The translations under genes and the position numbers were made by a program. From Acidobacteriaceae bacterium (GTDB taxonomy: Bacteria; Acidobacteriota; Terriglobia; Terriglobales; Acidobacteriaceae): a DNA stretch of 64,000 nt. This document shows positions 1-64,000 of this stretch, in pieces. The stretch lies in NCBI GenBank assembly GCA_025356095.1, contig JANXUR010000064.1, positions 1 to 64,000 on the forward strand. The letters are read 5' to 3'. Under the pieces are notes generated by a model. The model worked only from the letters and a program-made list of their open reading frames with translations, did not search any database and was not told the DNA's origin. The first letter of the stretch is position 1, and each line of letters starts with the position of its first letter.

Positions 1-255
1 GACCGTGCCCGCGCGAGCGCCGTTCCAAAACGTCTCAAACGGGATGATGAGGTAGGCCGGGCCGGGTATGTGCATCATCACCCGGCCAAACTCCTCGGGC
101 GGCTGGTGCATAGCCCAGTCGACCGCGCCCAGGAAGCCAAGATAGACCACCAGCAACGGCGCGCCAACCTTCCATGCGACGCCAAGCACGGTGCGGCGGC
201 TAGGGAGCCAGCGCTGGAGGCTAAATTTGGGCTTCGAGCTTTCCTGAGGAGGCAT
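1..255 (-). CDS. Membrane protein, 3' part missing at window edge
   Basis: A reading frame opens with ATG at 255 and runs off the left edge without a stop (85 codons seen). An AAAGG stretch lies directly upstream of the ATG. The N-terminus is Pro/Ser/Lys-rich (MPPQESSKPKF) and cytoplasmic-looking. A hydrophobic segment at about residues 29-46 (GAPLLVVYLGFLGAV) is probably one membrane span. It is followed by a polar stretch with HQPPEEF and a second apolar patch (GPAYLIIPF). I do not recognise the family. It is probably a small inner-membrane protein, but function cannot be assigned from the fragment. Confidence 0.6.
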   Translation of the reverse strand, partial: MPPQESSKPKFSLQRWLPSRRTVLGVAWKVGAPLLVVYLGFLGAVDWAMHQPPEEFGRVMMHIPGPAYLIIPFETFWNGARAGTV

Positions 256-426
256 CCTTTAAAGGGTAGCGGATTCTGCGCGGCGCGAAATAGTAGAAAT
301 GGCTTAGGGGGCGGCGACGCGCGCTTTTAGCGGCCTTGCCGCAATGCAGGGCTGCGCCGCTGCGCCATGATGTGCGGGTAGAGCACCGCATGGACGCAGC
401 CGGGATAACAAACAGGGCGAGCCGGG

Positions 427-1809
427 TTAGCGAATCGTCAGGTTGCGATTGCTGGTGAGGGTTTGAGTGGGGCTGCTCACCACCACCGGCCCGGTAGTCG
501 CGCCCGTGGGAACGACGGCGGTCAGGTAGGTGTCGGAGGAGACGGTGAAGCTGCTGGCCGCTACTCCGTTGAAGGTGACGCTGGTGGTGCCGGTGAAGCT
601 CTGGCCAAGAATCTCCACCACCTTGCCGACGCTGGAGGCGCGCTCAACCGTAGAAACGAACGGGCCTAAGCCGAGGTTGGCGGTGAAAATGCCGCCGTAG
701 CCGGATATAAATCCCGTAAAGTACGTAGAACCATATAATAGACCCGTTGTGCTCTGCATGAGGCCGTCCGGGTCACTGCCCACGGAGCTGGCGAAGCTGT
801 AGAGGTCTGTATAACTGCCGCTGGTCGTGCAGCGGAATAGCGTTCCTAGATCGTTTGCGCCGCCTATGATGGTCAACCCGTAAAGATTGCCGTCGCTACC
901 CTCAATTAACGCGCCAGCATTCCGTCCTGAGCCCGCAAGGGAACCTATCTGGTAGAGCGTATTGACCTTGCCCTGGGGAGTGAACTGAAAGATGGTACCG
1001 TAGCCGCCGCTTTGACTTACTCCACCTGCTAACGTCAGACCGTAAAAATTGCCGTCAGAACCTTGCAGCAGCAAGGCCGGATAACTGCCAGTCGCTCCGC
1101 CGGGGAATTTGTAATATTGCAGCACTTGCCCCGACGTAGTTAGCTTGATAATTGTGCCGTTGCGCTTGAATCCGCCGCCGATACAAGTCACATAGAGATT
1201 GCCGTCGTTCCCCAGCATAACACGTTCACAACCCAGCCCAGTGTCAGTGGTGGTGGTGTAAATCACGCTGAACTGACCGGAGCGGGTGTATTTGTAAACA
1301 GTGGAGGCGTTTCCATGGTTGGCAGTGGTGCCGTAGAAATTACCATCCGTCGCTTCAATTGGCGGATTTGTGGGGTAGATACCATCCGCGCCTGAAAAAA
1401 CATGCAGCAGTGAATACACGCCCGATGAAGAAACCCGGTAAAACTCACCCATATCGCCACCACCAGATATGGTCTGAGTGCCCTCTATCGTTCCATAGAA
1501 ATATCCGTCCGACCCCAGCGTGAGGCTTGATAGGCCCTCGTAAGCGAAGGTGCTTGACACAAATGAATACACGGTAGCGCGCTTACCGTTTGAGGAAAAA
1601 TCGAAATTCGTCCCGGTTCCATTGACGGGATTGGTCACTGCATAATAGTTGCCGTTTCTTCCTTGCACTTGCGTAGCATAGGCATTGCCGTCCGCCGAGG
1701 TAAACGGAATTAGACTTGAAACCGTAATAGTCTGTGGACTGGCTGAAATTGCGCCACCAGTCACAACGAGTGCGATCATGAGAGCAATGAGCCTCGATCT
1801 TTGTACCAT
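427..1809 (-). CDS. Secreted GloVer-repeat protein with C-terminal IPT/TIG domain
   Basis: 460 aa from the preferred ATG at 1809, which has GGAGG four bases upstream; a longer start at 1836 lacks a ribosome site. An N-terminal signal peptide (about residues 1-27, ending near SASPQ) precedes six to seven repeats of about 45 residues with the pattern GxLYGxTxxGGxxxxGTLFxxTxxGxxxxLYSF. This matches the choice-of-anchor tandem repeat family called GloVer (TIGR03803), expected to fold as a beta-propeller. The last 80 residues form an IPT/TIG immunoglobulin-like domain (VTFNGVAASSF, VVPTGATTGPV). It is probably extracytoplasmic; the substrate is unknown. A scrap of a paralogous IPT domain lies at 42121. 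Base composition is somewhat lower in GC than in the neighbouring metabolic genes. Confidence 0.8.
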   Translation of the reverse strand: MVQRSRLIALMIALVVTGGAISASPQTITVSSLIPFTSADGNAYATQVQGRNGNYYAVTNPVNGTGTNFDFSSNGKRATVYSFVSSTFAYEGLSSLTLGSDGYFYGTIEGTQTISGGGDMGEFYRVSSSGVYSLLHVFSGADGIYPTNPPIEATDGNFYGTTANHGNASTVYKYTRSGQFSVIYTTTTDTGLGCERVMLGNDGNLYVTCIGGGFKRNGTIIKLTTSGQVLQYYKFPGGATGSYPALLLQGSDGNFYGLTLAGGVSQSGGYGTIFQFTPQGKVNTLYQIGSLAGSGRNAGALIEGSDGNLYGLTIIGGANDLGTLFRCTTSGSYTDLYSFASSVGSDPDGLMQSTTGLLYGSTYFTGFISGYGGIFTANLGLGPFVSTVERASSVGKVVEILGQSFTGTTSVTFNGVAASSFTVSSDTYLTAVVPTGATTGPVVVSSPTQTLTSNRNLTIR

Positions 1810-1864
1810 GGTGCCTCCAAGACCGCGTCTCCACAAAACAGCCGCGGCAACAAGTTGTTAACAG

Positions 1865-4012
1865 CTAGTTGATTTGACCGAAGACGACGAGTTGGCCCTG
1901 GCATGTGGTGGACGAGTTGGTGGCTTCAGAGGTACAGGTCACCTTCGTGCCACCGGATGGGCCGGGAGCATACGATCCCAGTCCACCGGCCACGAACACC
2001 ATGCCGTTCGCCACAGTCGGTATCGTGAACTTAACGGCCCCGGGAGCGACACCTGCACCTGAAGATGGACTAGACCACAACGGATTCAAGATGATTGTTC
2101 CATTCTGATTGAATGGAACCGCTGCATAGGCATGAAGGATGGATGGGGCCGCAGGATGGGACTGCGTACCATCCCACCGGCCGAAGCTGCTGTCCTCAAC
2201 CGCCCAAAGTATTCCGGTACCGGGGTCAGAGCCATTCCAGGAGATCACGGGGATGGATCCTGGATATACGAATGTTGAACCAGCCGATGGCGGCTGGCTA
2301 ATATTAAAGGTGCCAGCACCAGCGCCTGACGGTATGATTTGGTAAGCCTGCATCGCGTACTGCGAGCCCGAGACGTAAAGGTAATTCTGTGGATTACTGA
2401 CAGGCCCGGCCCAGAAAGCTGATATTCCACGTACACCAGGTTCACCAGGCGGGATCGAGTCCAAAGCAGCGGACACATCCACCGCCTGGAAGCACTGCGC
2501 GATGCCCCCAGCAACGTTTGGGCTTACCGTACATGCTGTATTGACAGCGTTGGAGTGATTCGAGCTCATGTAGCCAGCCCCGTCGAGACCACCCATCGTA
2601 GTTTGGAGCGGGCTAGTTGTGGTTGACAGGCTATAGCAAATTCCGTACGCAACACCTTCTTTGCCGGCCGCCAGAAGCTCCCCGTTTGTGCCGCACGGCG
2701 TCATGACGCCTATTGGCAAAGTTGGGCTAACCAGCAGCACCCCACCCGCACCTAGGTCGTAATCGTTTTTCCCTAGCGTAAGGGACTCGCCGACCGGGGG
2801 GCCAGGGCACGTAGCGGGCGGCGAGGAATAGGCACTACAGACCGTCAAATCTTTCGGCAGGATAGAACCAGTTCCCGAATTGAGGTCGAGAAAGTCATTC
2901 GGAGTGTAGAAGTCGGCGGCGATCAATCCCAGGGGCGACGCGGTTTTAACCAATTTAACCACGCTGCTTCCAAGGTCGGTGGCCCGCTTGCTTGCGGTTC
3001 CATTCCAATTTCCATTGCCCACCGAAAAATAGAGGCTTCCGGCAGTATCCACCGCCGGTGCGGCTCCGGACATCCAGATGCCGCCGTCATCGACAGCCGA
3101 TGTATTGAACTCCGGTTCCGTGGCAAATACGCCAATCGAGCTAAAGGTCAGCGTGCTATACACAAAGTTGGCGCCAACGACATAACCGTTAAAAACGTCT
3201 CCATTTGCTCTTGAATTGGCATCGCAAAACGAGCCAAACGTCACGTAAAGATTGGCGCTACTGGGGCCGGAGGTGGTGCGAGTCATTGCAAGGCCTGGGC
3301 GCTGGCTCTCATAGTTCAGGGGCGGGCCACCGACGCTTGTGATCTGGTTGCCGACATCAAAAGGAACGCTTGTTGCTTCGGTGCCTTGGTTCAGGTAGAT
3401 CGCATGAAGACGATAAAAATAAGAAATGCTGGGCGCCGTGCCGCTTTGGTGTGCGGTGACCACGTACATAATGGCTGGGTTAACCGTGGCGTCGATCACC
3501 GGGGTTCCGGTAATACCGCTCTGCGGTACCGTATTCGAGCAAGGTGTGGCCGGGCTTGAGCCGGGGTCGATGGGAAGGTTCTCAAAGGCAATCGCGTGCT
3601 CACCAGCTTGATTAAGGTTGAGCTTCCAGCACTGGGTCAGCGTGACGCTCGTGCTATTGGCTACGGGCTTCACGGCAAAGGCGTACACCGAATTGTTCTC
3701 GGTGGCAACAAAAACGACGTTATATTTACCGCTGCAGGTGCTGTTCCCTTGTATTGCCATCGGAATCTGGGAGAGGTAAAGCGGCTGCGCATACACCAGA
3801 CCGTCAAGTTGGGCGGGTGCCGTGCTAATGACGCCGAAGTTGTGAGGTAAGGTAAAACTGCTTGGTGTTAGAAGGGTCTCCTGCGCGGTCACACCGTCTC
3901 TAGCGTTGTCGTAGTGGTAGGTGGTGACGCAGGGCAGGGTGCTGCATTGAGCACCGGAGGACGAGGTGTCAACATTTTGGGTGAGGGCCGTAGCCGTCAA
4001 AAGGCACACCAC
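1865..4012 (-). CDS. Secreted PQQ-like beta-propeller protein, start region possibly phase-variable
   Basis: 715 aa if read from the GTG at 4012. The mature part has blade-like repeats (VVFVATENNSVYAFAV, GELLAAGKEGVAYG, NGMVFVAGG) resembling quinoprotein or BamB-type propellers; no enzymatic residues are identifiable. The GTG start gives a truncated signal peptide (VVCLLTATALTQN) and has no ribosome site. A better start, ATG at 4059, has AGGTGA just upstream and a TTGACA box further up, but it is out of frame in this copy because of the (TC)14 tract between it and the gene; it stops after 20 codons. Removing one TC unit joins the two frames and yields a full signal peptide (MKTHCFSLSLSLSL followed by VVVCLL). 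In this copy the gene may be OFF or weakly translated. Function unknown. Confidence 0.7.
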   Translation of the reverse strand: MVCLLTATALTQNVDTSSSGAQCSTLPCVTTYHYDNARDGVTAQETLLTPSSFTLPHNFGVISTAPAQLDGLVYAQPLYLSQIPMAIQGNSTCSGKYNVVFVATENNSVYAFAVKPVANSTSVTLTQCWKLNLNQAGEHAIAFENLPIDPGSSPATPCSNTVPQSGITGTPVIDATVNPAIMYVVTAHQSGTAPSISYFYRLHAIYLNQGTEATSVPFDVGNQITSVGGPPLNYESQRPGLAMTRTTSGPSSANLYVTFGSFCDANSRANGDVFNGYVVGANFVYSTLTFSSIGVFATEPEFNTSAVDDGGIWMSGAAPAVDTAGSLYFSVGNGNWNGTASKRATDLGSSVVKLVKTASPLGLIAADFYTPNDFLDLNSGTGSILPKDLTVCSAYSSPPATCPGPPVGESLTLGKNDYDLGAGGVLLVSPTLPIGVMTPCGTNGELLAAGKEGVAYGICYSLSTTTSPLQTTMGGLDGAGYMSSNHSNAVNTACTVSPNVAGGIAQCFQAVDVSAALDSIPPGEPGVRGISAFWAGPVSNPQNYLYVSGSQYAMQAYQIIPSGAGAGTFNISQPPSAGSTFVYPGSIPVISWNGSDPGTGILWAVEDSSFGRWDGTQSHPAAPSILHAYAAVPFNQNGTIILNPLWSSPSSGAGVAPGAVKFTIPTVANGMVFVAGGLGSYAPGPSGGTKVTCTSEATNSSTTCQGQLVVFGQIN

Positions 4013-4043
<31 letters not shown>

Positions 4044-4114
4044 AGCAGTGGGTTTTCATCGGCTCACCTGTCTTCTTACGGAATTGGGCGCTGCAAGGGG
4101 AACCCGAACTACAC

Positions 4115-4148
4115 GCTTTACTGTGCGCCGGTTCTGGCGGCTTGTCAA
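4115..4148 (-). promoter_or_regulatory. Candidate promoter for the propeller gene
   Basis: On the minus strand a perfect TTGACA (4148-4143) is followed after 17 bases by CACAGT, a weak -10. It lies 84 bases upstream of the ATG at 4059, which supports transcription running through that ATG and the TC tract. The -35 is convincing, the -10 is not. Confidence 0.4.
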
Positions 4149-4181
4149 GGGCAAACCGTCGGGGGCAGGCAATAATTCCCC

Positions 4182-5573
4182 CTACAGCTTATTAATCCCA
4201 TCCAGCGCGGCTACCTTGTAGGCTTCGGCCAAGGTAGGGTAGTTGAATACCGTGTCGCGGAAGTATTCGATGGTGCCGCCGAAGTTCATCACCGCCTGAC
4301 CGATGTGGATGATTTCTGCGGCGCGGTCGCCGATGACGTGGACGCCGTGAATCTTAAAGGTCTCGGGGCAAAAGAGCAGCTTGAGGATGCCTTGGTCGTC
4401 GCCAATCATCTGACCTTTGGCTAACTCCTCGTAACGGGCGCGGCCCACCTCATAGGGAACCTTGGCGGCGGTAAGTTCTTCCTCGGTCTTGCCCACCATG
4501 GAAATCTCCGGCACGGTGTAAATGCCATAGGGAAAATTCTTGGACATGGTGGCAGGTGTGCCAAACATGTGGCACCCGGCCAGCCGGCCCTGCTCCATCG
4601 CAGTCGAGGCCAGCGCCGGAAAGCCGATGACGTCACCCGCCGCGTAGATGTGGGGCACACTGGTTTGGTAGAACTCGTTGACCTCGATGCGACCGCGGAT
4701 GTCAGGCGTAATGCCAGCGTTATCCACGTGAATCAGGTCAGTATTCGCGGTGCGGCCGACGGCATAGAGTAAGCCTTCGCCGTGGATGGTTTTACCGCTT
4801 TCGAGTTTTGCGGTGACGCGGTTGCGTTCTTCATCCACCGCGACGGAAATCACTTTCTCCCCCAAACGGAAGGTGGTACCCAAGTGGCGCAGGTGGAAGC
4901 AGAGGGTATCTATCATTTCACGGTCAACAAAATCGAGCAGGGTGGGCCGCTGATCGAGCAGGGTGACTTTGACGCCCAGCGCCGCGAGAATGGAAGCGTA
5001 TTCCAGACCAATGACGCCCGCGCCCACCACCACCACTTCGTGCGGAATTTCCTCCAGCGTGGGCATCTGGTCAGCGTCGAAGATGCGTTGACCGTCCATG
5101 GGAATCTCAGGCGCATGGGCGGGGCGGGTGCCGCAGGCGATCAGGATTTTTTCACCGCGCACGATGGTGGAACCTTCTTCATTGCGGACTTCGATGGTAT
5201 GGGGGTCGAGGAAAGTGGCATCGCCTTCAAAGGTTTTCACCTTGTTGCGGGCAAGTTGGGCACGGATGACGTCGGTTTCACGGACCACCACCTGCTTAAC
5301 GCGGAAGTTGAGATCGCCCATGGCTAGATTGTCTTTGACGGCGTAGTTGCGGCCATAGAAGATGCGCTGACTGAAGCCGGTGAGGTAGAGCGCGGCTTCG
5401 CGCAAGGTTTTGCTGGGGATAGTGCCGGTGTGGACGCAAACTCCGCCAACCAGACGTTTGCGGTCAATAATGGCGGCGCGTTTGCGCTGCTTGGCGGCGC
5501 AAATCGCACCCTTTTGGCCCGCCGGGCCGCTGCCAATCACTACCAAATCGAAAGTGCCGCCATCCATAATCAT
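4182..5573 (-). CDS. sthA: Soluble NAD(P)+ transhydrogenase (flavoprotein)
   Basis: 463 aa from ATG 5573, which has AGGGG eight bases upstream; the longer frame to 5684 adds an unlikely non-homologous leader. The enzyme transfers hydride between NADPH and NAD+ in the cytoplasm. The N-terminal FAD fold (VVIGSGPAGQKGA) is followed by GGVCVHTGTIPSKTLRE, the transhydrogenase version of the disulfide-reductase site in which the second cysteine is Thr. A second Rossmann motif (VVGAGVIGLEYASIL) binds nicotinamide, GDVIGFPALAS is the second FAD motif, and a C-terminal dimerisation domain ends the protein. Length fits the family (about 465 aa). It is divergent from the operon that makes NADPH through zwf and gnd, which fits a role in balancing NADPH against NADH. 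Confidence 0.9.
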   Translation of the reverse strand: MIMDGGTFDLVVIGSGPAGQKGAICAAKQRKRAAIIDRKRLVGGVCVHTGTIPSKTLREAALYLTGFSQRIFYGRNYAVKDNLAMGDLNFRVKQVVVRETDVIRAQLARNKVKTFEGDATFLDPHTIEVRNEEGSTIVRGEKILIACGTRPAHAPEIPMDGQRIFDADQMPTLEEIPHEVVVVGAGVIGLEYASILAALGVKVTLLDQRPTLLDFVDREMIDTLCFHLRHLGTTFRLGEKVISVAVDEERNRVTAKLESGKTIHGEGLLYAVGRTANTDLIHVDNAGITPDIRGRIEVNEFYQTSVPHIYAAGDVIGFPALASTAMEQGRLAGCHMFGTPATMSKNFPYGIYTVPEISMVGKTEEELTAAKVPYEVGRARYEELAKGQMIGDDQGILKLLFCPETFKIHGVHVIGDRAAEIIHIGQAVMNFGGTIEYFRDTVFNYPTLAEAYKVAALDGINKL

Positions 5574-5877
5574 CGCAAATACCCCTGACCCTTGCCTGAA
5601 CCTATGCTTAAAGCCTTGGCTGGAACTGATGTCGGTACATGGTACACGGCACTTGGACTGCGGCCTAAGGCACGTTTGTATCAATTTTTGGTGAATGGAG
5701 GGGCGGACAGGTCGCCATTTCTGGGACTACCCCAAAGAGCCCATCCCTTTTTTCTTACCCAAAACGCTCCCCCGCAGCTGCTTGTATCTTTCGGCGCGGT
5801 TTACAATCCAATGGTCAGAAGAAACGCTGTTCTTCTGGCTGAAAAACCCTTAAACAGACTGAAGGAGCACACAGCCG
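5574..5877. other. Divergent intergenic region between sthA and tkt
   Basis: 304 bp carrying the control regions of both sthA and the sugar-phosphate operon. TACAAT at 5802-5807 is a plausible -10 for tkt. The nearest -35-like hexamer, TTGTAT at 5782-5787, is only 14 bases away, so the assignment is tentative. No RNA gene or coding frame is supported. Confidence 0.45.
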
Positions 5878-7965
5878 ATGGCTGCGAGCCACAACACATC
5901 CCCCGGAACTCCCATTGGCACCATGGAAACGTTGAGTATCAACAGCATCCGCACCCTCTCCATGGACGGCGTGCAACAGGCTAACTCCGGCCATCCCGGT
6001 ACTGCGATGGCAATGGCGCCGGTGATGTACACGTTGTGGCAGGATTTTCTGCGCTACGACGCCGCCGACCCGCTGTGGCCCAATCGCGACCGCTTTGTCT
6101 TATCCATCGGCCACGCGTCCATGTTGCTGTACTCAACGCTGCATCTGGTGGGGGTGCAGGATGTTACCGACGACCGCAACAATCTGGGGACGCCCGCAGT
6201 TTCGCTCGACGATCTAATGAAGTTCCGCCAAATTGATTCGAAGACTCCGGGGCACCCGGAGTATCGCTGGACGGCAGGGGTGGAGACGACGACCGGGCCT
6301 CTGGGCCAAGGGGTAGCCAATAGTGTGGGCATGGCGATTGCGAGCAAGTGGCTGGGCGCAACCTACAATCGTCCCGGCTTCGACCTGTTCGACTTCCACG
6401 TTTACAGCATCATGGGCGATGGTGACACCATGGAGGGCATCAGCAGCGAAGCGGCTTCGATGGCTGGGCATCTGAGGCTGAGCAATTTGTGCTGGATCTA
6501 CGACAGTAATCGCATCACTATTGAAGGCTCGACGGATTTGGCGCTGAGCGAAGATGTGGGCGCGCGTTACCGGGCGTACGGCTGGAATGTGGCACACGTG
6601 GCCGATGCCAATGATTGCGGTGCGCTGGCCAAAGAGATTGAAAAGTTCAAGAGCAGCGACCAGCCGACTCTGATTATTGTGGACAGCCACATCGGCTACG
6701 GGGCACCCACCAAGCAAGACACAAAAGAAGCGCATGGCGAACCGCTGGGCGCGGAGGAGATTGCAGGCACCAAGCGTGCCTACGGCTGGCCCGAGGATGC
6801 GAAATTTTTGGTGCCTGATGGCGTATATGAGCATTTTCAGAATGGGATTGGCAAACGGGGCAAGGACCTGAGCAGCGCCTGGCATGCCAAATTTGCCGAA
6901 TACAAGCAGCAGTTCCCTGACCTCGCAGCGCAGATTGAGCACATGCAGGCGCGAACCCTTCCCGCAGGCTGGGACAAGGACATTCCGGTATTCCCGGCAG
7001 ACGCCAAGGGTTTGGCGGGCCGTGAAGCTTCCGGCAAGGTGATTCAGGCAGTCGGCAAGAGCGTGCCGTGGCTGATTGGCGGCTCGGCAGATTTGAATCC
7101 CTCCACCAAGACGCGGCTGACCTTTGACGGCGCGGGCGACTTCGAAGCGGGGAGTTATGCCGGGCGCAATTTCCACTTTGGCATCCGCGAACAGGGGATG
7201 GCTGCGGCGTTGAATGGCATGTCGCTGTGCAAGGTGCGGCCGTATGGTTCGGGTTTCATGATTTTCAGCGACTATGCGCGACCGCCTATCCGGCTTAGCT
7301 CGATCATGGAGATTCCGACGATTCATGTGTTCACGCATGACTCGATTGGCGTAGGCGAAGATGGCCCAACGCATCAGCCGATTGAGCAACTGGCGTCTCT
7401 GCGAGCCATTCCGGGCATCACGGTGATTCGTCCGGCAGATGCCAACGAAGTGGCGGAGGCATGGCGCACGTTCATGCCAATGACGCATCATCCCGTGCTA
7501 TTGTGCCTGACGAGGCAGCCGCAGCCTACGATTGACCGCACCAAGTACGCAAGTGCGGCGGGACTGCACAAGGGTGCGTACACTCTTGCGGATGCTGAGG
7601 ATGGCAAGCCGGAAGTGATTTTGATTGGCACCGGCAGCGAAGTAAATTTGTGCTTGCAAGCCTACGAGCAGTTGACCGCCGAGGGTGTAAAGGTGCGCGT
7701 GGTAAGTATGCCAAGCTGGGAGCTATTTGCCCACCAGACGCAGGAATATCGCGACTCGGTGTTGCCACCAGCGGTCAAGCGGCGGGTGTCAGTAGAGATG
7801 GGCTCGACCTTCGGCTGGGAGCGCTACGTGGGCGATGAGCCGACGGGCGCGATGGTGGGTATGCGCAGCTTCGGCGCGTCAGCTCCGCTGAAAGATCTGC
7901 TGAAGAAGTTTGGCTTTACCGTGGAAGTGGTGGTGGCTGCGGCGAAAAGAGTGTTGGCTAGTTAG
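5878..7965 (+). CDS. tkt: Transketolase
   Basis: 695 aa, with GGAG upstream of the ATG. It transfers two-carbon units between sugar phosphates in the non-oxidative pentose phosphate pathway, using thiamine diphosphate. The N-terminal pyrophosphate domain contains [10 protein letters not shown] (about residue 39) and the cofactor motif GDGDTMEG (about 179). The central pyrimidine domain has [10 protein letters not shown], with the catalytic Glu, and [12 protein letters not shown]. The C-terminal domain ([11 protein letters not shown]) is complete. It is first in a co-directional operon with rpiB 24 bases downstream. TPP supply links it loosely to the riboswitch-controlled thiC at 49359. Confidence 0.95.
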
Positions 7966-7989
7966 TTCTGTTTTGGTAAAGGAAGACTG

Positions 7990-8448
7990 ATGCGCATTGT
8001 GATGGGGTCGGACCACGCAGGGTTTGAACTAAAGGAGCACCTGCGCGGCTTGGTGGGCTCACTGGGCCATGAGGTGATCGACGTCGGCACCTACAGCGCG
8101 GCGGCAGTGGACTATCCCGACTTTGCGGAAGCGGTGGGCAAAGCGCTGATCGCCAAAGAAGCGCCGCGAGCGATTCTGATTTGCGGCTCGGGGGTGGGCG
8201 CCTCGGTGGCGGCGAACAAGCTACCGGGGATTCGAGCCGGACTTTGCCATGACACCTACGCCGCGCATCAAGGCGTGGAGCATGACGACATGAATGTGCT
8301 GGTGCTGGGCTCGCGGGTCGTAGGAGTGGCACTGGCTGAAGACTTGGTTCGCGTCTATTTGGGCGCGGTCTATTCCCACGAAGAGCGGCACCAACGCCGC
8401 CTGAACAAAGTGATTGCATTGGAGAAGAAATATGGCTGCCACGACTGA
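7990..8448 (+). CDS. rpiB: Ribose-5-phosphate isomerase B
   Basis: 152 aa. It interconverts ribose 5-phosphate and ribulose 5-phosphate. Motifs of the RpiB/LacAB family are clear: [10 protein letters not shown] at the N-terminus, DYPDFAEAV, and ICGSGVGAS with the catalytic Cys near residue 65; [18 protein letters not shown] carries the phosphate and ring-opening histidines. A GGAAGA ribosome site lies before the ATG. The last 17 bases overlap the start of the tal-pgi gene, indicating translational coupling. Confidence 0.95.
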
Positions 8449-11317
8449 GACTGTCCCTTCCACCAACCCTTTGAAGCGTTTGCTCGACTTCGGCCAGTCG
8501 GTGTGGCTGGACTATATTCGCCGCGACCTGATGACCACTGGTGAACTTGCCAAGATGGTAGAGCAGGATGGCTTGCGCGGCATGACGTCTAACCCTGCCA
8601 TCTTCGAGAAAGCGATTCTCAGCTCCGACCTTTACAACGACCTGCTGGGGACGCTGGCCACACGCACCGACCTTGATGCCAAGGCGCGCTATGAGTTGCT
8701 CGCGCTGCGCGATATTCAGGATGCAGCAGACGCGCTGCGGCCAGTGTATGACGCTTCGAACAAGGTGGACGGCTACGTGAGCCTCGAAGTGTCTCCTTAC
8801 CTAGCGCATGATACCGCTGGCACCATTGCCGAAGCCAAGCGCCTGTGGGCGGCAGTCCAGCGGCCCAATGTGATGATCAAAATTCCGGGCACAGCGGCAG
8901 GAATCCCCGCGATTGCGGCGGTCATCGGCGAAGGTATCAACGTCAATGTGACGCTGCTGTTTGCGCAGGATATCTACGAAGCCGTGGCCCACGCATACAT
9001 TGCCGGGCTGAAAAAATATGCGGCGGCGAATTCCGGCTCGCTGGCCCACATTGCGTCCGTCGCGAGCTTTTTCGTGAGCCGCATTGATTCGCTGATAGAC
9101 AGCATGGTGGATACGAAGCTGAAGACAACCAGTGATGCCGCCGAGCAGACTACACTAAAGAGCTTGCAAGGCAAGGTGGCGATTGCCAATGCCAAGCTGG
9201 CGTACCAGAGCTATCTACAGATTTTTAGCGGCGACGAGTGGGATGCTTTAGAAGACCGTGGGGCACAGGTGCAGCGCTTGCTGTGGGCTTCCACGGGCAC
9301 CAAAAATGCAGCGTATAGCGACGTGCTGTATATCGAAGAACTGATTGGCCCGGACACGGTGAACACGGTGCCTCCGGCGACCTTTGACGCATTTCGCGAC
9401 CATGGCAAGCTGCGGCTCAGCTTGGTTGAAGATGTTACCGGCGCGCAGAAGACGATGGCTGACCTGGCAAAGGTTGGCATCTCGATGAAAGAAGTCACCG
9501 ACAAGCTGACGGTGGACGCCGTTCGGCTCTTCAACGAACCCTTCGACAAGTTGCTGGCTGCGGTGGAGAAATCCAGCAGTGCGTCCCTACCTGCGGGTTT
9601 GACCACCATGAGCACTTCCCTGCCCCCTGAACTGGGCACAGCGGTGAACACCGCCCTGCTGGATTGGCGAGCGAACGGTAAAGTGCGCCGCCTGTGGGAG
9701 AAAGACGCTTCGCTATGGACGAACTCGGACGAAGCGAAGTGGCTGGGCTGGCTCGACATGACAGAGGCACAGGTTGCGCGGCAGGCGGAATTCGCCAAGC
9801 TGGCAACTGATGTGCGGGATGCAGGCTTCCAGTACGCTCTGCTGCTCGGTATGGGCGGATCAAGCTTGTGTCCGGAAGTATTGCAGATGACCTTTGGCAA
9901 TGTTGCGGGCGCACCGGAACTTCATGTGCTGGATTCGACCGACCCGGCGCAGGTGAAAGCGTTTGAGGAGAAGGTGGACTTGGCGAAGACGGTATTCATC
10001 GTCAGCAGCAAGTCGGGCTCCACGCTGGAGCCCAACATCTTCAAGCAGTACTTCTTCGAACGGGTCAAGCAGGTGGTGGGTGCCGACAAGGCGGGCAGCC
10101 ACTTTATCGCGGTCACTGACCCCGGATCGAAGATGCAGCAGGTGGCCGAAGGGGATGGCTTTAGGCACGTATTCTTTGGACGCGCCTCGATTGGTGGCCG
10201 CTACTCGGCGCTGTCGGATTTCGGCATGGTACCCGCAGCGGTGATGGGGCTGGACACGGCGAAATTTCTTGGCCTGACGGCGAGTATGGTCGAAGCTTGC
10301 GGCACGGCTGTTCCTGTAGAGAAGAATCCGGGCGTGGCGTTGGGCGTGATTTTGGGCTGCGCCGCCAAGCAGGGCCGCGACAAAGTGACCATCGTCGCTT
10401 CGCCCGCATTGCAGGATGTTGGCGCTTGGCTGGAGCAATTGCTGGCGGAATCCACGGGCAAGGAGGGCCACGGCATTGTGCCCGTGGATCGCGAACCGCT
10501 TTCAGGCACCGGCGTGTATGGCAGCGACCGCGTGTTTGCCTACCTTCGCTACACGCCTGCAGCCGACCCGGCGCAAGATAAAGCAATCACCGCCATCGAG
10601 AAGGCCGGACATCCGGTCGTGCGCATTGCAATGGATGATGTGTATCAGCTGGGCCAGGAGTTCTTCCGCTGGGAGATTGCCACGGCAGTGGCGGGTTCAA
10701 TCATTGGGATCAATCCGTTCAATCAGCCCGATGTGGAAGCGAGCAAGATTGAGACGAAGAAGCTGACGTCGGCGTATGAAGCGTCAGGTTCGCTGCCAAC
10801 GGAATCGCCGATTCTAGAGGACGGTGGTATCAAGCTGTTTACAGACGAGAAAAATGCTGCGGCGCTAAAGGCTGCGGCAGGTAGCGCGACGCTGGCCGGT
10901 TACTTGAAGGCTCATCTGGATCGCGCGGAGGCTGGCGATTATTTCGCCGTGCTGGGATACATCGAGATGAAGCAGGAGCATGAGGCAGCGTTGCAAGAAG
11001 TTCGCACCGCCGTGCTGAATGCCAAGCACGTGGCGACGTGCCTGGGCTTTGGCCCGCGCTTCTTGCACTCCACCGGACAAGCCTACAAGGGCGGCCCCAA
11101 CTCAGGCGTGTTCTTGCAGGTGACGTGCGACGATGCAGCGGATCTAGCCGTGCCGGGAAACACTTACACGTTCGGCATTGTGAAGGCGGCGCAGGCTCGC
11201 GGCGACTTCGCGGTGCTGGCCGAACGCGGAAGGCGCGCCCTGCGGGTGCATCTGGGAGCTGATGTGGCGGCGGGGCTGGCCGTACTGAACGCTGCGTTGA
11301 AACAAGCGCTGGCGTAA
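8432..11317 (+). CDS. tal-pgi: Bifunctional transaldolase / glucose-6-phosphate isomerase
   Basis: 961 aa from ATG 8432, preceded by GGAG seven bases away; an earlier in-frame start at 8414 has no ribosome site. Residues 1 to about 375 are transaldolase ([13 protein letters not shown], the Schiff-base Lys in [17 protein letters not shown]). After a short linker, residues about 400-961 are phosphoglucose isomerase ([33 protein letters not shown]). The fusion joins the non-oxidative pentose phosphate branch to upper glycolysis in one cytoplasmic polypeptide. Such fusions are known from several phyla including Acidobacteriota and cyanobacteria. The gene overlaps rpiB and is followed after 90 bases by gnd. 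Confidence 0.93.
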
Positions 11318-11407
11318 GTTCGGCAGGGTGGGTAGGAGTTGCTTCGCCTGGGGTCGCGGATCAGCATCACAACAAATAGATCTATAAGTTACATAGGAGA
11401 GAAACAC

Positions 11408-12397
11408 ATGCAGATTGGAATGATTGGCCTCGGCAAGATGGGAGCCAACATGGTGCGCCGCCTGACCAAGGGTGGGCATCAATGCGTGGTATCAGACCTG
11501 AGCGCCGCTGCCGTAGCGCAACTTGCGGGCGAAGGCGCTACGGGCAGCAGCAGCGTCGCTGACTTGGTCAGCAAGCTCGCCGCGCCGCGGACGGTATGGA
11601 TCATGGTTCCGTGCGGCGACCCGACGGAGCAGACAGTTCTGGAACTGGCCAAGTATTTGCAGCCGGGTGACACCATCATTGACGGCGGCAACTCTTATTA
11701 CAAGGACGACGTACGCCGCGCCAAGCTGCTGCGGGATAAGCAGATCAACTACGTGGACGTCGGCACCAGCGGTGGGGTGTGGGGACTGGAGCGCGGCTAC
11801 TGCCTGATGATTGGCGGGCCGAAGGAAACGGTGCAACGGCTTGACCCCATCTTCAACACGCTGGCTCCGGGTATGGGTGAGATTCCGCGCACTCCGGGTT
11901 TTGCGGATTCCGCCAAGAAGAATGGCAGCACCGCTGAGCTAGGGTATATCCATTGCGGCAACAGCGGCGCGGGCCACTTTGTGAAGATGGTGCACAACGG
12001 CATCGAATATGGCCTGATGCAGGCCTATGCCGAGGGCTTTGACATCTTCAAGAATGCCACCTCGCAGGAACTCGCCGAAGACATGCGCTATGACCTCGAT
12101 TTGGCCGACATAGCCGAAGTCTGGCGGCGCGGCAGCGTGGTGGCGTCGTGGCTGCTTGACCTTACGGCGATGGCATTGGTGGAGGACCCGCAACTGGCTG
12201 GCTACAGCGGCCACGTGGCGGACTCTGGTGAAGGCCGCTGGACGATCATTGCGGCGATTGAAGAGGGGGTGCCGTGCGACGTGCTTTCCGCGTCGCTCTA
12301 CACACGATTCCGCTCGCGGCAAGACCACACGTTCGCAGAAAAGATTCTTTCGGCGATGCGTAAGAAGTTTGGCGGACACGTGGAGCAGAAGGCGTAG
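11408..12397 (+). CDS. gnd: 6-phosphogluconate dehydrogenase, decarboxylating, short form
   Basis: 329 aa from ATG 11408, with AGGAGA upstream; the longer frame from 11339 has no ribosome site. It oxidises 6-phosphogluconate to ribulose 5-phosphate, releasing CO2 and a reduced nicotinamide. The N-terminal Rossmann fold ([15 protein letters not shown]), GGNSYYKDD, the substrate loop [13 protein letters not shown] and the catalytic Lys in [12 protein letters not shown] are present. The length is that of the short GndA/YqeC-type enzymes, about 140 residues shorter than the E. coli enzyme. Whether it prefers NAD or NADP cannot be read with confidence. Confidence 0.93.
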
Positions 12398-12466
12398 GAG
12401 CAGTAACCAACCAAAGCAGTCAACACGCCGGGAGCGGCCAACCAGCCGCACGGCGGAGGAATCACG

Positions 12467-13981
12467 ATGGTAGACGGCAGCAAGACGCGCAGCGCGACGG
12501 CCTGCGCGATGGTGATCTTTGGCGCGGCGGGCGACCTGACCCGCCGCAAGCTGATTCCTGCACTCTACAACCTCGCGAAAGAACAACTGCTGCCACGCGA
12601 CTTTGCCATCGTCGGCGTCTCGCGCACCGACTTTACCAGCGAAACCTTCCGCGAAAAAATCACCGAAGACATTCACAAATACGCCGACGGTGCGGTGGAC
12701 GACGAACTGTGGTCGTGGTTGGTGCGGCGGCTGTACCACGTAAAGGGCGAGTTCGACGACCCGGCGACCTACGACAAACTGAAAGAAGCACTGGACAAGG
12801 CTGATACTGAGCATGGCACCAAGGGCAACTATTTTTACTATCTCGCAACTGCGCCGAATTTTTTCAGCGTGGTAGTGGATCACTTGGGCCAGACCAAGTT
12901 GGCTTGCGAGACCGATTCCAGTTGGCGCCGGGTAATCGTAGAAAAGCCCTTTGGGCGCGACTTGGATTCGGCCCGCGCCCTGACGCACGAACTGCAAAAG
13001 ACGCTGAAGGAAAAGCAGATCTACCGCATTGACCACTACCTTGGCAAAGAGACGGTGCAAAACATTTTGGCCTTCCGCTTTGCCAACGGCATCTTCGAGC
13101 CCATTTGGAATCGCCGCTACATTGACCACGTGCAGATCACGGTTGCCGAAAGCGTCGGGGTGGAAGGCCGCGGCGGCTATTACGAAGAGGCCGGTGCGCT
13201 GCGCGATATGGTGCCCAACCACATCATGCAACTCGTCAGTCTCGTCGGCATGGAGCCTCCGGTATCGTTCGAGGCCAACGCGGTGCGCGACGAACAGGCC
13301 AAGGTGCTGAATGCGATTCAGCCGTTTAACCCGGAAGACGTATTGGCACGAACGGTGCGCGGCCAATATGGCGAAGGAGCGATGGGCAGCGAGCAATGTC
13401 CAGCTTATCGCGCCGAGCCCCGCGTAGCGGCGACGTCGAAAACCGAAACCTACGTTGCGATGAAGTTGAATATTGATAACTGGCGCTGGGCCGGGGTGCC
13501 GTTCTACCTGCGCACTGGCAAGCGGATGAAGGAGCGCCACACCTACATCAGCATTCAGTTCCGGCGGGCACCCAAGGTGCTGTTCCGCGATACACCGGTG
13601 GAAACGCTGGCTCCCAACATCCTCACCTTGCAGATTCAGCCCGAGGAAGGCATCTCGCTCCAGTTCGCGGCCAAGACGCCGGGGTCGGTGATGAAGCTGG
13701 GCACGGTGGATATGGAGTTCAACTACGCCGACTACTTTGGCAAGACGCCTTCCACCGGTTATGAGCGCTTGCTGCACGATTGCATGGCCGGGGATGCTAC
13801 CCTGTTCCAGCGCGCCGACATGGTGGAAGCAGGCTGGGCCATTATGACGCCGGTACTCGACGTCTGGAAGGCACTGCCAGTTCGGAACTTCCCCAACTAT
13901 GCTTCGGGAAGCTGGGGGCCGAAAGAGGCCGACGACTTGCTCACCCGGGATGAGCGGCGCTGGAGGAATCTGGAATCATGA
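12467..13981 (+). CDS. zwf: Glucose-6-phosphate 1-dehydrogenase
   Basis: 504 aa, with CGGAGGA seven bases before the ATG. It catalyses the first, committed step of the oxidative pentose phosphate branch, making NADPH. The nucleotide-binding segment is [17 protein letters not shown]. The signature RIDHYLGKE, with the catalytic His downstream in the same loop, is intact, as are [12 protein letters not shown] and [10 protein letters not shown]. Length is normal. The stop overlaps the glk start as ATGA, so the two are translationally coupled. Confidence 0.95.
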
Positions 13982-14982
13982 TTTTGGCTGGAGATATTGG
14001 CGGCACCAACGCGCGCATGGCATTGGCGGAGGTCAGCGACGGCAAGCTTAAGATCGTCGCGGGCAAAGACTATAAAGGGCGCGAGTATCACGGACTGGAC
14101 TCAGTGATTCGCGCATTTTTGGCAGAGAATCCTGACGCGAACGTGGAAGCTGCCTGTATGGCGGCCGCCGGGCCTGTGCGCGAGGGCGTCATCAACACCA
14201 CCAACCTGCCGTGGACGGTGGTGGCGGCAGACATCGCGCAATTGCTCAACCTGCCGACCGTGCATCTGCTGAACGATCTGGAAGCGAATGCGCTTGGCAT
14301 TCCCGCGCTCTCGCCCGAAGATTTTGTGGTGCTGAACGCCGGAGGATCCCACGCGGTGGGCAACCAGTGCGTGGTTTCTGCGGGCACTGGGCTGGGCGAA
14401 GCGGGCATTTTTTGGGATGGCAAACATCATCATGTATTTGCCTGCGAAGGTGGGCACACTGACTTTGCCGCCCGCACGGACACTGAGATTGAGTTGCTCA
14501 AGTATTTGCGCGAGCGCTTCAAGGATTCCAGCGGACGAGTAAGCGTGGAGCGGGTGCTCAGCGGCCCCGGACTGGTGAACATCTACCAGTTCTTCCGCGA
14601 TTCGCAGGGATTGAAAGAGCCGGGTTGGCTGGCGCAGGAAATTTCTATGAACGCAGCGGCGTCGGCCATCTCTAAGGCCGCGCTGGCAGGAACGGCAGAA
14701 ATCGCCGTCAAGTCGCTCGACCTGTTTGTTTCTCTCTATGGTGCGGAAGCTGGCAACATGGGGCTGAAGACACTGGCGGTGGGCGGCGTATTTATTGGTG
14801 GCGGCATCGCACCGAAAATCGCACCCAAAATGACCAGCGGCCTGTTTATGGAAGGCTTTACTGCCAAGGGCCGAATGCGGCCCCTGCTGGAATCCATGCC
14901 GGTGCGGATGATTACCAACGACAAGACGGCTCTGCTGGGCTCGGCGCGGTATGCCGCGTTGCAAACGGAGATGATGGATTGA
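13978..14982 (+). CDS. glk: Glucokinase
   Basis: 334 aa. It phosphorylates glucose to glucose 6-phosphate, feeding zwf and the isomerase half of the fusion protein. It belongs to the bacterial Glk family: ATP-binding [17 protein letters not shown] at the N-terminus, [11 protein letters not shown] with the catalytic Asp, the phosphate loop [10 protein letters not shown], and a C-terminal adenosine motif ([12 protein letters not shown]). It overlaps zwf by four bases at the 5' end and pgl by four bases at the 3' end. Confidence 0.93.
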
Positions 14983-15851
14983 CTTCGGGCAATCCTGATT
15001 CCAACTTCGGTTTGGCTGCTCGCCCGCCGCAGGTGCTGGTGGTGGCCGATAAAGTCGCCATCTTTGCAGCGGCAGCGGAAGAGTGGGCCGCACGAGTGCA
15101 GGCGGCGGTGGCGGCACGAGGCCGGTTCACGGTGGTGTTAGCCGGTGGATCTACACCCAAGGGCTTGTATGAATTGCTGGCTGGCCCTGCTGGCGCAAAC
15201 CTGCCGTGGGACAAGACCTACGTCTTTTTTGGAGACGAGCGCCACGTGCCACCTGACCATGCTGACTCTAACTACCACATGGCGAACGACGCTCTACTAA
15301 GCCATGTGCCGATTCCGGCGGAAAATATCTTTCGCATCCTCGCAGAAGAAAACGACGCACACCGCGCGGCAGACCAGTATGAAGAGACGCTACGCCAGTT
15401 CTTCCGCTGCGGCGGTGATAGGTCAGCCGGTTACGGCGCGGAGTCGGGGTATTTGTTTCCCTGCTTTGATCTGATTTTGCTGGGGATGGGGCCGGACGGC
15501 CACACCGCGTCGTTGTTTCCGGGCACCGAGGGGTTGCTCGAAAACTCGCGCTGGGTGATTGCTAACTGGGTAGAAAAGTTCTCCACCTGGCGAATTACTT
15601 TTACGTGGCCGGTACTGAATGAAGCGGCGTGTGTACTGTTCATGGCTGCGGGTGCCGACAAAGCTGCCATGCTGCATACTGTGCTTGATACCGCCAACGA
15701 TGACGACGCGCCCATGGAGCAGTTCCCTTCACGCTACGTCAGACCCAACCGCCGAATGCGAGCAGGAAGCGTCGCATGCCGAAATGAGCCGGGCGACCTG
15801 ATCTGGCTGGTGGATAACGCGGCAGCCGCACAGCTTCGCGACCGCAAATAA
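14979..15851 (+). CDS. pgl: 6-phosphogluconolactonase
   Basis: 290 aa from a TTG start at 14979 that overlaps the glk stop (TTGA), with GGAG about eight bases upstream. It hydrolyses 6-phosphogluconolactone between the zwf and gnd steps. Motifs of the DevB/Pgl family: VLAGGSTPKGLYELL, FFGDERHVPPDHADSN and LGMGPDGHTASLFPGTEG. The N-terminal 20 residues before VLVVADK look non-conserved, so a slightly later start is possible. It is the last gene of the sugar-phosphate operon; a directly repeated CACGGTGACC follows the stop. Confidence 0.9.
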   Translation: MTSGNPDSNFGLAARPPQVLVVADKVAIFAAAAEEWAARVQAAVAARGRFTVVLAGGSTPKGLYELLAGPAGANLPWDKTYVFFGDERHVPPDHADSNYHMANDALLSHVPIPAENIFRILAEENDAHRAADQYEETLRQFFRCGGDRSAGYGAESGYLFPCFDLILLGMGPDGHTASLFPGTEGLLENSRWVIANWVEKFSTWRITFTWPVLNEAACVLFMAAGADKAAMLHTVLDTANDDDAPMEQFPSRYVRPNRRMRAGSVACRNEPGDLIWLVDNAAAAQLRDRK

Positions 15852-15942
15852 CCCCACGGTGACCACACGGTGACCGCCCTCACATCTCCTCGAGCGCAGT
15901 GGATGATAACGTTGTACCTGCATTGTGCGACGCTATTCCTGC

Positions 15943-16671
15943 ATGGTTGACGCTACTTCCAATCCGATTCCCGCCGCTGCGTTGCGAGCCGTCAGCAAGC
16001 ACTTTGGCCGGTTCGCCGCGCTGAAAAAAATCACCGCCGAATTCGCCCCCAGCCGCCTCTACGTTGTGCTTGGAGAAAACGGCGCAGGCAAATCCACCAT
16101 GCTGCGCACGCTGGCGGGCCTGATGCGCCCTACGCATGGCCACGTGGAACTGCTGGGCAGCAGCGACCTCGCCGCAGCGCGGCCTCGCCTCGGTTACATG
16201 GCGCACCCGTCGCTGCTGTATGACGAGCTTAGCGCGCTGGAAAATCTGCAATTTTTCGCCCAGCTTTACGGCATGGGTTCGCCCGCAACCACCGAAGCTC
16301 GTTGCCAAGAAGTGATTCGCATGGTTGGACTTGACCCCACCTTGCAGCGCCCGGTGGGTCAGTATTCGCAGGGGATGAAGCAGCGCACCTCGCTGGCGCG
16401 TGCGCTGGTGCACGACCCGGAACTGCTGCTGCTTGATGAGCCTTTCTCCAACGTGGACGTGCAATCTGCGCAAGCCATGGTGGGACTGCTAGGCAAAATG
16501 CGGGACACCGGCAAGACCATCTTTGTGGTGACGCATCAGTTGCCGCTACTGGCCAGCGCGGGCGACGAATTTATCTGGATGACCAGCGGCCAGATCATTG
16601 CCCGCACAGCGGAACCCGTTCCCCCACAGACTGCTGCTGGCGACGCATTCGGCTCAGAGGTGCGACTGTGA
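15943..16671 (+). CDS. ccmA: Heme exporter ATP-binding protein CcmA
   Basis: 242 aa from ATG 15943; a GTG at 15925 is an alternative and neither has a strong ribosome site. It is the ATPase of the CcmABCD complex that releases heme-loaded CcmE for cytochrome c maturation. Walker A (GENGAGKST), the ABC signature (YSQGMKQRTSLARAL), Walker B (LLLLDEPFSNVD) and the switch His (VVTHQL) are all intact. The assignment to CcmA rests on the gene order ccmA-ccmB-ccmC-ccmD; sequence alone only says ABC ATPase. Confidence 0.9.
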   Translation: MVDATSNPIPAAALRAVSKHFGRFAALKKITAEFAPSRLYVVLGENGAGKSTMLRTLAGLMRPTHGHVELLGSSDLAAARPRLGYMAHPSLLYDELSALENLQFFAQLYGMGSPATTEARCQEVIRMVGLDPTLQRPVGQYSQGMKQRTSLARALVHDPELLLLDEPFSNVDVQSAQAMVGLLGKMRDTGKTIFVVTHQLPLLASAGDEFIWMTSGQIIARTAEPVPPQTAAGDAFGSEVRL

Positions 16672-17399
16672 ACGGTACGACTGGGAACAGTACGAACGGG
16701 AACGGCGCGAATGGAAACAACTTCGGCCAACTGCTCAACCTGGTGCGCGCTTCGCTGGTGAAAGACCTTCGCCTTGAATGGCGCTCCAAAGATGCCATCA
16801 ACTCGATGCTGTTTTTTGCGCTTCTGGTGGTAGTCATCTTCAGCTTTTCATTTGACCCGACCGCCGAAGATTCACGCCATATCGCAGGCGGCATCTTGTG
16901 GGTGGCATTCTTGTTCGCCGCTGTGGTCGCACTGAACCAAACCTGGGCGCGCGAAATGCGCAATCAGGTGCTGGACGCTTTTCGCGTTTCCCCCGCACCG
17001 CCCTTGGCGCTATTTCTCTCGAAAGTTCTGGCAAACTTTCTATTTGTCGGCATTCTCGAGTCGCTGATGGCTCCCCTGTTCGTGGTCTTTTACAACTTGA
17101 ATTCTGTGGGCCCGGTGTATCAGTTGCTCATCACCGGTGTGCTGGGGACGTGGGCGTTGGTGGTAAACGGAACGTTTTTTGCGGCGATGTCGCTTCGCAC
17201 TCGCAGCCGTGAAGTGATGCTGCCGCTTATCCTGTTTCCCATTTCCATTCCGGCAGTGCTCGCCATGGTGCAGGCCACCACCGCCGTGCTTACCGGCGAG
17301 GCTTCCCCGCGTTTTTGGATGACCCTGCTGGGCGTCTATGATGTGGTATTCACCTTAGTTTGCGTGTTGCTGTTTGAAACGGTGCTGCAGGCGGAATAG
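16668..17399 (+). CDS. ccmB: Heme exporter membrane protein CcmB
   Basis: 243 aa from a GTG overlapping the ccmA stop. It has about six membrane spans (for example SMLFFALLVVVIFSFSF, ILWVAFLFAAVVAL, VLANFLFVGILESL). FAAVVALNQTWAREMRNQVLDAFRVSP is split here by the conserved CcmB charged loop (REMRNQVLDAFRVSP). It is the permease partner of CcmA. The N-terminal about 20 residues are an unusual Asn/Gly/Thr-rich stretch (NGTTGNSTNGNGANGN) encoded by imperfectly repeated DNA. Confidence 0.9.
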   Translation: MNGTTGNSTNGNGANGNNFGQLLNLVRASLVKDLRLEWRSKDAINSMLFFALLVVVIFSFSFDPTAEDSRHIAGGILWVAFLFAAVVALNQTWAREMRNQVLDAFRVSPAPPLALFLSKVLANFLFVGILESLMAPLFVVFYNLNSVGPVYQLLITGVLGTWALVVNGTFFAAMSLRTRSREVMLPLILFPISIPAVLAMVQATTAVLTGEASPRFWMTLLGVYDVVFTLVCVLLFETVLQAE

Positions 17400-17430
17400 C
17401 CGCTGCCAAGGCACCCGGAGGCTTGAGTTC

Positions 17431-18102
17431 ATGAAACCAAAAATGGCAATCTTCGTCGGTGTGGCCATTCCGCTGCTTGTCAACGGCACCTATCAGGCGC
17501 TGGTCGTCGCGCCGACTGAACAGACCATGGGCGACGTGCAGCGCATCTTCTACTACCATGTGCCCAATGCCTGGAGCGGCGCGTTCCTGCTCTTCATCAA
17601 TCTCTGCGCGTCGGTGTGGTACCTCATCACCCGCAATGCCGCCGCCGACGCACTCGCCGTTGCCGCCGCTGAAGTTGGCGTGGTCTTCGCCACTATCGTG
17701 CTCGTTACCGGTCCGATTTGGGCGCGCCCCGTGTGGGGTATTTGGTGGACCTGGGATGCCCGGCTCACCTCAACTCTGGTGCTTTGGCTCATCTACGTCA
17801 GCTATCTGATTCTCCGCCGCTTCGCCGCCGGAGGCCAGACGCCCATCCTCGCCGCCGTGCTGGCCATCTTCGCCTTTGTGGACGTGCCTATTGTGTACCT
17901 TTCCATTTGGTTCTTCCGGACGCAGCACCCGTCGCCCGTGTTTGGTGGCAACGGCTCGCTCGACCCACAGATGAAGACGGCATTTTTCATGAACTTGTTT
18001 TCGTTCACGGTGTACGCTCTGCTGTTGCTCAATCTGCGCTACGGACTGGAACGCAAGCGGCAAATTTTCGAGGAATCACAGGCAGCCGCCCTTTCTCTGT
18101 AA
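17431..18102 (+). CDS. ccmC: Heme-handling membrane protein CcmC
   Basis: 223 aa from ATG 17431, with GGAGG nine bases upstream; the frame extending back to 17374 overlaps ccmB and is not needed. CcmC loads heme onto CcmE. It has six membrane spans, the first His-containing periplasmic loop (FYYHVPNAWSG), the tryptophan-rich heme motif PVWGIWWTWDARLTS and a second His region (FFRTQHPSPV). The gene begins 31 bases after ccmB. Confidence 0.93.
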   Translation: MKPKMAIFVGVAIPLLVNGTYQALVVAPTEQTMGDVQRIFYYHVPNAWSGAFLLFINLCASVWYLITRNAAADALAVAAAEVGVVFATIVLVTGPIWARPVWGIWWTWDARLTSTLVLWLIYVSYLILRRFAAGGQTPILAAVLAIFAFVDVPIVYLSIWFFRTQHPSPVFGGNGSLDPQMKTAFFMNLFSFTVYALLLLNLRYGLERKRQIFEESQAAALSL

Positions 18103-18185
18103 GCGAGTCCGCCCAGCGATTCGAAGCAGGGCTGGCAATTTGAGACTTGAGATCGGCGATTTGAGACTAGAACGAGGGGATAAAG

Positions 18186-18323
18186 ATGAACCCAAGCTTT
18201 GGCATTAGCTATATGTGGGCAGCATACGCAGCCGTCTGGATCATCCACGCTGCTTACCTTCTGTGGATGCGCAGCCAAGCCAGCCAACTTAACGCCGAGA
18301 TCGAAGAAGCGAAACGTGGCTGA
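18186..18323 (+). CDS. ccmD: Small heme exporter protein CcmD
   Basis: 45 aa: MNPSFGISYMWAAYAAVW, then IIHAAYLLWMRS, then a charged tail (NAEIEEAKRG). One membrane span with a cytoplasmic charged C-terminus and its position directly after ccmC match CcmD, which helps release holo-CcmE. The start has an AAAG but no strong ribosome site. It overlaps the panE-like start by eight bases. The family is too short for certainty from sequence alone. Confidence 0.8.
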   Translation: MNPSFGISYMWAAYAAVWIIHAAYLLWMRSQASQLNAEIEEAKRG

Positions 18324-19314
18324 GGGCAAGCCACTCGCCTCCATCGCGGTGGTGGGCGCGGGGGCAGTGGGCTGCTACTTTGGAGGCATGTTTGCGCGTG
18401 CCGGGCATCCTGTTACCTTCATCGGACGTCCTGCTCATGTTGCCGCCATGCAGCGTGACGGCCTGTTTTTCGACGGCCTTCGCATCTGCGAACACATCCC
18501 TGTGCACGCCTCCACTGAACTCGCCGCCGTGCGGGGTGCCGACATCATCCTGTTCTGCGTAAAGACGCTGGATACCGAAGCCACCGCCCGGGCCGTTGCG
18601 CCCTATGTGGATGCCGGGACACTCGTCGTCAGCCTGCAAAACGGGGTGGAGAATGCAGAGCGCATCGAGGCTGCATCGGGTTTGCCGGCGCTTTCGGCCG
18701 CTGTGTTTGTGGGCTGCCAGATGGCTGGCCCCGGCCACCTGAAACACGTGGGCCGCGGCGATTTGGTGATTGGCTGGCCGCGCGATACCACGCCGCCGCC
18801 GACGCATATTTCCGCCGAAGCGTTTGCCCGGCTTGCCGAGGCTGCGGACATCCCTTGCCGCATCTCACCCGACATAGCTGCAGCATTGTGGACCAAGCTC
18901 GCCATCAACGCCGCCTACAACGCCATCGCAGCTTTGACCGATGCCAACTATGGAAAGATTCTGGATTGTCCGCCGACCAAGGTCCTGATGCATCGGGTGT
19001 TGGAAGAGACCGTAGCCGTGGCCTCGGCGGCCGGGGTTGCACTCGATCTGGAGACAGTCAAGACAATGACGTTTGCCCTCGGAGAAGGTGCGCCCGGCAT
19101 GATCGCTTCTACACTGCAAGACGTTCGCCGCGGCAAACCCACTGAAGTGGAGGACCTGAACGGCGTTGTCGTCCGCCGGGGCTTGGCCTTCGGCGTACCC
19201 ACGCCGATTAACGGAGCTCTGCAAGCCCTGATGAAGCTGCGCGACTCGGTTAGCACGAGCGCCAGCACGAGCGCCAACGCTGCATCGCCAAACCAAGGAA
19301 CGCGAAATTTTTGA
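18316..19314 (+). CDS. panE: 2-dehydropantoate 2-reductase family protein
   Basis: 332 aa from GTG 18316, overlapping ccmD by eight bases; the frame extending to 18199 would run through ccmD and is rejected. The NADPH-binding fold opens with IAVVGAGAVGCYFGGMFA. FCVKTLDT and VSLQNGVENAERI are typical of ketopantoate reductases, and the C-terminal helical domain has the catalytic Lys region (ALWTKLAINAAYNAIAAL). It may act in pantothenate synthesis, but this superfamily has many orphan members and no other pan gene is near. The extreme C-terminus carries two exact 12-bp repeats coding for SAST. Confidence 0.8.
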   Translation: MAEGKPLASIAVVGAGAVGCYFGGMFARAGHPVTFIGRPAHVAAMQRDGLFFDGLRICEHIPVHASTELAAVRGADIILFCVKTLDTEATARAVAPYVDAGTLVVSLQNGVENAERIEAASGLPALSAAVFVGCQMAGPGHLKHVGRGDLVIGWPRDTTPPPTHISAEAFARLAEAADIPCRISPDIAAALWTKLAINAAYNAIAALTDANYGKILDCPPTKVLMHRVLEETVAVASAAGVALDLETVKTMTFALGEGAPGMIASTLQDVRRGKPTEVEDLNGVVVRRGLAFGVPTPINGALQALMKLRDSVSTSASTSANAASPNQGTRNF

Positions 19315-19919
19315 GCCCGTGACTTCGACCTGCGTGGGTCGTGAGCGGGGATTCCCCCAACTGCTTTTGCCCAGAGACACCCCACAGGGCAGCTAGGTGT
19401 GAAGCTATGCCAAACCGGCGCTCAGGATTCGCTGCCAAAATTAAATAAAACGAACTATATTCGTTTAGTAAGGTATAAATTTCCGCCACTTCACCGCTGC
19501 TCTTACCTTCGCCACCACCACTCGCCTGTTCCGTGGCTGCACCAGAATCCGCCACCGGCCACTCTGCACAAATCTGGAGTGGGAGCCATCCCACCGCAGT
19601 CCTCGGATGGGCGGCACTACGAGTCAGTGGCTGCACCTCCGCTTAGGGGCCAACCCCGCCCCTGCCCCCCGGCATCTAAATGGTCACGCTAAGTGCTTTG
19701 CGGAGGCTGCGGGTAGCAGTGGCGGGCAGTGGCGGGAAGTGGCGGAGCCGTTTTTGCGTCCGCTCCTTGTGTTAACCTTTTAATCAGCATTCATTTACAA
19801 AAGTGGTGCCACAAATCCGAGGAAGAGCAGGTTCCGCGCTCCGGCGCGACCACCGGCAGCTCCCGTAGTTTCCGCACGTATCCCTCTCCCCGGATATCCA
19901 GACAGCTCGGAGGAGCTCA
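19315..19919. other. 605-bp non-coding region upstream of the SBBP protein
   Basis: No supported gene. It contains an AT-rich patch with a perfect inverted repeat (19448-19466), a -10-like TATAAA at 19474-19479, and near 19720-19745 three copies of GTGGCGGG-like sequence. The minus-strand frame over 19250-19636 has no ribosome site or family resemblance. The region probably holds the promoter and a long leader for the 19920 gene. Confidence 0.5.
19448..19466. promoter_or_regulatory. Inverted repeat AAACGAA-N5-TTCGTTT, operator-like
   Basis: Two perfect 7-bp arms around CTATA, set in an AT-rich island and followed eight bases later by TATAAA. This is the size and form of a repressor-dimer site. 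The cognate regulator is unknown. Confidence 0.4.
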
Positions 19920-22900
19920 GTGATTTTGAAGAACTTTGTGTTGGCGAAGAACCGCGTAGCTACCGCGACCGCGGCTATTCTCCTCGCGTCGCTCATGAGC
20001 GCCCTGCCGACTGCCGCCCACGCGGCGGTTTCGGCCCAATCCACCGTTTCGTCCCCCTCGAGTTCCGCTTTCGGCCAATCGGGCAAGCTCGCCGCCTTTC
20101 TTAAGGCGCCGCTGAGCTTTGAGCCCAATCAGGGCCAGAGCAGCGCCGGAGTCAAGTTCCTTTCCCGCGGCGCAGGCTATGGCCTGTATTTGCAGCCCAC
20201 AGAAGCAGCCTTGGTGCTGAACCACGCTGACGCTGTCCAGAGCACGGTGCACCTGCAATTCGCCGGCGCCCTGCCCACCGCCACGCTGGTTGCCGAACTG
20301 CCGCAAGCGGGCTACAGCAACTACCTAACGGGCAGCGACCCGGCCCAGTACCACACCCGCATCCCCCACTTCGGGCAGGTTCGATACAGCGGCCTTTATC
20401 CCGGTGTGGACGCCATCTTTTACGGCAACCAGCACAAACTGGAATATGACTTTGTAGTAGCTCCCCACGCTAGTGCAGGTAGCATCGCGCTGCACATCGC
20501 AGGCGCAGAAAAGATCACTCCCCTCGCCGATGGTGCGCTGGCGCTTTCCCTAGGTGGCCGTGAGCTCCGCATGGAAGCCCCGATTGCTTACCAGCAGATT
20601 CGTGGCTCGCGCCACGAAGTGGCCAGCCGCTACGTTCTGGCGGGTAATGAAGTTTGCTTCGCCCTCGGCCAGTATGACGCCTCGCAGCCGCTGGTGATTG
20701 ACCCCGTGCTCAGCTACGCCAGCTACCTTGGCGGCGCGGGTGATGAAAGCAACCTGCACATCGCCATTGATTCCTCGGCCGTCAGCCTCTACGTGGCAGG
20801 CAGCACCACTTCTTCGGTATTTGACCCCGCGCCCACCCCCGGCGTCATTCAGAACACACTCAAGGGCGCGCAGAACCTTTTTATCAGTAAGTTCGATGTC
20901 AGCGGCACCGGCCTCATCTACTCCACCTACCTTGGCAGCACGGGCACAGACACGCTCGCGGGCATCGCGGTGGATGGCTCGTTTAATGTAGATGTGGCTG
21001 GCTCGACCTCTGGTGCCGACTTCCCCACCACCGCAACCACCGCCTATCAGACGGCTCCCAAGGCTGCGGGCACGCATATGTTCTTTACGCAGTTGAAACC
21101 AGACGGCACCGCCCTGCTCTATAGCACCTACTTGAGCGGCAGTCTGGAAGATGACGCTGCGGGGTTAGCTGTGGATAATCTGGGCAAAGCCTATCTGGTC
21201 GGGCGCACCGTTTCGGTGGATTTCCCTGTCACCGGCAACGTGTTTCAGCAGAACATCAAGGGCAATTCGGCTTTTGTAGTGGCGAAGATTGACCCCACGC
21301 TAATTGGCCTCGCCAGCGGCGTGTATGTGACCTACTTTGGCGGTAGTGTGCCCGTCGGCTGTGTGCACGAGGATGGAGCCATCGCGGTGGATGCCAGCTA
21401 CGACGCTTTTGTCGCGGGTACTACCACTTGCACCGACTTCACCGCAGTCAACGCCTTTCAGACAACACTGACGGGGGGTCGCGATGCGGTGATCGCGCGC
21501 TTCAATCCCCAGGGCGGCGGCACTACGTCGCTGACCTACTTCGGCGGTTCAGTTGACGACAGCGCTACTGCCATCGCGGTAGATACTGCGGCAAACGTCT
21601 ATGTGACCGGCGAAACCGGGTCCTCGAATCTGCCGAAACAAACCTCCACCGTCTTTCCGCAGGCGCAGTCTGCGCTGGGCGATGGCACTTGCGCCACCAC
21701 ACTCGACCAGTGCGGTGACGTCTGGTATGCCAAGCTGACCGTCCCCACTTCCTCCACTATGACGCTCGTCTACTCCACTTATCTGGGCGGAGCGGGCGTG
21801 GATAAAGGCTTGACGATTCGAACCGATGCCAGCCAGAACGTGTTTATCGGGGGAACTACCAGCGCTGCGAACTTCCCGCAGTTGAACGGCTTTGGCTTTG
21901 CCTACGCGGGCGGCGCAGATGGCTTTCTCGCCCGTTATGACAACAACGGTGTGGCCCAGTACGCCGCACTGTACGGTGGAGCGGGCGATGATCATGTCAC
22001 CAGCCTGGTGCTCGACGTGAACGACATCGTTTATGCCACGGGCGACACTACTTCTACCAATCTGCCTACTGTGGGCCCGGTGCAGCCCGCCAATGGCGGT
22101 GGCACCGATGGCTTTGTTCTGAAGATTGGCGGGACCAGTGACCTGCAGGTTACGGCCGCAGCTACCGCAAACCCCATCGGCATTGGCAATGACGTGACCG
22201 TGAAATTCACCATCACAAATAATGGTCCCGAGTCGGCAGTGAACTCAACCTTCACCGATAACATTCCGACCTCAGGCGCGACCTTCAAGTCCATCGCCAC
22301 CAGTCAAGGTGCCTGCACTACGACGGTGGTCTCTAATACTGTCTCGTGCGCGATGGGCGTGATTGCTCCGGCCAAGACCGTCACCGTCACCGTGGTGCTG
22401 ACCCCGCTGAACGCCGGCACTTTCAGCAATGGCGGCTTTGCCAGCGTGCTGGCTCCAGCCGTAGATCCGAACCCGGGCAACAACTCAGCCGTGGCATCCA
22501 CCAGCATTGTGGACTTCTCAGTTGCGACGCAAGAGCCAGTGGTGCAAACCGTCAGCTCAGGCACCTCCGCTGCATGGCAGGTGCAAGTGAGCCCGGGTAC
22601 GATAGCTTCCCCGGCTACGGTGTTCCCCAACAACATTTCGCTTATTACCGCCATTACGCCCGCACAGACTTCCATTACCTGCGTATTTCAGAATGTGCCG
22701 ATTACCGGCCCGCTGACGGGAGCGGTGACCCGGCAGGTCACCTGTCAGACTATCCAGCGGCCTACTGTTACAGCCTCACTCGCGCCCGACCGCAGCATGT
22801 ATGCCGCGACATGGTTGCCATTAGGCGGCTTCGGCTTCGTGGCCTTGGGCTTTGGCGCACTCCGCCGCCGCCGCAAGTTCCTGCTGCTGGCCTTGGCGCT

Positions 22901-23048
22901 CGGCATCCTTGCCACGCTCAGCGCGTGCAGCAGTTCCAAGACCACTGCTACCACCATCGGAACTCCGGCGGGCGTCTATACCCTGACGTTTACCGCATCC
23001 TCGGGTTCCACCGCCCACACCACCACCGCGACGCTCAACGTGAACTAG
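19920..23048 (+). CDS. Large secreted SBBP-repeat protein with DUF11 domain and unusual C-terminal anchor
   Basis: 1042 aa from GTG 19920, with GGAGG upstream. A signal peptide (about 1-36, ending AHAAV) is followed by a domain beginning FEPNQGQSSAGVKFLSRG (DUF7948-like), then SBBP beta-propeller repeats (YSTYLGGAGVDKGLTI, VDTAANVYVTGETGS) over about residues 250-740. A DUF11 Ig-like domain follows (VTVKFTITNNGPESAVNSTF). The tail has the order LPLGGFGFVALGFGALRRRR, a hydrophobic helix, then a lipobox-like LSAC and a short Ser/Thr-rich beta segment. It is probably a cell-surface or secreted protein; substrate unknown. A strong stem-loop follows the stop. Confidence 0.8.
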   Translation: MILKNFVLAKNRVATATAAILLASLMSALPTAAHAAVSAQSTVSSPSSSAFGQSGKLAAFLKAPLSFEPNQGQSSAGVKFLSRGAGYGLYLQPTEAALVLNHADAVQSTVHLQFAGALPTATLVAELPQAGYSNYLTGSDPAQYHTRIPHFGQVRYSGLYPGVDAIFYGNQHKLEYDFVVAPHASAGSIALHIAGAEKITPLADGALALSLGGRELRMEAPIAYQQIRGSRHEVASRYVLAGNEVCFALGQYDASQPLVIDPVLSYASYLGGAGDESNLHIAIDSSAVSLYVAGSTTSSVFDPAPTPGVIQNTLKGAQNLFISKFDVSGTGLIYSTYLGSTGTDTLAGIAVDGSFNVDVAGSTSGADFPTTATTAYQTAPKAAGTHMFFTQLKPDGTALLYSTYLSGSLEDDAAGLAVDNLGKAYLVGRTVSVDFPVTGNVFQQNIKGNSAFVVAKIDPTLIGLASGVYVTYFGGSVPVGCVHEDGAIAVDASYDAFVAGTTTCTDFTAVNAFQTTLTGGRDAVIARFNPQGGGTTSLTYFGGSVDDSATAIAVDTAANVYVTGETGSSNLPKQTSTVFPQAQSALGDGTCATTLDQCGDVWYAKLTVPTSSTMTLVYSTYLGGAGVDKGLTIRTDASQNVFIGGTTSAANFPQLNGFGFAYAGGADGFLARYDNNGVAQYAALYGGAGDDHVTSLVLDVNDIVYATGDTTSTNLPTVGPVQPANGGGTDGFVLKIGGTSDLQVTAAATANPIGIGNDVTVKFTITNNGPESAVNSTFTDNIPTSGATFKSIATSQGACTTTVVSNTVSCAMGVIAPAKTVTVTVVLTPLNAGTFSNGGFASVLAPAVDPNPGNNSAVASTSIVDFSVATQEPVVQTVSSGTSAAWQVQVSPGTIASPATVFPNNISLITAITPAQTSITCVFQNVPITGPLTGAVTRQVTCQTIQRPTVTASLAPDRSMYAATWLPLGGFGFVALGFGALRRRRKFLLLALALGILATLSACSSSKTTATTIGTPAGVYTLTFTASSGSTAHTTTATLNVN

Positions 23049-23072
23049 CGAGACTGGTTCCACCATGCAAGA

Positions 23073-23107
23073 AATGGGCCGCCCTTAGACGTTGAGGGCG
23101 GCCCATT
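23073..23107. terminator. Bidirectional stem-loop between convergent genes
   Basis: Perfect 13-bp arms (23073-23085 and 23095-23107; AATGGGCCGCCCT and its complement) with a 9-base loop, between the stops of the SBBP protein and the NtrC-type regulator. There is no long T run, only a short TTTC on the minus strand, so efficiency is uncertain. Confidence 0.7.
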
Positions 23108-23123
23108 CTACGTCTGCTACCCG

Positions 23124-24536
23124 CTAGCGCCCGGCAGATGTACGCTGCACACGCGGGTCCGGTTCCGACGTCAGCCCATGTTGCTTCATCTTCTGTAACA
23201 GTTCGCGATAGCTTAAACCTAGTTGCTCGGCAGCCACCCGCCGGTTCCAACGAGAATCTTCCAGCGCCCGTGCCAGACGAACTGCCTCGCTGGCATCCTG
23301 AGCAAAAGGCTTTGCCACGCCACCTTCTGTCAGGCCGCCGACAGCCGCACTTTGCCCTGCCGAAGTCAGTCCGCGAATCTCGCGCAGCGCACTCTCTTCA
23401 TCGCCCAGCACCAAATAGCGCTTCACAAAATTCCCCAGCTCACGCAGATTCCCCGGCCAGGAATACTCGTGGCAGGCCACCAGCATGGCGGGCGATACCG
23501 GCAATATGGGTCGCCCCAGCCGCTCTGCCGAACGCACCATAAAATGCTTCAGCAGCAGCGGAATCTCTTCTTTACGCTCACGCAGTGGCGGAATCTGCAA
23601 TGTCAAAGCACTCAGTCGGTAGTAGAGGTCCGCGCGCAGTTGCCGGTTTTGCAGCGACGACTGCACGTCAATATTGGTCGCAGCCAACACCCGCGCATCG
23701 CACTTCAACTGCGTGCGTCCCCCCAGCCGGCTAAAAGTGCCATCCTGCAACACGTGCAGCAGCTTGGCCTGTAACTGCGGCGGCATCTCGCCGATTTCAT
23801 CTAAGAAAAATGTACCCTTCTGGCATTGCTCGAATTTGCCGGGCTTGGCCTGCACCGCGCCGGTAAAGGCACCCGCTTCATAGCCAAACAGCTCGCTTTC
23901 CAGCAACTCAGCGGGGACAGCAGCGCAGTTCACTTTCAGAAACGGCTTGCCTGCCCGCGATGAGAGCTTGTGGATCAAGTGCGCCGTCACCTCTTTGCCG
24001 GTGCCGCTTTCCCCCAGAAGCAAAACCGGAACATCCACCAGCGCCATCCGTCCGGCTTGTTCACGCAGCTTGCGCGTGGCATCACTCGCCGCCAGAAAAT
24101 AGAGATCGTCGGTTAGCTCTTCCACCGTCTCAATCGGCCCTTGTGGCTTCTCTTGTGCCATGGCGATCACCGCATCCAGATCCGGCTTACGGAAGGGTTT
24201 GGTGACGTAGTCGAATGCACCCAACTTCATGGCTGCTACCACCTGATGCGTGTCACTCACGCCCGTCAACATCACTACTTTTACTGCCGGAAAATCGCGC
24301 CGCGTCTCAGCCAGTGTCACCATGCCGTCGCGCTCGGGCATCATCATATCGAGCAGCATCAGGTGGGGCTTCAGCCCGCCTCGCAGCAGCGCCAGTGCTT
24401 CCTCGCCGCTCACCGCCGTGGACACTCGATGCCCATCCAGCTCCAGCAGCGTGTGGATGTAGCGCAGCATGGCCGCGTCATCATCTACGGCCAGAATACG
24501 CAGCGGCTCGGCGTGGGGTAGAAACACAGTTTTCAT
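23124..24536 (-). CDS. Sigma-54-dependent response regulator (NtrC type)
   Basis: 470 aa from ATG 24536, whose ATGA overlaps the stop of the upstream kinase gene. Receiver domain about residues 10-125 (ILAVDDDAAML, phospho-acceptor Asp in LMLLDMMMPERDG, Lys in VTKPFRKPD). AAA+ domain about 150-385 with Walker A GESGTGKE, the sigma-54 contact loop GAFTGA, Walker B FFLDEIGEMP and WPGNLREL. A Fis-type helix-turn-helix ends the protein (NRRVAAEQLGLSYRELLQKMKQHG). It is probably phosphorylated by the neighbouring kinase and activates RNA polymerase with sigma-54 at unknown promoters. Confidence 0.93.
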   Translation of the reverse strand: MKTVFLPHAEPLRILAVDDDAAMLRYIHTLLELDGHRVSTAVSGEEALALLRGGLKPHLMLLDMMMPERDGMVTLAETRRDFPAVKVVMLTGVSDTHQVVAAMKLGAFDYVTKPFRKPDLDAVIAMAQEKPQGPIETVEELTDDLYFLAASDATRKLREQAGRMALVDVPVLLLGESGTGKEVTAHLIHKLSSRAGKPFLKVNCAAVPAELLESELFGYEAGAFTGAVQAKPGKFEQCQKGTFFLDEIGEMPPQLQAKLLHVLQDGTFSRLGGRTQLKCDARVLAATNIDVQSSLQNRQLRADLYYRLSALTLQIPPLRERKEEIPLLLKHFMVRSAERLGRPILPVSPAMLVACHEYSWPGNLRELGNFVKRYLVLGDEESALREIRGLTSAGQSAAVGGLTEGGVAKPFAQDASEAVRLARALEDSRWNRRVAAEQLGLSYRELLQKMKQHGLTSEPDPRVQRTSAGR

Positions 24537-25459
24537 AGAGGACTCGGGCGCGAACGCAGTCCGGAGTCGGTCTTGCCCCCTGGAGTTTGCACAGGCAGTA
24601 GGAAGTGGAAGTTGCACCCCGCGCCCAATTCGCTTTCCACCCAGATTTTTCCACCACAGGCATGAATCAGCCGCCGCGCAATGGAAAGCCCCAGTCCGGT
24701 GCCGTCCGCCGTCTGGCTGGCTTCCGGCAGACGAAAAAATTCGTCGAAAATTTCCAGATGATACTCCGCTGCAATCCCCGGCCCATTGTCCGTCACCCGC
24801 ACCCGTACGGCATTCGGACCCTCAAAGTGGCGCCTGCGACGTTCGTTCTCTGCCAACTGCGTGGCGTCGAATTCCCGGCCCGGCTCCGGGTTTGCGCGCC
24901 GCCGTTCCCAGCGATATAGCTCCGCCTGCACCGTGACCGAGCCGCCAGCGGGCACGTACTTGGTCGCATTCTCCAGCAGATTCGAAACCACGCGCTGCAC
25001 TTTGTTGTTATCGAGCGGAAATGGCGGCAAACTGGCATTGCGCACGTGGTAGAGCGCAATGCCTCGCTCGCGGAATCGCGGCTCCCAAAGTGCGCACATC
25101 TCCTGCAATGACGTACCAATATCGCCCATCGCAAAGCGGCACTGCATCGTGCCCGCCTCCAGTGCGCCCAGCGTCAAAAAATCTTCCACCAGCAACTGCA
25201 GGCGCTGACCTTGTTGCTGCATCTGCTCCAGCACACTGCGCTGCCGTGAAGAAATCAGCCCGATCCTCTCCGTCAGCAACAGGTCGGTATAACCTGCCAC
25301 CACGCCTAGCGGCGACTTCAAATCGTGCGCAATGGAGGCCATTGCCGCGCACAATCGTTCGTGGCGAAACTCCGCCGCCGCCAGTTGGGGTTCCAATCCT
25401 CTTTGCTCGCCCGCCAAGTTGCCCGTCACTTCGCCCGTTACAGTCCTCATATCTTGCAC
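24533..25459 (-). CDS. Cytoplasmic sensor histidine kinase
   Basis: 308 aa from GTG 25459; ATG 25450 is equally possible and neither has a strong ribosome site. There is no membrane span and no recognisable sensor domain. The N-terminal about 35 residues look helical, then the dimerisation H-box SIAHDLKSPLGVV carries the phospho-acceptor His. The ATPase part has the N-box (RVVSNLLENATKYVP), G1 (DNGPGIAAEY) and G2 (GTGLGLSIARRL). It is cotranscribed and translationally coupled with the NtrC-type regulator. The signal may come from a partner protein. Confidence 0.9.
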   Translation of the reverse strand: MQDMRTVTGEVTGNLAGEQRGLEPQLAAAEFRHERLCAAMASIAHDLKSPLGVVAGYTDLLLTERIGLISSRQRSVLEQMQQQGQRLQLLVEDFLTLGALEAGTMQCRFAMGDIGTSLQEMCALWEPRFRERGIALYHVRNASLPPFPLDNNKVQRVVSNLLENATKYVPAGGSVTVQAELYRWERRRANPEPGREFDATQLAENERRRRHFEGPNAVRVRVTDNGPGIAAEYHLEIFDEFFRLPEASQTADGTGLGLSIARRLIHACGGKIWVESELGAGCNFHFLLPVQTPGGKTDSGLRSRPSPL

Positions 25460-25608
25460 ACCAATAGTTCCAGACTACGTGCGCGGATGGCATTGCGCAG
25501 CCTGCCGAAAGGGAATTCCCGTTCGTAACCCATTACCTTCGGGCACTTGCACCCCGCTTCATCGTCATCCCTGCTAATGTTCATGCAGCTTCCGCCGAAG
25601 ACATCTTT

Positions 25609-26697
25609 GTGACTCTCCGCCGTGCCCCTGATTCCGCCCCAGCACTGCCGCCTGCTGAAGTATTGTTCGGCAACACGGCGGCGATGGCTCGCTTGCGCGA
25701 CCGACTGCATCGCGCTGCCGCCAGCACCGTGCCCGTACTTATTCAAGGCGAAAGCGGCACCGGCAAAGACTTGCTGGCCCGACTGATTCATGCACAGTCA
25801 CCGGTAGCAGGCGGGCGCTTTGTCCGCGTAAGCTGCCCGGCCATTCCCGGCAATTTGATGGAAAGTGAGCTCTTCGGCTACGAAAAAGGCGCGTTTACCG
25901 GAGCCACCACCAACAAACCCGGCCGCATCGAACTGGCCCACCATGGCACCCTCTTCCTCGACGAGATTGCCGAACTTGATCCACCCTTGCAAGCCAAGCT
26001 GCTGCACTTGTTGCAGGATGGCTGTTTCTCTCCCATTGGCGGGGAACAGGAATTGCAGGTGGACGCGCGCATCCTCGCCACCACCAATCGCACCATTGCC
26101 GACGTAGTTGCCAGCGGCGCCTTACGTCAGGATTTGCTCTACCGCATTGGCGTGGTCACACTTACCGTGCCGCCGTTGCGCGAACGTGTGGAAGATCTGC
26201 CTGCGCTGGTCGCCTACTTTCTCGACTGCTATCGTGCAACGCTGCAGAGCCACTCAAGTTCTTTGGGTGCAGAATCGCGCCCGGAACGTATGCTCTCCGC
26301 AAGCACCATGTCGGCGATGCGCAACTATGCTTGGCCGGGCAACATTCGCGAGCTGGAAAATTTGATCCAGCGCTACCTCATTCTTGGCGACGAATCCGTC
26401 ATCCTTTCTGGACTGAGCAGTGGAGCGCCCGCTTACCCGCTGCAAGACCTTCCTCTGGATGGCTCCGTACCCCTGAAGGTCGTAACCCAGCGTGCCATTA
26501 AAGAGATTGAACGCCGCGTGATTCTCGCCGTCCTCCACCAGCATCGCTGGAACCGCAAGAAGGCCGCCGCAACGCTCGACATCAGCTACCGCGCACTGCT
26601 CTACAAGATTCGCGAACTGGGCGTACCCGCCCGCAGCCGCCGCACCCCTGTGCCACTTCCGCTGAAGCTCCGTGCTGCCCACGTCACTCAGCCCTAG
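25609..26697 (+). CDS. Sigma-54 activator lacking a receiver domain
   Basis: 362 aa from GTG 25609, the first start in this frame; the ribosome site is weak, so the exact start is uncertain. Residues about 20-255 are a complete AAA+ sigma-54 activator domain (LFGNTAAMARL, GESGTGKDLLARL, GAFTGA in GYEKGAFTGATTN, FLDEIAELDPPLQ, WPGNIRELENL). A Fis-type helix-turn-helix follows (NRKKAAATLDISYRALLYKIRELG). There is no receiver or other input domain, so control must come from expression level or partner proteins. It is divergent from the kinase-regulator operon with 149 bp between, and closely resembles the AAA+ and DNA-binding parts of that regulator. Confidence 0.9.
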   Translation: MTLRRAPDSAPALPPAEVLFGNTAAMARLRDRLHRAAASTVPVLIQGESGTGKDLLARLIHAQSPVAGGRFVRVSCPAIPGNLMESELFGYEKGAFTGATTNKPGRIELAHHGTLFLDEIAELDPPLQAKLLHLLQDGCFSPIGGEQELQVDARILATTNRTIADVVASGALRQDLLYRIGVVTLTVPPLRERVEDLPALVAYFLDCYRATLQSHSSSLGAESRPERMLSASTMSAMRNYAWPGNIRELENLIQRYLILGDESVILSGLSSGAPAYPLQDLPLDGSVPLKVVTQRAIKEIERRVILAVLHQHRWNRKKAAATLDISYRALLYKIRELGVPARSRRTPVPLPLKLRAAHVTQP

Positions 26698-26799
26698 CCT
26701 TTCGTGATGCTGCCCTATGCCTTTGAAGCTGTCACGCTAGGGATGCGCATCCCCCGCTGCGCCGATGTAACTAGCAGCACAGTTCAGGAAGGTATTGTC

Positions 26800-27873
26800 A
26801 TGAAAAAAATTGTTCTCACGCTGGTGGCGGGGATTGCACTATTGCTTTCAGGTTGTGGCGACGACCGCACTGCCACATCTACCACACCCGCAGTAGCGCT
26901 TACGGGCAGCTTTCTCGCTGGCCAAGATGGCAACGTGCGTTGGAGTTGGGTCTTTACCAACGGCCAGTTCACCGGCACCGATGTCACCAACAGTCTGCAC
27001 TACTCTGGCACGGCGACGGCACTCCCCAGCGGCTTTCAGAAGCTGCTCATCACTACGTCCGACGACCCTGCGCTAGCCACTCTACCCACCACCGCTTACG
27101 CTATGGTGATGCCCGGCGAGGCTATCGTCATCAAGCCTTCTACGCAGAGTGACCCCACGCGCGCCATCGTGGGCGCAGGCCTGGGCCACTGCCCCAGTGC
27201 GGATGCCACCTACAGTTGGCTCACCGTGCCTAAAAACGGATGGGACGCTACCGACTACGCTCTCGGCCAAACTCATTTCACACCGACTTTGCCCGCCATC
27301 GCCATGACGCACGACTTTGACTTCTTCGATGGCTCGCTGCGTTCGCATGGCACGCCGCCCGCCTACACCTGTACCAATGGATTGATCGTCAGTGACACTG
27401 ACCCCGCCGTGCTAGCTGTCTCCCCGCACGGCGTGTATCTGGCTTACTGTGGCCCTGTGCTCAGCGGGCTCATCGGCGTGGTAGACCCTGCGATTAACTT
27501 TACGGTGAATGACTTAGTCGGCCCCGGCCATCACTTCCGTGGCATGACCTTCCAGAACCGGCCGTCCGGTGACCAGACTACGCTGGTTTGGGCTCAAGGC
27601 GACCATCACGATGGCTTCGACCTGAATACGTATACCAACGTAGAAACGAATGCCATTTCTGTAGATTCGGCGACCGCGCTGCAAGTGACGCTCGGCACCG
27701 CCAACTCTGGCCAGCGTTTTACCGGTACTCTCACCGACGCCGCCGGTACCCACGCCTTCCAATATGTCGTTGCGTGCCTTTCCAATGGTAAGTACGTTAT
27801 CTTCGGCTTCGGCTACATCACCACTGGTGGCGGCAACACCTATCCCTATAATCTGGCGCTGCTGGAACAGTAG
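26800..27873 (+). CDS. Secreted lipoprotein of unknown function
   Basis: 357 aa from ATG 26800, with AGGAAGG upstream. The signal is a lipoprotein type (MKKIVLTLVAGIALLLSGC, lipobox LSGC near residue 19). The mature protein starts with a Thr-rich linker, then a compact domain rich in beta-strand pattern (FLAGQDGNVRWSWVFTNGQF, then YSGTATALPSGFQKLLIT). No catalytic motif is recognised. It is followed by a likely terminator and has no clear operon partner; the upstream activator ends about 100 bases away. Confidence 0.75.
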   Translation: MKKIVLTLVAGIALLLSGCGDDRTATSTTPAVALTGSFLAGQDGNVRWSWVFTNGQFTGTDVTNSLHYSGTATALPSGFQKLLITTSDDPALATLPTTAYAMVMPGEAIVIKPSTQSDPTRAIVGAGLGHCPSADATYSWLTVPKNGWDATDYALGQTHFTPTLPAIAMTHDFDFFDGSLRSHGTPPAYTCTNGLIVSDTDPAVLAVSPHGVYLAYCGPVLSGLIGVVDPAINFTVNDLVGPGHHFRGMTFQNRPSGDQTTLVWAQGDHHDGFDLNTYTNVETNAISVDSATALQVTLGTANSGQRFTGTLTDAAGTHAFQYVVACLSNGKYVIFGFGYITTGGGNTYPYNLALLEQ

Positions 27874-27896
27874 AGTGCGTTGCGAGCCAACCGGGT

Positions 27897-27931
27897 GCCC
27901 CGTTCCAGCTTCGTTGGGCGGGGCTTCTTCT
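27897..27931 (+). terminator. Stem-loop after the lipoprotein gene
   Basis: GCCCCG (27897-27902) pairs with CGGGGC (27919-27924) and is followed by TTCTTCT. It lies 24 bases after the lipoprotein stop, in a suitable place for termination. The loop is large (16 bases). Its T-rich tail enters the end of the convergent oxidase gene. Confidence 0.5.
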
Positions 27932-29174
27932 ATCCCCAAATCACGCTCTTATCAATCTCACTTACTTTCGTCCGCCCGGTCAGCGCCATCGCCTGCTGGA
28001 ACTCGCGTTGCAGAATCGTCAAGACTTTGGCCACGCCCGCTTCGCCGCCCACCGCCAGCCCATACACATACGGACGCCCGATCAGCACCGCATTCGCGCC
28101 CAGCGCCAGTGCCTTCAGCACATCCGTCCCGCGGCGGATGCCGCCATCGCACAGCACCGGAATCCGCCCCGCAACTCGCTCGGCGACCAGTGGCAATGCG
28201 TCAATCGTTGCCGGAACAGTATCCAAATTCCGCCCGCCGTGGTTCGACACAATCAGCCCCGCCACGCCCGCCTGCACTGCGCGTTCCGCGTCATCAGGAT
28301 TCAGCACGCCCTTGAGCAGCAGTGGAATCTTGGCAAACGACCGCAGCCACTCGACATCTTTCCAACTGAGGGCCGCGTCGAGCGTCTTGCTGAAAATGTC
28401 GCGTCCGGTCGGCCGATGCGCGCCGGAATTATCCGCGCCCAGCGCCTTGTAGCCGCTTAGGTTGGGCAGTGTCAACCCCGGAGGCAGCGCAAAATGAATC
28501 CGCTCTTCGCGGTTGCGCGCGCCTGCCACCGGCGTATCCACCGTCAGGCACAGCGCCTTCGCTCCCGCCGCCTGCGCCCGCTCCACCAAGTGGCGGGTGA
28601 ACTCGTGGTCCGACTGCGCATATAACTGGAACCAGAAGGGCAACTTCGCCACCGCCGCCACGTCTTCAATACTCTTGGTGGAAAACGAACTCAGCACAAA
28701 ACTGGTTTCCGCCGCATTGGCCCCGCGCGCTGTCGCCAATTCGCCCTCCGGATGCGTCAGTTCCTGCTCTGCCGTTGGAGCCAGCAGAATCGGAAACGCA
28801 TGTTCGTGCCCGAACAACGTCACCCGCGTGTCGAGTTGATCCACTCCCACCAAAATTCGTGGCTTGATGCGAATCTTCTGGTACGCTTCGCGATTCCAGC
28901 GCACAGTGTTCTCATCCGCCGCCGCGCTGTTCACATACTCCCACGCCAAGTGCGACATCTTTGCCTGTGCCAATGGCTCAAAGTCGGTGAGGCATACCGG
29001 CTCGGCTGCAGGCGTGGGCGAGGCGGTTCCCGCCTCTGCCGCAGTGTGGGTGGGGGGAGGCAAGGTTTCGCTGCCCACAGAGTTAGCTGCCGCAGCAGAG
29101 GCAGGTGCCACACCCACCAAAGCGGTCGCGGCGAGCAGACTGCCCGCCAAAGCATCGCGCCGTGTCATTGTCAT
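27930..29174 (-). CDS. Tat-exported FMN-dependent alpha-hydroxy-acid oxidase
   Basis: 414 aa from ATG 29174; ATG 29168 is also possible, and GGAG lies upstream. The N-terminus MTMTRRDALAGSLLAATALVG is a twin-arginine signal ending near ASAAA. The body is the FMN alpha-hydroxy-acid dehydrogenase barrel: PILLAPTAEQ, LTVDTPVAGARNREER, the FMN-binding Lys in PLLLKGVLNPDDA, the catalytic His and Arg in SNHGGRNLDT, and DGGIRRGTDVLKALALGANAV, shown here only as the conserved GGIRRGTD. The family includes lactate dehydrogenase, glycolate oxidase and lactate monooxygenase; the exact substrate is not readable. An exported member is less common than the cytoplasmic ones. Confidence 0.88.
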   Translation of the reverse strand: MTMTRRDALAGSLLAATALVGVAPASAAAANSVGSETLPPPTHTAAEAGTASPTPAAEPVCLTDFEPLAQAKMSHLAWEYVNSAAADENTVRWNREAYQKIRIKPRILVGVDQLDTRVTLFGHEHAFPILLAPTAEQELTHPEGELATARGANAAETSFVLSSFSTKSIEDVAAVAKLPFWFQLYAQSDHEFTRHLVERAQAAGAKALCLTVDTPVAGARNREERIHFALPPGLTLPNLSGYKALGADNSGAHRPTGRDIFSKTLDAALSWKDVEWLRSFAKIPLLLKGVLNPDDAERAVQAGVAGLIVSNHGGRNLDTVPATIDALPLVAERVAGRIPVLCDGGIRRGTDVLKALALGANAVLIGRPYVYGLAVGGEAGVAKVLTILQREFQQAMALTGRTKVSEIDKSVIWG

Positions 29175-29250
29175 TGTCGTAGGAATCTCCTTTTGGCAAG
29201 CCCACAAAGGATATCAAGCAATGGAGAAATCGTCCTTTGCAAAACAGAAC

Positions 29251-29275
29251 GGGCGGCGAAATGTGTTCGCCGCCC
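29251..29275 (-). terminator. Terminator of the sulfate-activation operon
   Basis: Perfect 10-bp arms GGGCGGCGAA (29251-29260) and TTCGCCGCCC (29266-29275) with a 5-base loop, followed in the minus direction by GTTCTGTTTTGC. It lies 28 bases after the cysQ stop. Confidence 0.75.
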
Positions 29276-29303
29276 GCAACCTTTCCGACTGCATCACGAA
29301 AGC

Positions 29304-30110
29304 TTACCGTGCCGCCAACTCCCCAATGTGCGGAGCGAGCAGCGTCGTCAACTCATCCTGCACTCCGGGACACCCCGCGAACATGCCGGTGAGTAGGGTG
29401 CTCTTGCAGTTAAACGGAATTTCCGAGTTTGATAGGTCGCGCGCGAATCCGCCCGCGCTTTCTACCAGCGCCACTCCAGCGGCAACGTCCCACTCGTTCT
29501 TCGGGACTAAGGTAAAAGTAACTTCGTCAAGGCCAGCGGCGACGCGCGCCAGCTTGTAGGCCACCGATCCCATCGGTACTGTCACAAATCCAGCCGAGGC
29601 AAAGCCGTCCCACTCGCCGCGGCTCATCTCGCTGCGACTGGCCAGCACCCGTGCGCCTTGCAGTGAAGTGGCGGCCTTGGGCACGGCGGGAGCGCCGTTA
29701 TAAGTCACCCCGGTCTGCAAGGAGCCGAGGAAGGTTTCTTTGGTCTGCGGATTATAAATACCTCCCGCTAACGCGCGGCCATCTTCTACCAAGCCAATGG
29801 AGACGCACCACTCAGGAATGCCTTTGACGAACTCACGTGTGCCATCGAGAGGGTCCACCACCCAACACACCGAACACTTCAGGCGGTCTAGGTCGTCAAT
29901 CGTTTCCTCAGAAAGCCAACCTTCGCCCGCGCGCTGCAATATCGGACGCAGCGCCGCGTCCACCGCGTGGTCGGCTTTGGTCACTGGGTCATCGCCAGAC
30001 TTGTAAGCAGTTTCTACATCGCCGGGTGTGTAGTCCGCGAAGATCGCCGCGGCCGCCTGCAGACCCGCTGCAATGCGGGCCAAATATTCCTGCTCTTGTT
30101 GCACTGTCAT
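29304..30110 (-). CDS. cysQ: Inositol-phosphatase family protein, probably 3'-phosphoadenosine-5'-phosphate phosphatase
   Basis: 268 aa. The fold is the Mg-dependent Li-sensitive phosphatase superfamily: DPVTKADHAVD, the metal ligands in WLSEETIDD, VDPLDGTREFVKGIPEW and WDVAAGVALVESAGG. The sequence DPLDGTREF rather than DPLDGTTNF is closer to CysQ than to inositol monophosphatase. Its place behind sat-cysC and a TSUP permease supports removal of PAP formed in sulfate assimilation. It starts 150 bases after the permease gene, across a 12-bp tandem repeat, and is followed by a strong terminator. Confidence 0.82.
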   Translation of the reverse strand: MTVQQEQEYLARIAAGLQAAAAIFADYTPGDVETAYKSGDDPVTKADHAVDAALRPILQRAGEGWLSEETIDDLDRLKCSVCWVVDPLDGTREFVKGIPEWCVSIGLVEDGRALAGGIYNPQTKETFLGSLQTGVTYNGAPAVPKAATSLQGARVLASRSEMSRGEWDGFASAGFVTVPMGSVAYKLARVAAGLDEVTFTLVPKNEWDVAAGVALVESAGGFARDLSNSEIPFNCKSTLLTGMFAGCPGVQDELTTLLAPHIGELAAR

Positions 30111-30141
30111 GGAGGGAAGCTTCCTAATTCGGAAATTCAGA

Positions 30142-30225
30142 ACGTTGGGTCATGCGTTGGGTCATGCGTTGGGTGATGCGTTGGGTGATGCGTTGAGTCG
30201 CGCATTGGCTCACGCATTGCCTCGG
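30142..30225. repeat. Seven degenerate 12-bp tandem repeats upstream of cysQ
   Basis: Units beginning at 30142, 30154, 30166, 30178, 30190, 30202 and 30214; consensus GCGTTGGGTSAT (S = C or G), decaying toward the last copies (GCATTGCCTCGG). It fills most of the gap between the permease stop and the cysQ start. Twelve bases is close to one helical turn. No protein reading is supported. Confidence 0.85.
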
Positions 30226-30260
30226 GCAGTTTCAGGCGTACCTGCAGCCCGCTCGAGATA

Positions 30261-31034
30261 CTAAACCGGGATCAGCATCCGGATTCCGGTGAGGAACAGA
30301 ACTGTACATAGCATGCGCCGCAGCCACAGTACTGGCAGCTTGGAACTGAGACGCGCCCCGATGATGCCTCCGGGGATGGAGCCGATGAGCAACATGCCGA
30401 CCAGGTGGACATCAATATTGCCATACTTCCAATGCAGCAGGCTGGTAAAGCCAGTCAGAAAAACAGCGTGTGCAATATCCGTACCCACCATATGCCGGGG
30501 ATCGAAGTGGCAGAACAGCAGCAGAAGCAACATGATGATGCTGCCAGAGCCAACCGAGGTCATGCCGACTAGGAATCCTGCACCCATGCCGATGGACGCA
30601 ATAATCCAAAGGGGGCGATAGACCTCGCCGGTCATGTTGGCTTCTTTTTGCAGCTTATCCTGAAACAACAACAACATCGGAACCACCAGCAACAGCACTC
30701 CGATGACGATCTTTACTACATCATTCACTCCCGGCCCGTACACCTGCTTCAGGTGTTGCAGAAAGGTGGCGCCGATAAATGAGCCTGGGATGCTGCCGCA
30801 AGCCAGCCCCAGTACGACCCGCCAGCGCACATTGCCAAACTTGATGTGCATGGCGCTGGTAGGGATTTTAGTAATGAAGTTAAAGAGTGCATCCGAACCA
30901 ATGGCCATGACAGCGGGTACGCCCAGTCCGAAGATCAACAGGGGCAGAAGGAGCACTGCTCCTCCCAACCCGGTCAACCCGACGAGCGTACCCACCAGAA
31001 ACCCAATTGCTATTTTCAACAACACAGCCGGCAT
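30261..31034 (-). CDS. TSUP family membrane permease (TauE/SafE-like)
   Basis: 257 aa with about seven to eight membrane spans. The N-terminal half contains GFLVGTLVGLTGLGGAVLLLP, the TSUP glycine-rich motif, here seen as LVGLTGLGGA. The second half repeats it as FLVGMTSVGSGSIIM. The family moves sulfite, sulfate or sulfonates, in either direction. Its position between sat-cysC and cysQ suggests sulfate uptake or sulfite export in assimilation. AGGAC lies upstream of the ATG. Confidence 0.82.
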   Translation of the reverse strand: MPAVLLKIAIGFLVGTLVGLTGLGGAVLLLPLLIFGLGVPAVMAIGSDALFNFITKIPTSAMHIKFGNVRWRVVLGLACGSIPGSFIGATFLQHLKQVYGPGVNDVVKIVIGVLLLVVPMLLLFQDKLQKEANMTGEVYRPLWIIASIGMGAGFLVGMTSVGSGSIIMLLLLLFCHFDPRHMVGTDIAHAVFLTGFTSLLHWKYGNIDVHLVGMLLIGSIPGGIIGARLSSKLPVLWLRRMLCTVLFLTGIRMLIPV

Positions 31035-31053
31035 AGCTCAGGTCCTTTCCCAA

Positions 31054-31071
31054 GGCCCCCCGGAGGGGGCC
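31054..31071 (-). terminator. Stem-loop between sat-cysC and the TSUP gene
   Basis: GGCCCCC (31054-31060) pairs with GGGGGCC (31065-31071) around CGGA. There is no T run, so it is more likely an attenuator or RNA-stability element within the operon than a full terminator. Confidence 0.4.
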
Positions 31072-31117
31072 GGCGGAAGAACAAATGATTCAGGGAAGCG
31101 TACGTTTGGCAAGCGAG

Positions 31118-32869
31118 TTATTCGTTGACGCCGATGTAGCCCTGACGCTCGAGGTGCAGAATAATCTCCTGCGCCGCCTCTTCCGCCGACAAGGCACCGG
31201 TATCAATCGTCACATCCGCATCCGCGGGTACTTCGTACGGATCGGAAATTCCGGTGAATTCCTTGAGGATGCCAGCGCGCGCCTTGGCGTACAGACCCTT
31301 GCGGTCACGCTGCTCGCAGACTTCCACCGAAGTGGCGATGTGCACCAGAATAAAGCCGCCACCAGCCGTCTCTACGCCCTGTCGCACAGCCTTGCGGGTC
31401 GCATCATACGGAGCAATCGGGGCGCACACTGCGATGCCACCGTTCTTGGTGATTTCCGACGCCACATAACCAATGCGCCGGATGTTGATGTCACGATGCT
31501 CCTTGCTGAAGCCGAGTTCGCTCGAAAGATTCTTGCGAACCAAGTCGCCATCGAGCAGCGTGACCGGGCGGCCGCCCAGTTCAAGGAAGCGCGTGACCAA
31601 TGCATTTGCAATGGTGGACTTGCCGGAGCCGGAAAGCCCGGTGAAGAACACGGTAAAGCCCTGCTTGTCGCGGGGCGGGAAGGTCTTGCGCAGTTCCTTC
31701 ACCACTTCAGGGAAGGTGAACCACTCGGGAATCTCGCGGCCCTGATTCAGGCGGTCGCGCAATTCAGTTCCAGAAATGTTCAGCGTCTTCTGGCCCGGCT
31801 TCACGTCCGTATCGGGCACGTAAACGCCTTCCTCTTCCAGATACACCATCATGCTGAACTTCACCATCTTCACGCCGATTTCTTCCTCGTACTTGGCGAA
31901 AAGTTCTTGCGCCTCGTAGGGGCCGTAAAACGGCTTGCCCGCAGAATCGTTGCCCGGGCCAGCGTGGTCGCGGCCCACAATGAAGTGGGTGCAGCCATAG
32001 TTCTTGCGGATCAACGCGTGCCAAATGGCCTCGCGAGGTCCGCCCATGCGCATCGCCAGGGGCAGCAGCGAGAGCTTGGCGGTGCCTTGCGGATAGTGGT
32101 TAATCAGCAGGTTGTAGCAACGGACGCGCGTGAAGTAATCCACGTCGCCCGGCTTGGTCATGCCAACCACCGGATGGATGAGCAGGTTCGCTTCCGACAT
32201 TTTCGCAGCACGGAATGCGAGTTCATGATGCGCACGATGCATGGGGTTGCGCGTCTGGAACGCGACGCACTTGCGCCAGCCCAAGCGGGCAAACTCGGCC
32301 CTCAGCTCGGCAGGCGTCAAACGCAGCGAGCGGAAGTCGTAGTGCACCGGAAGGGTCAAGCCTTCCAGCTTGCCGCCCACATACACCGGGTTGGCAATCT
32401 TCATGGCAAAGTTGCCGCCGGGATGCTTGGCGTCTGCGGTACCAAATACCTGCTTGGCTTCCTGCTCTTTGTCGGCAGTCCAAATGTCATCCACGTGCAG
32501 CACGGCTACCATCACGCCTTCGCCATCGCGCAGAGCGATGCTCTGCCCGGCGGCAATGGTGGCGGCAAATGCTTCGGTCACGTCGAGCGTGATCGGCATC
32601 GGCCACAGTGTGCCATTCGCCAGACGCATGTCTTTGCAAACGCCGTCATAGTCGGCCTTGTTCATAAAGCCGGTCAGCGGCGAGAAACCACCGTTGAGCA
32701 GCAGTTCCACATCGCAAATCTGGCGGCCGGTTAAATCCCACGACTTCCAATCGCGCGATGATTCCTTGAGCGCTGCGCTGCGCTCGGCTGTTGCGATAAG
32801 GTCAACGAGTTCCCCACCGTGTGGGGCGATTAAATGGCTGCTTCCCGATTGCGATTTATCCTGCGTCAA
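31118..32869 (-). CDS. sat-cysC: Bifunctional ATP sulfurylase / APS kinase
   Basis: 583 aa from a TTG at 32869 with AGGAGGAG seven bases upstream. It makes adenylyl sulfate from sulfate and ATP, then phosphorylates it to PAPS. Residues 1 to about 390 are ATP sulfurylase: PUA-like N-terminus, the nucleotide motif QTRNPMHRAHHE and GRDHAGPG. Residues about 395-583 are APS kinase with P-loop GLSGSGKST, DGDLVRKNL and the lid (KGLYAKARAG). The sulfurylase-first order resembles that of Aquifex and fungal enzymes. It heads a unit with the TSUP permease and cysQ. Confidence 0.95.
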   Translation of the reverse strand: MTQDKSQSGSSHLIAPHGGELVDLIATAERSAALKESSRDWKSWDLTGRQICDVELLLNGGFSPLTGFMNKADYDGVCKDMRLANGTLWPMPITLDVTEAFAATIAAGQSIALRDGEGVMVAVLHVDDIWTADKEQEAKQVFGTADAKHPGGNFAMKIANPVYVGGKLEGLTLPVHYDFRSLRLTPAELRAEFARLGWRKCVAFQTRNPMHRAHHELAFRAAKMSEANLLIHPVVGMTKPGDVDYFTRVRCYNLLINHYPQGTAKLSLLPLAMRMGGPREAIWHALIRKNYGCTHFIVGRDHAGPGNDSAGKPFYGPYEAQELFAKYEEEIGVKMVKFSMMVYLEEEGVYVPDTDVKPGQKTLNISGTELRDRLNQGREIPEWFTFPEVVKELRKTFPPRDKQGFTVFFTGLSGSGKSTIANALVTRFLELGGRPVTLLDGDLVRKNLSSELGFSKEHRDINIRRIGYVASEITKNGGIAVCAPIAPYDATRKAVRQGVETAGGGFILVHIATSVEVCEQRDRKGLYAKARAGILKEFTGISDPYEVPADADVTIDTGALSAEEAAQEIILHLERQGYIGVNE

Positions 32870-33233
32870 ATGTGTACTCCTCCGCTTTCTGGTGAATAAT
32901 CCCTGTAAATATCAATGCAAACTTCTGCCCAAATCCGTTGGAGACACACAACCATCGTTGGGACGACGAATGCGGTGACTAAACTCGTTCGGGGAATCTT
33001 GCGCCGCTTTTTGGCGCAAATTACGTGTCAGCCGGTCAAGCACTGAACGGGCCGGGCGGCGTGGCCGCTCCCGGGACCCTCCTCTGGTTACTTCCATGCT
33101 ACTGAAAACATGAGCTTAAGCAAAGCAAAAAGCGTGAATTTTTCGGGAAAACACATTACTACAAGGGTCGTCCACCGGAACCATCCGGTACCTGCCCTTT
33201 CGTAAAGCACGTAAGTCTATTTATCACATGGGG
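32870..33233. other. 364-bp leader and promoter region of sat-cysC
   Basis: Between sat-cysC and the phosphopantetheinyl transferase, both on the minus strand. It has a hairpin of arms TTGCGCC and GGCGCAA at 32999-33019, and a small hairpin ACCGGA/TCCGGT at 33174-33189 that could end the upstream transcript. A 61-codon frame at 32912-33097 has no ribosome site and I do not call it. I recognise no known riboswitch. Confidence 0.45.
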
Positions 33234-34013
33234 TTACGGGAAGACCTGCATATTCATCCTCTTATCCCTTTTCTCCCAGCACATTGCCGCCGAATAATCC
33301 TTTTCCATTACGATGTCGGCCATCTCCCACCGCTTTGCCTCCTCTGCCTCCGGCCGCGTCGCCATTAGTTGGGCAGGGTGACCTTCCTCCAGCGAAACAT
33401 CGAAGCTGCTCAGTCCGATCGAAAGCCCAATCCCCACCGCCTTGATGTAGGCTTCTTTGCGTGTCCAGCAGCGATAAAACGCCCGCATCCATTCAGCCTC
33501 CGGCAATGTCAACAATCGCTCGCAATCCGAATCCGAGAAAAAGCGCCGGGCCAGCTTTTCTAACTCTACATCCGTGCGCTCGAACTCCACATCCACGCCC
33601 ACCCGCGTTCCCTTACTCACTACGATCAGAGCGAATTCTCCGGAGTGCGACACGTTGAAGTGAATGCCGCCTGCATTCCACGGAACTGCGAGGGCTGGCT
33701 TGCCGTGCTGACCGTACTCGAAAGCGATCTCTCTAGCTTCGGCCCCCAGCACCGTCGCGAGAACCACGCGCAGCCCGCCTCGGGAGGTGATGTACTTGTT
33801 GCGGTCGTCTGGGGAATAAAACGCAGCGGCGCGCTGGTGTTCGTCAGTGGAAAGAAGGGGCAGCAGAGCCTGCACCGCAGTGGGCGCTGCACTCAGACTC
33901 AGCCGGAAGAGGCTGGGTACCAGGGAGGGCACAAAGTCAGAGGCGACTGCGGAACGCCATACCCCGGCGTGGTAGCTCGCGATCGCCAGCCCCCCGTGAT
34001 TCCAGTTCACCAT
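33234..34013 (-). CDS. 4'-phosphopantetheinyl transferase (Sfp type)
   Basis: 259 aa. It attaches phosphopantetheine from CoA to carrier proteins of fatty-acid, polyketide or peptide synthases. The Sfp signature is intact: HFNVSHSGEFALIVVSK, VGVDVEFERTDV with the Mg-binding Asp, and FYRCWTRKEAYIKAVG. Length fits the Sfp/Gsp class rather than the short AcpS. It starts only 12 bases after the upstream esterase stop, with AGGGTG as ribosome site, so the two are probably cotranscribed. No carrier-protein or synthase gene is seen in the window. Confidence 0.9.
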   Translation of the reverse strand: MVNWNHGGLAIASYHAGVWRSAVASDFVPSLVPSLFRLSLSAAPTAVQALLPLLSTDEHQRAAAFYSPDDRNKYITSRGGLRVVLATVLGAEAREIAFEYGQHGKPALAVPWNAGGIHFNVSHSGEFALIVVSKGTRVGVDVEFERTDVELEKLARRFFSDSDCERLLTLPEAEWMRAFYRCWTRKEAYIKAVGIGLSIGLSSFDVSLEEGHPAQLMATRPEAEEAKRWEMADIVMEKDYSAAMCWEKRDKRMNMQVFP

Positions 34014-34025
34014 GGCGGCTGCACC

Positions 34026-36473
34026 CTACAGTTTCGGGTGGTTCACAAAGAAGTTCCAGGCAATGTCAATGCTGTTGTTCCCCACTTGATTGGTGCCGTC
34101 AGGATTGTCTACAAAGTTGGGATTGTAGGGCGCAGTCGCACTGCCGGGGAATACGTTCAGCTTGACGCTGGAGGAATAAAAGCGATGCGTGCCGGCGTCG
34201 AGCCGGTAGGCGACCACGTCCGCACCATTGTTGCAATTGCCCGCCGTCTTGCCTTGTACGGAGAGTGGCGAGGGCACGCCTGCGGTGCACAAGGTTTGCG
34301 GTTCAATCTGGGTGCAAGCATTCGCCGCCGCCCAGTAATTGAAGCTGTCGTCAATGGAAGCAGACGTACCACTACTATCGTGCTCCCCGCAGTATGGCAC
34401 CGTCAGGTCGGCATCGCCATTCAGAATGACGACGGCCACTGGGTTGTTTCCTGCCGGCTGTGGCACCGTAGTGCCGGTGGCACCCGCAACCGACTCCCAC
34501 AGGTCGCCCTCAAACGCAGCGATCGCGGCGATGCGATCTGCTAAGTCAATCGCGGCACGATGCGACATGTAAGCACCTGAGGAAAATCCGGTCACGTAAA
34601 CCTTTTTTCCGCCAGGAAACAGATTTCCTTCGATGTGGTCAATCAACTGCTGCAGGAAGGTGGAATCATCTGGTGGTGTGCCGGTGAAAGCGGGGCTGAA
34701 GTAGTCAGCCCACTGCGTGGAGCCAGTCGAACTAGCGGCTTCCGCTTGCGGAAACACCGCCAAAAACCCAACCGCATCAGCTTTTTCCACCCAGCCAGTG
34801 GTCAGTCCTTCACTATCGGTGCCGCCAGAGCCGTGCAGGTAGTACACCGCCCCATTGCCATTGAGCGCCACGTAGTTTGCCGGAATGTGTATTCGGAAGG
34901 TGCGGCCCTCCAGACCCTGACCGTCGCGGTAGGTCAACGTACACTCCTGCGTCGTGCCCAAGGCGGAGTTATTGCCACTAAGGCTGAAGTTGCAGGTGCT
35001 GGTTGCGGCGGATGAAGTGATGGTGGCGCTTACGCTGGAAGAGGCTGTCCCACCGTTCGTATCTGTGACGCTTAGCGTCACGGTGTAACTGCCCGTTCTG
35101 GGATAGTTGTGCTTCACGAATTCCGAGGGTGCGTCTGGCGTACTATCGCCAAAGTGCCAGTCATAGGTAAGAACGCCATCGGCGACAAAACTCTTGGAGG
35201 CGGAACCGTCGAACGCGAGATCACTGCCGGCGTTGCCCGCATAAGGGCCGCCGGGATCGGCCGTCGGCAGGCTCACAATGGTTGCGGTGGTCTGGCTAGC
35301 ACTGGCACCACCCGCGCTGTTGGTCGCGGTAAGTTTGACGATGTAGCTGCCAGAGGTGGCGTAAATGTGACTGGGCTTCGTCCCTACCCCAGTGCTGCTA
35401 TCGCCGAAATCCCACGCATAGGTGAGTGCGAGACCGGATGGGTCGCTGGATTTCGAGCCATCTAAATTCACATTCAAGCCAACATCCTGCGAATACGGAC
35501 CGCCAGCGTTCGCCACCGGCAAGGCAGAAACGGTCGCCATCACAGCCGTCGCGGCGCTGCTGCCGAGATTCGAGTCAGTCACGGTGAGGCTGACCGAATA
35601 GACCCCCGCCTTGGCAAAGCTATGGCTCGGCCCAACACCCGAGGCGGATGAACCATCCCCAAAACTCCAAGCGTAAGTAAGAGCCAAACCCGCGCCGCTA
35701 CTCGATTTAGAGCCGTCGAACTGGATGGCCGCTAACGCGGGGGCCGCATAGGGCCCGCCGGGGTTCGCAACCGGCAGAGGCGAAATCACCACGATGCCTG
35801 CGCTGGGAGCACTCGTCGCCTGATTCGCATCGGTAATGGTCAAGCTGATGTTGTAGGTGCCGGGCGCGGTGTATGCGTGCGCTGGCATTGCTCCGGTTCC
35901 GGTCGCGCCATCTCCGAAATTCCAAGCGAAGGCCAACGCTCCCGAGCCCCCGGTAGATTGCGATGAGTTGAGCGTAAGGCTTTGCCCTACGTCTGCTGCA
36001 TAGGGGCCACCTGCGTTCGCGACCGGCAGAGGTGAAATGGTGACAGTGGCTTGTGCCGAGGGGCTGCTGATTCCCTTGGAGTTGATCACGGTCAAGCTGA
36101 CGCTAAAGGGGCCTGGGGTGCTATACGCGTGCGTCGGTTTTACACCCGTGCCCACCGCTCCATCCCCAAAATTCCACGTATAAGTGAGGGCAAGGCTGGC
36201 AGGGTCGCTGGATTTCGAGCCATCGAAGGTGATGGTTTGGGTGGCGTCAGCCGCGTACGGCCCGCCTGCAACCGCTATGGGGCGCTGTCCCGGAGGAGGA
36301 AGAGTCTGCGTTCCGCCGCCGCCGCCGCAGCCAGCAAACACCAACAGCAGCCCCATTCCCATCAGGCCGACCAGCCCGTGGAGACGGCTGCTAGGATTTT
36401 TCCGCTGAACCTTCAAGAGCAAGTGCGTTGGCAACTGTGATCGCAAAAGAATTCTCCGAAACCCGCGCCCCAT
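34026..36473 (-). CDS. Lipoprotein with five PKD domains and a C-terminal esterase/PHB-depolymerase domain
   Basis: 815 aa. The N-terminus carries a lipobox (LLLVFAGCGG, near residue 50); the start at 36473 is uncertain because the leader is long, and a start within about 40 residues is possible. Five PKD repeats (each PVANAGGPY, then FDGSKSSDP, then TYxWxFGDG) fill about residues 65-490. Residues about 495-815 form an LpqC-type alpha/beta hydrolase (COG3509-like): YYLHGSGGTDSEG, the nucleophile in VTGFSSGAYMSHRAA and VILNGDADLTVPYCG. It is probably an outer-surface polymer or ester hydrolase. The catalytic part is paralogous to the next gene. Confidence 0.85.
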   Translation of the reverse strand: MGRGFRRILLRSQLPTHLLLKVQRKNPSSRLHGLVGLMGMGLLLVFAGCGGGGGTQTLPPPGQRPIAVAGGPYAADATQTITFDGSKSSDPASLALTYTWNFGDGAVGTGVKPTHAYSTPGPFSVSLTVINSKGISSPSAQATVTISPLPVANAGGPYAADVGQSLTLNSSQSTGGSGALAFAWNFGDGATGTGAMPAHAYTAPGTYNISLTITDANQATSAPSAGIVVISPLPVANPGGPYAAPALAAIQFDGSKSSSGAGLALTYAWSFGDGSSASGVGPSHSFAKAGVYSVSLTVTDSNLGSSAATAVMATVSALPVANAGGPYSQDVGLNVNLDGSKSSDPSGLALTYAWDFGDSSTGVGTKPSHIYATSGSYIVKLTATNSAGGASASQTTATIVSLPTADPGGPYAGNAGSDLAFDGSASKSFVADGVLTYDWHFGDSTPDAPSEFVKHNYPRTGSYTVTLSVTDTNGGTASSSVSATITSSAATSTCNFSLSGNNSALGTTQECTLTYRDGQGLEGRTFRIHIPANYVALNGNGAVYYLHGSGGTDSEGLTTGWVEKADAVGFLAVFPQAEAASSTGSTQWADYFSPAFTGTPPDDSTFLQQLIDHIEGNLFPGGKKVYVTGFSSGAYMSHRAAIDLADRIAAIAAFEGDLWESVAGATGTTVPQPAGNNPVAVVILNGDADLTVPYCGEHDSSGTSASIDDSFNYWAAANACTQIEPQTLCTAGVPSPLSVQGKTAGNCNNGADVVAYRLDAGTHRFYSSSVKLNVFPGSATAPYNPNFVDNPDGTNQVGNNSIDIAWNFFVNHPKL

Positions 36474-36572
36474 TATCCCACTGGAGCCGCCTAAAAGAGT
36501 AATTTTTGGCTCAAAAACTGCAATGCCTTCGCCAGCGGCTGACCCTTCTCACAAGCTCGACAACATTAGGGT

Positions 36573-37730
36573 TTAGTTCGCGTGCTTGGCGTGGCCTTGG
36601 AAGAACGTCCAGCAAATATCCACGGTGTTGACCCCGGTGCCCACCGTGAAGTTTGGGTTATACGGCAAGAAAGATGTTCCTGGCGAGATGTTGAGCGGAA
36701 TCGGTGTGCCCAAGGGGATGCCCTGAGGGAATCCAAACGTCGGTGTGCTCAAGCCGTAGTATTGGTGGGTGCCCTGATGCAGTTGATAGGCGACCACTTC
36801 GGTGGTCTGCAAGCAGGAAGACCCTCTGCGGGTGGTGATCGAGGTCTGTACGCCGTTGCCGTCGCAAAATGCATTCGGGTTGCTGCCTGCCGTCGGGGTC
36901 AACGTGGCGCAAGAATTTGCTTTCGCGCTGGTCCAGTAGGCGAACGTCGCATCCACCGAAGACGAAAGCCCCGCACTGTCATTCTGTCCACAGTACAAAA
37001 CGCTAGAATCTTGATCGCCATTCAGCAGCAGCACCGAGACCGGACCCTTTGCTGAGCCGACTTGCGTGGTGGACTGAGCAGCCGCTTCCATTAGCGCTCC
37101 AGACACCGACGCAATCGCTGCGATCTGTGGCGAAAGCTCCACCGCCAGCCGATGCGCCATATAGCCGCCGGAAGAAAATCCGGTCACATAAATGTGTTGC
37201 GCGTTGAGCGAGAGCGGCGTGGCCTCAAAGTACGTGATCAGTGTGCTGAGGAAGGTCACATCGTCGGGCGGGTTGTTCAGGCCGGGGCTAAAGTAGTCCG
37301 CCCAGGTGTTTCCACCTTGCGGGCCCACAGGCTCCGCTTGCGGATACACCGCAACAAAGCCGATACTCTCCGACTTCTGCGACCAACCCGTGCCTTCGCC
37401 TTCCGCGTCAGTGCCGCCCGCGCCATGCAGATAAATCACCAGACCCTGCGCCGCCACAAAGTTCACCGGAATGTGCAGCATCATCGTACGAGTCCGCTGG
37501 CCCTTGGAGTCCGTATAAGAGAACGTGCACTCCTGCGAAAGTCCGCGCAGCGAGAAGTTGCATGTACTGGTGACCGCTGGCGGGGGTGGAGTGGTCGTCG
37601 TCGTCGTGCTGGAGCCGCCGCAAGAAGCGAGCAAGGCGGCGAGCGCGGACAAGGCGAACAGGCTCACCAGCCGGGTGACACGCGATACCAGAGGCACACG
37701 GCGCAAGATCAAGAAGCTCAACAAGCTCAA
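36573..37730 (-). CDS. Lipoprotein esterase of the PHB-depolymerase/LpqC family
   Basis: 385 aa from TTG 37730, which has GGAG six bases upstream; the frame can be extended to 37793 or shortened to GTG 37697. The signal ends in a lipobox (ALAALLASCGG) followed by a Thr/Pro linker. The hydrolase has VIYLHGAGGTDAEGEG as oxyanion region, nucleophile VTGFSSGGYMAHRLA, and LLLNGDQDSSVLYCG near the acid residue. It shares order and motifs with the C-terminal domain of the adjacent PKD protein but lacks PKD repeats, so the two look like a tandem duplication with gain or loss of PKD modules. Confidence 0.85.
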   Translation of the reverse strand: MSLLSFLILRRVPLVSRVTRLVSLFALSALAALLASCGGSSTTTTTTPPPPAVTSTCNFSLRGLSQECTFSYTDSKGQRTRTMMLHIPVNFVAAQGLVIYLHGAGGTDAEGEGTGWSQKSESIGFVAVYPQAEPVGPQGGNTWADYFSPGLNNPPDDVTFLSTLITYFEATPLSLNAQHIYVTGFSSGGYMAHRLAVELSPQIAAIASVSGALMEAAAQSTTQVGSAKGPVSVLLLNGDQDSSVLYCGQNDSAGLSSSVDATFAYWTSAKANSCATLTPTAGSNPNAFCDGNGVQTSITTRRGSSCLQTTEVVAYQLHQGTHQYYGLSTPTFGFPQGIPLGTPIPLNISPGTSFLPYNPNFTVGTGVNTVDICWTFFQGHAKHAN

Positions 37731-38206
37731 AGAAAACTCCACAACTGCAAGAATAGGGCTGAGCGAAACGCCGCCGGGTCTACCGAAATCCAAGGCGATT
37801 TTAATTGGGATGCGCTGAACCGCTAAAAACGTTGTCCCGGTGGCCAGCTACCCTGGCATCGTGGTGCCCAGTACTCGATCTATTGTTCGCGAGTCGTCGC
37901 TGCACGTCAAGCAATCTTCTAATAATGCAGTGGAGTGGACGCGGCGTTCTCGCCGGTCATTCGCGCTCGCTCGCTGATTATCGCGTAAGAATTTCCCGGT
38001 GAGGTACTTCCTGCTCGACCCTTGCAGAGATTTTGGCCAGCCACTTGCTTCGCAAATCGCCACTCATTCTCCGCTCTTCCTCTTTCGTTCCAGCTACATA
38101 CCGCGCTCAGGTGTATCGCAATCGCATTCCGGCCCGCAACGTGCAACGCGGCAGGGCAAGAGTGTCATCCAAGTGTCACCCTCGTTGCAAAGGAGAAGCC
38201 ATTCGT
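37731..38206. other. 476-bp divergent region upstream of the first LuxR-type pair
   Basis: Carries the control regions for the esterase (minus) and the first small HTH pair (plus). TAATAAT near 37919 is a possible -10. AGTGTCATCC and AGTGTCACCC form a direct repeat just before the ribosome site at 38192. No RNA gene recognised; the plus frame running in from 38033 has no ribosome site. Confidence 0.4.
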
Positions 38207-38467
38207 ATGACCCCAACGCCGGAACCGATCCGCCTCGGCCCCCGCGAAAAGCAGATTGTCTCGCTGCTTTTGCAGGGATGCGCCAACGATGACATCGCCC
38301 GCAGTCTCAACATTGCGCGCCGCACCGTTAAGGCTCACTTTAACCGCATGTTCGCACGCTTTGGCATTAAAGATGGCATCAAGCGAGTCAAGCTCGCAAT
38401 CTTCATGTACCGGAGGGAAAGATGGCTCAATCGGCAGCGGCAGGCCATGCTAACGAACGGGAACTAG
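38207..38467 (+). CDS. Stand-alone LuxR/GerE-type HTH protein, pair 1 member A
   Basis: 86 aa from ATG 38207, with AGGAG upstream. Nearly the whole protein is one GerE helix-turn-helix: LGPREKQIVSLLLQGCANDDIARSL, represented by GPREKQIVSLL and the recognition helix ARRTVKAHFNRMF, then FGIKDGIKRVKLAIFM. No receiver, PAS or ligand domain. The next gene overlaps by 46 bases. It is paralogous to 41496-41735, sharing RTVKxH and GIxDGxKRVKLA. It presumably binds DNA as a dimer, perhaps with member B. Confidence 0.85.
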   Translation: MTPTPEPIRLGPREKQIVSLLLQGCANDDIARSLNIARRTVKAHFNRMFARFGIKDGIKRVKLAIFMYRRERWLNRQRQAMLTNGN

Positions 38468-38643
38468 AAATCATCGCGTTGGTTGCCGAGGGGTTGAAAA
38501 ACTCAGATATTGCCGGCCACCTGGGCACGAGTGAGCACGTAGTAAAAAACCAGTTGCGCTCCATTTACGATAAGTTGGGAATGTGGAACCGGGTCGAACT
38601 CGCCTTGTGGTATGAATCGCGGCGGGAGTTAGGCATCGCCTAA
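38422..38643 (+). CDS. Stand-alone LuxR/GerE-type HTH protein, pair 1 member B
   Basis: 73 aa, with CGGAGG upstream inside the previous gene. A single GerE-type domain: LEIIALVAEGLKNSDIAGHL, then SEHVVKNQLRSIYDKLG and MWNRVELALWY. It differs from member A in the recognition helix (SEHVVKN against RRTVKAH). The paralogue is the second gene of pair 2 (41714), which shares SExVVKNxLRSIxDKxGxWxRxELA. The 46-base overlap suggests coupled translation and fixed stoichiometry. Confidence 0.85.
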   Translation: MAQSAAAGHANERELEIIALVAEGLKNSDIAGHLGTSEHVVKNQLRSIYDKLGMWNRVELALWYESRRELGIA

Positions 38644-38663
38644 TCGTTGTCTCTGCTGCTGGC

Positions 38664-39500
38664 CTATTGGCAGCCGGAATCGCTCCACTGCTTTAGTTGA
38701 GCACCGGCTGCCTCTACTCCCCGCTTGGCGGCGGAATCCAGCAAAATCTTGGCCTGTTCGCAGTTTTTGGCTACGCCCTCCCCCCGTGCGTACAATTCCG
38801 CCAGCGCCATCTCTGCCGTGGTATTGCGCGCCGCCACCGCCTTCCATAACCACTTGGCCCCTTCTGCACTGTTCTTGGGAACTCCATCTCCAGTTAAATA
38901 CTGCCGACCCGTGCGCAGTTCTTTGTCGCCGGGGCCGTCGGGAACTGCCGCAGCCAAAGCCTGACTTCCACTGGTTGCGGCTGTGTCTGGAGCGGGTGGC
39001 TTAATTTTTGGGCTCCGGGTCGCCGGTGGTGGGCGGAGTGCATTCACTTGCTTGCCGATCGCATCCGGCACCACTGCGCGTGTTCCCAATGGTGCCGCAT
39101 TGCGGGCATTCTGCGTGGTGGTCGCCATACCAGCCGCCGAGTTCACGCGCGGATTGCTTTCGGCTGCTGGTGCCGCTGATGTTGGCTGGGGCGTGGTCGT
39201 GCGCGAAGGTGATAGCAGTGGAGATGCTTCTTTCTTTAGCGGAACAGACATTGCACTTTGCGCTACCCCCACCGCCGTCGCCGTCGCCGTCTGTGCACGA
39301 TAGGCTCGCAAACTCTTTATGCCGAAGTGCACCCCAGCCCAAGCCACCACGACTACAAGCAACAGCAGCGCTAGCGACGTCTTTGCTGGCGCTTGCCTCC
39401 GGACAGCCAGAGCATGGGTGCCCGCACCCGCTACTTGCGACCGCAGTTGTTCCACCTCATCCCGGTGATCGCCTTCGATGCCATCGCGCAGCCAGCTCAT
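38664..39500 (-). CDS. Membrane-anchored Sel1-repeat protein
   Basis: 278 aa. An N-terminal cytoplasmic part (about 1-38) is followed by one membrane span (TSLALLLLVVVVAWAGVHFG). A long Pro/Ala/Thr-rich low-complexity stretch comes next (about 65-185), then two Sel1-like TPR repeats (LRTGRQYLTGDGVPKNSAEG, here GRQYLTGDGVPKN; and ELYARGEGVAKNCEQA). Sel1 repeats mediate protein contacts. It lies 40 bases downstream of the GAF gene in the same direction and converges on the first LuxR pair, 20 bases apart. Confidence 0.8.
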   Translation of the reverse strand: MSWLRDGIEGDHRDEVEQLRSQVAGAGTHALAVRRQAPAKTSLALLLLVVVVAWAGVHFGIKSLRAYRAQTATATAVGVAQSAMSVPLKKEASPLLSPSRTTTPQPTSAAPAAESNPRVNSAAGMATTTQNARNAAPLGTRAVVPDAIGKQVNALRPPPATRSPKIKPPAPDTAATSGSQALAAAVPDGPGDKELRTGRQYLTGDGVPKNSAEGAKWLWKAVAARNTTAEMALAELYARGEGVAKNCEQAKILLDSAAKRGVEAAGAQLKQWSDSGCQ

Positions 39501-39540
39501 CGCTGCCTCCTGCTACCGCGCCAGTTGCGTGCTGCCGCCG

Positions 39541-40821
39541 CTACGGGCATGGTTCCCCTCGGGCGGACTCATAATGTGCCAACTGTGCGTCCCGCTGCCG
39601 CAACGTAAAGCCGAGGCCGTGGCCATCTTCTTTGCCACCGCAGTAGTATTCCCCTTGCGATAGACCCACCCACACCAGCGCCTGAGGATTGCCTGTCGTG
39701 CGTTCCGGCATCACCGGAGGCGGTACCAGCGCCAACGTCGAATCCGAAATGCCGCCCAGCGCGCCCAGCCACTCCTCGCTGCCGTTGGTCCAGCCCAGCG
39801 CCGCTGCCAGCTCGAATCCCATTGCCGCCAAAAATATCGCCGTCGCCAGCAGAATGATGATGTTGGCCCGATTCGTCCGCCATTGCCTTGTCAGCCAGCC
39901 CGAGCCATCGGCAGCAGCCAGATTCTCGTCCGCCGGGACTGCTTGCTCCGTTACCGCCGACGAAGTGGGCGTCCCATCCCCTGTAACTGGATTGGCTGTG
40001 GTTACCGCAAGGGTTGTGGATTCTGCCAAATCCTGGCGAATCGGCTCCGTCACTTCAGCGTGCAACAGCGCGTCGCTGGTAGCGCGGCCCTCGCTGCCGG
40101 GCTGTTGCTGCTGGCTGAAATCACGCCTCGATCCGTGCATCTGTTGCGCTGCCGCCCATGCGGCAATGTCTTCCGCTTCCACCACCACCGGCTCCCAGCG
40201 GTCAGCTGCCAGACACTCGGTCGTCACCGCCGCAGCCTCGGCACAGCACGCCACTGCCTCCGGGGAGAAAGCATCGCCGCGCTCGGCCACAACCTCCCAT
40301 GCTCCGACGACCGCTCCGGCATTTCCAATCGGCATCAGCACCAGCGACCGCGCACCCCGCAACTGGCACAGCATGTGGTCGAGTCGCTGGTCGCCGCTGG
40401 TTTCCGCGCTCACCACGGCGTCCCCGCCAGAAATCATGCCATGAAACAGCGTCGCCTCCGGACGCACCCTCATGCCATATAAGGCACGACTTAGCCCTGT
40501 GGCCGCGTGGTACAGCACGTCGCTGCCCTCGATTAGCCCCGCCGCTACTCCATCGGCTTCGGTGCTGCGTTGCAAGTGCAGCGCGATCAGGTCGAAAGCT
40601 TCTTCCAGATCAATCTCATTCTTCTGGATCATGGCGGGAAGGTCACCAATCAGCGCGCGCAACTGTGCCGGCGTCACCGCCAACGGCAGGTCGTCGGATG
40701 CTTCCGCAGAAGTATCCACTGCCGCTTCCAGCGCCGTCGCACTTTCGTCACGCTGGAGCACAAACGCGCTCTCGATCAGCTTCTGCAGTTGCTCCCGTCC
40801 GAGTTGTAGGGGTTGGCTCAT
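39541..40821 (-). CDS. GAF-domain protein with C-terminal membrane segment
   Basis: 426 aa. The first 80 residues are helical and acidic. Residues about 85-205 look like a GAF domain (DLIALHLQRSTEADGVAAGL, then ARSLVLMPIGNAGAVVGAWEV, then FSPEAVACCAEAAAVT). After a polar linker there is one membrane span (IIILLATAIFLAAMGFELAA) and a short tail with VWVGLSQGEYYCGG. The GAF part may sense a small molecule. It is probably cotranscribed with the Sel1 gene, and the two lie between the paralogous LuxR pairs. Confidence 0.72.
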   Translation of the reverse strand: MSQPLQLGREQLQKLIESAFVLQRDESATALEAAVDTSAEASDDLPLAVTPAQLRALIGDLPAMIQKNEIDLEEAFDLIALHLQRSTEADGVAAGLIEGSDVLYHAATGLSRALYGMRVRPEATLFHGMISGGDAVVSAETSGDQRLDHMLCQLRGARSLVLMPIGNAGAVVGAWEVVAERGDAFSPEAVACCAEAAAVTTECLAADRWEPVVVEAEDIAAWAAAQQMHGSRRDFSQQQQPGSEGRATSDALLHAEVTEPIRQDLAESTTLAVTTANPVTGDGTPTSSAVTEQAVPADENLAAADGSGWLTRQWRTNRANIIILLATAIFLAAMGFELAAALGWTNGSEEWLGALGGISDSTLALVPPPVMPERTTGNPQALVWVGLSQGEYYCGGKEDGHGLGFTLRQRDAQLAHYESARGEPCP

Positions 40822-40890
40822 GGTTCAGTAAGTGGTCGGTAAATTGTTGGGGAACCATGCGAGATTATCGCTCGCCGATCGCTGGCCTCT

Positions 40891-40912
40891 TCCGGGATTC
40901 GTCCGGGATTCG
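40891..40912. repeat. Two exact 11-bp tandem repeats
   Basis: TCCGGGATTCG twice in a row, about 70-90 bases upstream of the GAF gene start, where promoter elements would be expected. It could be a pair of helically phased binding sites. Confidence 0.7.
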
Positions 40913-41148
40913 TCCTAGCTTGATACAAGCATATTCAAATTCCGTATCAGCAGCATCGCACCGAAGCCGCAATCAGAGCAACCCGGAAGTGAAATTTCTT
41001 CCAGCCAGAAGGACGCACCTTGCTCGTGAGTAGCCAGCGTGAACCCAAGGCAAGCAGTCTGCGAGCCTTGAATGGTTGCGCTAGCCGCCGAAGACGGATG
41101 CCAGCATTCTCACTGAACTGTTGGCAAAGCTTTGGCGACGCCTTGGCA

Positions 41149-41181
41149 AACTCGTAACGGACTCGCAACGAACTCGCAAGC
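41149..41181. repeat. Three 11-bp tandem repeats
   Basis: AACTCGTAACG, GACTCGCAACG and AACTCGCAAGC in direct succession in the middle of the divergent region. Unit length matches one helical turn. Confidence 0.7.
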
Positions 41182-41424
41182 AGCTCCCAATGAGTTCTTT
41201 AAGACGCTGGATGATTCGGGGCAAGAACGGGGATACGGGCAGACAATACGGGCATCGCCGCCCACATCGGGAACGAAAAACGGCCCAAAACGGGAATTCT
41301 CAGAGCTTTCTAAGGGGCATACCCATCCGTGACCTATGACTAACCTCATTGTTTTCAACAAAACCGCACCCTCACAAAGGTTTGGCGAAACTCTTGCAAG
41401 GTATTAGTCCAGTCGTGCAGTCAG

Positions 41425-41437
41425 GGGTACGGTACCC
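41425..41437. promoter_or_regulatory. Dyad GGGTAC-G-GTACCC before LuxR pair 2
   Basis: Perfect 6-bp arms around one base, 59 bases before the pair 2 ATG. It is a candidate operator, possibly for the HTH proteins themselves; no equivalent was found upstream of pair 1. Confidence 0.35.
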
Positions 41438-41495
41438 GGCAACGGTTGCCTAGCCTCAAACCTAGCCGGTTCGCCGGCCACAGGAGCTAAGTCGC

Positions 41496-41735
41496 ATGGT
41501 GGACCTGAACGAAGTCAAGATCACTCCCCGCGACGAGCAGGTGTTGAAACTGCTCGTACTCGGTTGCAGCAACAATGAGATCGCTCTCGAGCTGAAGATT
41601 AGCCCGCGGACGGTCAAACAACATTTGCGCACGCTCTTTCTGCGTGCCGGAATCCGTGACGGCCGCAAACGCGTCAAGCTGGCCACGGCAATGTTTATGA
41701 AGGAGAGAGCACAATGGCCCCTCGGAACCAACTAA
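41496..41735 (+). CDS. Stand-alone LuxR/GerE-type HTH protein, pair 2 member A
   Basis: 79 aa, with AGGAG nine bases upstream. One GerE domain: ITPRDEQVLKLLVLGCSNNE, then LKISPRTVKQHLRTLF and AGIRDGRKRVKLATAMF. It is clearly paralogous to 38207-38467. It overlaps the next gene by 22 bases. There is no input domain. Confidence 0.85.
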   Translation: MVDLNEVKITPRDEQVLKLLVLGCSNNEIALELKISPRTVKQHLRTLFLRAGIRDGRKRVKLATAMFMKERAQWPLGTN

Positions 41736-42055
41736 CGCGCAAAGAAGCTCAGGTGGCGACCTTGGTGTGGCAGGGTCTTACCAACAAAGAAGTCGCCCTG
41801 ACCATCCACACTTCTGAACAGGTGGTGAAAAATTACCTGCGCAGCATCTTCGACAAGATTGGGGTATGGAGCCGCTTGGAGCTGGCCATGTATGTGGCTC
41901 AGCACGGGGGTGACAACTGGCTGCTGGAAAGTCCGCATGCGCCGCTAGCAGCCATTCTGCCCGCCGCTCTGCCGTCGCAGTTGACGAACGGCGGCGTAGC
42001 AGAACTGCCCACCTTGGCCGAAGAGGCTGCCCGCTCCCGCGCAGCGGGAGTGTAG
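41714..42055 (+). CDS. Stand-alone LuxR/GerE-type HTH protein, pair 2 member B
   Basis: 113 aa, with AGGAG eight bases upstream. The GerE domain occupies residues about 5-65 (LTRKEAQVATLVWQGLTNKE, then SEQVVKNYLRSIFDKIGVWSR). A C-terminal Ala/Pro-rich tail of about 45 residues is absent from the pair 1 partner. A strong stem-loop follows the stop. Confidence 0.85.
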   Translation: MAPRNQLTRKEAQVATLVWQGLTNKEVALTIHTSEQVVKNYLRSIFDKIGVWSRLELAMYVAQHGGDNWLLESPHAPLAAILPAALPSQLTNGGVAELPTLAEEAARSRAAGV

Positions 42056-42083
42056 CGCGCTACCACCTGTGCCCGCCACCACG

Positions 42084-42112
42084 CCGCGCCAGCTCGCTAG
42101 GGGCTGGCGCGG
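42084..42112. terminator. Stem-loop after LuxR pair 2
   Basis: Perfect 10-bp arms CCGCGCCAGC (42084-42093) and GCTGGCGCGG (42103-42112) with a 9-base loop, 28 bases after the stop. No T run, so possibly Rho-assisted or bidirectional. Confidence 0.6.
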
Positions 42113-42120
42113 GCCAACCC

Positions 42121-42262
42121 CTACCGGATGGTGAGCGAGATGTTGCGGGTGAGCGAATGGGTGGGGCTGCTGACAACGATGCTGCCGGTGGAGGCACCTG
42201 CCGGGATGACAGCGGTGAGGTAGGTGTCCGAGGTGACGGTGAAGCTGGTTGCCGCCACTGAG
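42121..42262 (-). pseudogene. C-terminal scrap of a GloVer/IPT-type secreted protein
   Basis: Read on the minus strand and ending in TAG at 42121, this stretch encodes AATSFTVTSDTYLTAVIP, then AGASTGSIVVSSPTHSL, then TRNISLTIR-stop. It matches the last 45 residues of the 427-1809 protein almost position by position (AASSFTVSSDTYLTAVVP and so on). Upstream of about 42262 the similarity stops and no signal peptide or repeats are found, so only the 3' end of a former paralogue remains. Confidence 0.8.
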
Positions 42263-42557
42263 CGCCGCCAAGCTGAACTGGGCGGCGCGGCGGGCGAGGA
42301 AGCCGCCGCCTAGCCACCGCATCCTAGGGAGAAGCCAGAGGTTCTCCCCGTGATAGACGCTTTGTGGCTCGGCGCTCAGCATGGGGCACGCCGCTCAAGA
42401 ATTGAGTACCAACCCTATCTTCCTTCTTGCCAACAATCTTCGTTCGGCTCTGTTCCACTAGCGTAGCCTAAGATAGCCTCACTTGTTCGCCGCAAGGTGG
42501 GCGCGGCTTCTCTGGAGTCCCGGTCTGGCGTACCGCATAACAAACAGAGGTGACCGG
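42263..42557. other. Non-coding stretch beside the pseudogene
   Basis: 295 bp with no supported gene. A minus-strand frame from 42382 (MLSAEPQSVYHGENLW) continues out of frame into the pseudogene and is not conserved-looking. It probably contains the promoter of the 42558 gene. Confidence 0.4.
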
Positions 42558-44917
42558 ATGAGAACCATGATTGTATTGTTGTGCCTATGCGAGAGTTTCC
42601 TCGCCATGTCTTTAGCGCAAGGTCCAGCGGCGGGCCACAGTGTTCGGCAAGGAACATCGGTTTCCTTGCCTACTGTGAACTTACTCGAAGAACTGCAGAT
42701 CAAGGGGCCAGATGCCATTTTTAGCGCAACTTCGGGGATGAACTTTGGCGGCCTCGGGGAAGCGCAATCCGGGAACTTCAGCAAGCCCGATCCCACGGTT
42801 GCAGTTGGATCTGGTTATGTCGTTCAGGTGGTAAATAAGGAATACGAAGCATGGAGCAAAGTTAGTGGCGCGGTATATATAGCTCCGACGCAGCTCTCAA
42901 CGATTTGGCAGGGCTTAGGCTCCGGAAATTTCGCTCAAGTCCTAGTACCAATGCTGAGGTGAAATTCGATCAACTCGTCAATCGATGGGTCATTCTTGGC
43001 AGGGGACTGCACAATGATGGTGCGCCGGGACTTGATTTGGCCTGCGTTGCCGTGTCACAGGGCAGTGACCCAAAGGGCCCATTCAATCTGTATTCGTTTG
43101 ACATGGGGCTGCAGCAATTCAACATCGGAAACTACTTTCTAGACTACCCTAAATTGGCGGTGTGGCCGGACGCGTACTATATTTCAGCGGACGTAGCGCT
43201 GAACTCCTTGAGTGGTTGGGTTTCCGGCTCGCTGATTTGTGCGCTGAATTCCGCCGCGATGCAGTCTGGTCAGACCGCGACACAGGTTTGCTTTTACACC
43301 GGGCCGTTTTCTGGCGGTGTCGCGCCCTACTACAGTCTACTTCCTGCAGAACTCCGCGGGAACACTCTTCCTCAGCCAGGCGAAACGGAGTTCGTTATGG
43401 CTCAAGGAATCGGATCTGGCGCGCTGCTCTGGACGTTTCACGTTGACTTCTTGAATACGGCTAACTCCACGTTTACGGGACCCACGACGTTGGCCACGGG
43501 AGGCTTCACCCGTGCCTGTGGCGGAGGGAGCTGCATTCAGCAGCCTGAAACATCGCAGGTTCTTGATTCTGTGGGCGACCGGGTGCTGCAACCCTTGGTT
43601 TACCGGAACTTCGGTGATCACGAGTCACTTGCGTTTTCCGAGGGCTATTCGGCTACAGGCTCAACCACTGGACAGACCGGGATTCAGTGGTATGAACTGT
43701 GGAATCAGTTGGGGACGTACTCGGTGCATCAGAACGGGCAGGTGACTGTCAACGACAACAACTACCGTTGGATGCCAAGCATCTCCATGGATAAGGCTGG
43801 TGACATCTCAGTCGGCTACAGTGAATCTTCAGGCACTGTTTACCCATCGCTGTACTACAGCGCCCGGTTGGCCTCAGACCCTCTCAACACCATGGAGCCG
43901 GAGGCCCTGATTATTTCCGGAACTGGTTCTGACACAATCACACCAAGGTGGGGAAGCTACTTTGCCATGACGGATGACCCGAGTGACGATTGCACGTTCT
44001 GGTTCACGGGTGAGTATTGGCCGAGCGGGTCAAACTGGGCAACGCAACTGGCATCTTGGTCTTTCCCCTCCTGCACTTCTGCGATCGCACCGCACATAAC
44101 TGTTATAGGCTCAAGCGGGATTACCAAGGGTGGTTTCGGCTCGGCGATCACCGTTACCGGCACGAGCTTCGGCAACAGTCAGGGCACTAGCACTGTATCC
44201 ATCGGAGGGGCTTTGGGTACCGTGACATCATGGCAAGCTGGCACAATTGTCTTTAATGTGCCAGCGACAGCACCGATCGGCAATCAGTACATCATTGTCA
44301 ATGTTGGGGGTGTGGCGAGCAATGTCGCCTTGTTCATTGTACTGACAACTCCATCCATCACAAGCTTGACCGATGCAAATGGCAACGCAGTCTCATCAAT
44401 CTATGCAGGATTCCTCCTGTATATCAATGGCACTGGCTTTGAGACCTCGTCGAACGGCAGGCTTTACATCGGCGGAGCATCAGTTGGCTACGCATCCTGG
44501 AGTCCAACACAAATTACGGTGAATGTACCAGTCGGACTGACCATTGGAGTGGATGCACTGCAAGTCAGAAATAATGATGGAGCGTATAGTACGCCCGTCA
44601 ATGTGACATACTTGCAAAGCCCATCGATCAGCGTGGCTTCTACCGGGCCGCCGAGTTACAAAGGAAGCGGGCCGAGGGGAACGGCAGTTATCCTGACGGG
44701 TTCAAATTTCGGGAATTTGCAGTGCAGCCCTCCCACGCCTTGCAGCACAGTGACGTTCACAAGTGGGTCAACGGTGATCACCGCAACACCAACAAGCTGG
44801 TCGAACACAAGCATCACGGTGCCAGTGCCTAGCAATGCACCCATTGCAGCCAATTCAATGGTGGTGACGGTTAACACAGTGCCTAGCAACCCGGCTCAAT
44901 TTGTAGTGACAAATTGA
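42558..44917 (+). pseudogene. Secreted IPT/TIG-repeat protein, interrupted by a frameshift
   Basis: Two frames belong together. The first starts at ATG 42558 with AGAGGTGA upstream, encodes a signal peptide (MRTMIVLLCLCESFLAMSLA) and a domain with KPDPTVAVGSGYVVQVVNKEYE, and ends at 42962. The second continues from about 42940 to 44917 (EVKFDQLVNRWVILGRG, CVAVSQGSDPKGPFNLYSF). The switch needs a one-base loss or two-base gain between about 42935 and 42955. Together they would give about 785 aa: a propeller-like N-terminal region, then three IPT/TIG domains from about 44100 on (ITKGGFGSAITVTGTSFG, SIYAGFLLYINGTGF, GTAVILTGSNFGN). It may be a real decayed gene or a sequencing indel. Function unknown, probably surface adhesion or polymer binding. 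Confidence 0.72.
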
Positions 44918-45960
44918 CGCGAGGTTGCACGATTCAACTGCTGAAGGGCAAAGACGCCAACGAGGAGGTATGCCCAGGCGAAATAGCGATCCTCGAGTGA
45001 TGGAAACAGGACAAAGCGCGCGGTGGCTGCGAGGATCGCAGACCACAACGCGCTTTTCCACAAGGAATTCTGGCCGCAGCGTTGAATAACGACTGCGCCC
45101 GCGAGCAGCGCGATGGTGAGATGTGAGTGAGCCACACCATCGCGAAGCCCTTGAGACAGAGCGCCAAAATACTCATTGAACGTGACGTAATGAAGTGACT
45201 CAACCGGATCCCGACCTCCGATGAAACTGTGGCGAAAGAGCACGATCCAGCCATAGTTTCCGGCGACGCGATTGATTCCCAACACGCTTGCAACTGCAAA
45301 AGTGCATCCTGCAAGCGTTACCCGCCAGTCAAGTGAACGGTGCAGCGCCAAGAGGGTGAGAAACGCAAGTACAAACAGAACGTTATCGGTGCGGATCCAA
45401 ACTGATGCGGCAAGCAAAATGACGCCGGGCACCCTCCATCTTGTATTCAAGATGAGGAGGCAGGCACCAAGGAGCGTCGCCGTCGAGAGTGCATCGGGCG
45501 TTCCCCGGCGGGCCAACTCGAGGGAAAACGGCGCCATCGTAAGCAAGAGGCCCAGCCAAATTCGCTTTGTTCCGAGAATGACAATTACGCCAAGTGCGAC
45601 GTAGGAGAAAGTGGAAACGGCCCTGATCGCCTGCTGGTAGCCAAGGCCAGCTCCATGGATCACTGAAATGGCTGCAATGTAGGCAGGGCGGATGGCGTAG
45701 AACGGATATTGATGCTGCATTAACTCCGGAGTCTCGATCAACGAACTCGCTTCGGCGCGAGCAGACGCATGTCGGACGGATTGGTGCACATCGACCAGCG
45801 CCTGGCCGCTCTGTGAGCGCAGAATGGCCTCGTAGATGTAGCGGTCGAAATCCTCCGTCTCCGGCTTAAGGAACGACGCCAAAGCGAGCCCCACAAGAAC
45901 GAGCAGAGCCAGCGAGAATTGGAGGGCGCGGTAGCGAGGTTTTAGATTCATGCGGGTCAT
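44896..45960 (-). CDS. Polytopic membrane protein, possibly glycosyltransferase-C-like
   Basis: 354 aa with about eight to nine membrane spans (LQFSLALLVLVGLALASFL, YVALGVIVILG, IWLGLLLTMAPFSLELA, LLACAxxLI-type segments). The first periplasmic loop has EDFDRYIYEAILRSQ, loosely like the Asp-containing loop of GT-C mannosyl- and arabinosyltransferases, but the motif is not decisive. Its 3' end overlaps the convergent IPT gene by 22 bases. GC is lower than in the metabolic genes. No operon partner. Confidence 0.6.
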   Translation of the reverse strand: MTRMNLKPRYRALQFSLALLVLVGLALASFLKPETEDFDRYIYEAILRSQSGQALVDVHQSVRHASARAEASSLIETPELMQHQYPFYAIRPAYIAAISVIHGAGLGYQQAIRAVSTFSYVALGVIVILGTKRIWLGLLLTMAPFSLELARRGTPDALSTATLLGACLLILNTRWRVPGVILLAASVWIRTDNVLFVLAFLTLLALHRSLDWRVTLAGCTFAVASVLGINRVAGNYGWIVLFRHSFIGGRDPVESLHYVTFNEYFGALSQGLRDGVAHSHLTIALLAGAVVIQRCGQNSLWKSALWSAILAATARFVLFPSLEDRYFAWAYLLVGVFALQQLNRATSRQFVTTN

Positions 45961-46434
45961 TTCTTGTGAGCTAAGTACCCTCGACCGTAGTTTAACAGTC
46001 GCCTCCGGTCACCCGGCCCGAAGCCGCGGTCTGAGCGGGTGCGCAACCATGAACCACTCGAGGTACGCTACGGCAACCATTTTCTCTCCAAACCGCTGCG
46101 ATCGTCCGGCAGTAGATACAGAGGTCATCCTTGTGACTTGGCTCCCGCGCATCGTCGCTGGCCAGTCGAAGCGTGGGTGTGGGCGTCGAGCAGACTCATT
46201 GTGACCCACTCTGCAATTCACAATATCCCTATGGTAGCCCTCGTGGGAGCACAGCAAGACCACGCTCGTGGACGCCATGCTCAAGCAGAGTGGGCAAAGA
46301 GAGAGCGTGCGCGAGAGAGGAAGCGCATGGGACTGATACCTCTTGCGTGAACTCGGTTCGGCGCTCTCGTACTGCGTCGCAGTGGGTGTGTGCTGGATCA
46401 AGCGGTGCCGTCAACCACCACCCTACCTTGCACC
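45961..46434. other. 474-bp region with no supported gene
   Basis: Lies between the starts and stops of two minus-strand genes. Frames on both strands (45950-46204 plus, 46009-46401 minus) overlap each other, lack ribosome sites and show no family pattern. No tRNA or hairpin of note. Confidence 0.4.
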
Positions 46435-46923
46435 CTACATAGACGACGATTGCGTGGCTGGCGTGGCTGCGGGGGTGCTGCCGTCTTGTTTCGGCGCGTA
46501 CTTGGAGGCGCACTTGGCCTGAATCTGCTTGGCGTGGAATACGCCGTCGCGGCCATAGCCGCCCATAGCGAGAGCCTGCGCGTTGTCTTTGAATGTGTCT
46601 GGCGGCGGCTCCATACCAGAATAGCTGACGTTCACGGTCTCCTCGGTGCCGGTGGCCGGATCTTTCTCGATGAGTGTGAATTCCACGTGGGAGTGGCCAT
46701 TGCCGTCATCGCGGCGCACGATGGAGCCGGGCACCACGCTGCCAGCTACACGCAAGTGCTTGGTATAGATATCGCCACTGGAGGCTTGCTGATGCAACTC
46801 TTTGATGGTGACGTAGTAGTCCTTGCTCTCTTGCACGCCGGTAAAGGCGAGGTAGCTGAGGCCAAGTACGATGATGGCGGTGACTGCTCCGAACTTTACA
46901 TATTTGCTGACGCTGGCTGACAT
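46435..46923 (-). CDS. ccmE: Heme chaperone CcmE, CXXXY variant
   Basis: 162 aa from ATG 46923, with GAGGGG eight bases upstream. An N-terminal anchor (FGAVTAIIVLGLSYLAFTGV) precedes the OB-fold heme chaperone domain (YYVTIKELHQQ, LRVAGSVVPGSIV, VEFTLIEKD, VSYSGMEPPPDTF). In the classic protein the heme-binding His lies in a motif of the type LAKHDENY; here the matching place reads QAKCASKY, so Cys replaces His and the motif is CXXXY. Such variants are known from some sulfate-reducing bacteria and archaea. The gene is 28 kb from ccmABCD. The last 20 residues are a Pro/Ala/Thr tail. Confidence 0.88.
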   Translation of the reverse strand: MSASVSKYVKFGAVTAIIVLGLSYLAFTGVQESKDYYVTIKELHQQASSGDIYTKHLRVAGSVVPGSIVRRDDGNGHSHVEFTLIEKDPATGTEETVNVSYSGMEPPPDTFKDNAQALAMGGYGRDGVFHAKQIQAKCASKYAPKQDGSTPAATPATQSSSM

Positions 46924-47141
46924 AAGAGTGCCCCTCGTTGCGACCAAAGCCGCGATGACTGCTATAGGTAGTGTGCTGTGTAGCGGTAGGGGGGGTCAAG
47001 CACGGAGGTCACACGGTTTCGCTTTTATTTTGCTTTATTACGACTATTTAGGCCGTAACGTTGGCGCTCGCCTCCTCCGATACAATATAGAGAGTTGCAG
47101 GCGAGTTTCGCCAGCAAGAAACCCGCAGTGGATTGGACACC

Positions 47142-47696
47142 ATGATTCATCCTTGGCACGATGTAACGCCCGGCGACAAGCTGCCGCAAGAGTTCCAGAC
47201 GATCATTGAGATTCCGTTTGGATCGAGCGTGAAATATGAACTCGACAAGACCAGCGGCCTCATCAAGCTGGATCGGGTGTTGTATTCGGCGGTGTACTAT
47301 CCGGCGAATTACGGTTTCATTCCGCAAACGCTGGCCGAAGACGATGATCCGCTGGACGTTTTGGTATTTTGCCAGGAGACCGTAGTGCCGCTCACCATTA
47401 TTCAGGCGCGCTGCGTCGGCATCATGACAATGATTGATGGCGGAAAGAACGACCATAAGATCATCGCTGTGGCCACCAAGGACCCGGAATTCAACAGCTA
47501 TAAAGACATTTCCGAGATGCCAGACCATCGCATGCTGATGCTGCGCCGCTTTTTCCAGGATTACAAGCAACTGGAAGGCAAGGCGGTGGAAGTGGAAGAA
47601 GCAGAATCCGCCAAAAAGGCGTACGGAGTAATCGAAGAAGCCTTGCTGCGTTATAGCGAAGAGCGTCGGCGCGGATTCAAGGGAGTTGGGGTCTAG
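47142..47696 (+). CDS. ppa: Inorganic pyrophosphatase
   Basis: 184 aa from ATG 47142; a TTG at 47133 is possible. It hydrolyses pyrophosphate and so drives biosynthesis, including the ATP sulfurylase reaction. Family I motifs: EIPFGSSVKYELDK, YPANYGFIPQTLAEDDDPLDVLVF with the metal-binding Asp cluster (DDDPLDVL), and GGKNDHKIIAV. Length is normal. It is divergent from ccmE with about 220 bp between. The ribosome site is weak (GGATTGG). Confidence 0.95.
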   Translation: MIHPWHDVTPGDKLPQEFQTIIEIPFGSSVKYELDKTSGLIKLDRVLYSAVYYPANYGFIPQTLAEDDDPLDVLVFCQETVVPLTIIQARCVGIMTMIDGGKNDHKIIAVATKDPEFNSYKDISEMPDHRMLMLRRFFQDYKQLEGKAVEVEEAESAKKAYGVIEEALLRYSEERRRGFKGVGV

Positions 47697-48033
47697 CCTC
47701 GGCTAAGGCTCAAGATGCGTCTCGATTGGAGGCCCATCGCAGAATATGCTGCAAGATGGATGGCGCAAACGCGCGGAGGATCCCGCCCCGCACCTCTGGT
47801 TCTGCGGTGCGCGGCACGGGATGTTCTGTTGCTGCATCCTCACTGCGCTGTTTTGCGCGCTGCGATTAACGCTTTGCCGCACGGACTGCCTTTTCCGCAG
47901 TGCTTTGGCACCCATAAGACGCTCAAGCCGTCCTAATCTTTTTCCACTATTGGCGCTCACCGCACCGTTCCGTACACTTCCCTGACGTTTCCATACTAGC
48001 GAGAACTGCAAGAATTCAGGAGAGCGCGCGCGA
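47697..48033. other. 337-bp region with no supported gene
   Basis: Holds the upstream region of the permease gene. Plus frames at 47715-47985 and a minus frame at 47703-48242 have no ribosome site or recognisable product. A small stem AGCCT/AGGCT directly follows ppa. Confidence 0.4.
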
Positions 48034-50852
<2,819 letters not shown>

Positions 50853-50865
50853 TTACTGATGAGTA

Positions 50866-50899
50866 CAAACACGCAGGGGCCAAGGCTCCTCCGTGTTTG
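50866..50899. terminator. Bidirectional stem-loop after thiC
   Basis: CAAACACG (50866-50873) pairs with CGTGTTTG (50892-50899), and the inner bases AGGGGCC/GGCTCCT extend the stem with one mismatch. It lies between the stops of thiC and the convergent ceramidase-like gene. Confidence 0.65.
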
Positions 50900-50910
50900 C
50901 ATGGCGCCAC

Positions 50911-52854
50911 TTACATTTGCCGCTGCCATAGCTTGCCTTCGCGGGTAGCTACATAGAGTGTTTCTCCTATGGAGGCCATGCCCACGACGTGCTCGGCGAA
51001 ACCGTAGTGGTGCCACGGCACGTCGCCGCCCACCGGGTCACGCCAGTGCAGATTGTCGTCGGCAGTGACGCAAAGTAGCTTGCCACCGGCGGCGGCGAGG
51101 CCAACTACAGTCATGGCATGGCCCAGATCCTCCCACGGCACATCATAATCCACCGGCGTGCGGCACCACAGCTTGTTGTTGGTCGTGGTCGCGTAGAGTA
51201 CTCCATTCAGCGCGGTCATGGCCGAAATCAACTCGGCGTGACCAATTTCCTGCCACGGCAGGTCAAAACCATCCGGCGAGCGCTGCCACAATCTACCGAA
51301 CTGCGTGGCGCAGTAAAGCAAGCCATTGGTGGCGGCCAAGCCTACTACACTATCGGCATGGCCCATGTCTTCCCATGGAATGTCGTGGGTCACGGGGTCG
51401 CGGCGCCACAACTTGTTGTTCGCGGTGGTGCAGTAAAGCTTGCCGTTCCAGGAGGTCATGCCCGTGACGAGTTCAGCATGGCCGATCTCTGTCCAGCCGG
51501 GATCCAGTAAGTTGATGTGGCCTTGAATGAAGATTTCATCTACATCCGTTGTAAGGGGCCCGCGATGGCCATACCACAGAAATGACCAAGCTCCCTCGTA
51601 GTTATCCAAGGCTTTAGTCGGGAAACTGTCACGGTTGTCCGGATTCAGCAGAACATATTTGGAGGGTAGATAGCTAAGCTGCGAGTTGGAGTACGCCGCG
51701 ACCGTCACGCGGGGATAAGGCCAGATGCCGCGAATTACCGGGCCAAAATCCATTGTAACTTCATGGGAACTGGCCAAAAGGTACCACTGATTCGGAGAGG
51801 TGCCTATGCGGATGCCCTGCAGCTGAGTGGGCAAAGAGTCCGGCGGGCCGTCGCGAAAGGCGCTCATGTACGATTCCCATCGCTCAATGAGTTCCGGGTA
51901 CGCGGGGTCGTTCCTCTCGGCACCCACTGCTTGTGCCCACTGGAGAGTTGCCGGGAACGTCTGCGTATCGAGTGGTTGGAACGGCAGGTTGACGGACTGC
52001 AACCAAGCGTCAACCGCACCTTGCAGCGTAACCATAGGGCGGCTTAGTACGACATTTACATCGGCTGCCAACTGCAGCCCCACAGAGTCAACATCTTTCG
52101 CGACGGTAGCGCTACCGGGGTTGCAAGTGCCAGCATAGCCTTGCATGAACATTGCAATGCCGCCCTGCTTTTCAAGCTCAGTCCGTGTTACCCCCGGAAA
52201 ATCCGAATACACGTAGTTAAGGACATCGCGACATACAGGATGACACCCGGCGAAGAATACGATAGCAATCACCGGCCGATGAAAATCATGCAGGCCACTA
52301 TGGGCGCGTGGATTTACTACCTTAAGTACATCAAGCGTAGGGTCATAGGTACTAGGCAGACCGTGCATCGGGAAATGGCGATCGTTGCCAATATTTGTAG
52401 CTCCCCGCCCCCAAGATATCTCAGCCGTTTGTAAGTTTCTAAATGCGTCGTCAATCACACCGACAATCTGGTCAGAAAGAAAACTGTAATAAGTGGGGTC
52501 AATGTAGCCTACTCCCTTTTGCCAGCTTGGGATGCTTGCCGGTACGGGCGCACCATGAGTGTGGCTCACATTGATGCAAACGTATTCCCCTGCAATACCG
52601 TGGGTCGCCTTTACGCGCTCACGCACGGCCGCCGTCATCGCCGGATCAAGCGCGCCAATATCCACGCTTACCAGAATGACGGTACTCTCCGCGTCATCGC
52701 GAATCACCAGTGCGCGAGTGCTAATCAGGTCATTCACCCCTTGACAGGGATATTCTCGCGTCCCCATGCCCCAGAGCCAAATGCGCTTCGCGATAATCAG
52801 TTCCACTGAAGGAGTAATATCTCTGACAGCGGCGCCTGCTTTGTAGTAAGCCAT
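50911..52854 (-). CDS. Neutral-ceramidase-like protein fused to a tectonin-like propeller
   Basis: 647 aa with GAGAGG upstream of the ATG. There is no signal peptide. Residues 1 to about 440 resemble the N-terminal domain of neutral/alkaline non-lysosomal ceramidases (AGAAVRDITPSVEL, VSVDIGALDPAM, NVSHTHGAPVPASI with putative Zn histidines, FFAGCHPVCRDV). Residues about 454-647 are five 40-residue repeats with pattern WxxxGHAxxVxGLAAxNGxLYxxTxxxKLWxRxP, like tectonin/TECPR beta-propeller blades. The usual ceramidase C-terminal domain seems replaced by the propeller. Catalytic function is not certain, and the substrate is unknown. Confidence 0.72.
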   Translation of the reverse strand: MAYYKAGAAVRDITPSVELIIAKRIWLWGMGTREYPCQGVNDLISTRALVIRDDAESTVILVSVDIGALDPAMTAAVRERVKATHGIAGEYVCINVSHTHGAPVPASIPSWQKGVGYIDPTYYSFLSDQIVGVIDDAFRNLQTAEISWGRGATNIGNDRHFPMHGLPSTYDPTLDVLKVVNPRAHSGLHDFHRPVIAIVFFAGCHPVCRDVLNYVYSDFPGVTRTELEKQGGIAMFMQGYAGTCNPGSATVAKDVDSVGLQLAADVNVVLSRPMVTLQGAVDAWLQSVNLPFQPLDTQTFPATLQWAQAVGAERNDPAYPELIERWESYMSAFRDGPPDSLPTQLQGIRIGTSPNQWYLLASSHEVTMDFGPVIRGIWPYPRVTVAAYSNSQLSYLPSKYVLLNPDNRDSFPTKALDNYEGAWSFLWYGHRGPLTTDVDEIFIQGHINLLDPGWTEIGHAELVTGMTSWNGKLYCTTANNKLWRRDPVTHDIPWEDMGHADSVVGLAATNGLLYCATQFGRLWQRSPDGFDLPWQEIGHAELISAMTALNGVLYATTTNNKLWCRTPVDYDVPWEDLGHAMTVVGLAAAGGKLLCVTADDNLHWRDPVGGDVPWHHYGFAEHVVGMASIGETLYVATREGKLWQRQM

Positions 52855-52904
52855 GTTGTTTATGTGCCTCTCCCAAGCAAATATGCACTGCCTAGAACTA
52901 TCTT

Positions 52905-55133
52905 TTACTTCACTCGTTCCAATGCTGCCGTCGCACGCTTTAGTGCGGATGTAAGTTCAGCTAGCTGCTTCTCTGCCGTTGCCATATCGCCTTTGTCAAT
53001 CGCTTCGTTCACGCCGGGGATGACCACCGCTGCATAGCCCGTATACTGCCCCGGCGCATAGATGGCGTGTTTGAACCATGGGCGATTGGGCAGGCCTTCG
53101 GGTAGAAGTAACTCGTGCTCGGCGTCGCGCAGAGACCGATTCAGGCGCGCGGCCTCAGATTTACTTGTATGCGACTCAGCGCGCATGGCTTCGCGTTCCG
53201 CAGCCAAAGCCTTCTGCCCGGCCAGCGCGAAGTTCATTGCAGCTTCGCTTGCGGCAGTAAAGTCCAAAGCTTTGGAGGCACCGCCTGCGCCACTCTCTTT
53301 TACTGAGTTAGCTACCGTCTTCTTCTTCGCGGTTTCTAGATAGATAGAGATTTCTTTGCCATATTCCTCGTAGTCATAAGGCAGTACGTCCGCGTCGGCC
53401 ATGCGGATGACTTCGATGCCGAACAGACGTGCCATCTCCTGCTCGTACTTAAACTCCGGGTCGGCGAACTTAGTAAACCATTGGTAGTTATCGAATACGG
53501 AATGGTAAACGCCATAGGGGCCGTTAGAGCCGATGTCAGTGGAAGGCACACCAAGGTGCTGAATAAAGGCGGTATAGTCTGAGCCGCTGCCTAAATCGCC
53601 CACGGGCAGGTCATCCTTCACCTTCGCGTTAGGCTCAGTCCGGTTGGTGCCGGGACCGGATGTGGGATTTTCCCCGCGCTCCATTTCGGCTTTACGCTCA
53701 GCCTTTTGCCACACCTCATACATCGTGCCGCCATCGGGGCTAGATACTGCCTTAGTAGCTTCGCGTACAAACGCCTTAAGACTTGGCACGGCGGATGCGC
53801 CGAAGCGCGGGCCGGAGACAGCCACATCCATGTTGAAGTATGCGGCGGCATTGCCGAGTTCACCTGCATACTGCTCCACCCATTCAGTGGAACCCATCAG
53901 GCCTTCTTCCTCGGCGTCCCAACTGCCAAAGACGATAGTGCGCTTGGGCTTCCACCCGGTTTTCAGCAATTCGCCGATGCCGTGCACCGATTCCAGCATG
54001 GCGGCCGTGCCGCTGTTGGGGTCCACCGCTCCATACACCCAAGCATCGCGGTGATTGCCAGCGACTACCCATTGGTTGGGCTCTTCACTGCCGCGCACCT
54101 TACCGATCACGTCCCAAATGGTGCGAAACTGGTAGTCCATCTTGATGTGCATCTTGACGCGTACCGGGCCGGGGCCTACGTGGTACGTAAAAGGCAACGC
54201 GCCTTGCCAGTCGCGTGGCGACTCCGGCCCGCCGAGGTTTTCCAGAAGCGGGCGGGCATCCGCATAGCTGAGCGGCGTGGTGGGAATCTTAGGAAAGGCG
54301 GAAGCGTTTTCGGGCTTCAGGCGTTGGCTGGCGGGCAAGTCCGGAGTGGAAGCGACGCCAGGGGTGGTGGGGTCGCCGGGATACTGGAACATATAACCGA
54401 CCGAGCCGCGCTGCACCGCGCTATCCGGGCGCCACGGGCCTTTGGGATACTTGTCGCCGCGAGCCCAACCATCGTCAGCGGGGTCAGAGTAAATGATGAC
54501 GCCGGCGGCGCCATGCTCCTGCGCGACAAACGATTTGACTCCGCGAAAGTTCTGACCATAGCGGACAAGGATGATCTTGCCGCGAACATCTACCTTAAGT
54601 TCGTCTAGCTTCTTAAAGTCTTCGGGGCGGCCATAGTTGGCGTAGACGATGTCGGCTTCCACGTCGCCTGAGGGTGAACTGCCGTTATAGCCGGGCAGCA
54701 CGCGAGGGTCGTCTTGAAAGCGGTCGCCCTCCACATGCTCGGGCGTAGGGCCGTGCATCTTCAGGCCCGCCGGGGCAACGGCGTCCACGCTGAGCTCGAG
54801 AGGGTAGTTGAGCCACACTTTGTATTCGACGATCTCGGTGTCGAGTCCCGCTTCGCGAAATTTGGCGGCAACATAGTCGGCGGTAGTTTTGTCCTCTGGG
54901 GAGCCGGCAATGTGCGGAGCTTGAGTGAGGATGCGCAGGTGCTCGCCCGCGAGTTTGGCATCCGGTGCCTTCAGGAACACGGCCTCGCGGTCATGCTCTG
55001 CGGCGGGATTTTGGAAGCCGAAGATTGCAGAGGCTGCCGAGGTAGAAGCTGAGTCAGTTGCGGCGCGCGGTGCGCTGCTGGCCTGCCAATGGAAGAGCAA
55101 CAATATTGTGAACACGGCGGCAAACAACTTCAT
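52905..55133 (-). CDS. Exported M28-family metallopeptidase (glutamate carboxypeptidase II-like)
   Basis: 742 aa from ATG 55133, with GGGAG just upstream; the track to 55274 has no ribosome site. A signal peptide (MKLFAAVFTILLLFHWQASS) leads to a PA-domain region (GKIILVRYGQNFRGVKSF, EHGAAGVIIYSDP) and the M28 zinc peptidase domain: VVAGNHRDAWVYGAVDPNSG with His and Asp ligands, SWDAEEEGLMGSTEW with Glu ligands and GSGSDYTAFIQHLGVPS. A C-terminal helical dimerisation domain completes the PSMA-like layout. It probably cleaves C-terminal residues of peptides outside the cytoplasm. Confidence 0.9.
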   Translation of the reverse strand: MKLFAAVFTILLLFHWQASSAPRAATDSASTSAASAIFGFQNPAAEHDREAVFLKAPDAKLAGEHLRILTQAPHIAGSPEDKTTADYVAAKFREAGLDTEIVEYKVWLNYPLELSVDAVAPAGLKMHGPTPEHVEGDRFQDDPRVLPGYNGSSPSGDVEADIVYANYGRPEDFKKLDELKVDVRGKIILVRYGQNFRGVKSFVAQEHGAAGVIIYSDPADDGWARGDKYPKGPWRPDSAVQRGSVGYMFQYPGDPTTPGVASTPDLPASQRLKPENASAFPKIPTTPLSYADARPLLENLGGPESPRDWQGALPFTYHVGPGPVRVKMHIKMDYQFRTIWDVIGKVRGSEEPNQWVVAGNHRDAWVYGAVDPNSGTAAMLESVHGIGELLKTGWKPKRTIVFGSWDAEEEGLMGSTEWVEQYAGELGNAAAYFNMDVAVSGPRFGASAVPSLKAFVREATKAVSSPDGGTMYEVWQKAERKAEMERGENPTSGPGTNRTEPNAKVKDDLPVGDLGSGSDYTAFIQHLGVPSTDIGSNGPYGVYHSVFDNYQWFTKFADPEFKYEQEMARLFGIEVIRMADADVLPYDYEEYGKEISIYLETAKKKTVANSVKESGAGGASKALDFTAASEAAMNFALAGQKALAAEREAMRAESHTSKSEAARLNRSLRDAEHELLLPEGLPNRPWFKHAIYAPGQYTGYAAVVIPGVNEAIDKGDMATAEKQLAELTSALKRATAALERVK

Positions 55134-55371
55134 GGGGCTCCCATAACCACAGGCGATGGATCGCATTCGACGGAACAAGGAAGGATACCTGACGGCGGGG
55201 CTGGAAGGAAATTGAGGCAGCAAGAATGGGTTGGCGAGTTGGATACAGTTGTGCGAGTGGCGCTGCCACAGCAATCAGCGTTTTCGCGCCAGCGCTCGAT
55301 TTTTTCATCAGTTCACCCCGCACGCGCATAGCCTCGCAAATCCTCACCCCGGCTTCGCTTTTGTGCCGGGC

Positions 55372-57531
55372 TCAATGCAACGGTGCCTGCGGGGTCAAGG
55401 CTGGAATCACAGGAAACAGGAGCGCGCCCGCGCCGCTAGGCGACGGAGAAAGCGGTACCTTGAACCTTCCGCCAAACAGGTGGTGTTCGTCTTCGCCATG
55501 GGTGGTCTTCTTGCCCGTACCGCGCGGCTTGGGCTGTACTTCTTCCGCCGCTTGCGGATCGCCCCAAATGCCGGTGACTTCGATGGCGTTGGCTGCAAGT
55601 GCACCGCTGGCTGGGCCACCACTTCCCTTCCGTGTAGTATTCGCTCCGGGCGTTACCGCTGGCGCGAATGGCGTCGCGGGGGCCACTGCCCCCGCCGCTG
55701 CCGCTGCCCCTGCTTGCGCTTCGCGTTTCTTCTTCTTTTCCACGTAGGCCTTGATGACCTGACTGGCAATGCGGGCGGCCAGATAGCCGTGCTCGCCCTG
55801 CTCAATCAGCACCGCCACCGCAATCTCCGGATTGCGGCGCGGAGTAACGCCGGCGAACCAACCGTTATCTTTCAAGCTGGCTCCGCCGCCAGCGCGCTTC
55901 TTAAAGTCGTTGCTCACGGTTTGGGCGCTGCCTGTTTTTCCGGCAAAATCAATCCCCGGCAAGTGCGCGCTATTGGCCGTGCCTAGCGGCCCTACCACTT
56001 CACTCATGGCGTCGGTAATGCGTTCCCAGTCCGTCTGGTCCAGCGGAATCCGCACTTCTTCGGGCTGGTCGCTTTGGGGCTTGAATTCATCACTAAATTG
56101 ATCGAGGGCCACCACGTGTGGCCTGCGTAACACACCACCGTTGGCGATGCCGCCAATGGCGCGCACCAGTTGAATCGGGGTAGTGGCCACCGCGCCTTGG
56201 CCGATTCCCACCGAGATGGTTTCGCCCGCATACCACTTCTGGTGGAATAGCCGCAGCTTCCACTCTTCGCTCGGCATGGTGCCGGAGACTTCCTGTGGCA
56301 GGTCAATCCCAGTCTTTTTCCCCAGACCAGCTTGGCCTGCGTAGTCGGCAATCTTGTTGATGCCTAGCCGTTCGGCAAGCGTATAGAAGAACACGTCGCA
56401 AGATTGGAAGATGCCTTTACTCAAATCCACCACGCCGTGGGTGCGATGCTCGGCTTGCACCCAGCACTTAAAGTAGCGTCCGTAAAATACGCCTCCGCCG
56501 CCGCAATTTACCTTCAAGTTTTGCGCTATGCCTTCGTGCGTCCCCGCCGCCGCCATGATGATCTTGAAGACCGACCCCGGTGCTAACTGCGCCTGAATCG
56601 CCTTATTCAGCAGCGGCTTGGTCGGGTCGGTGACCAGTGCATTCCACTGATTGCTGGAGATCTTCACCGCGAAATCATTGGGGTCAAAAGTTGGCCGGCT
56701 CACTAAGGCTAGAATCTCGCCAGTGCGCGGATCCATGGCCACAACCGCGCCGTTCTTATCGGCCAACGCCTGCTCGGCAGCGATCTGCATATCAATATCA
56801 ATGGTCAGTTTGAGCGCGTGGCCGGGTACGGCGGGGGTTTCATCGAGTCGTCCCACTTCCCGCCCGTGACTGTTCACGATGGCGCGTCGTTCGCCATTGG
56901 TTCCAGCGAGCCAGCGGTTATACTGCCGCTCTACGCCGGTGATGCCCACTACGTCGCCAGAGTTGTAGAACTCCCACTGCGGCTGGTTCAGCATCTGTTC
57001 GCTGACCTCGCCCACATAACCAATCAAGTGCGCGGCAAATCCATTTTTGGGATACAGCCGCCGATGCACCATGATGGTTTCCAGCTCAGGCAGTTCATTG
57101 CGATGCGATTCGATGAACGCCAACTCGTCGGGTGTGATGTCGTCCTTGATAAAGATGGGTTCATACGGGGGCATGGAAGCCGACCGCCGAACCCGCTCGC
57201 GAACCACGCTGGCATCCATGTGGAGGCCTTCGGAAATCAGCGTCGCGTCGGCTGAGAGGTCACGGCCAGTGTCGCGCACCAACAGCACGCTGAATGAAGG
57301 ATAGTTATCTACGATGGTGCGGCCTTCGCGATCCACAATCTTGCCTCGTGGCGCTAGGATGGGTACCTGTCGCACCCGGTTCTGCTCGGCCAGACTTGCG
57401 TAATAGCCGCTGCGCATCACCTGCAAGCGCCATAAGCCATAGCCGAGAATCAGAAAGATGACGAGGATAGCCCACTGCGCCCCGGCAAGCCGGGTGGCCG
57501 AGACTTTGAGTTGGCGTGCAAAGCGAGCCAT
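55372..57531 (-). CDS. mrdA: Penicillin-binding protein 2 (elongasome transpeptidase)
   Basis: 719 aa. One N-terminal membrane span (AILVIFLILGYGLWRLQV), then the pedestal domain (PILAPRGKIVDREGRTIVD) and transpeptidase domain with catalytic Ser in LAPGSVFK (SxxK), SCDVFFYTLAERLG and the KTG motif in FAGKTGSAQT. It cross-links peptidoglycan during elongation with MreBCD. A C-terminal extension of about 110 residues, rich in Ala, Pro and Gly and then basic, is not part of the catalytic core. It lies 106 bp after mreD; rodA, often next, is not found here. Confidence 0.95.
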   Translation of the reverse strand: MARFARQLKVSATRLAGAQWAILVIFLILGYGLWRLQVMRSGYYASLAEQNRVRQVPILAPRGKIVDREGRTIVDNYPSFSVLLVRDTGRDLSADATLISEGLHMDASVVRERVRRSASMPPYEPIFIKDDITPDELAFIESHRNELPELETIMVHRRLYPKNGFAAHLIGYVGEVSEQMLNQPQWEFYNSGDVVGITGVERQYNRWLAGTNGERRAIVNSHGREVGRLDETPAVPGHALKLTIDIDMQIAAEQALADKNGAVVAMDPRTGEILALVSRPTFDPNDFAVKISSNQWNALVTDPTKPLLNKAIQAQLAPGSVFKIIMAAAGTHEGIAQNLKVNCGGGGVFYGRYFKCWVQAEHRTHGVVDLSKGIFQSCDVFFYTLAERLGINKIADYAGQAGLGKKTGIDLPQEVSGTMPSEEWKLRLFHQKWYAGETISVGIGQGAVATTPIQLVRAIGGIANGGVLRRPHVVALDQFSDEFKPQSDQPEEVRIPLDQTDWERITDAMSEVVGPLGTANSAHLPGIDFAGKTGSAQTVSNDFKKRAGGGASLKDNGWFAGVTPRRNPEIAVAVLIEQGEHGYLAARIASQVIKAYVEKKKKREAQAGAAAAAGAVAPATPFAPAVTPGANTTRKGSGGPASGALAANAIEVTGIWGDPQAAEEVQPKPRGTGKKTTHGEDEHHLFGGRFKVPLSPSPSGAGALLFPVIPALTPQAPLH

Positions 57532-57591
57532 AGGACGATGTGCACCGCGTTGAGTAATTCGCTTCTTAAATCACTTCGTGAGTTGCTGACC

Positions 57592-57631
57592 GTGAATTGG
57601 TTCGCGAATGCTGGTTCTCGAATGCTGATTC
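57592..57631. repeat. Short tandem repeats between mreD and mrdA
   Basis: GTGAATTGGTTC (57592-57603), GCGAATGCTGGTTC (57604-57617) and TCGAATGCTGATTC (57618-57631) lie head to tail in the 106-bp gap. They resemble, in size and decay, the other intergenic arrays in the window. Confidence 0.6.
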
Positions 57632-57637
57632 GCGTTG

Positions 57638-58153
57638 TTAATAAATTCGTTTGCGCAATCGGTCTAGCACAGCAAACAACAGCGCACCCACCACTCCATT
57701 CACGATGGCCGCTCCGAGCACATAAATCCGCAAAGGATACGGCTGCCCCACCATTCCGCGCAGTACTACCGCATACACCGCTTGATGCAGCAGGTAAAAC
57801 ACTATCGTCAGCAAAAAACGAGCCAGGGGGTTTTCCAGATCAATCCGCGCACCGAGCGACGACGCCACATAACCTACTACAGTCTTGGAGATGCCGAAGA
57901 TGCCGATAAGCCGTCCACTCATGGCATCTTGAATCAGGCCGAGGATGCAACCGGTCATCATGCCACCCACAGGCGAGCGGCGAGCCAACGCAAAGTAAAT
58001 CGTCACCAGCAGTGGCAGATCGAAGTTAGAAAAAAATGACGAAAGTAGCGGCAACGTCCACTGCGCGGCCAACGCCGCTGCGGTCACAAAGATGACTGCA
58101 AACCAGTTGTAGCGATACACCTCAATCTTTTCGCGCTCCAGTAAGGATGCCAT
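57638..58153 (-). CDS. mreD: Rod shape-determining protein MreD
   Basis: 171 aa with five membrane spans (FAVIFVTAAALAAQWTLPLL, DLPLLVTIYFALA, GGMMTGCILGLIQDAMSG, FLLTIVFYLLHQAVYAVV, VLGAAIVNGVVGALLFAVL by segments). The GLIQDAMSG motif is typical of MreD. Its ATG directly abuts the mreC stop. It links cytoskeletal MreB to wall synthases in the membrane. Confidence 0.9.
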   Translation of the reverse strand: MASLLEREKIEVYRYNWFAVIFVTAAALAAQWTLPLLSSFFSNFDLPLLVTIYFALARRSPVGGMMTGCILGLIQDAMSGRLIGIFGISKTVVGYVASSLGARIDLENPLARFLLTIVFYLLHQAVYAVVLRGMVGQPYPLRIYVLGAAIVNGVVGALLFAVLDRLRKRIY

Positions 58154-59251
58154 CTAGTGTGGCCTCCCTTCGGTTTGCGGTTTAGCTTGGGGCTTTAACG
58201 GCGGCTTGGGTTCCACGACTTGTGGCTTCACCACTCCCGTCCTGGTGGCGCTTGCATGCCCGAGCTTGCCTGCAACCGCACCGGTGCCGTCTGAAACCGC
58301 GCCGCCCTTCCCTGCGGCCGCCGCTGCATTCGGATCCACCTTTTGCGGCACCTGCGGAAGCCGCTCCGCCAGCACGTCAATCGCGCGCTGCGTAGAGTTG
58401 CCGTCCGCTTGCACCTGCTCTTGCTTGATCTCCGTTACCACCAGCACTTCTTCCAGTTGTCCTAGCCGCGATACTGGCTTTACCCGCACATGCAGAAACA
58501 CATCCTTCTGCACGGTCGCGCTGGCAATCGTGCCGATCAACAATCCTTTGGGAAAGATGCGGTCGCCGCCGCTGGTCAACACTCGCTCGCCCACCTTCAC
58601 CGTTTCATCGGCCATCACCTTATCCAGCAGTAGTTCCCCGTTGGCCGAGCCGTGCACCACGCCTTGCAGCCGCGACTCTTCCAAAATTGCGCCTACGCCG
58701 CTCGACTGGTCATTCAGCAGCAACACTTGGCTGGACGCCGGGAACACCTCCAGCACTTTGCCTGCCACGCCTTCCGGCGTGATCACAGGCATATCCGGAG
58801 CGATGCCATCGCGCGAACCTTTATCAATGTAGATGATGTGCGACTGCTCGGTGCCGCCCGCACCGATAATCTGCGCCGCCAGAGTCTTGGCCACGTATTG
58901 CTGGCGAAAACCCAGCAGGGTCTGCAATCGCCGAGCCTGACCGATGTCTTCACTCTGCCGCGATGACTCCAGCCGCAGACCGGCAATCTCTTGCTTCAAC
59001 CGCTCGTTTTCATCGCGAGTGCCACGCAGATTCACGTATCCGTTCCACACGTCATTGGCCCACTGGATGCCGCCAGCAATGACTTTCTGAAACGGCGTAA
59101 TCCCAGAGACCACACCGAGTCGGATGATTCGCGCGGGCGTATCTGTGCTGCCCGCAGCGCGGCGTACTTGCACCGCCAACCCCACCACTTGCGCGAATAG
59201 CAGCACCACAAACACCGTGACGTTGCGATGGCGGGAGAGAAATGTGTCCAT
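58154..59251 (-). CDS. mreC: Rod shape-determining protein MreC
   Basis: 365 aa. One N-terminal membrane span (VTVFVVLLFAQVVGLAVQV), a coiled coil at about residues 70-115 (ENERLKQEIAGLRLESSRQS), then the two periplasmic beta-barrel domains (IIGAGGTEQSHIIYIDKGS, PEGVAGKVLEV, LLNDQSSGVGAILEESR). The last 80 residues are a Pro/Ala/Lys-rich tail. The position after mreB and directly before mreD is canonical. It organises PBP2 and RodA. Confidence 0.95.
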   Translation of the reverse strand: MDTFLSRHRNVTVFVVLLFAQVVGLAVQVRRAAGSTDTPARIIRLGVVSGITPFQKVIAGGIQWANDVWNGYVNLRGTRDENERLKQEIAGLRLESSRQSEDIGQARRLQTLLGFRQQYVAKTLAAQIIGAGGTEQSHIIYIDKGSRDGIAPDMPVITPEGVAGKVLEVFPASSQVLLLNDQSSGVGAILEESRLQGVVHGSANGELLLDKVMADETVKVGERVLTSGGDRIFPKGLLIGTIASATVQKDVFLHVRVKPVSRLGQLEEVLVVTEIKQEQVQADGNSTQRAIDVLAERLPQVPQKVDPNAAAAAGKGGAVSDGTGAVAGKLGHASATRTGVVKPQVVEPKPPLKPQAKPQTEGRPH

Positions 59252-59315
59252 GTGCTTTCAGTCGCTATGTTGCCAACCAGCGAAGCGGTATTGCAGTGAA
59301 AAATCGGTCAGAAAA

Positions 59316-59340
59316 TGGCCGGTGCAGCCTGCACCGGCCA
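59316..59340 (-). terminator. Stem-loop between mreB and mreC
   Basis: Perfect 11-bp arms TGGCCGGTGCA (59316-59326) and TGCACCGGCCA (59330-59340) with a 3-base loop; in the minus direction TTTTCTGA follows. This has the form of an intrinsic terminator and could make mreB transcript more abundant than mreCD. Confidence 0.75.
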
Positions 59341-59366
59341 CCACAAATCTCAGCAGCGGGCCGCTT

Positions 59367-60698
<1,332 letters not shown>

Positions 60699-61031
60699 CT
60701 ACATGAACTTCCAGCTTTCTGCCGGGGTCACAAAAGTCTGTAGTACCTGTGGCGCAGCCATAGTCGCCACAGCCCTCGCTCTGGCGAAGGCGACGCGTCG
60801 TCGGACAATGGACACTCCACCGACCGGGAACCAGTCGTTTCGCGGTCGTTCAATTCTCAAAAAATGGGAAATCAGAGAAGGCGTGGCCGCACCCAGCGCG
60901 CCAGCAAACCGGGCAACAGTCAAAGTGAGATTAGCACGGTTTTAGAAATGACGCGGGGCGGGGCGGAAATATTTTGGGGGGAGAGGCGAGTTCGCCAACA
61001 GGACAACTATGCCGGACCCTGAGGAGAGAGA

Positions 61032-61391
61032 ATGATGAGCTGCGCACGCGCGATTTCGGGGAAATCAGCCAAGAAACTCGCGACCATCCACCCGGGCGAG
61101 ATTCTCCGCGAGGACTACCTCAAGCCGCTCGGATTGAGCGTGAACCGGTTGGCGCTTGCCCTGCGTGTCCCCGCCACCCGCATGGCGGAGATCGTGCACC
61201 AGCGCCGCGGCATCAGCCCCGACACCGCGCTGCGCCTGGCCCGCTACTTCCAGACCACTCCACGCTTCTGGCTGAACCTGCAAGCCGCGTTCGATCTCGA
61301 AACCGCCGAAGACCAACTGCGTGCGGTGGTAGAGCGCGATGTGCAGCCGATGGGCTGCAGACGCACCACGGAACACACCATGGTTGAATGA
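61032..61391 (+). CDS. higA: HigA/VapI-type antitoxin, no partner toxin found
   Basis: 119 aa with AGGAGAG upstream; ATG 61035 is also possible. XRE-type helix-turn-helix of the HigA family: IHPGEILREDYLKPLGLSV, then RLALALRVPATRMAEIV, then GISPDTALRLARYFQTTPRFW and LNLQAAFDLE. HigA normally follows and neutralises the RNase HigB, but no HigB-like frame lies upstream or downstream. The stop codon lies inside a 30-bp perfect palindrome. It may be a solitary regulator of the adjoining AbiE genes. Confidence 0.88.
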   Translation: MMSCARAISGKSAKKLATIHPGEILREDYLKPLGLSVNRLALALRVPATRMAEIVHQRRGISPDTALRLARYFQTTPRFWLNLQAAFDLETAEDQLRAVVERDVQPMGCRRTTEHTMVE

Positions 61392-61414
61392 ATGGTATAT
61401 ATACCATTCATTCA
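61385..61414. promoter_or_regulatory. 30-bp perfect palindrome at the higA stop
   Basis: Perfect dyad centred at 61399/61400: outer arm TGAATGAAT, core GGTATATATACC (61394-61405). It covers the higA stop codon. The same core is at the centre of the abiEi palindrome 107 bp away. Confidence 0.85.
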
Positions 61415-61480
61415 TGGCATATTACATGAAAACAAGCCCATGTTCTTTAATTTCTTGCATTTAGACCCAACAGTTGTCTG

Positions 61481-61510
61481 TTGACTCCCTTCTCCTAATA
61501 GGTATATATA
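61481..61510 (+). promoter_or_regulatory. Promoter of abiEi
   Basis: TTGACT (61481-61486) is followed after 16 or 18 bases by TATATA (61503-61508 or 61505-61510). Transcription would start near 61517 and leave a leader of about a dozen bases. The -10 sits at the centre of the 42-bp palindrome, so a protein bound there would block it. Confidence 0.6.
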
Positions 61511-61527
61511 CCTATTAGGAGAAGGGA
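61486..61527. promoter_or_regulatory. 42-bp perfect palindrome over the abiEi promoter and ribosome site
   Basis: Perfect dyad centred at 61506/61507; left arm TCCCTTCTCCTAATA, core GGTATATATACC (61501-61512), right arm TATTAGGAGAAGGGA. It ends directly before the abiEi ATG and includes its ribosome site GGAGAAGGG. It is a strong candidate operator; if transcribed from further upstream it would form a hairpin hiding the ribosome site. Confidence 0.88.
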
Positions 61528-62430
61528 ATGACTATGGCAAGCAAACGCGGCCCGAAATCCCGCATTGAGATCGCTGCACCGGCTATCACTCGAGTTTTCA
61601 CAGCCGCTGGGGAAAGTATTTATTGGCCATCCGACATAGCAGCGCTCCTTAGAGAAAAGCGCGCAGAGTGGAACCTGCCTCAAGACTTCGACCCGCGGAG
61701 GTTTATTGATTTTCTTCTCGAGAATGGGTCGCTCCAAGAACTCCGACTCTCTGCGGCTAACCACCCAAACCTGCCAAACGTAGTTCGATACGCTTCGGGA
61801 TCCCCAACGCCGCTTCAGATTGCACTCTCGATCCGGAGAAAGTCGTTCTTGTGTCACGGAACTGCGGTTTTTCTCCACGCTTTGGGCGACGAATTGCCCA
61901 AGACGATTTTTGTCAACAGTGAACAGAGTGACAAGCCTTGGGCGAAAGGCACCCTTAGTCAGGAGGGAGTTCACCGCGCATTTCGGGGCAAGCAGCGCCA
62001 GTCAACTCTCGTGTACCCTAATCTTGATTCTCGGATTGTCATGATCGCGGGTAAGCATTCCGGGAATTTGGAAGTCGGGGCCGTGCAGTTCGGCACCGAA
62101 CGACTCTCTGTCACCAAGCTGGAACGGACGCTGATTGACATCGTCGTTCGGCCAGCATACTCGGGCGGCGTCTATCAGGTTCTGAAAGCTTACCAACGGG
62201 CACAAGACCGATTGTCCGTTCCGACACTCCTAGCGACCCTCAAGAGGCTGGACTATGCATATCCCTACCATCAGGCCATCGGCTTTTACATGAAGCGCGC
62301 CGGCTACCAACCTGCGCAGTACGAACGTTTGAAGGGTCTGGGGCTGAACTACGACTTTTATTTGGCCCACGACTTGCGCGAACGAGAATACGACTCAGAG
62401 TGGCGACTCTTCTACCCAAAGGGATTTTAG
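61528..62430 (+). CDS. abiEi: AbiEi-family antitoxin / transcriptional regulator
   Basis: 300 aa from ATG 61528, with GGAGAAGGG directly upstream inside a palindrome. It belongs to the type IV antitoxin AbiEi family: an N-terminal winged-helix region (about 10-95, [31 protein letters not shown]) followed by the antitoxin domain ([55 protein letters not shown]). AbiEi proteins repress their own promoter by binding inverted repeats and counteract the AbiEii nucleotidyltransferase. Unusually, the AbiEii partner is on the opposite strand, and the 3' ends overlap by 36 bases. GC appears lower than in the surrounding genes, suggesting transfer. Confidence 0.85.
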
Positions 62431-63261
62431 ACGTTCGATCTGGCTCAGCACGTAGTCGAAGTAAAAATCGTATTCGTTCAGCTCTGTCTTGACGCTTGCG
62501 ATGACTGCAGGCCAGTCGGGCCGATGGAATTCGCGGTAGTTGCGGATCAAACTGAGAAGTTGCAAAGGCACCTGCTTGACAGCAAAGATGCTCCTGGCCA
62601 AAGCCAGATTTTCGGGGCTCGCGATATCAACCCCTCCTTCGGTTAAGATCAAATGGACGTCGTAAAAATCGCGGGCTCTCGGGTTGCCACGTGGCTTTAT
62701 CACATAGTCGGGCATCTGCTGGCATAGCGCCCTCAACTTTTCAATCACCACCATAGCAAGCGTGTAAACGTAGATCGTGTAATAGTCGAGTTCAACTTTT
62801 ATCTTGCCATCGGTGAACTCATTCTTGCTCATATCCACTCGGAAAACACGCTCCTGATTCGCACCGATAGGCAGGGCATTTATTTGCATCTTCGCGTGTG
62901 TGCCAGATTTAAACTGATTGTACTTTTCGCGCTCAATAACCTTAAAACTCAGCTCATAACCGCCCCACCATGGACGGTTATTGATTCCCTTAATCTTGGG
63001 TTTTTCTTGCAATTTCTCATCGAATACGACCAGCCCTGCAGAATCAAATCGATCCTTTAGAGCATGAAAGATTCTGCCCTCAGCGTCGCTCAAATCAGAC
63101 AGGTCGCCGTCCAGCGAGAAATCAAGATCCAGCGATGACCGAGAGCCAAGCTTGTGAATGAGATTTATTGCATTGCCACCCTTAAGAACAAGCCTTTCCA
63201 TTAGCACCTCATCTGAAAAGAGCGCCACAATCGTAAGCTTCCGAATTTCATCAAAGTCCAT
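62395..63261 (-). CDS. abiEii: AbiEii-family nucleotidyltransferase toxin
   Basis: 288 aa from ATG 63261, with GGAGTGA upstream; the longer frame from GTG-type starts to 63285 is less likely. It has the AbiEii/AbiGii toxin pattern of a pol-beta-like nucleotidyltransferase: [27 protein letters not shown], seen as LKGGNAINL plus the SSLDLDFS catalytic acids, then [10 protein letters not shown] with the conserved Lys and [10 protein letters not shown]. The fold and catalytic residues look intact. It is convergent with abiEi rather than cotranscribed, overlapping its 3' end by 36 bases, and has no palindrome of its own upstream. Low GC. Confidence 0.85.
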
Positions 63262-63461
63262 GGTCACTCCCACCGAGCGGCTCAATCATACGGGCTCGCA
63301 GCGCCCAGTGGAAACAAGCGGAAGGAAGCAATAGTTTTGCGCCCGCTTGCCCGCCCCCGCACCCTGCCCGTACCATACTTGTGGCGACAAAATCTGGATT
63401 CATTCTGTTGGCACCGCTATCGTCATCAGCAGCATCCGCCCCGCAGGAGGCATTTTTTCTT

Positions 63462-64000
63462 ATGGCAAACATCATGGCAAACGACATCACTTCTGGGACC
63501 AGCACCGTATCCCCCTCGAATTCTGGCAGCATCAAGATCTACCGCAACTTCATTGGAGGCGAGTTTCACGAGTCTCTTTCTGGCCAGACCTTTGAGAACC
63601 TGAACCCGGCAGACACCCGCGACCTTGTCGGTGTCTTCCAGCGCTCCAATGCGCAAGATGTAGACGCAGCTGTCCGCGCCGCCAAAGCCGCCTTCGCCAA
63701 GTGGCGCCTGGTTCCCGCACCCAAGCGCGCCGAGATCATCTACCGCGCAGCGGAGATTCTGCTGAGCCGTAAAGAAGATTGCGCCCGCCAGATGACTCGC
63801 GAAATGGGCAAGGTGCTAAAGGAGACGCGCGGCGACGTGCAGGAGGCGATTGACTGCGCCTACTTTATGGCTGGCGAAGGCCGTCGCATGTATGGCGTCA
63901 CCACTCCGGCGGAGCTCGCCAACAAAGCCGCCATGGCCATCCGCCAACCGCTCGGCGTCATTGGCATGATCACGCCGTGGAACTTCCCCATGGCCATCGC
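63462..64000 (+). CDS. NAD(P)-dependent aldehyde dehydrogenase, 3' part missing at window edge
   Basis: 179 codons seen from ATG 63462, with AGGAGG eleven bases upstream; ATG 63474 is an alternative. The ALDH N-terminal cofactor domain is clear: [21 protein letters not shown], represented by FIGGEF and ENLNPAD, then [51 protein letters not shown] and the start of the NAD motif [10 protein letters not shown]. The catalytic Cys and Glu lie beyond the edge, so substrate cannot be judged. The gene is divergent from abiEii with 200 bp between. Confidence 0.92.

Follow-up and report, generated by a model that had tools for sequence, protein, structure and literature searches.

Paired receiver-less GerE-type proteins behind predicted sigma-54 promoters in Acidobacteriaceae

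Two gene pairs and the genes between them

The stretch of DNA considered here (the window) comprises 64,000 nucleotides from an Acidobacteriaceae bacterium and carries two modules, each a pair of overlapping genes for very small proteins designated A and B, with two genes on the opposite strand lying between the pairs:

38207..38467, forward strand: A1, 86 aa, GerE domain only (PF00196, 48.9 bits)
38422..38643, forward strand: B1, 73 aa, GerE domain only (PF00196, 45.5 bits), in the -1 frame relative to A1
38664..39500, reverse strand: Sel1-repeat protein (PF08238, 35.4 bits), transmembrane-like at its N-terminal end; the gene is convergent with module 1
39541..40821, reverse strand: protein with a GAF domain, a membrane-spanning stretch and Cys residues in its C-terminal tail (YYCxG...C)
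41496..41735, forward strand: A2, 79 aa, GerE domain only (PF00196, 44.4 bits)
41714..42055, forward strand: B2, 113 aa, GerE domain (PF00196, 48.8 bits) followed by a C-terminal tail modelled at low confidence, in the -1 frame relative to A2

A preliminary description of this locus had proposed four open reading frames that encode little more than a GerE domain, and all four indeed exceed the PF00196 gathering score of 23.5 (range 44.4–48.9 bits), with nothing else recognized in them by Pfam except related HTH families. The motifs quoted there, RTVKxH and GIxDGxKRVKLA for A and SExVVKNxLRSIxDKxGxW for B, are exact. Each of the four genes begins with ATG and has its own Shine-Dalgarno-like site, that of B1 (CGGAGGG) lying immediately 5′ of the start codon, and the overlaps measure 46 nt for A1/B1 and 22 nt for A2/B2, with B in the -1 frame both times. 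A1 and A2 share 49% identity over 65 aa (E 2e-23) and B1 and B2 share 46% over 59 aa (E 3e-18), while BLASTP returned no alignment between A1 and B1. In comparisons of orthologues, purifying selection acts on all four frames (pN/pS 0.12–0.22; A1 0.14, B1 0.12) and the wrong frames give values above 1; together with the conservation of the genes, this excludes the possibility that any of the module reading frames arose by chance.

A and B are strictly paired and restricted to one family

Searching 61 relatives with A1 and A2 separated the true A genes (at least 98 bits) from nearly all other GerE domains (at most 55 bits), and B followed the true A genes. With a better profile, a count by eye gave about 109 A-positive genomes among the 398 sampled from the family, distributed over roughly 30 of the 79 genera in that sample. 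Across 396 genomes spanning the phylum it was present in only three, all from the same family as the source, and in no other family among them. Among 84,980 species genomes, the 80 top-scoring loci all belong to Acidobacteriota metagenome-assembled genomes, assigned to Acidobacteriaceae, Ca. Sulfotelmatobacter, “gp1” or Terriglobia. The gap in locus scores is wide, with 119–136 bits for A as against 40 or less for everything else.

We examined 134 A genes closely, some of them duplicated between sources, which amount to 120 distinct pairs, including 39 module-1 pairs with A1 orthologues. The expectation that A and B would be found together elsewhere is borne out without exception: B lies directly 3′ of A in all 131 cases in which the contig continues, and the three A genes that appear single each end 2–37 nt from a contig end. 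The overlap is maintained as well. In module 1 it is always at least 46 nt, and in module 2 it is mostly 4 or 22 nt where B is in the -1 frame and mostly 14 nt where B is in the +1 frame, the 22-nt overlap of A2 and B2 in the window being common to many orthologues. Mirror-tree correlations between A and B were 0.78 and 0.45; being uncorrected for shared phylogeny, these values carry no weight here.

Overlapping genes in different frames raise the question of whether a frameshift has broken one larger regulator into these pairs, or programmed frameshifting joins them into one product. The predominance of the -1 frame would fit such an origin, as would the A1 frame, which in 7 of 39 module-1 pairs (e.g., L082, L086 and L071) has no stop anywhere along B1 and encodes a Ser/Thr-rich tail; 0.6 such pairs would be expected from synonymous resampling, a comparison uncorrected for relatedness. 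Set against this, B has its own start and Shine-Dalgarno-like site (a count that is partly circular, since this site was used in choosing the starts), the A stop codons recur at the same places, the relative frame in module 2 is of two kinds (70 and 10 cases), and not one of the 120 distinct pairs is an A-B fusion. With separate starts and stops and overlaps of 4, 22 and 14 nt, the genes are not frameshift fragments, and we regard a split or fused regulator as so improbable that it was rejected.

B1-type genes are also found on their own. One genome (G036) has two additional stand-alone copies without A (L211:1530-1763 and L212:1448-1666) and a normal A1B1 pair elsewhere; B may thus also act alone.

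Two ancient modules and their neighbours

A phylogenetic tree unites A1 with A2 in a single clade (100/99) and recovers A2, B1 and B2 each as a monophyletic group. B falls among the ordinary NarL-type regulators of these bacteria, although the few alignment columns leave the deeper branching uncertain. The locus had been described as a duplicated module, and in the sense that A1 and A2, and likewise B1 and B2, are paralogous, that description stands. A recent local duplication is ruled out, since modules 1 and 2 are each orthologous across genera; they are two ancient orthologous sets. Carriers usually have both copies. Within the stretches read from three genomes (G004, G010 and G011), module 2 occurs without A1B1 and without the GAF and Sel1 genes.

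The GAF and Sel1 genes do lie between the pairs, as had been noted, and in relatives they are linked to module 1: of 38 loci, 34 have the convergent GAF gene no more than 3 kb from module 1 and 26 have Sel1 within 3 kb downstream of it, and at all 30 loci with both modules GAF lies within 9 kb of module 1. The GAF match of the window protein is itself sub-threshold (E 8.5e-4), and an orthologue matches GAF_2 at 8e-13; the membrane-spanning stretches of both proteins were judged by eye. From this conserved linkage to module 1, one might guess that GAF is a sensor and Sel1 an adaptor.

A further neighbour is seen in other genomes, where a small conserved gene of about 130 aa lies some 400 nt 3′ of module 2 in 53 of 62 loci (for example, L073:7601-8047). 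Its product carries the motifs KETFWMACDS, HTRCATCGE and EVWADIHEFEH, and matches no Pfam family above cut-off and no NCBIfam family. In one sample of relatives, the gene was present in seven A-positive genomes and one A-negative genome (G003); it is absent from the window's genome.

Predicted sigma-54 promoters

An unbiased k-mer search of the DNA 5′ of A1 and A2 picked out TGGCA-N7-TGCTA and TTTGGCGAA-N5-TGCTT, a result that in sequence terms is GG-N10-GC, the -24/-12 signature of sigma-54. These putative promoters and the conserved gene 3′ of module 2 go beyond what the preliminary description contained. In the window, the predicted elements are:

38034..38049, forward strand: predicted sigma-54 promoter of module 1, TGGCCAGCCACTTGCT (GG-N10-GC), the best PWM site 5′ of A1
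41383..41398, forward strand: predicted sigma-54 promoter of module 2, TGGCGAAACTCTTGCA (GG-N10-GC), PWM score 13.2–13.5
41374..41389, forward strand: degenerate copy (2 mismatches) of the module-2 direct repeat GCGAA-N6-GCGAA, overlapping the -24 element

Counted within 160 nt upstream and compared with expectations from shuffles, sigma-54-type sites precede A1 in 39 of 39 cases (1.7 expected) and A2 in 73 of 80 (2.6 expected), and they are also enriched 5′ of the ~130-aa downstream gene (61 of 74, with 4.5 expected) and 5′ of GAF (23 of 66, with 3.2 expected). Before the other neighbours tested they occur at about the level of chance, and they are rare within the A-B coding sequence. No site above chance precedes Sel1 (0 of 33 by the strict pattern). 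At L073, the ~130-aa gene has a sigma-54-like promoter of its own, CGGCATTCGAATTGCA. The window's genome encodes rpoN (Sigma54_DBD, E 8.2e-60), so that both marks of a sigma-54 transcription unit, the conserved upstream GG-N10-GC and the sigma factor, are found, and sigma-54 RNA polymerase appears to drive both modules.

Two side observations concern these upstream regions. In G027 (L073:3887-6662), about 2.8 kb of DNA with three ORFs, as if inserted, separates A2 from its module-2 sigma-54 promoter on the 5′ side. Upstream of Sel1 orthologues (e.g., L086, L145 and L147) there is a strongly conserved TTGACAACC-N12-AGTGCAATCATA, found at 24 loci, that has the look of a sigma-70-type promoter.

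The promoter of module 2 has an additional feature in that its -24 box sits inside the direct repeat GCGAA-N6-GCGAA, with an upstream GCGAA at exactly 11 bp in 42 of 72 anchored promoters. The repeat may itself belong to the sigma-54 promoter. Close matches to the complete direct-repeat promoter are almost confined to module 2: those with zero or one mismatch occur only there (counting the displaced G027 promoter 2.8 kb from A2), bar one in G011, and sites with two mismatches are mostly near the level of reversed controls. A wide regulon defined by this promoter was rejected on these counts.

Sigma-54 polymerase would need an activator, for which the window offers candidates some distance upstream of module 1, all identified by Pfam:

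23124..24617, reverse strand: NtrC-type sigma-54 response regulator, candidate upstream activator
24533..25459, reverse strand: histidine kinase
25609..26697, forward strand: second sigma-54 activator, candidate upstream activator

A homologous trio of regulator, kinase and activator lies about 2–5 kb from module 2 in G004 (L088), and we infer from this a candidate link between the window trio (23124-26697) and the control of A and B. Orthologues of EBP1, a candidate for a dedicated activator, were present with 58–62% identity in all eight A-positive relatives sampled, and also in G003 and G017, which do not have A, along a continuous scale of identity.

How A differs from B

The difference between A and B at the recognition helix that had been noticed in the window is fixed in both modules, and the same holds for the dimer helix; here, we take the DNA-contacting and dimer helices to correspond to those established for NarL and GerE. 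Between the two modules the recognition helix hardly changes in B (VVKNYLR) but does so in A (KAHFNR vs. KQHLRT). From the G-I of the turn after the recognition helix to the R-V of the dimer helix there are 5 residues in 119 of 119 matched A proteins and 2 residues in 116 of 116 matched B proteins, such that A is longer than B by exactly three residues just ahead of the dimer helix, with few exceptions to the A/B pattern. Within the dimer helix, one position is K or R in 114 of 119 A proteins and E in 116 of 116 B proteins. A Cys in the motif QGC.N is present in 120 of 120 A proteins.

AlphaFold models, which are of monomers only, gave a mean pLDDT of 81 for A and above 90 for the core of B, the last helix of the domain being 16 residues long in A and 10 in B. 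The A2 and B2 models match the structures of the DNA-binding domains of NarL, LiaR and GerE.

Taken with the co-occurrence, the gene overlap and the fact that A is never seen without B, this exchange of charge makes an A-B heterodimer the favoured arrangement, and an obligate dimer that reads asymmetric sites, as first suggested for the window, is likewise favoured on these sequence patterns. A less probable explanation, though one deserving some weight, is that A and B are independent homodimeric regulators that merely share an operon, their co-occurrence being a consequence of shared control. In its favour, GerE-only proteins that function by themselves are known, G036 carries orphan B1 genes, and B retains the canonical NarL-type dimer helix RxELA; moreover, the E in B does not forbid homodimers, since ordinary NarL-type regulators of these bacteria have E at the same position. 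However, such independence would not lead one to expect that A is never without B in 131 testable cases, that the coupling overlap is maintained in both modules, or that the dimer helix of A is changed in a fixed way in both.

It is also conceivable, with a distinctly lower probability, that A titrates B or the reverse, making the pair a couple of activator and antagonist and not a DNA-binding heterodimer. The three-residue insertion ahead of the dimer helix of A and the altered charge on that helix could serve such a purpose, as could the A1 tails that in some relatives extend far over B1, but the recognition helix of A (RTVK[AQ]H) is full and strongly conserved in both modules, and the A model superposes on the DNA-bound domains of NarL and LiaR.

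Relation to known GerE-type regulators

Almost all LuxR/NarL-type regulators possess a sensing domain, and most of them work as homodimers. A and B belong to the PF00196 GerE/LuxR-NarL superfamily by both profile and matched structures (NarL, LiaR, GerE). By Pfam, their ORFs have HTH families only, with neither the receiver domain of NarL/FixJ response regulators nor the autoinducer-binding domain of quorum-sensing LuxR proteins and LuxR solos.

A close parallel in architecture is GerE of Bacillus subtilis, which like A and B consists of the DNA-binding domain only and whose structure (1FSE) matches the predicted A/B fold. GerE is a single protein without the three-residue insertion of A, whereas A and B are two divergent types, always paired, behind sigma-54-type promoters. 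PedR (NF052366, a 74-position model) is another stand-alone GerE-type protein and the best NCBIfam match to B1 (45.5 bits), although the module proteins, at 30.4–45.5 bits, fall far under the curated family cut-off of 120. It is encoded by a single gene in cyanobacteria, and we know of no paired partner for it. PedR is controlled through thioredoxin (PMC4361706), and the invariant Cys of A makes A a candidate for redox control.

For heterodimers, there is the precedent of BldM and WhiI in Streptomyces, two GerE/NarL-type proteins that together bind a non-palindromic site (PMC4125116). These are atypical response regulators of actinobacteria that possess a receiver, whereas A and B are receiver-less and encoded by adjacent genes, and a comparable A-B heterodimer is suggested indirectly by the strict pairing and the charge swap. 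In enterobacteria, RcsB forms LuxR/GerE-type heterodimers with RcsA, BglJ or GadE on asymmetric boxes. Unlike A and B, RcsB is a phosphorelay response regulator, and the proteins it pairs with are larger and lack the coupled gene arrangement. Searches of open-access literature turned up no account of paired proteins of this kind from Acidobacteria. A and B are a family-restricted variant of stand-alone GerE regulators, for which a mechanism can be inferred.

A proposed mechanism

Our main reading, to which we give a probability of roughly 60%, is that each module is a receiver-less GerE/NarL-type pair that is co-expressed from a sigma-54 promoter by way of overlapping genes and most likely works as an A-B heterodimer. 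A sigma-54 activator, answering some signal, would switch on A and B together, and the overlap of the genes would yield similar amounts of the two proteins, which would then pair through their last helix. B would contribute a nearly constant recognition helix and A a module-specific one, and the pair would bind an asymmetric site without phosphorylation input, such that activity would be set by sigma-54-dependent synthesis and not by a receiver domain. Module 2 may also control its own promoter through the GCGAA-N6-GCGAA repeat over the -24 box, and the ~130-aa downstream gene of other genomes and the GAF and Sel1 membrane proteins may be partners or targets of the circuit.

A fuller version is more tentative, and we put it at somewhat short of even odds: a dedicated class of receiver-less GerE heterodimers in which sigma-54 sets the amount and A-B pairing through the charge-swapped, lengthened dimer helix sets the specificity, with B shared and A module-specific. 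Two modules per cell would then form a small combinatorial switch, and module 2 would regulate itself at a direct-repeat operator that covers its -24 box.

The arrangement suggests a small two-part genetic switch. With two subunit types, no sensor domain and sigma-54-type promoters in front of its genes, a conserved pair of this kind would illustrate how signal input can shift from the receiver to the choice of promoter. The pair also marks dozens of mostly uncultured genera of soil acidobacteria, in which regulation is almost unknown, and proteins of 70–110 aa are small enough for binding, structural and two-hybrid work.

Other loci in the window

Near the end of the window, an AbiEii nucleotidyltransferase gene (PF08843, E 2e-23) and a 300-aa ORF are convergent and overlap slightly (61528-62430, forward strand, and 62395-63285, reverse strand). 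The 300-aa ORF has no Pfam match and looks AbiEi-like by eye, and the two are probably a type IV toxin-antitoxin pair in an unusual convergent order. Upstream of module 1, two adjacent and related genes for secreted esterase-like proteins lie on the reverse strand (34026-36473 and 36573-37793), the second with an Abhydrolase_2 domain and the first with PKD-like repeats before its catalytic part.
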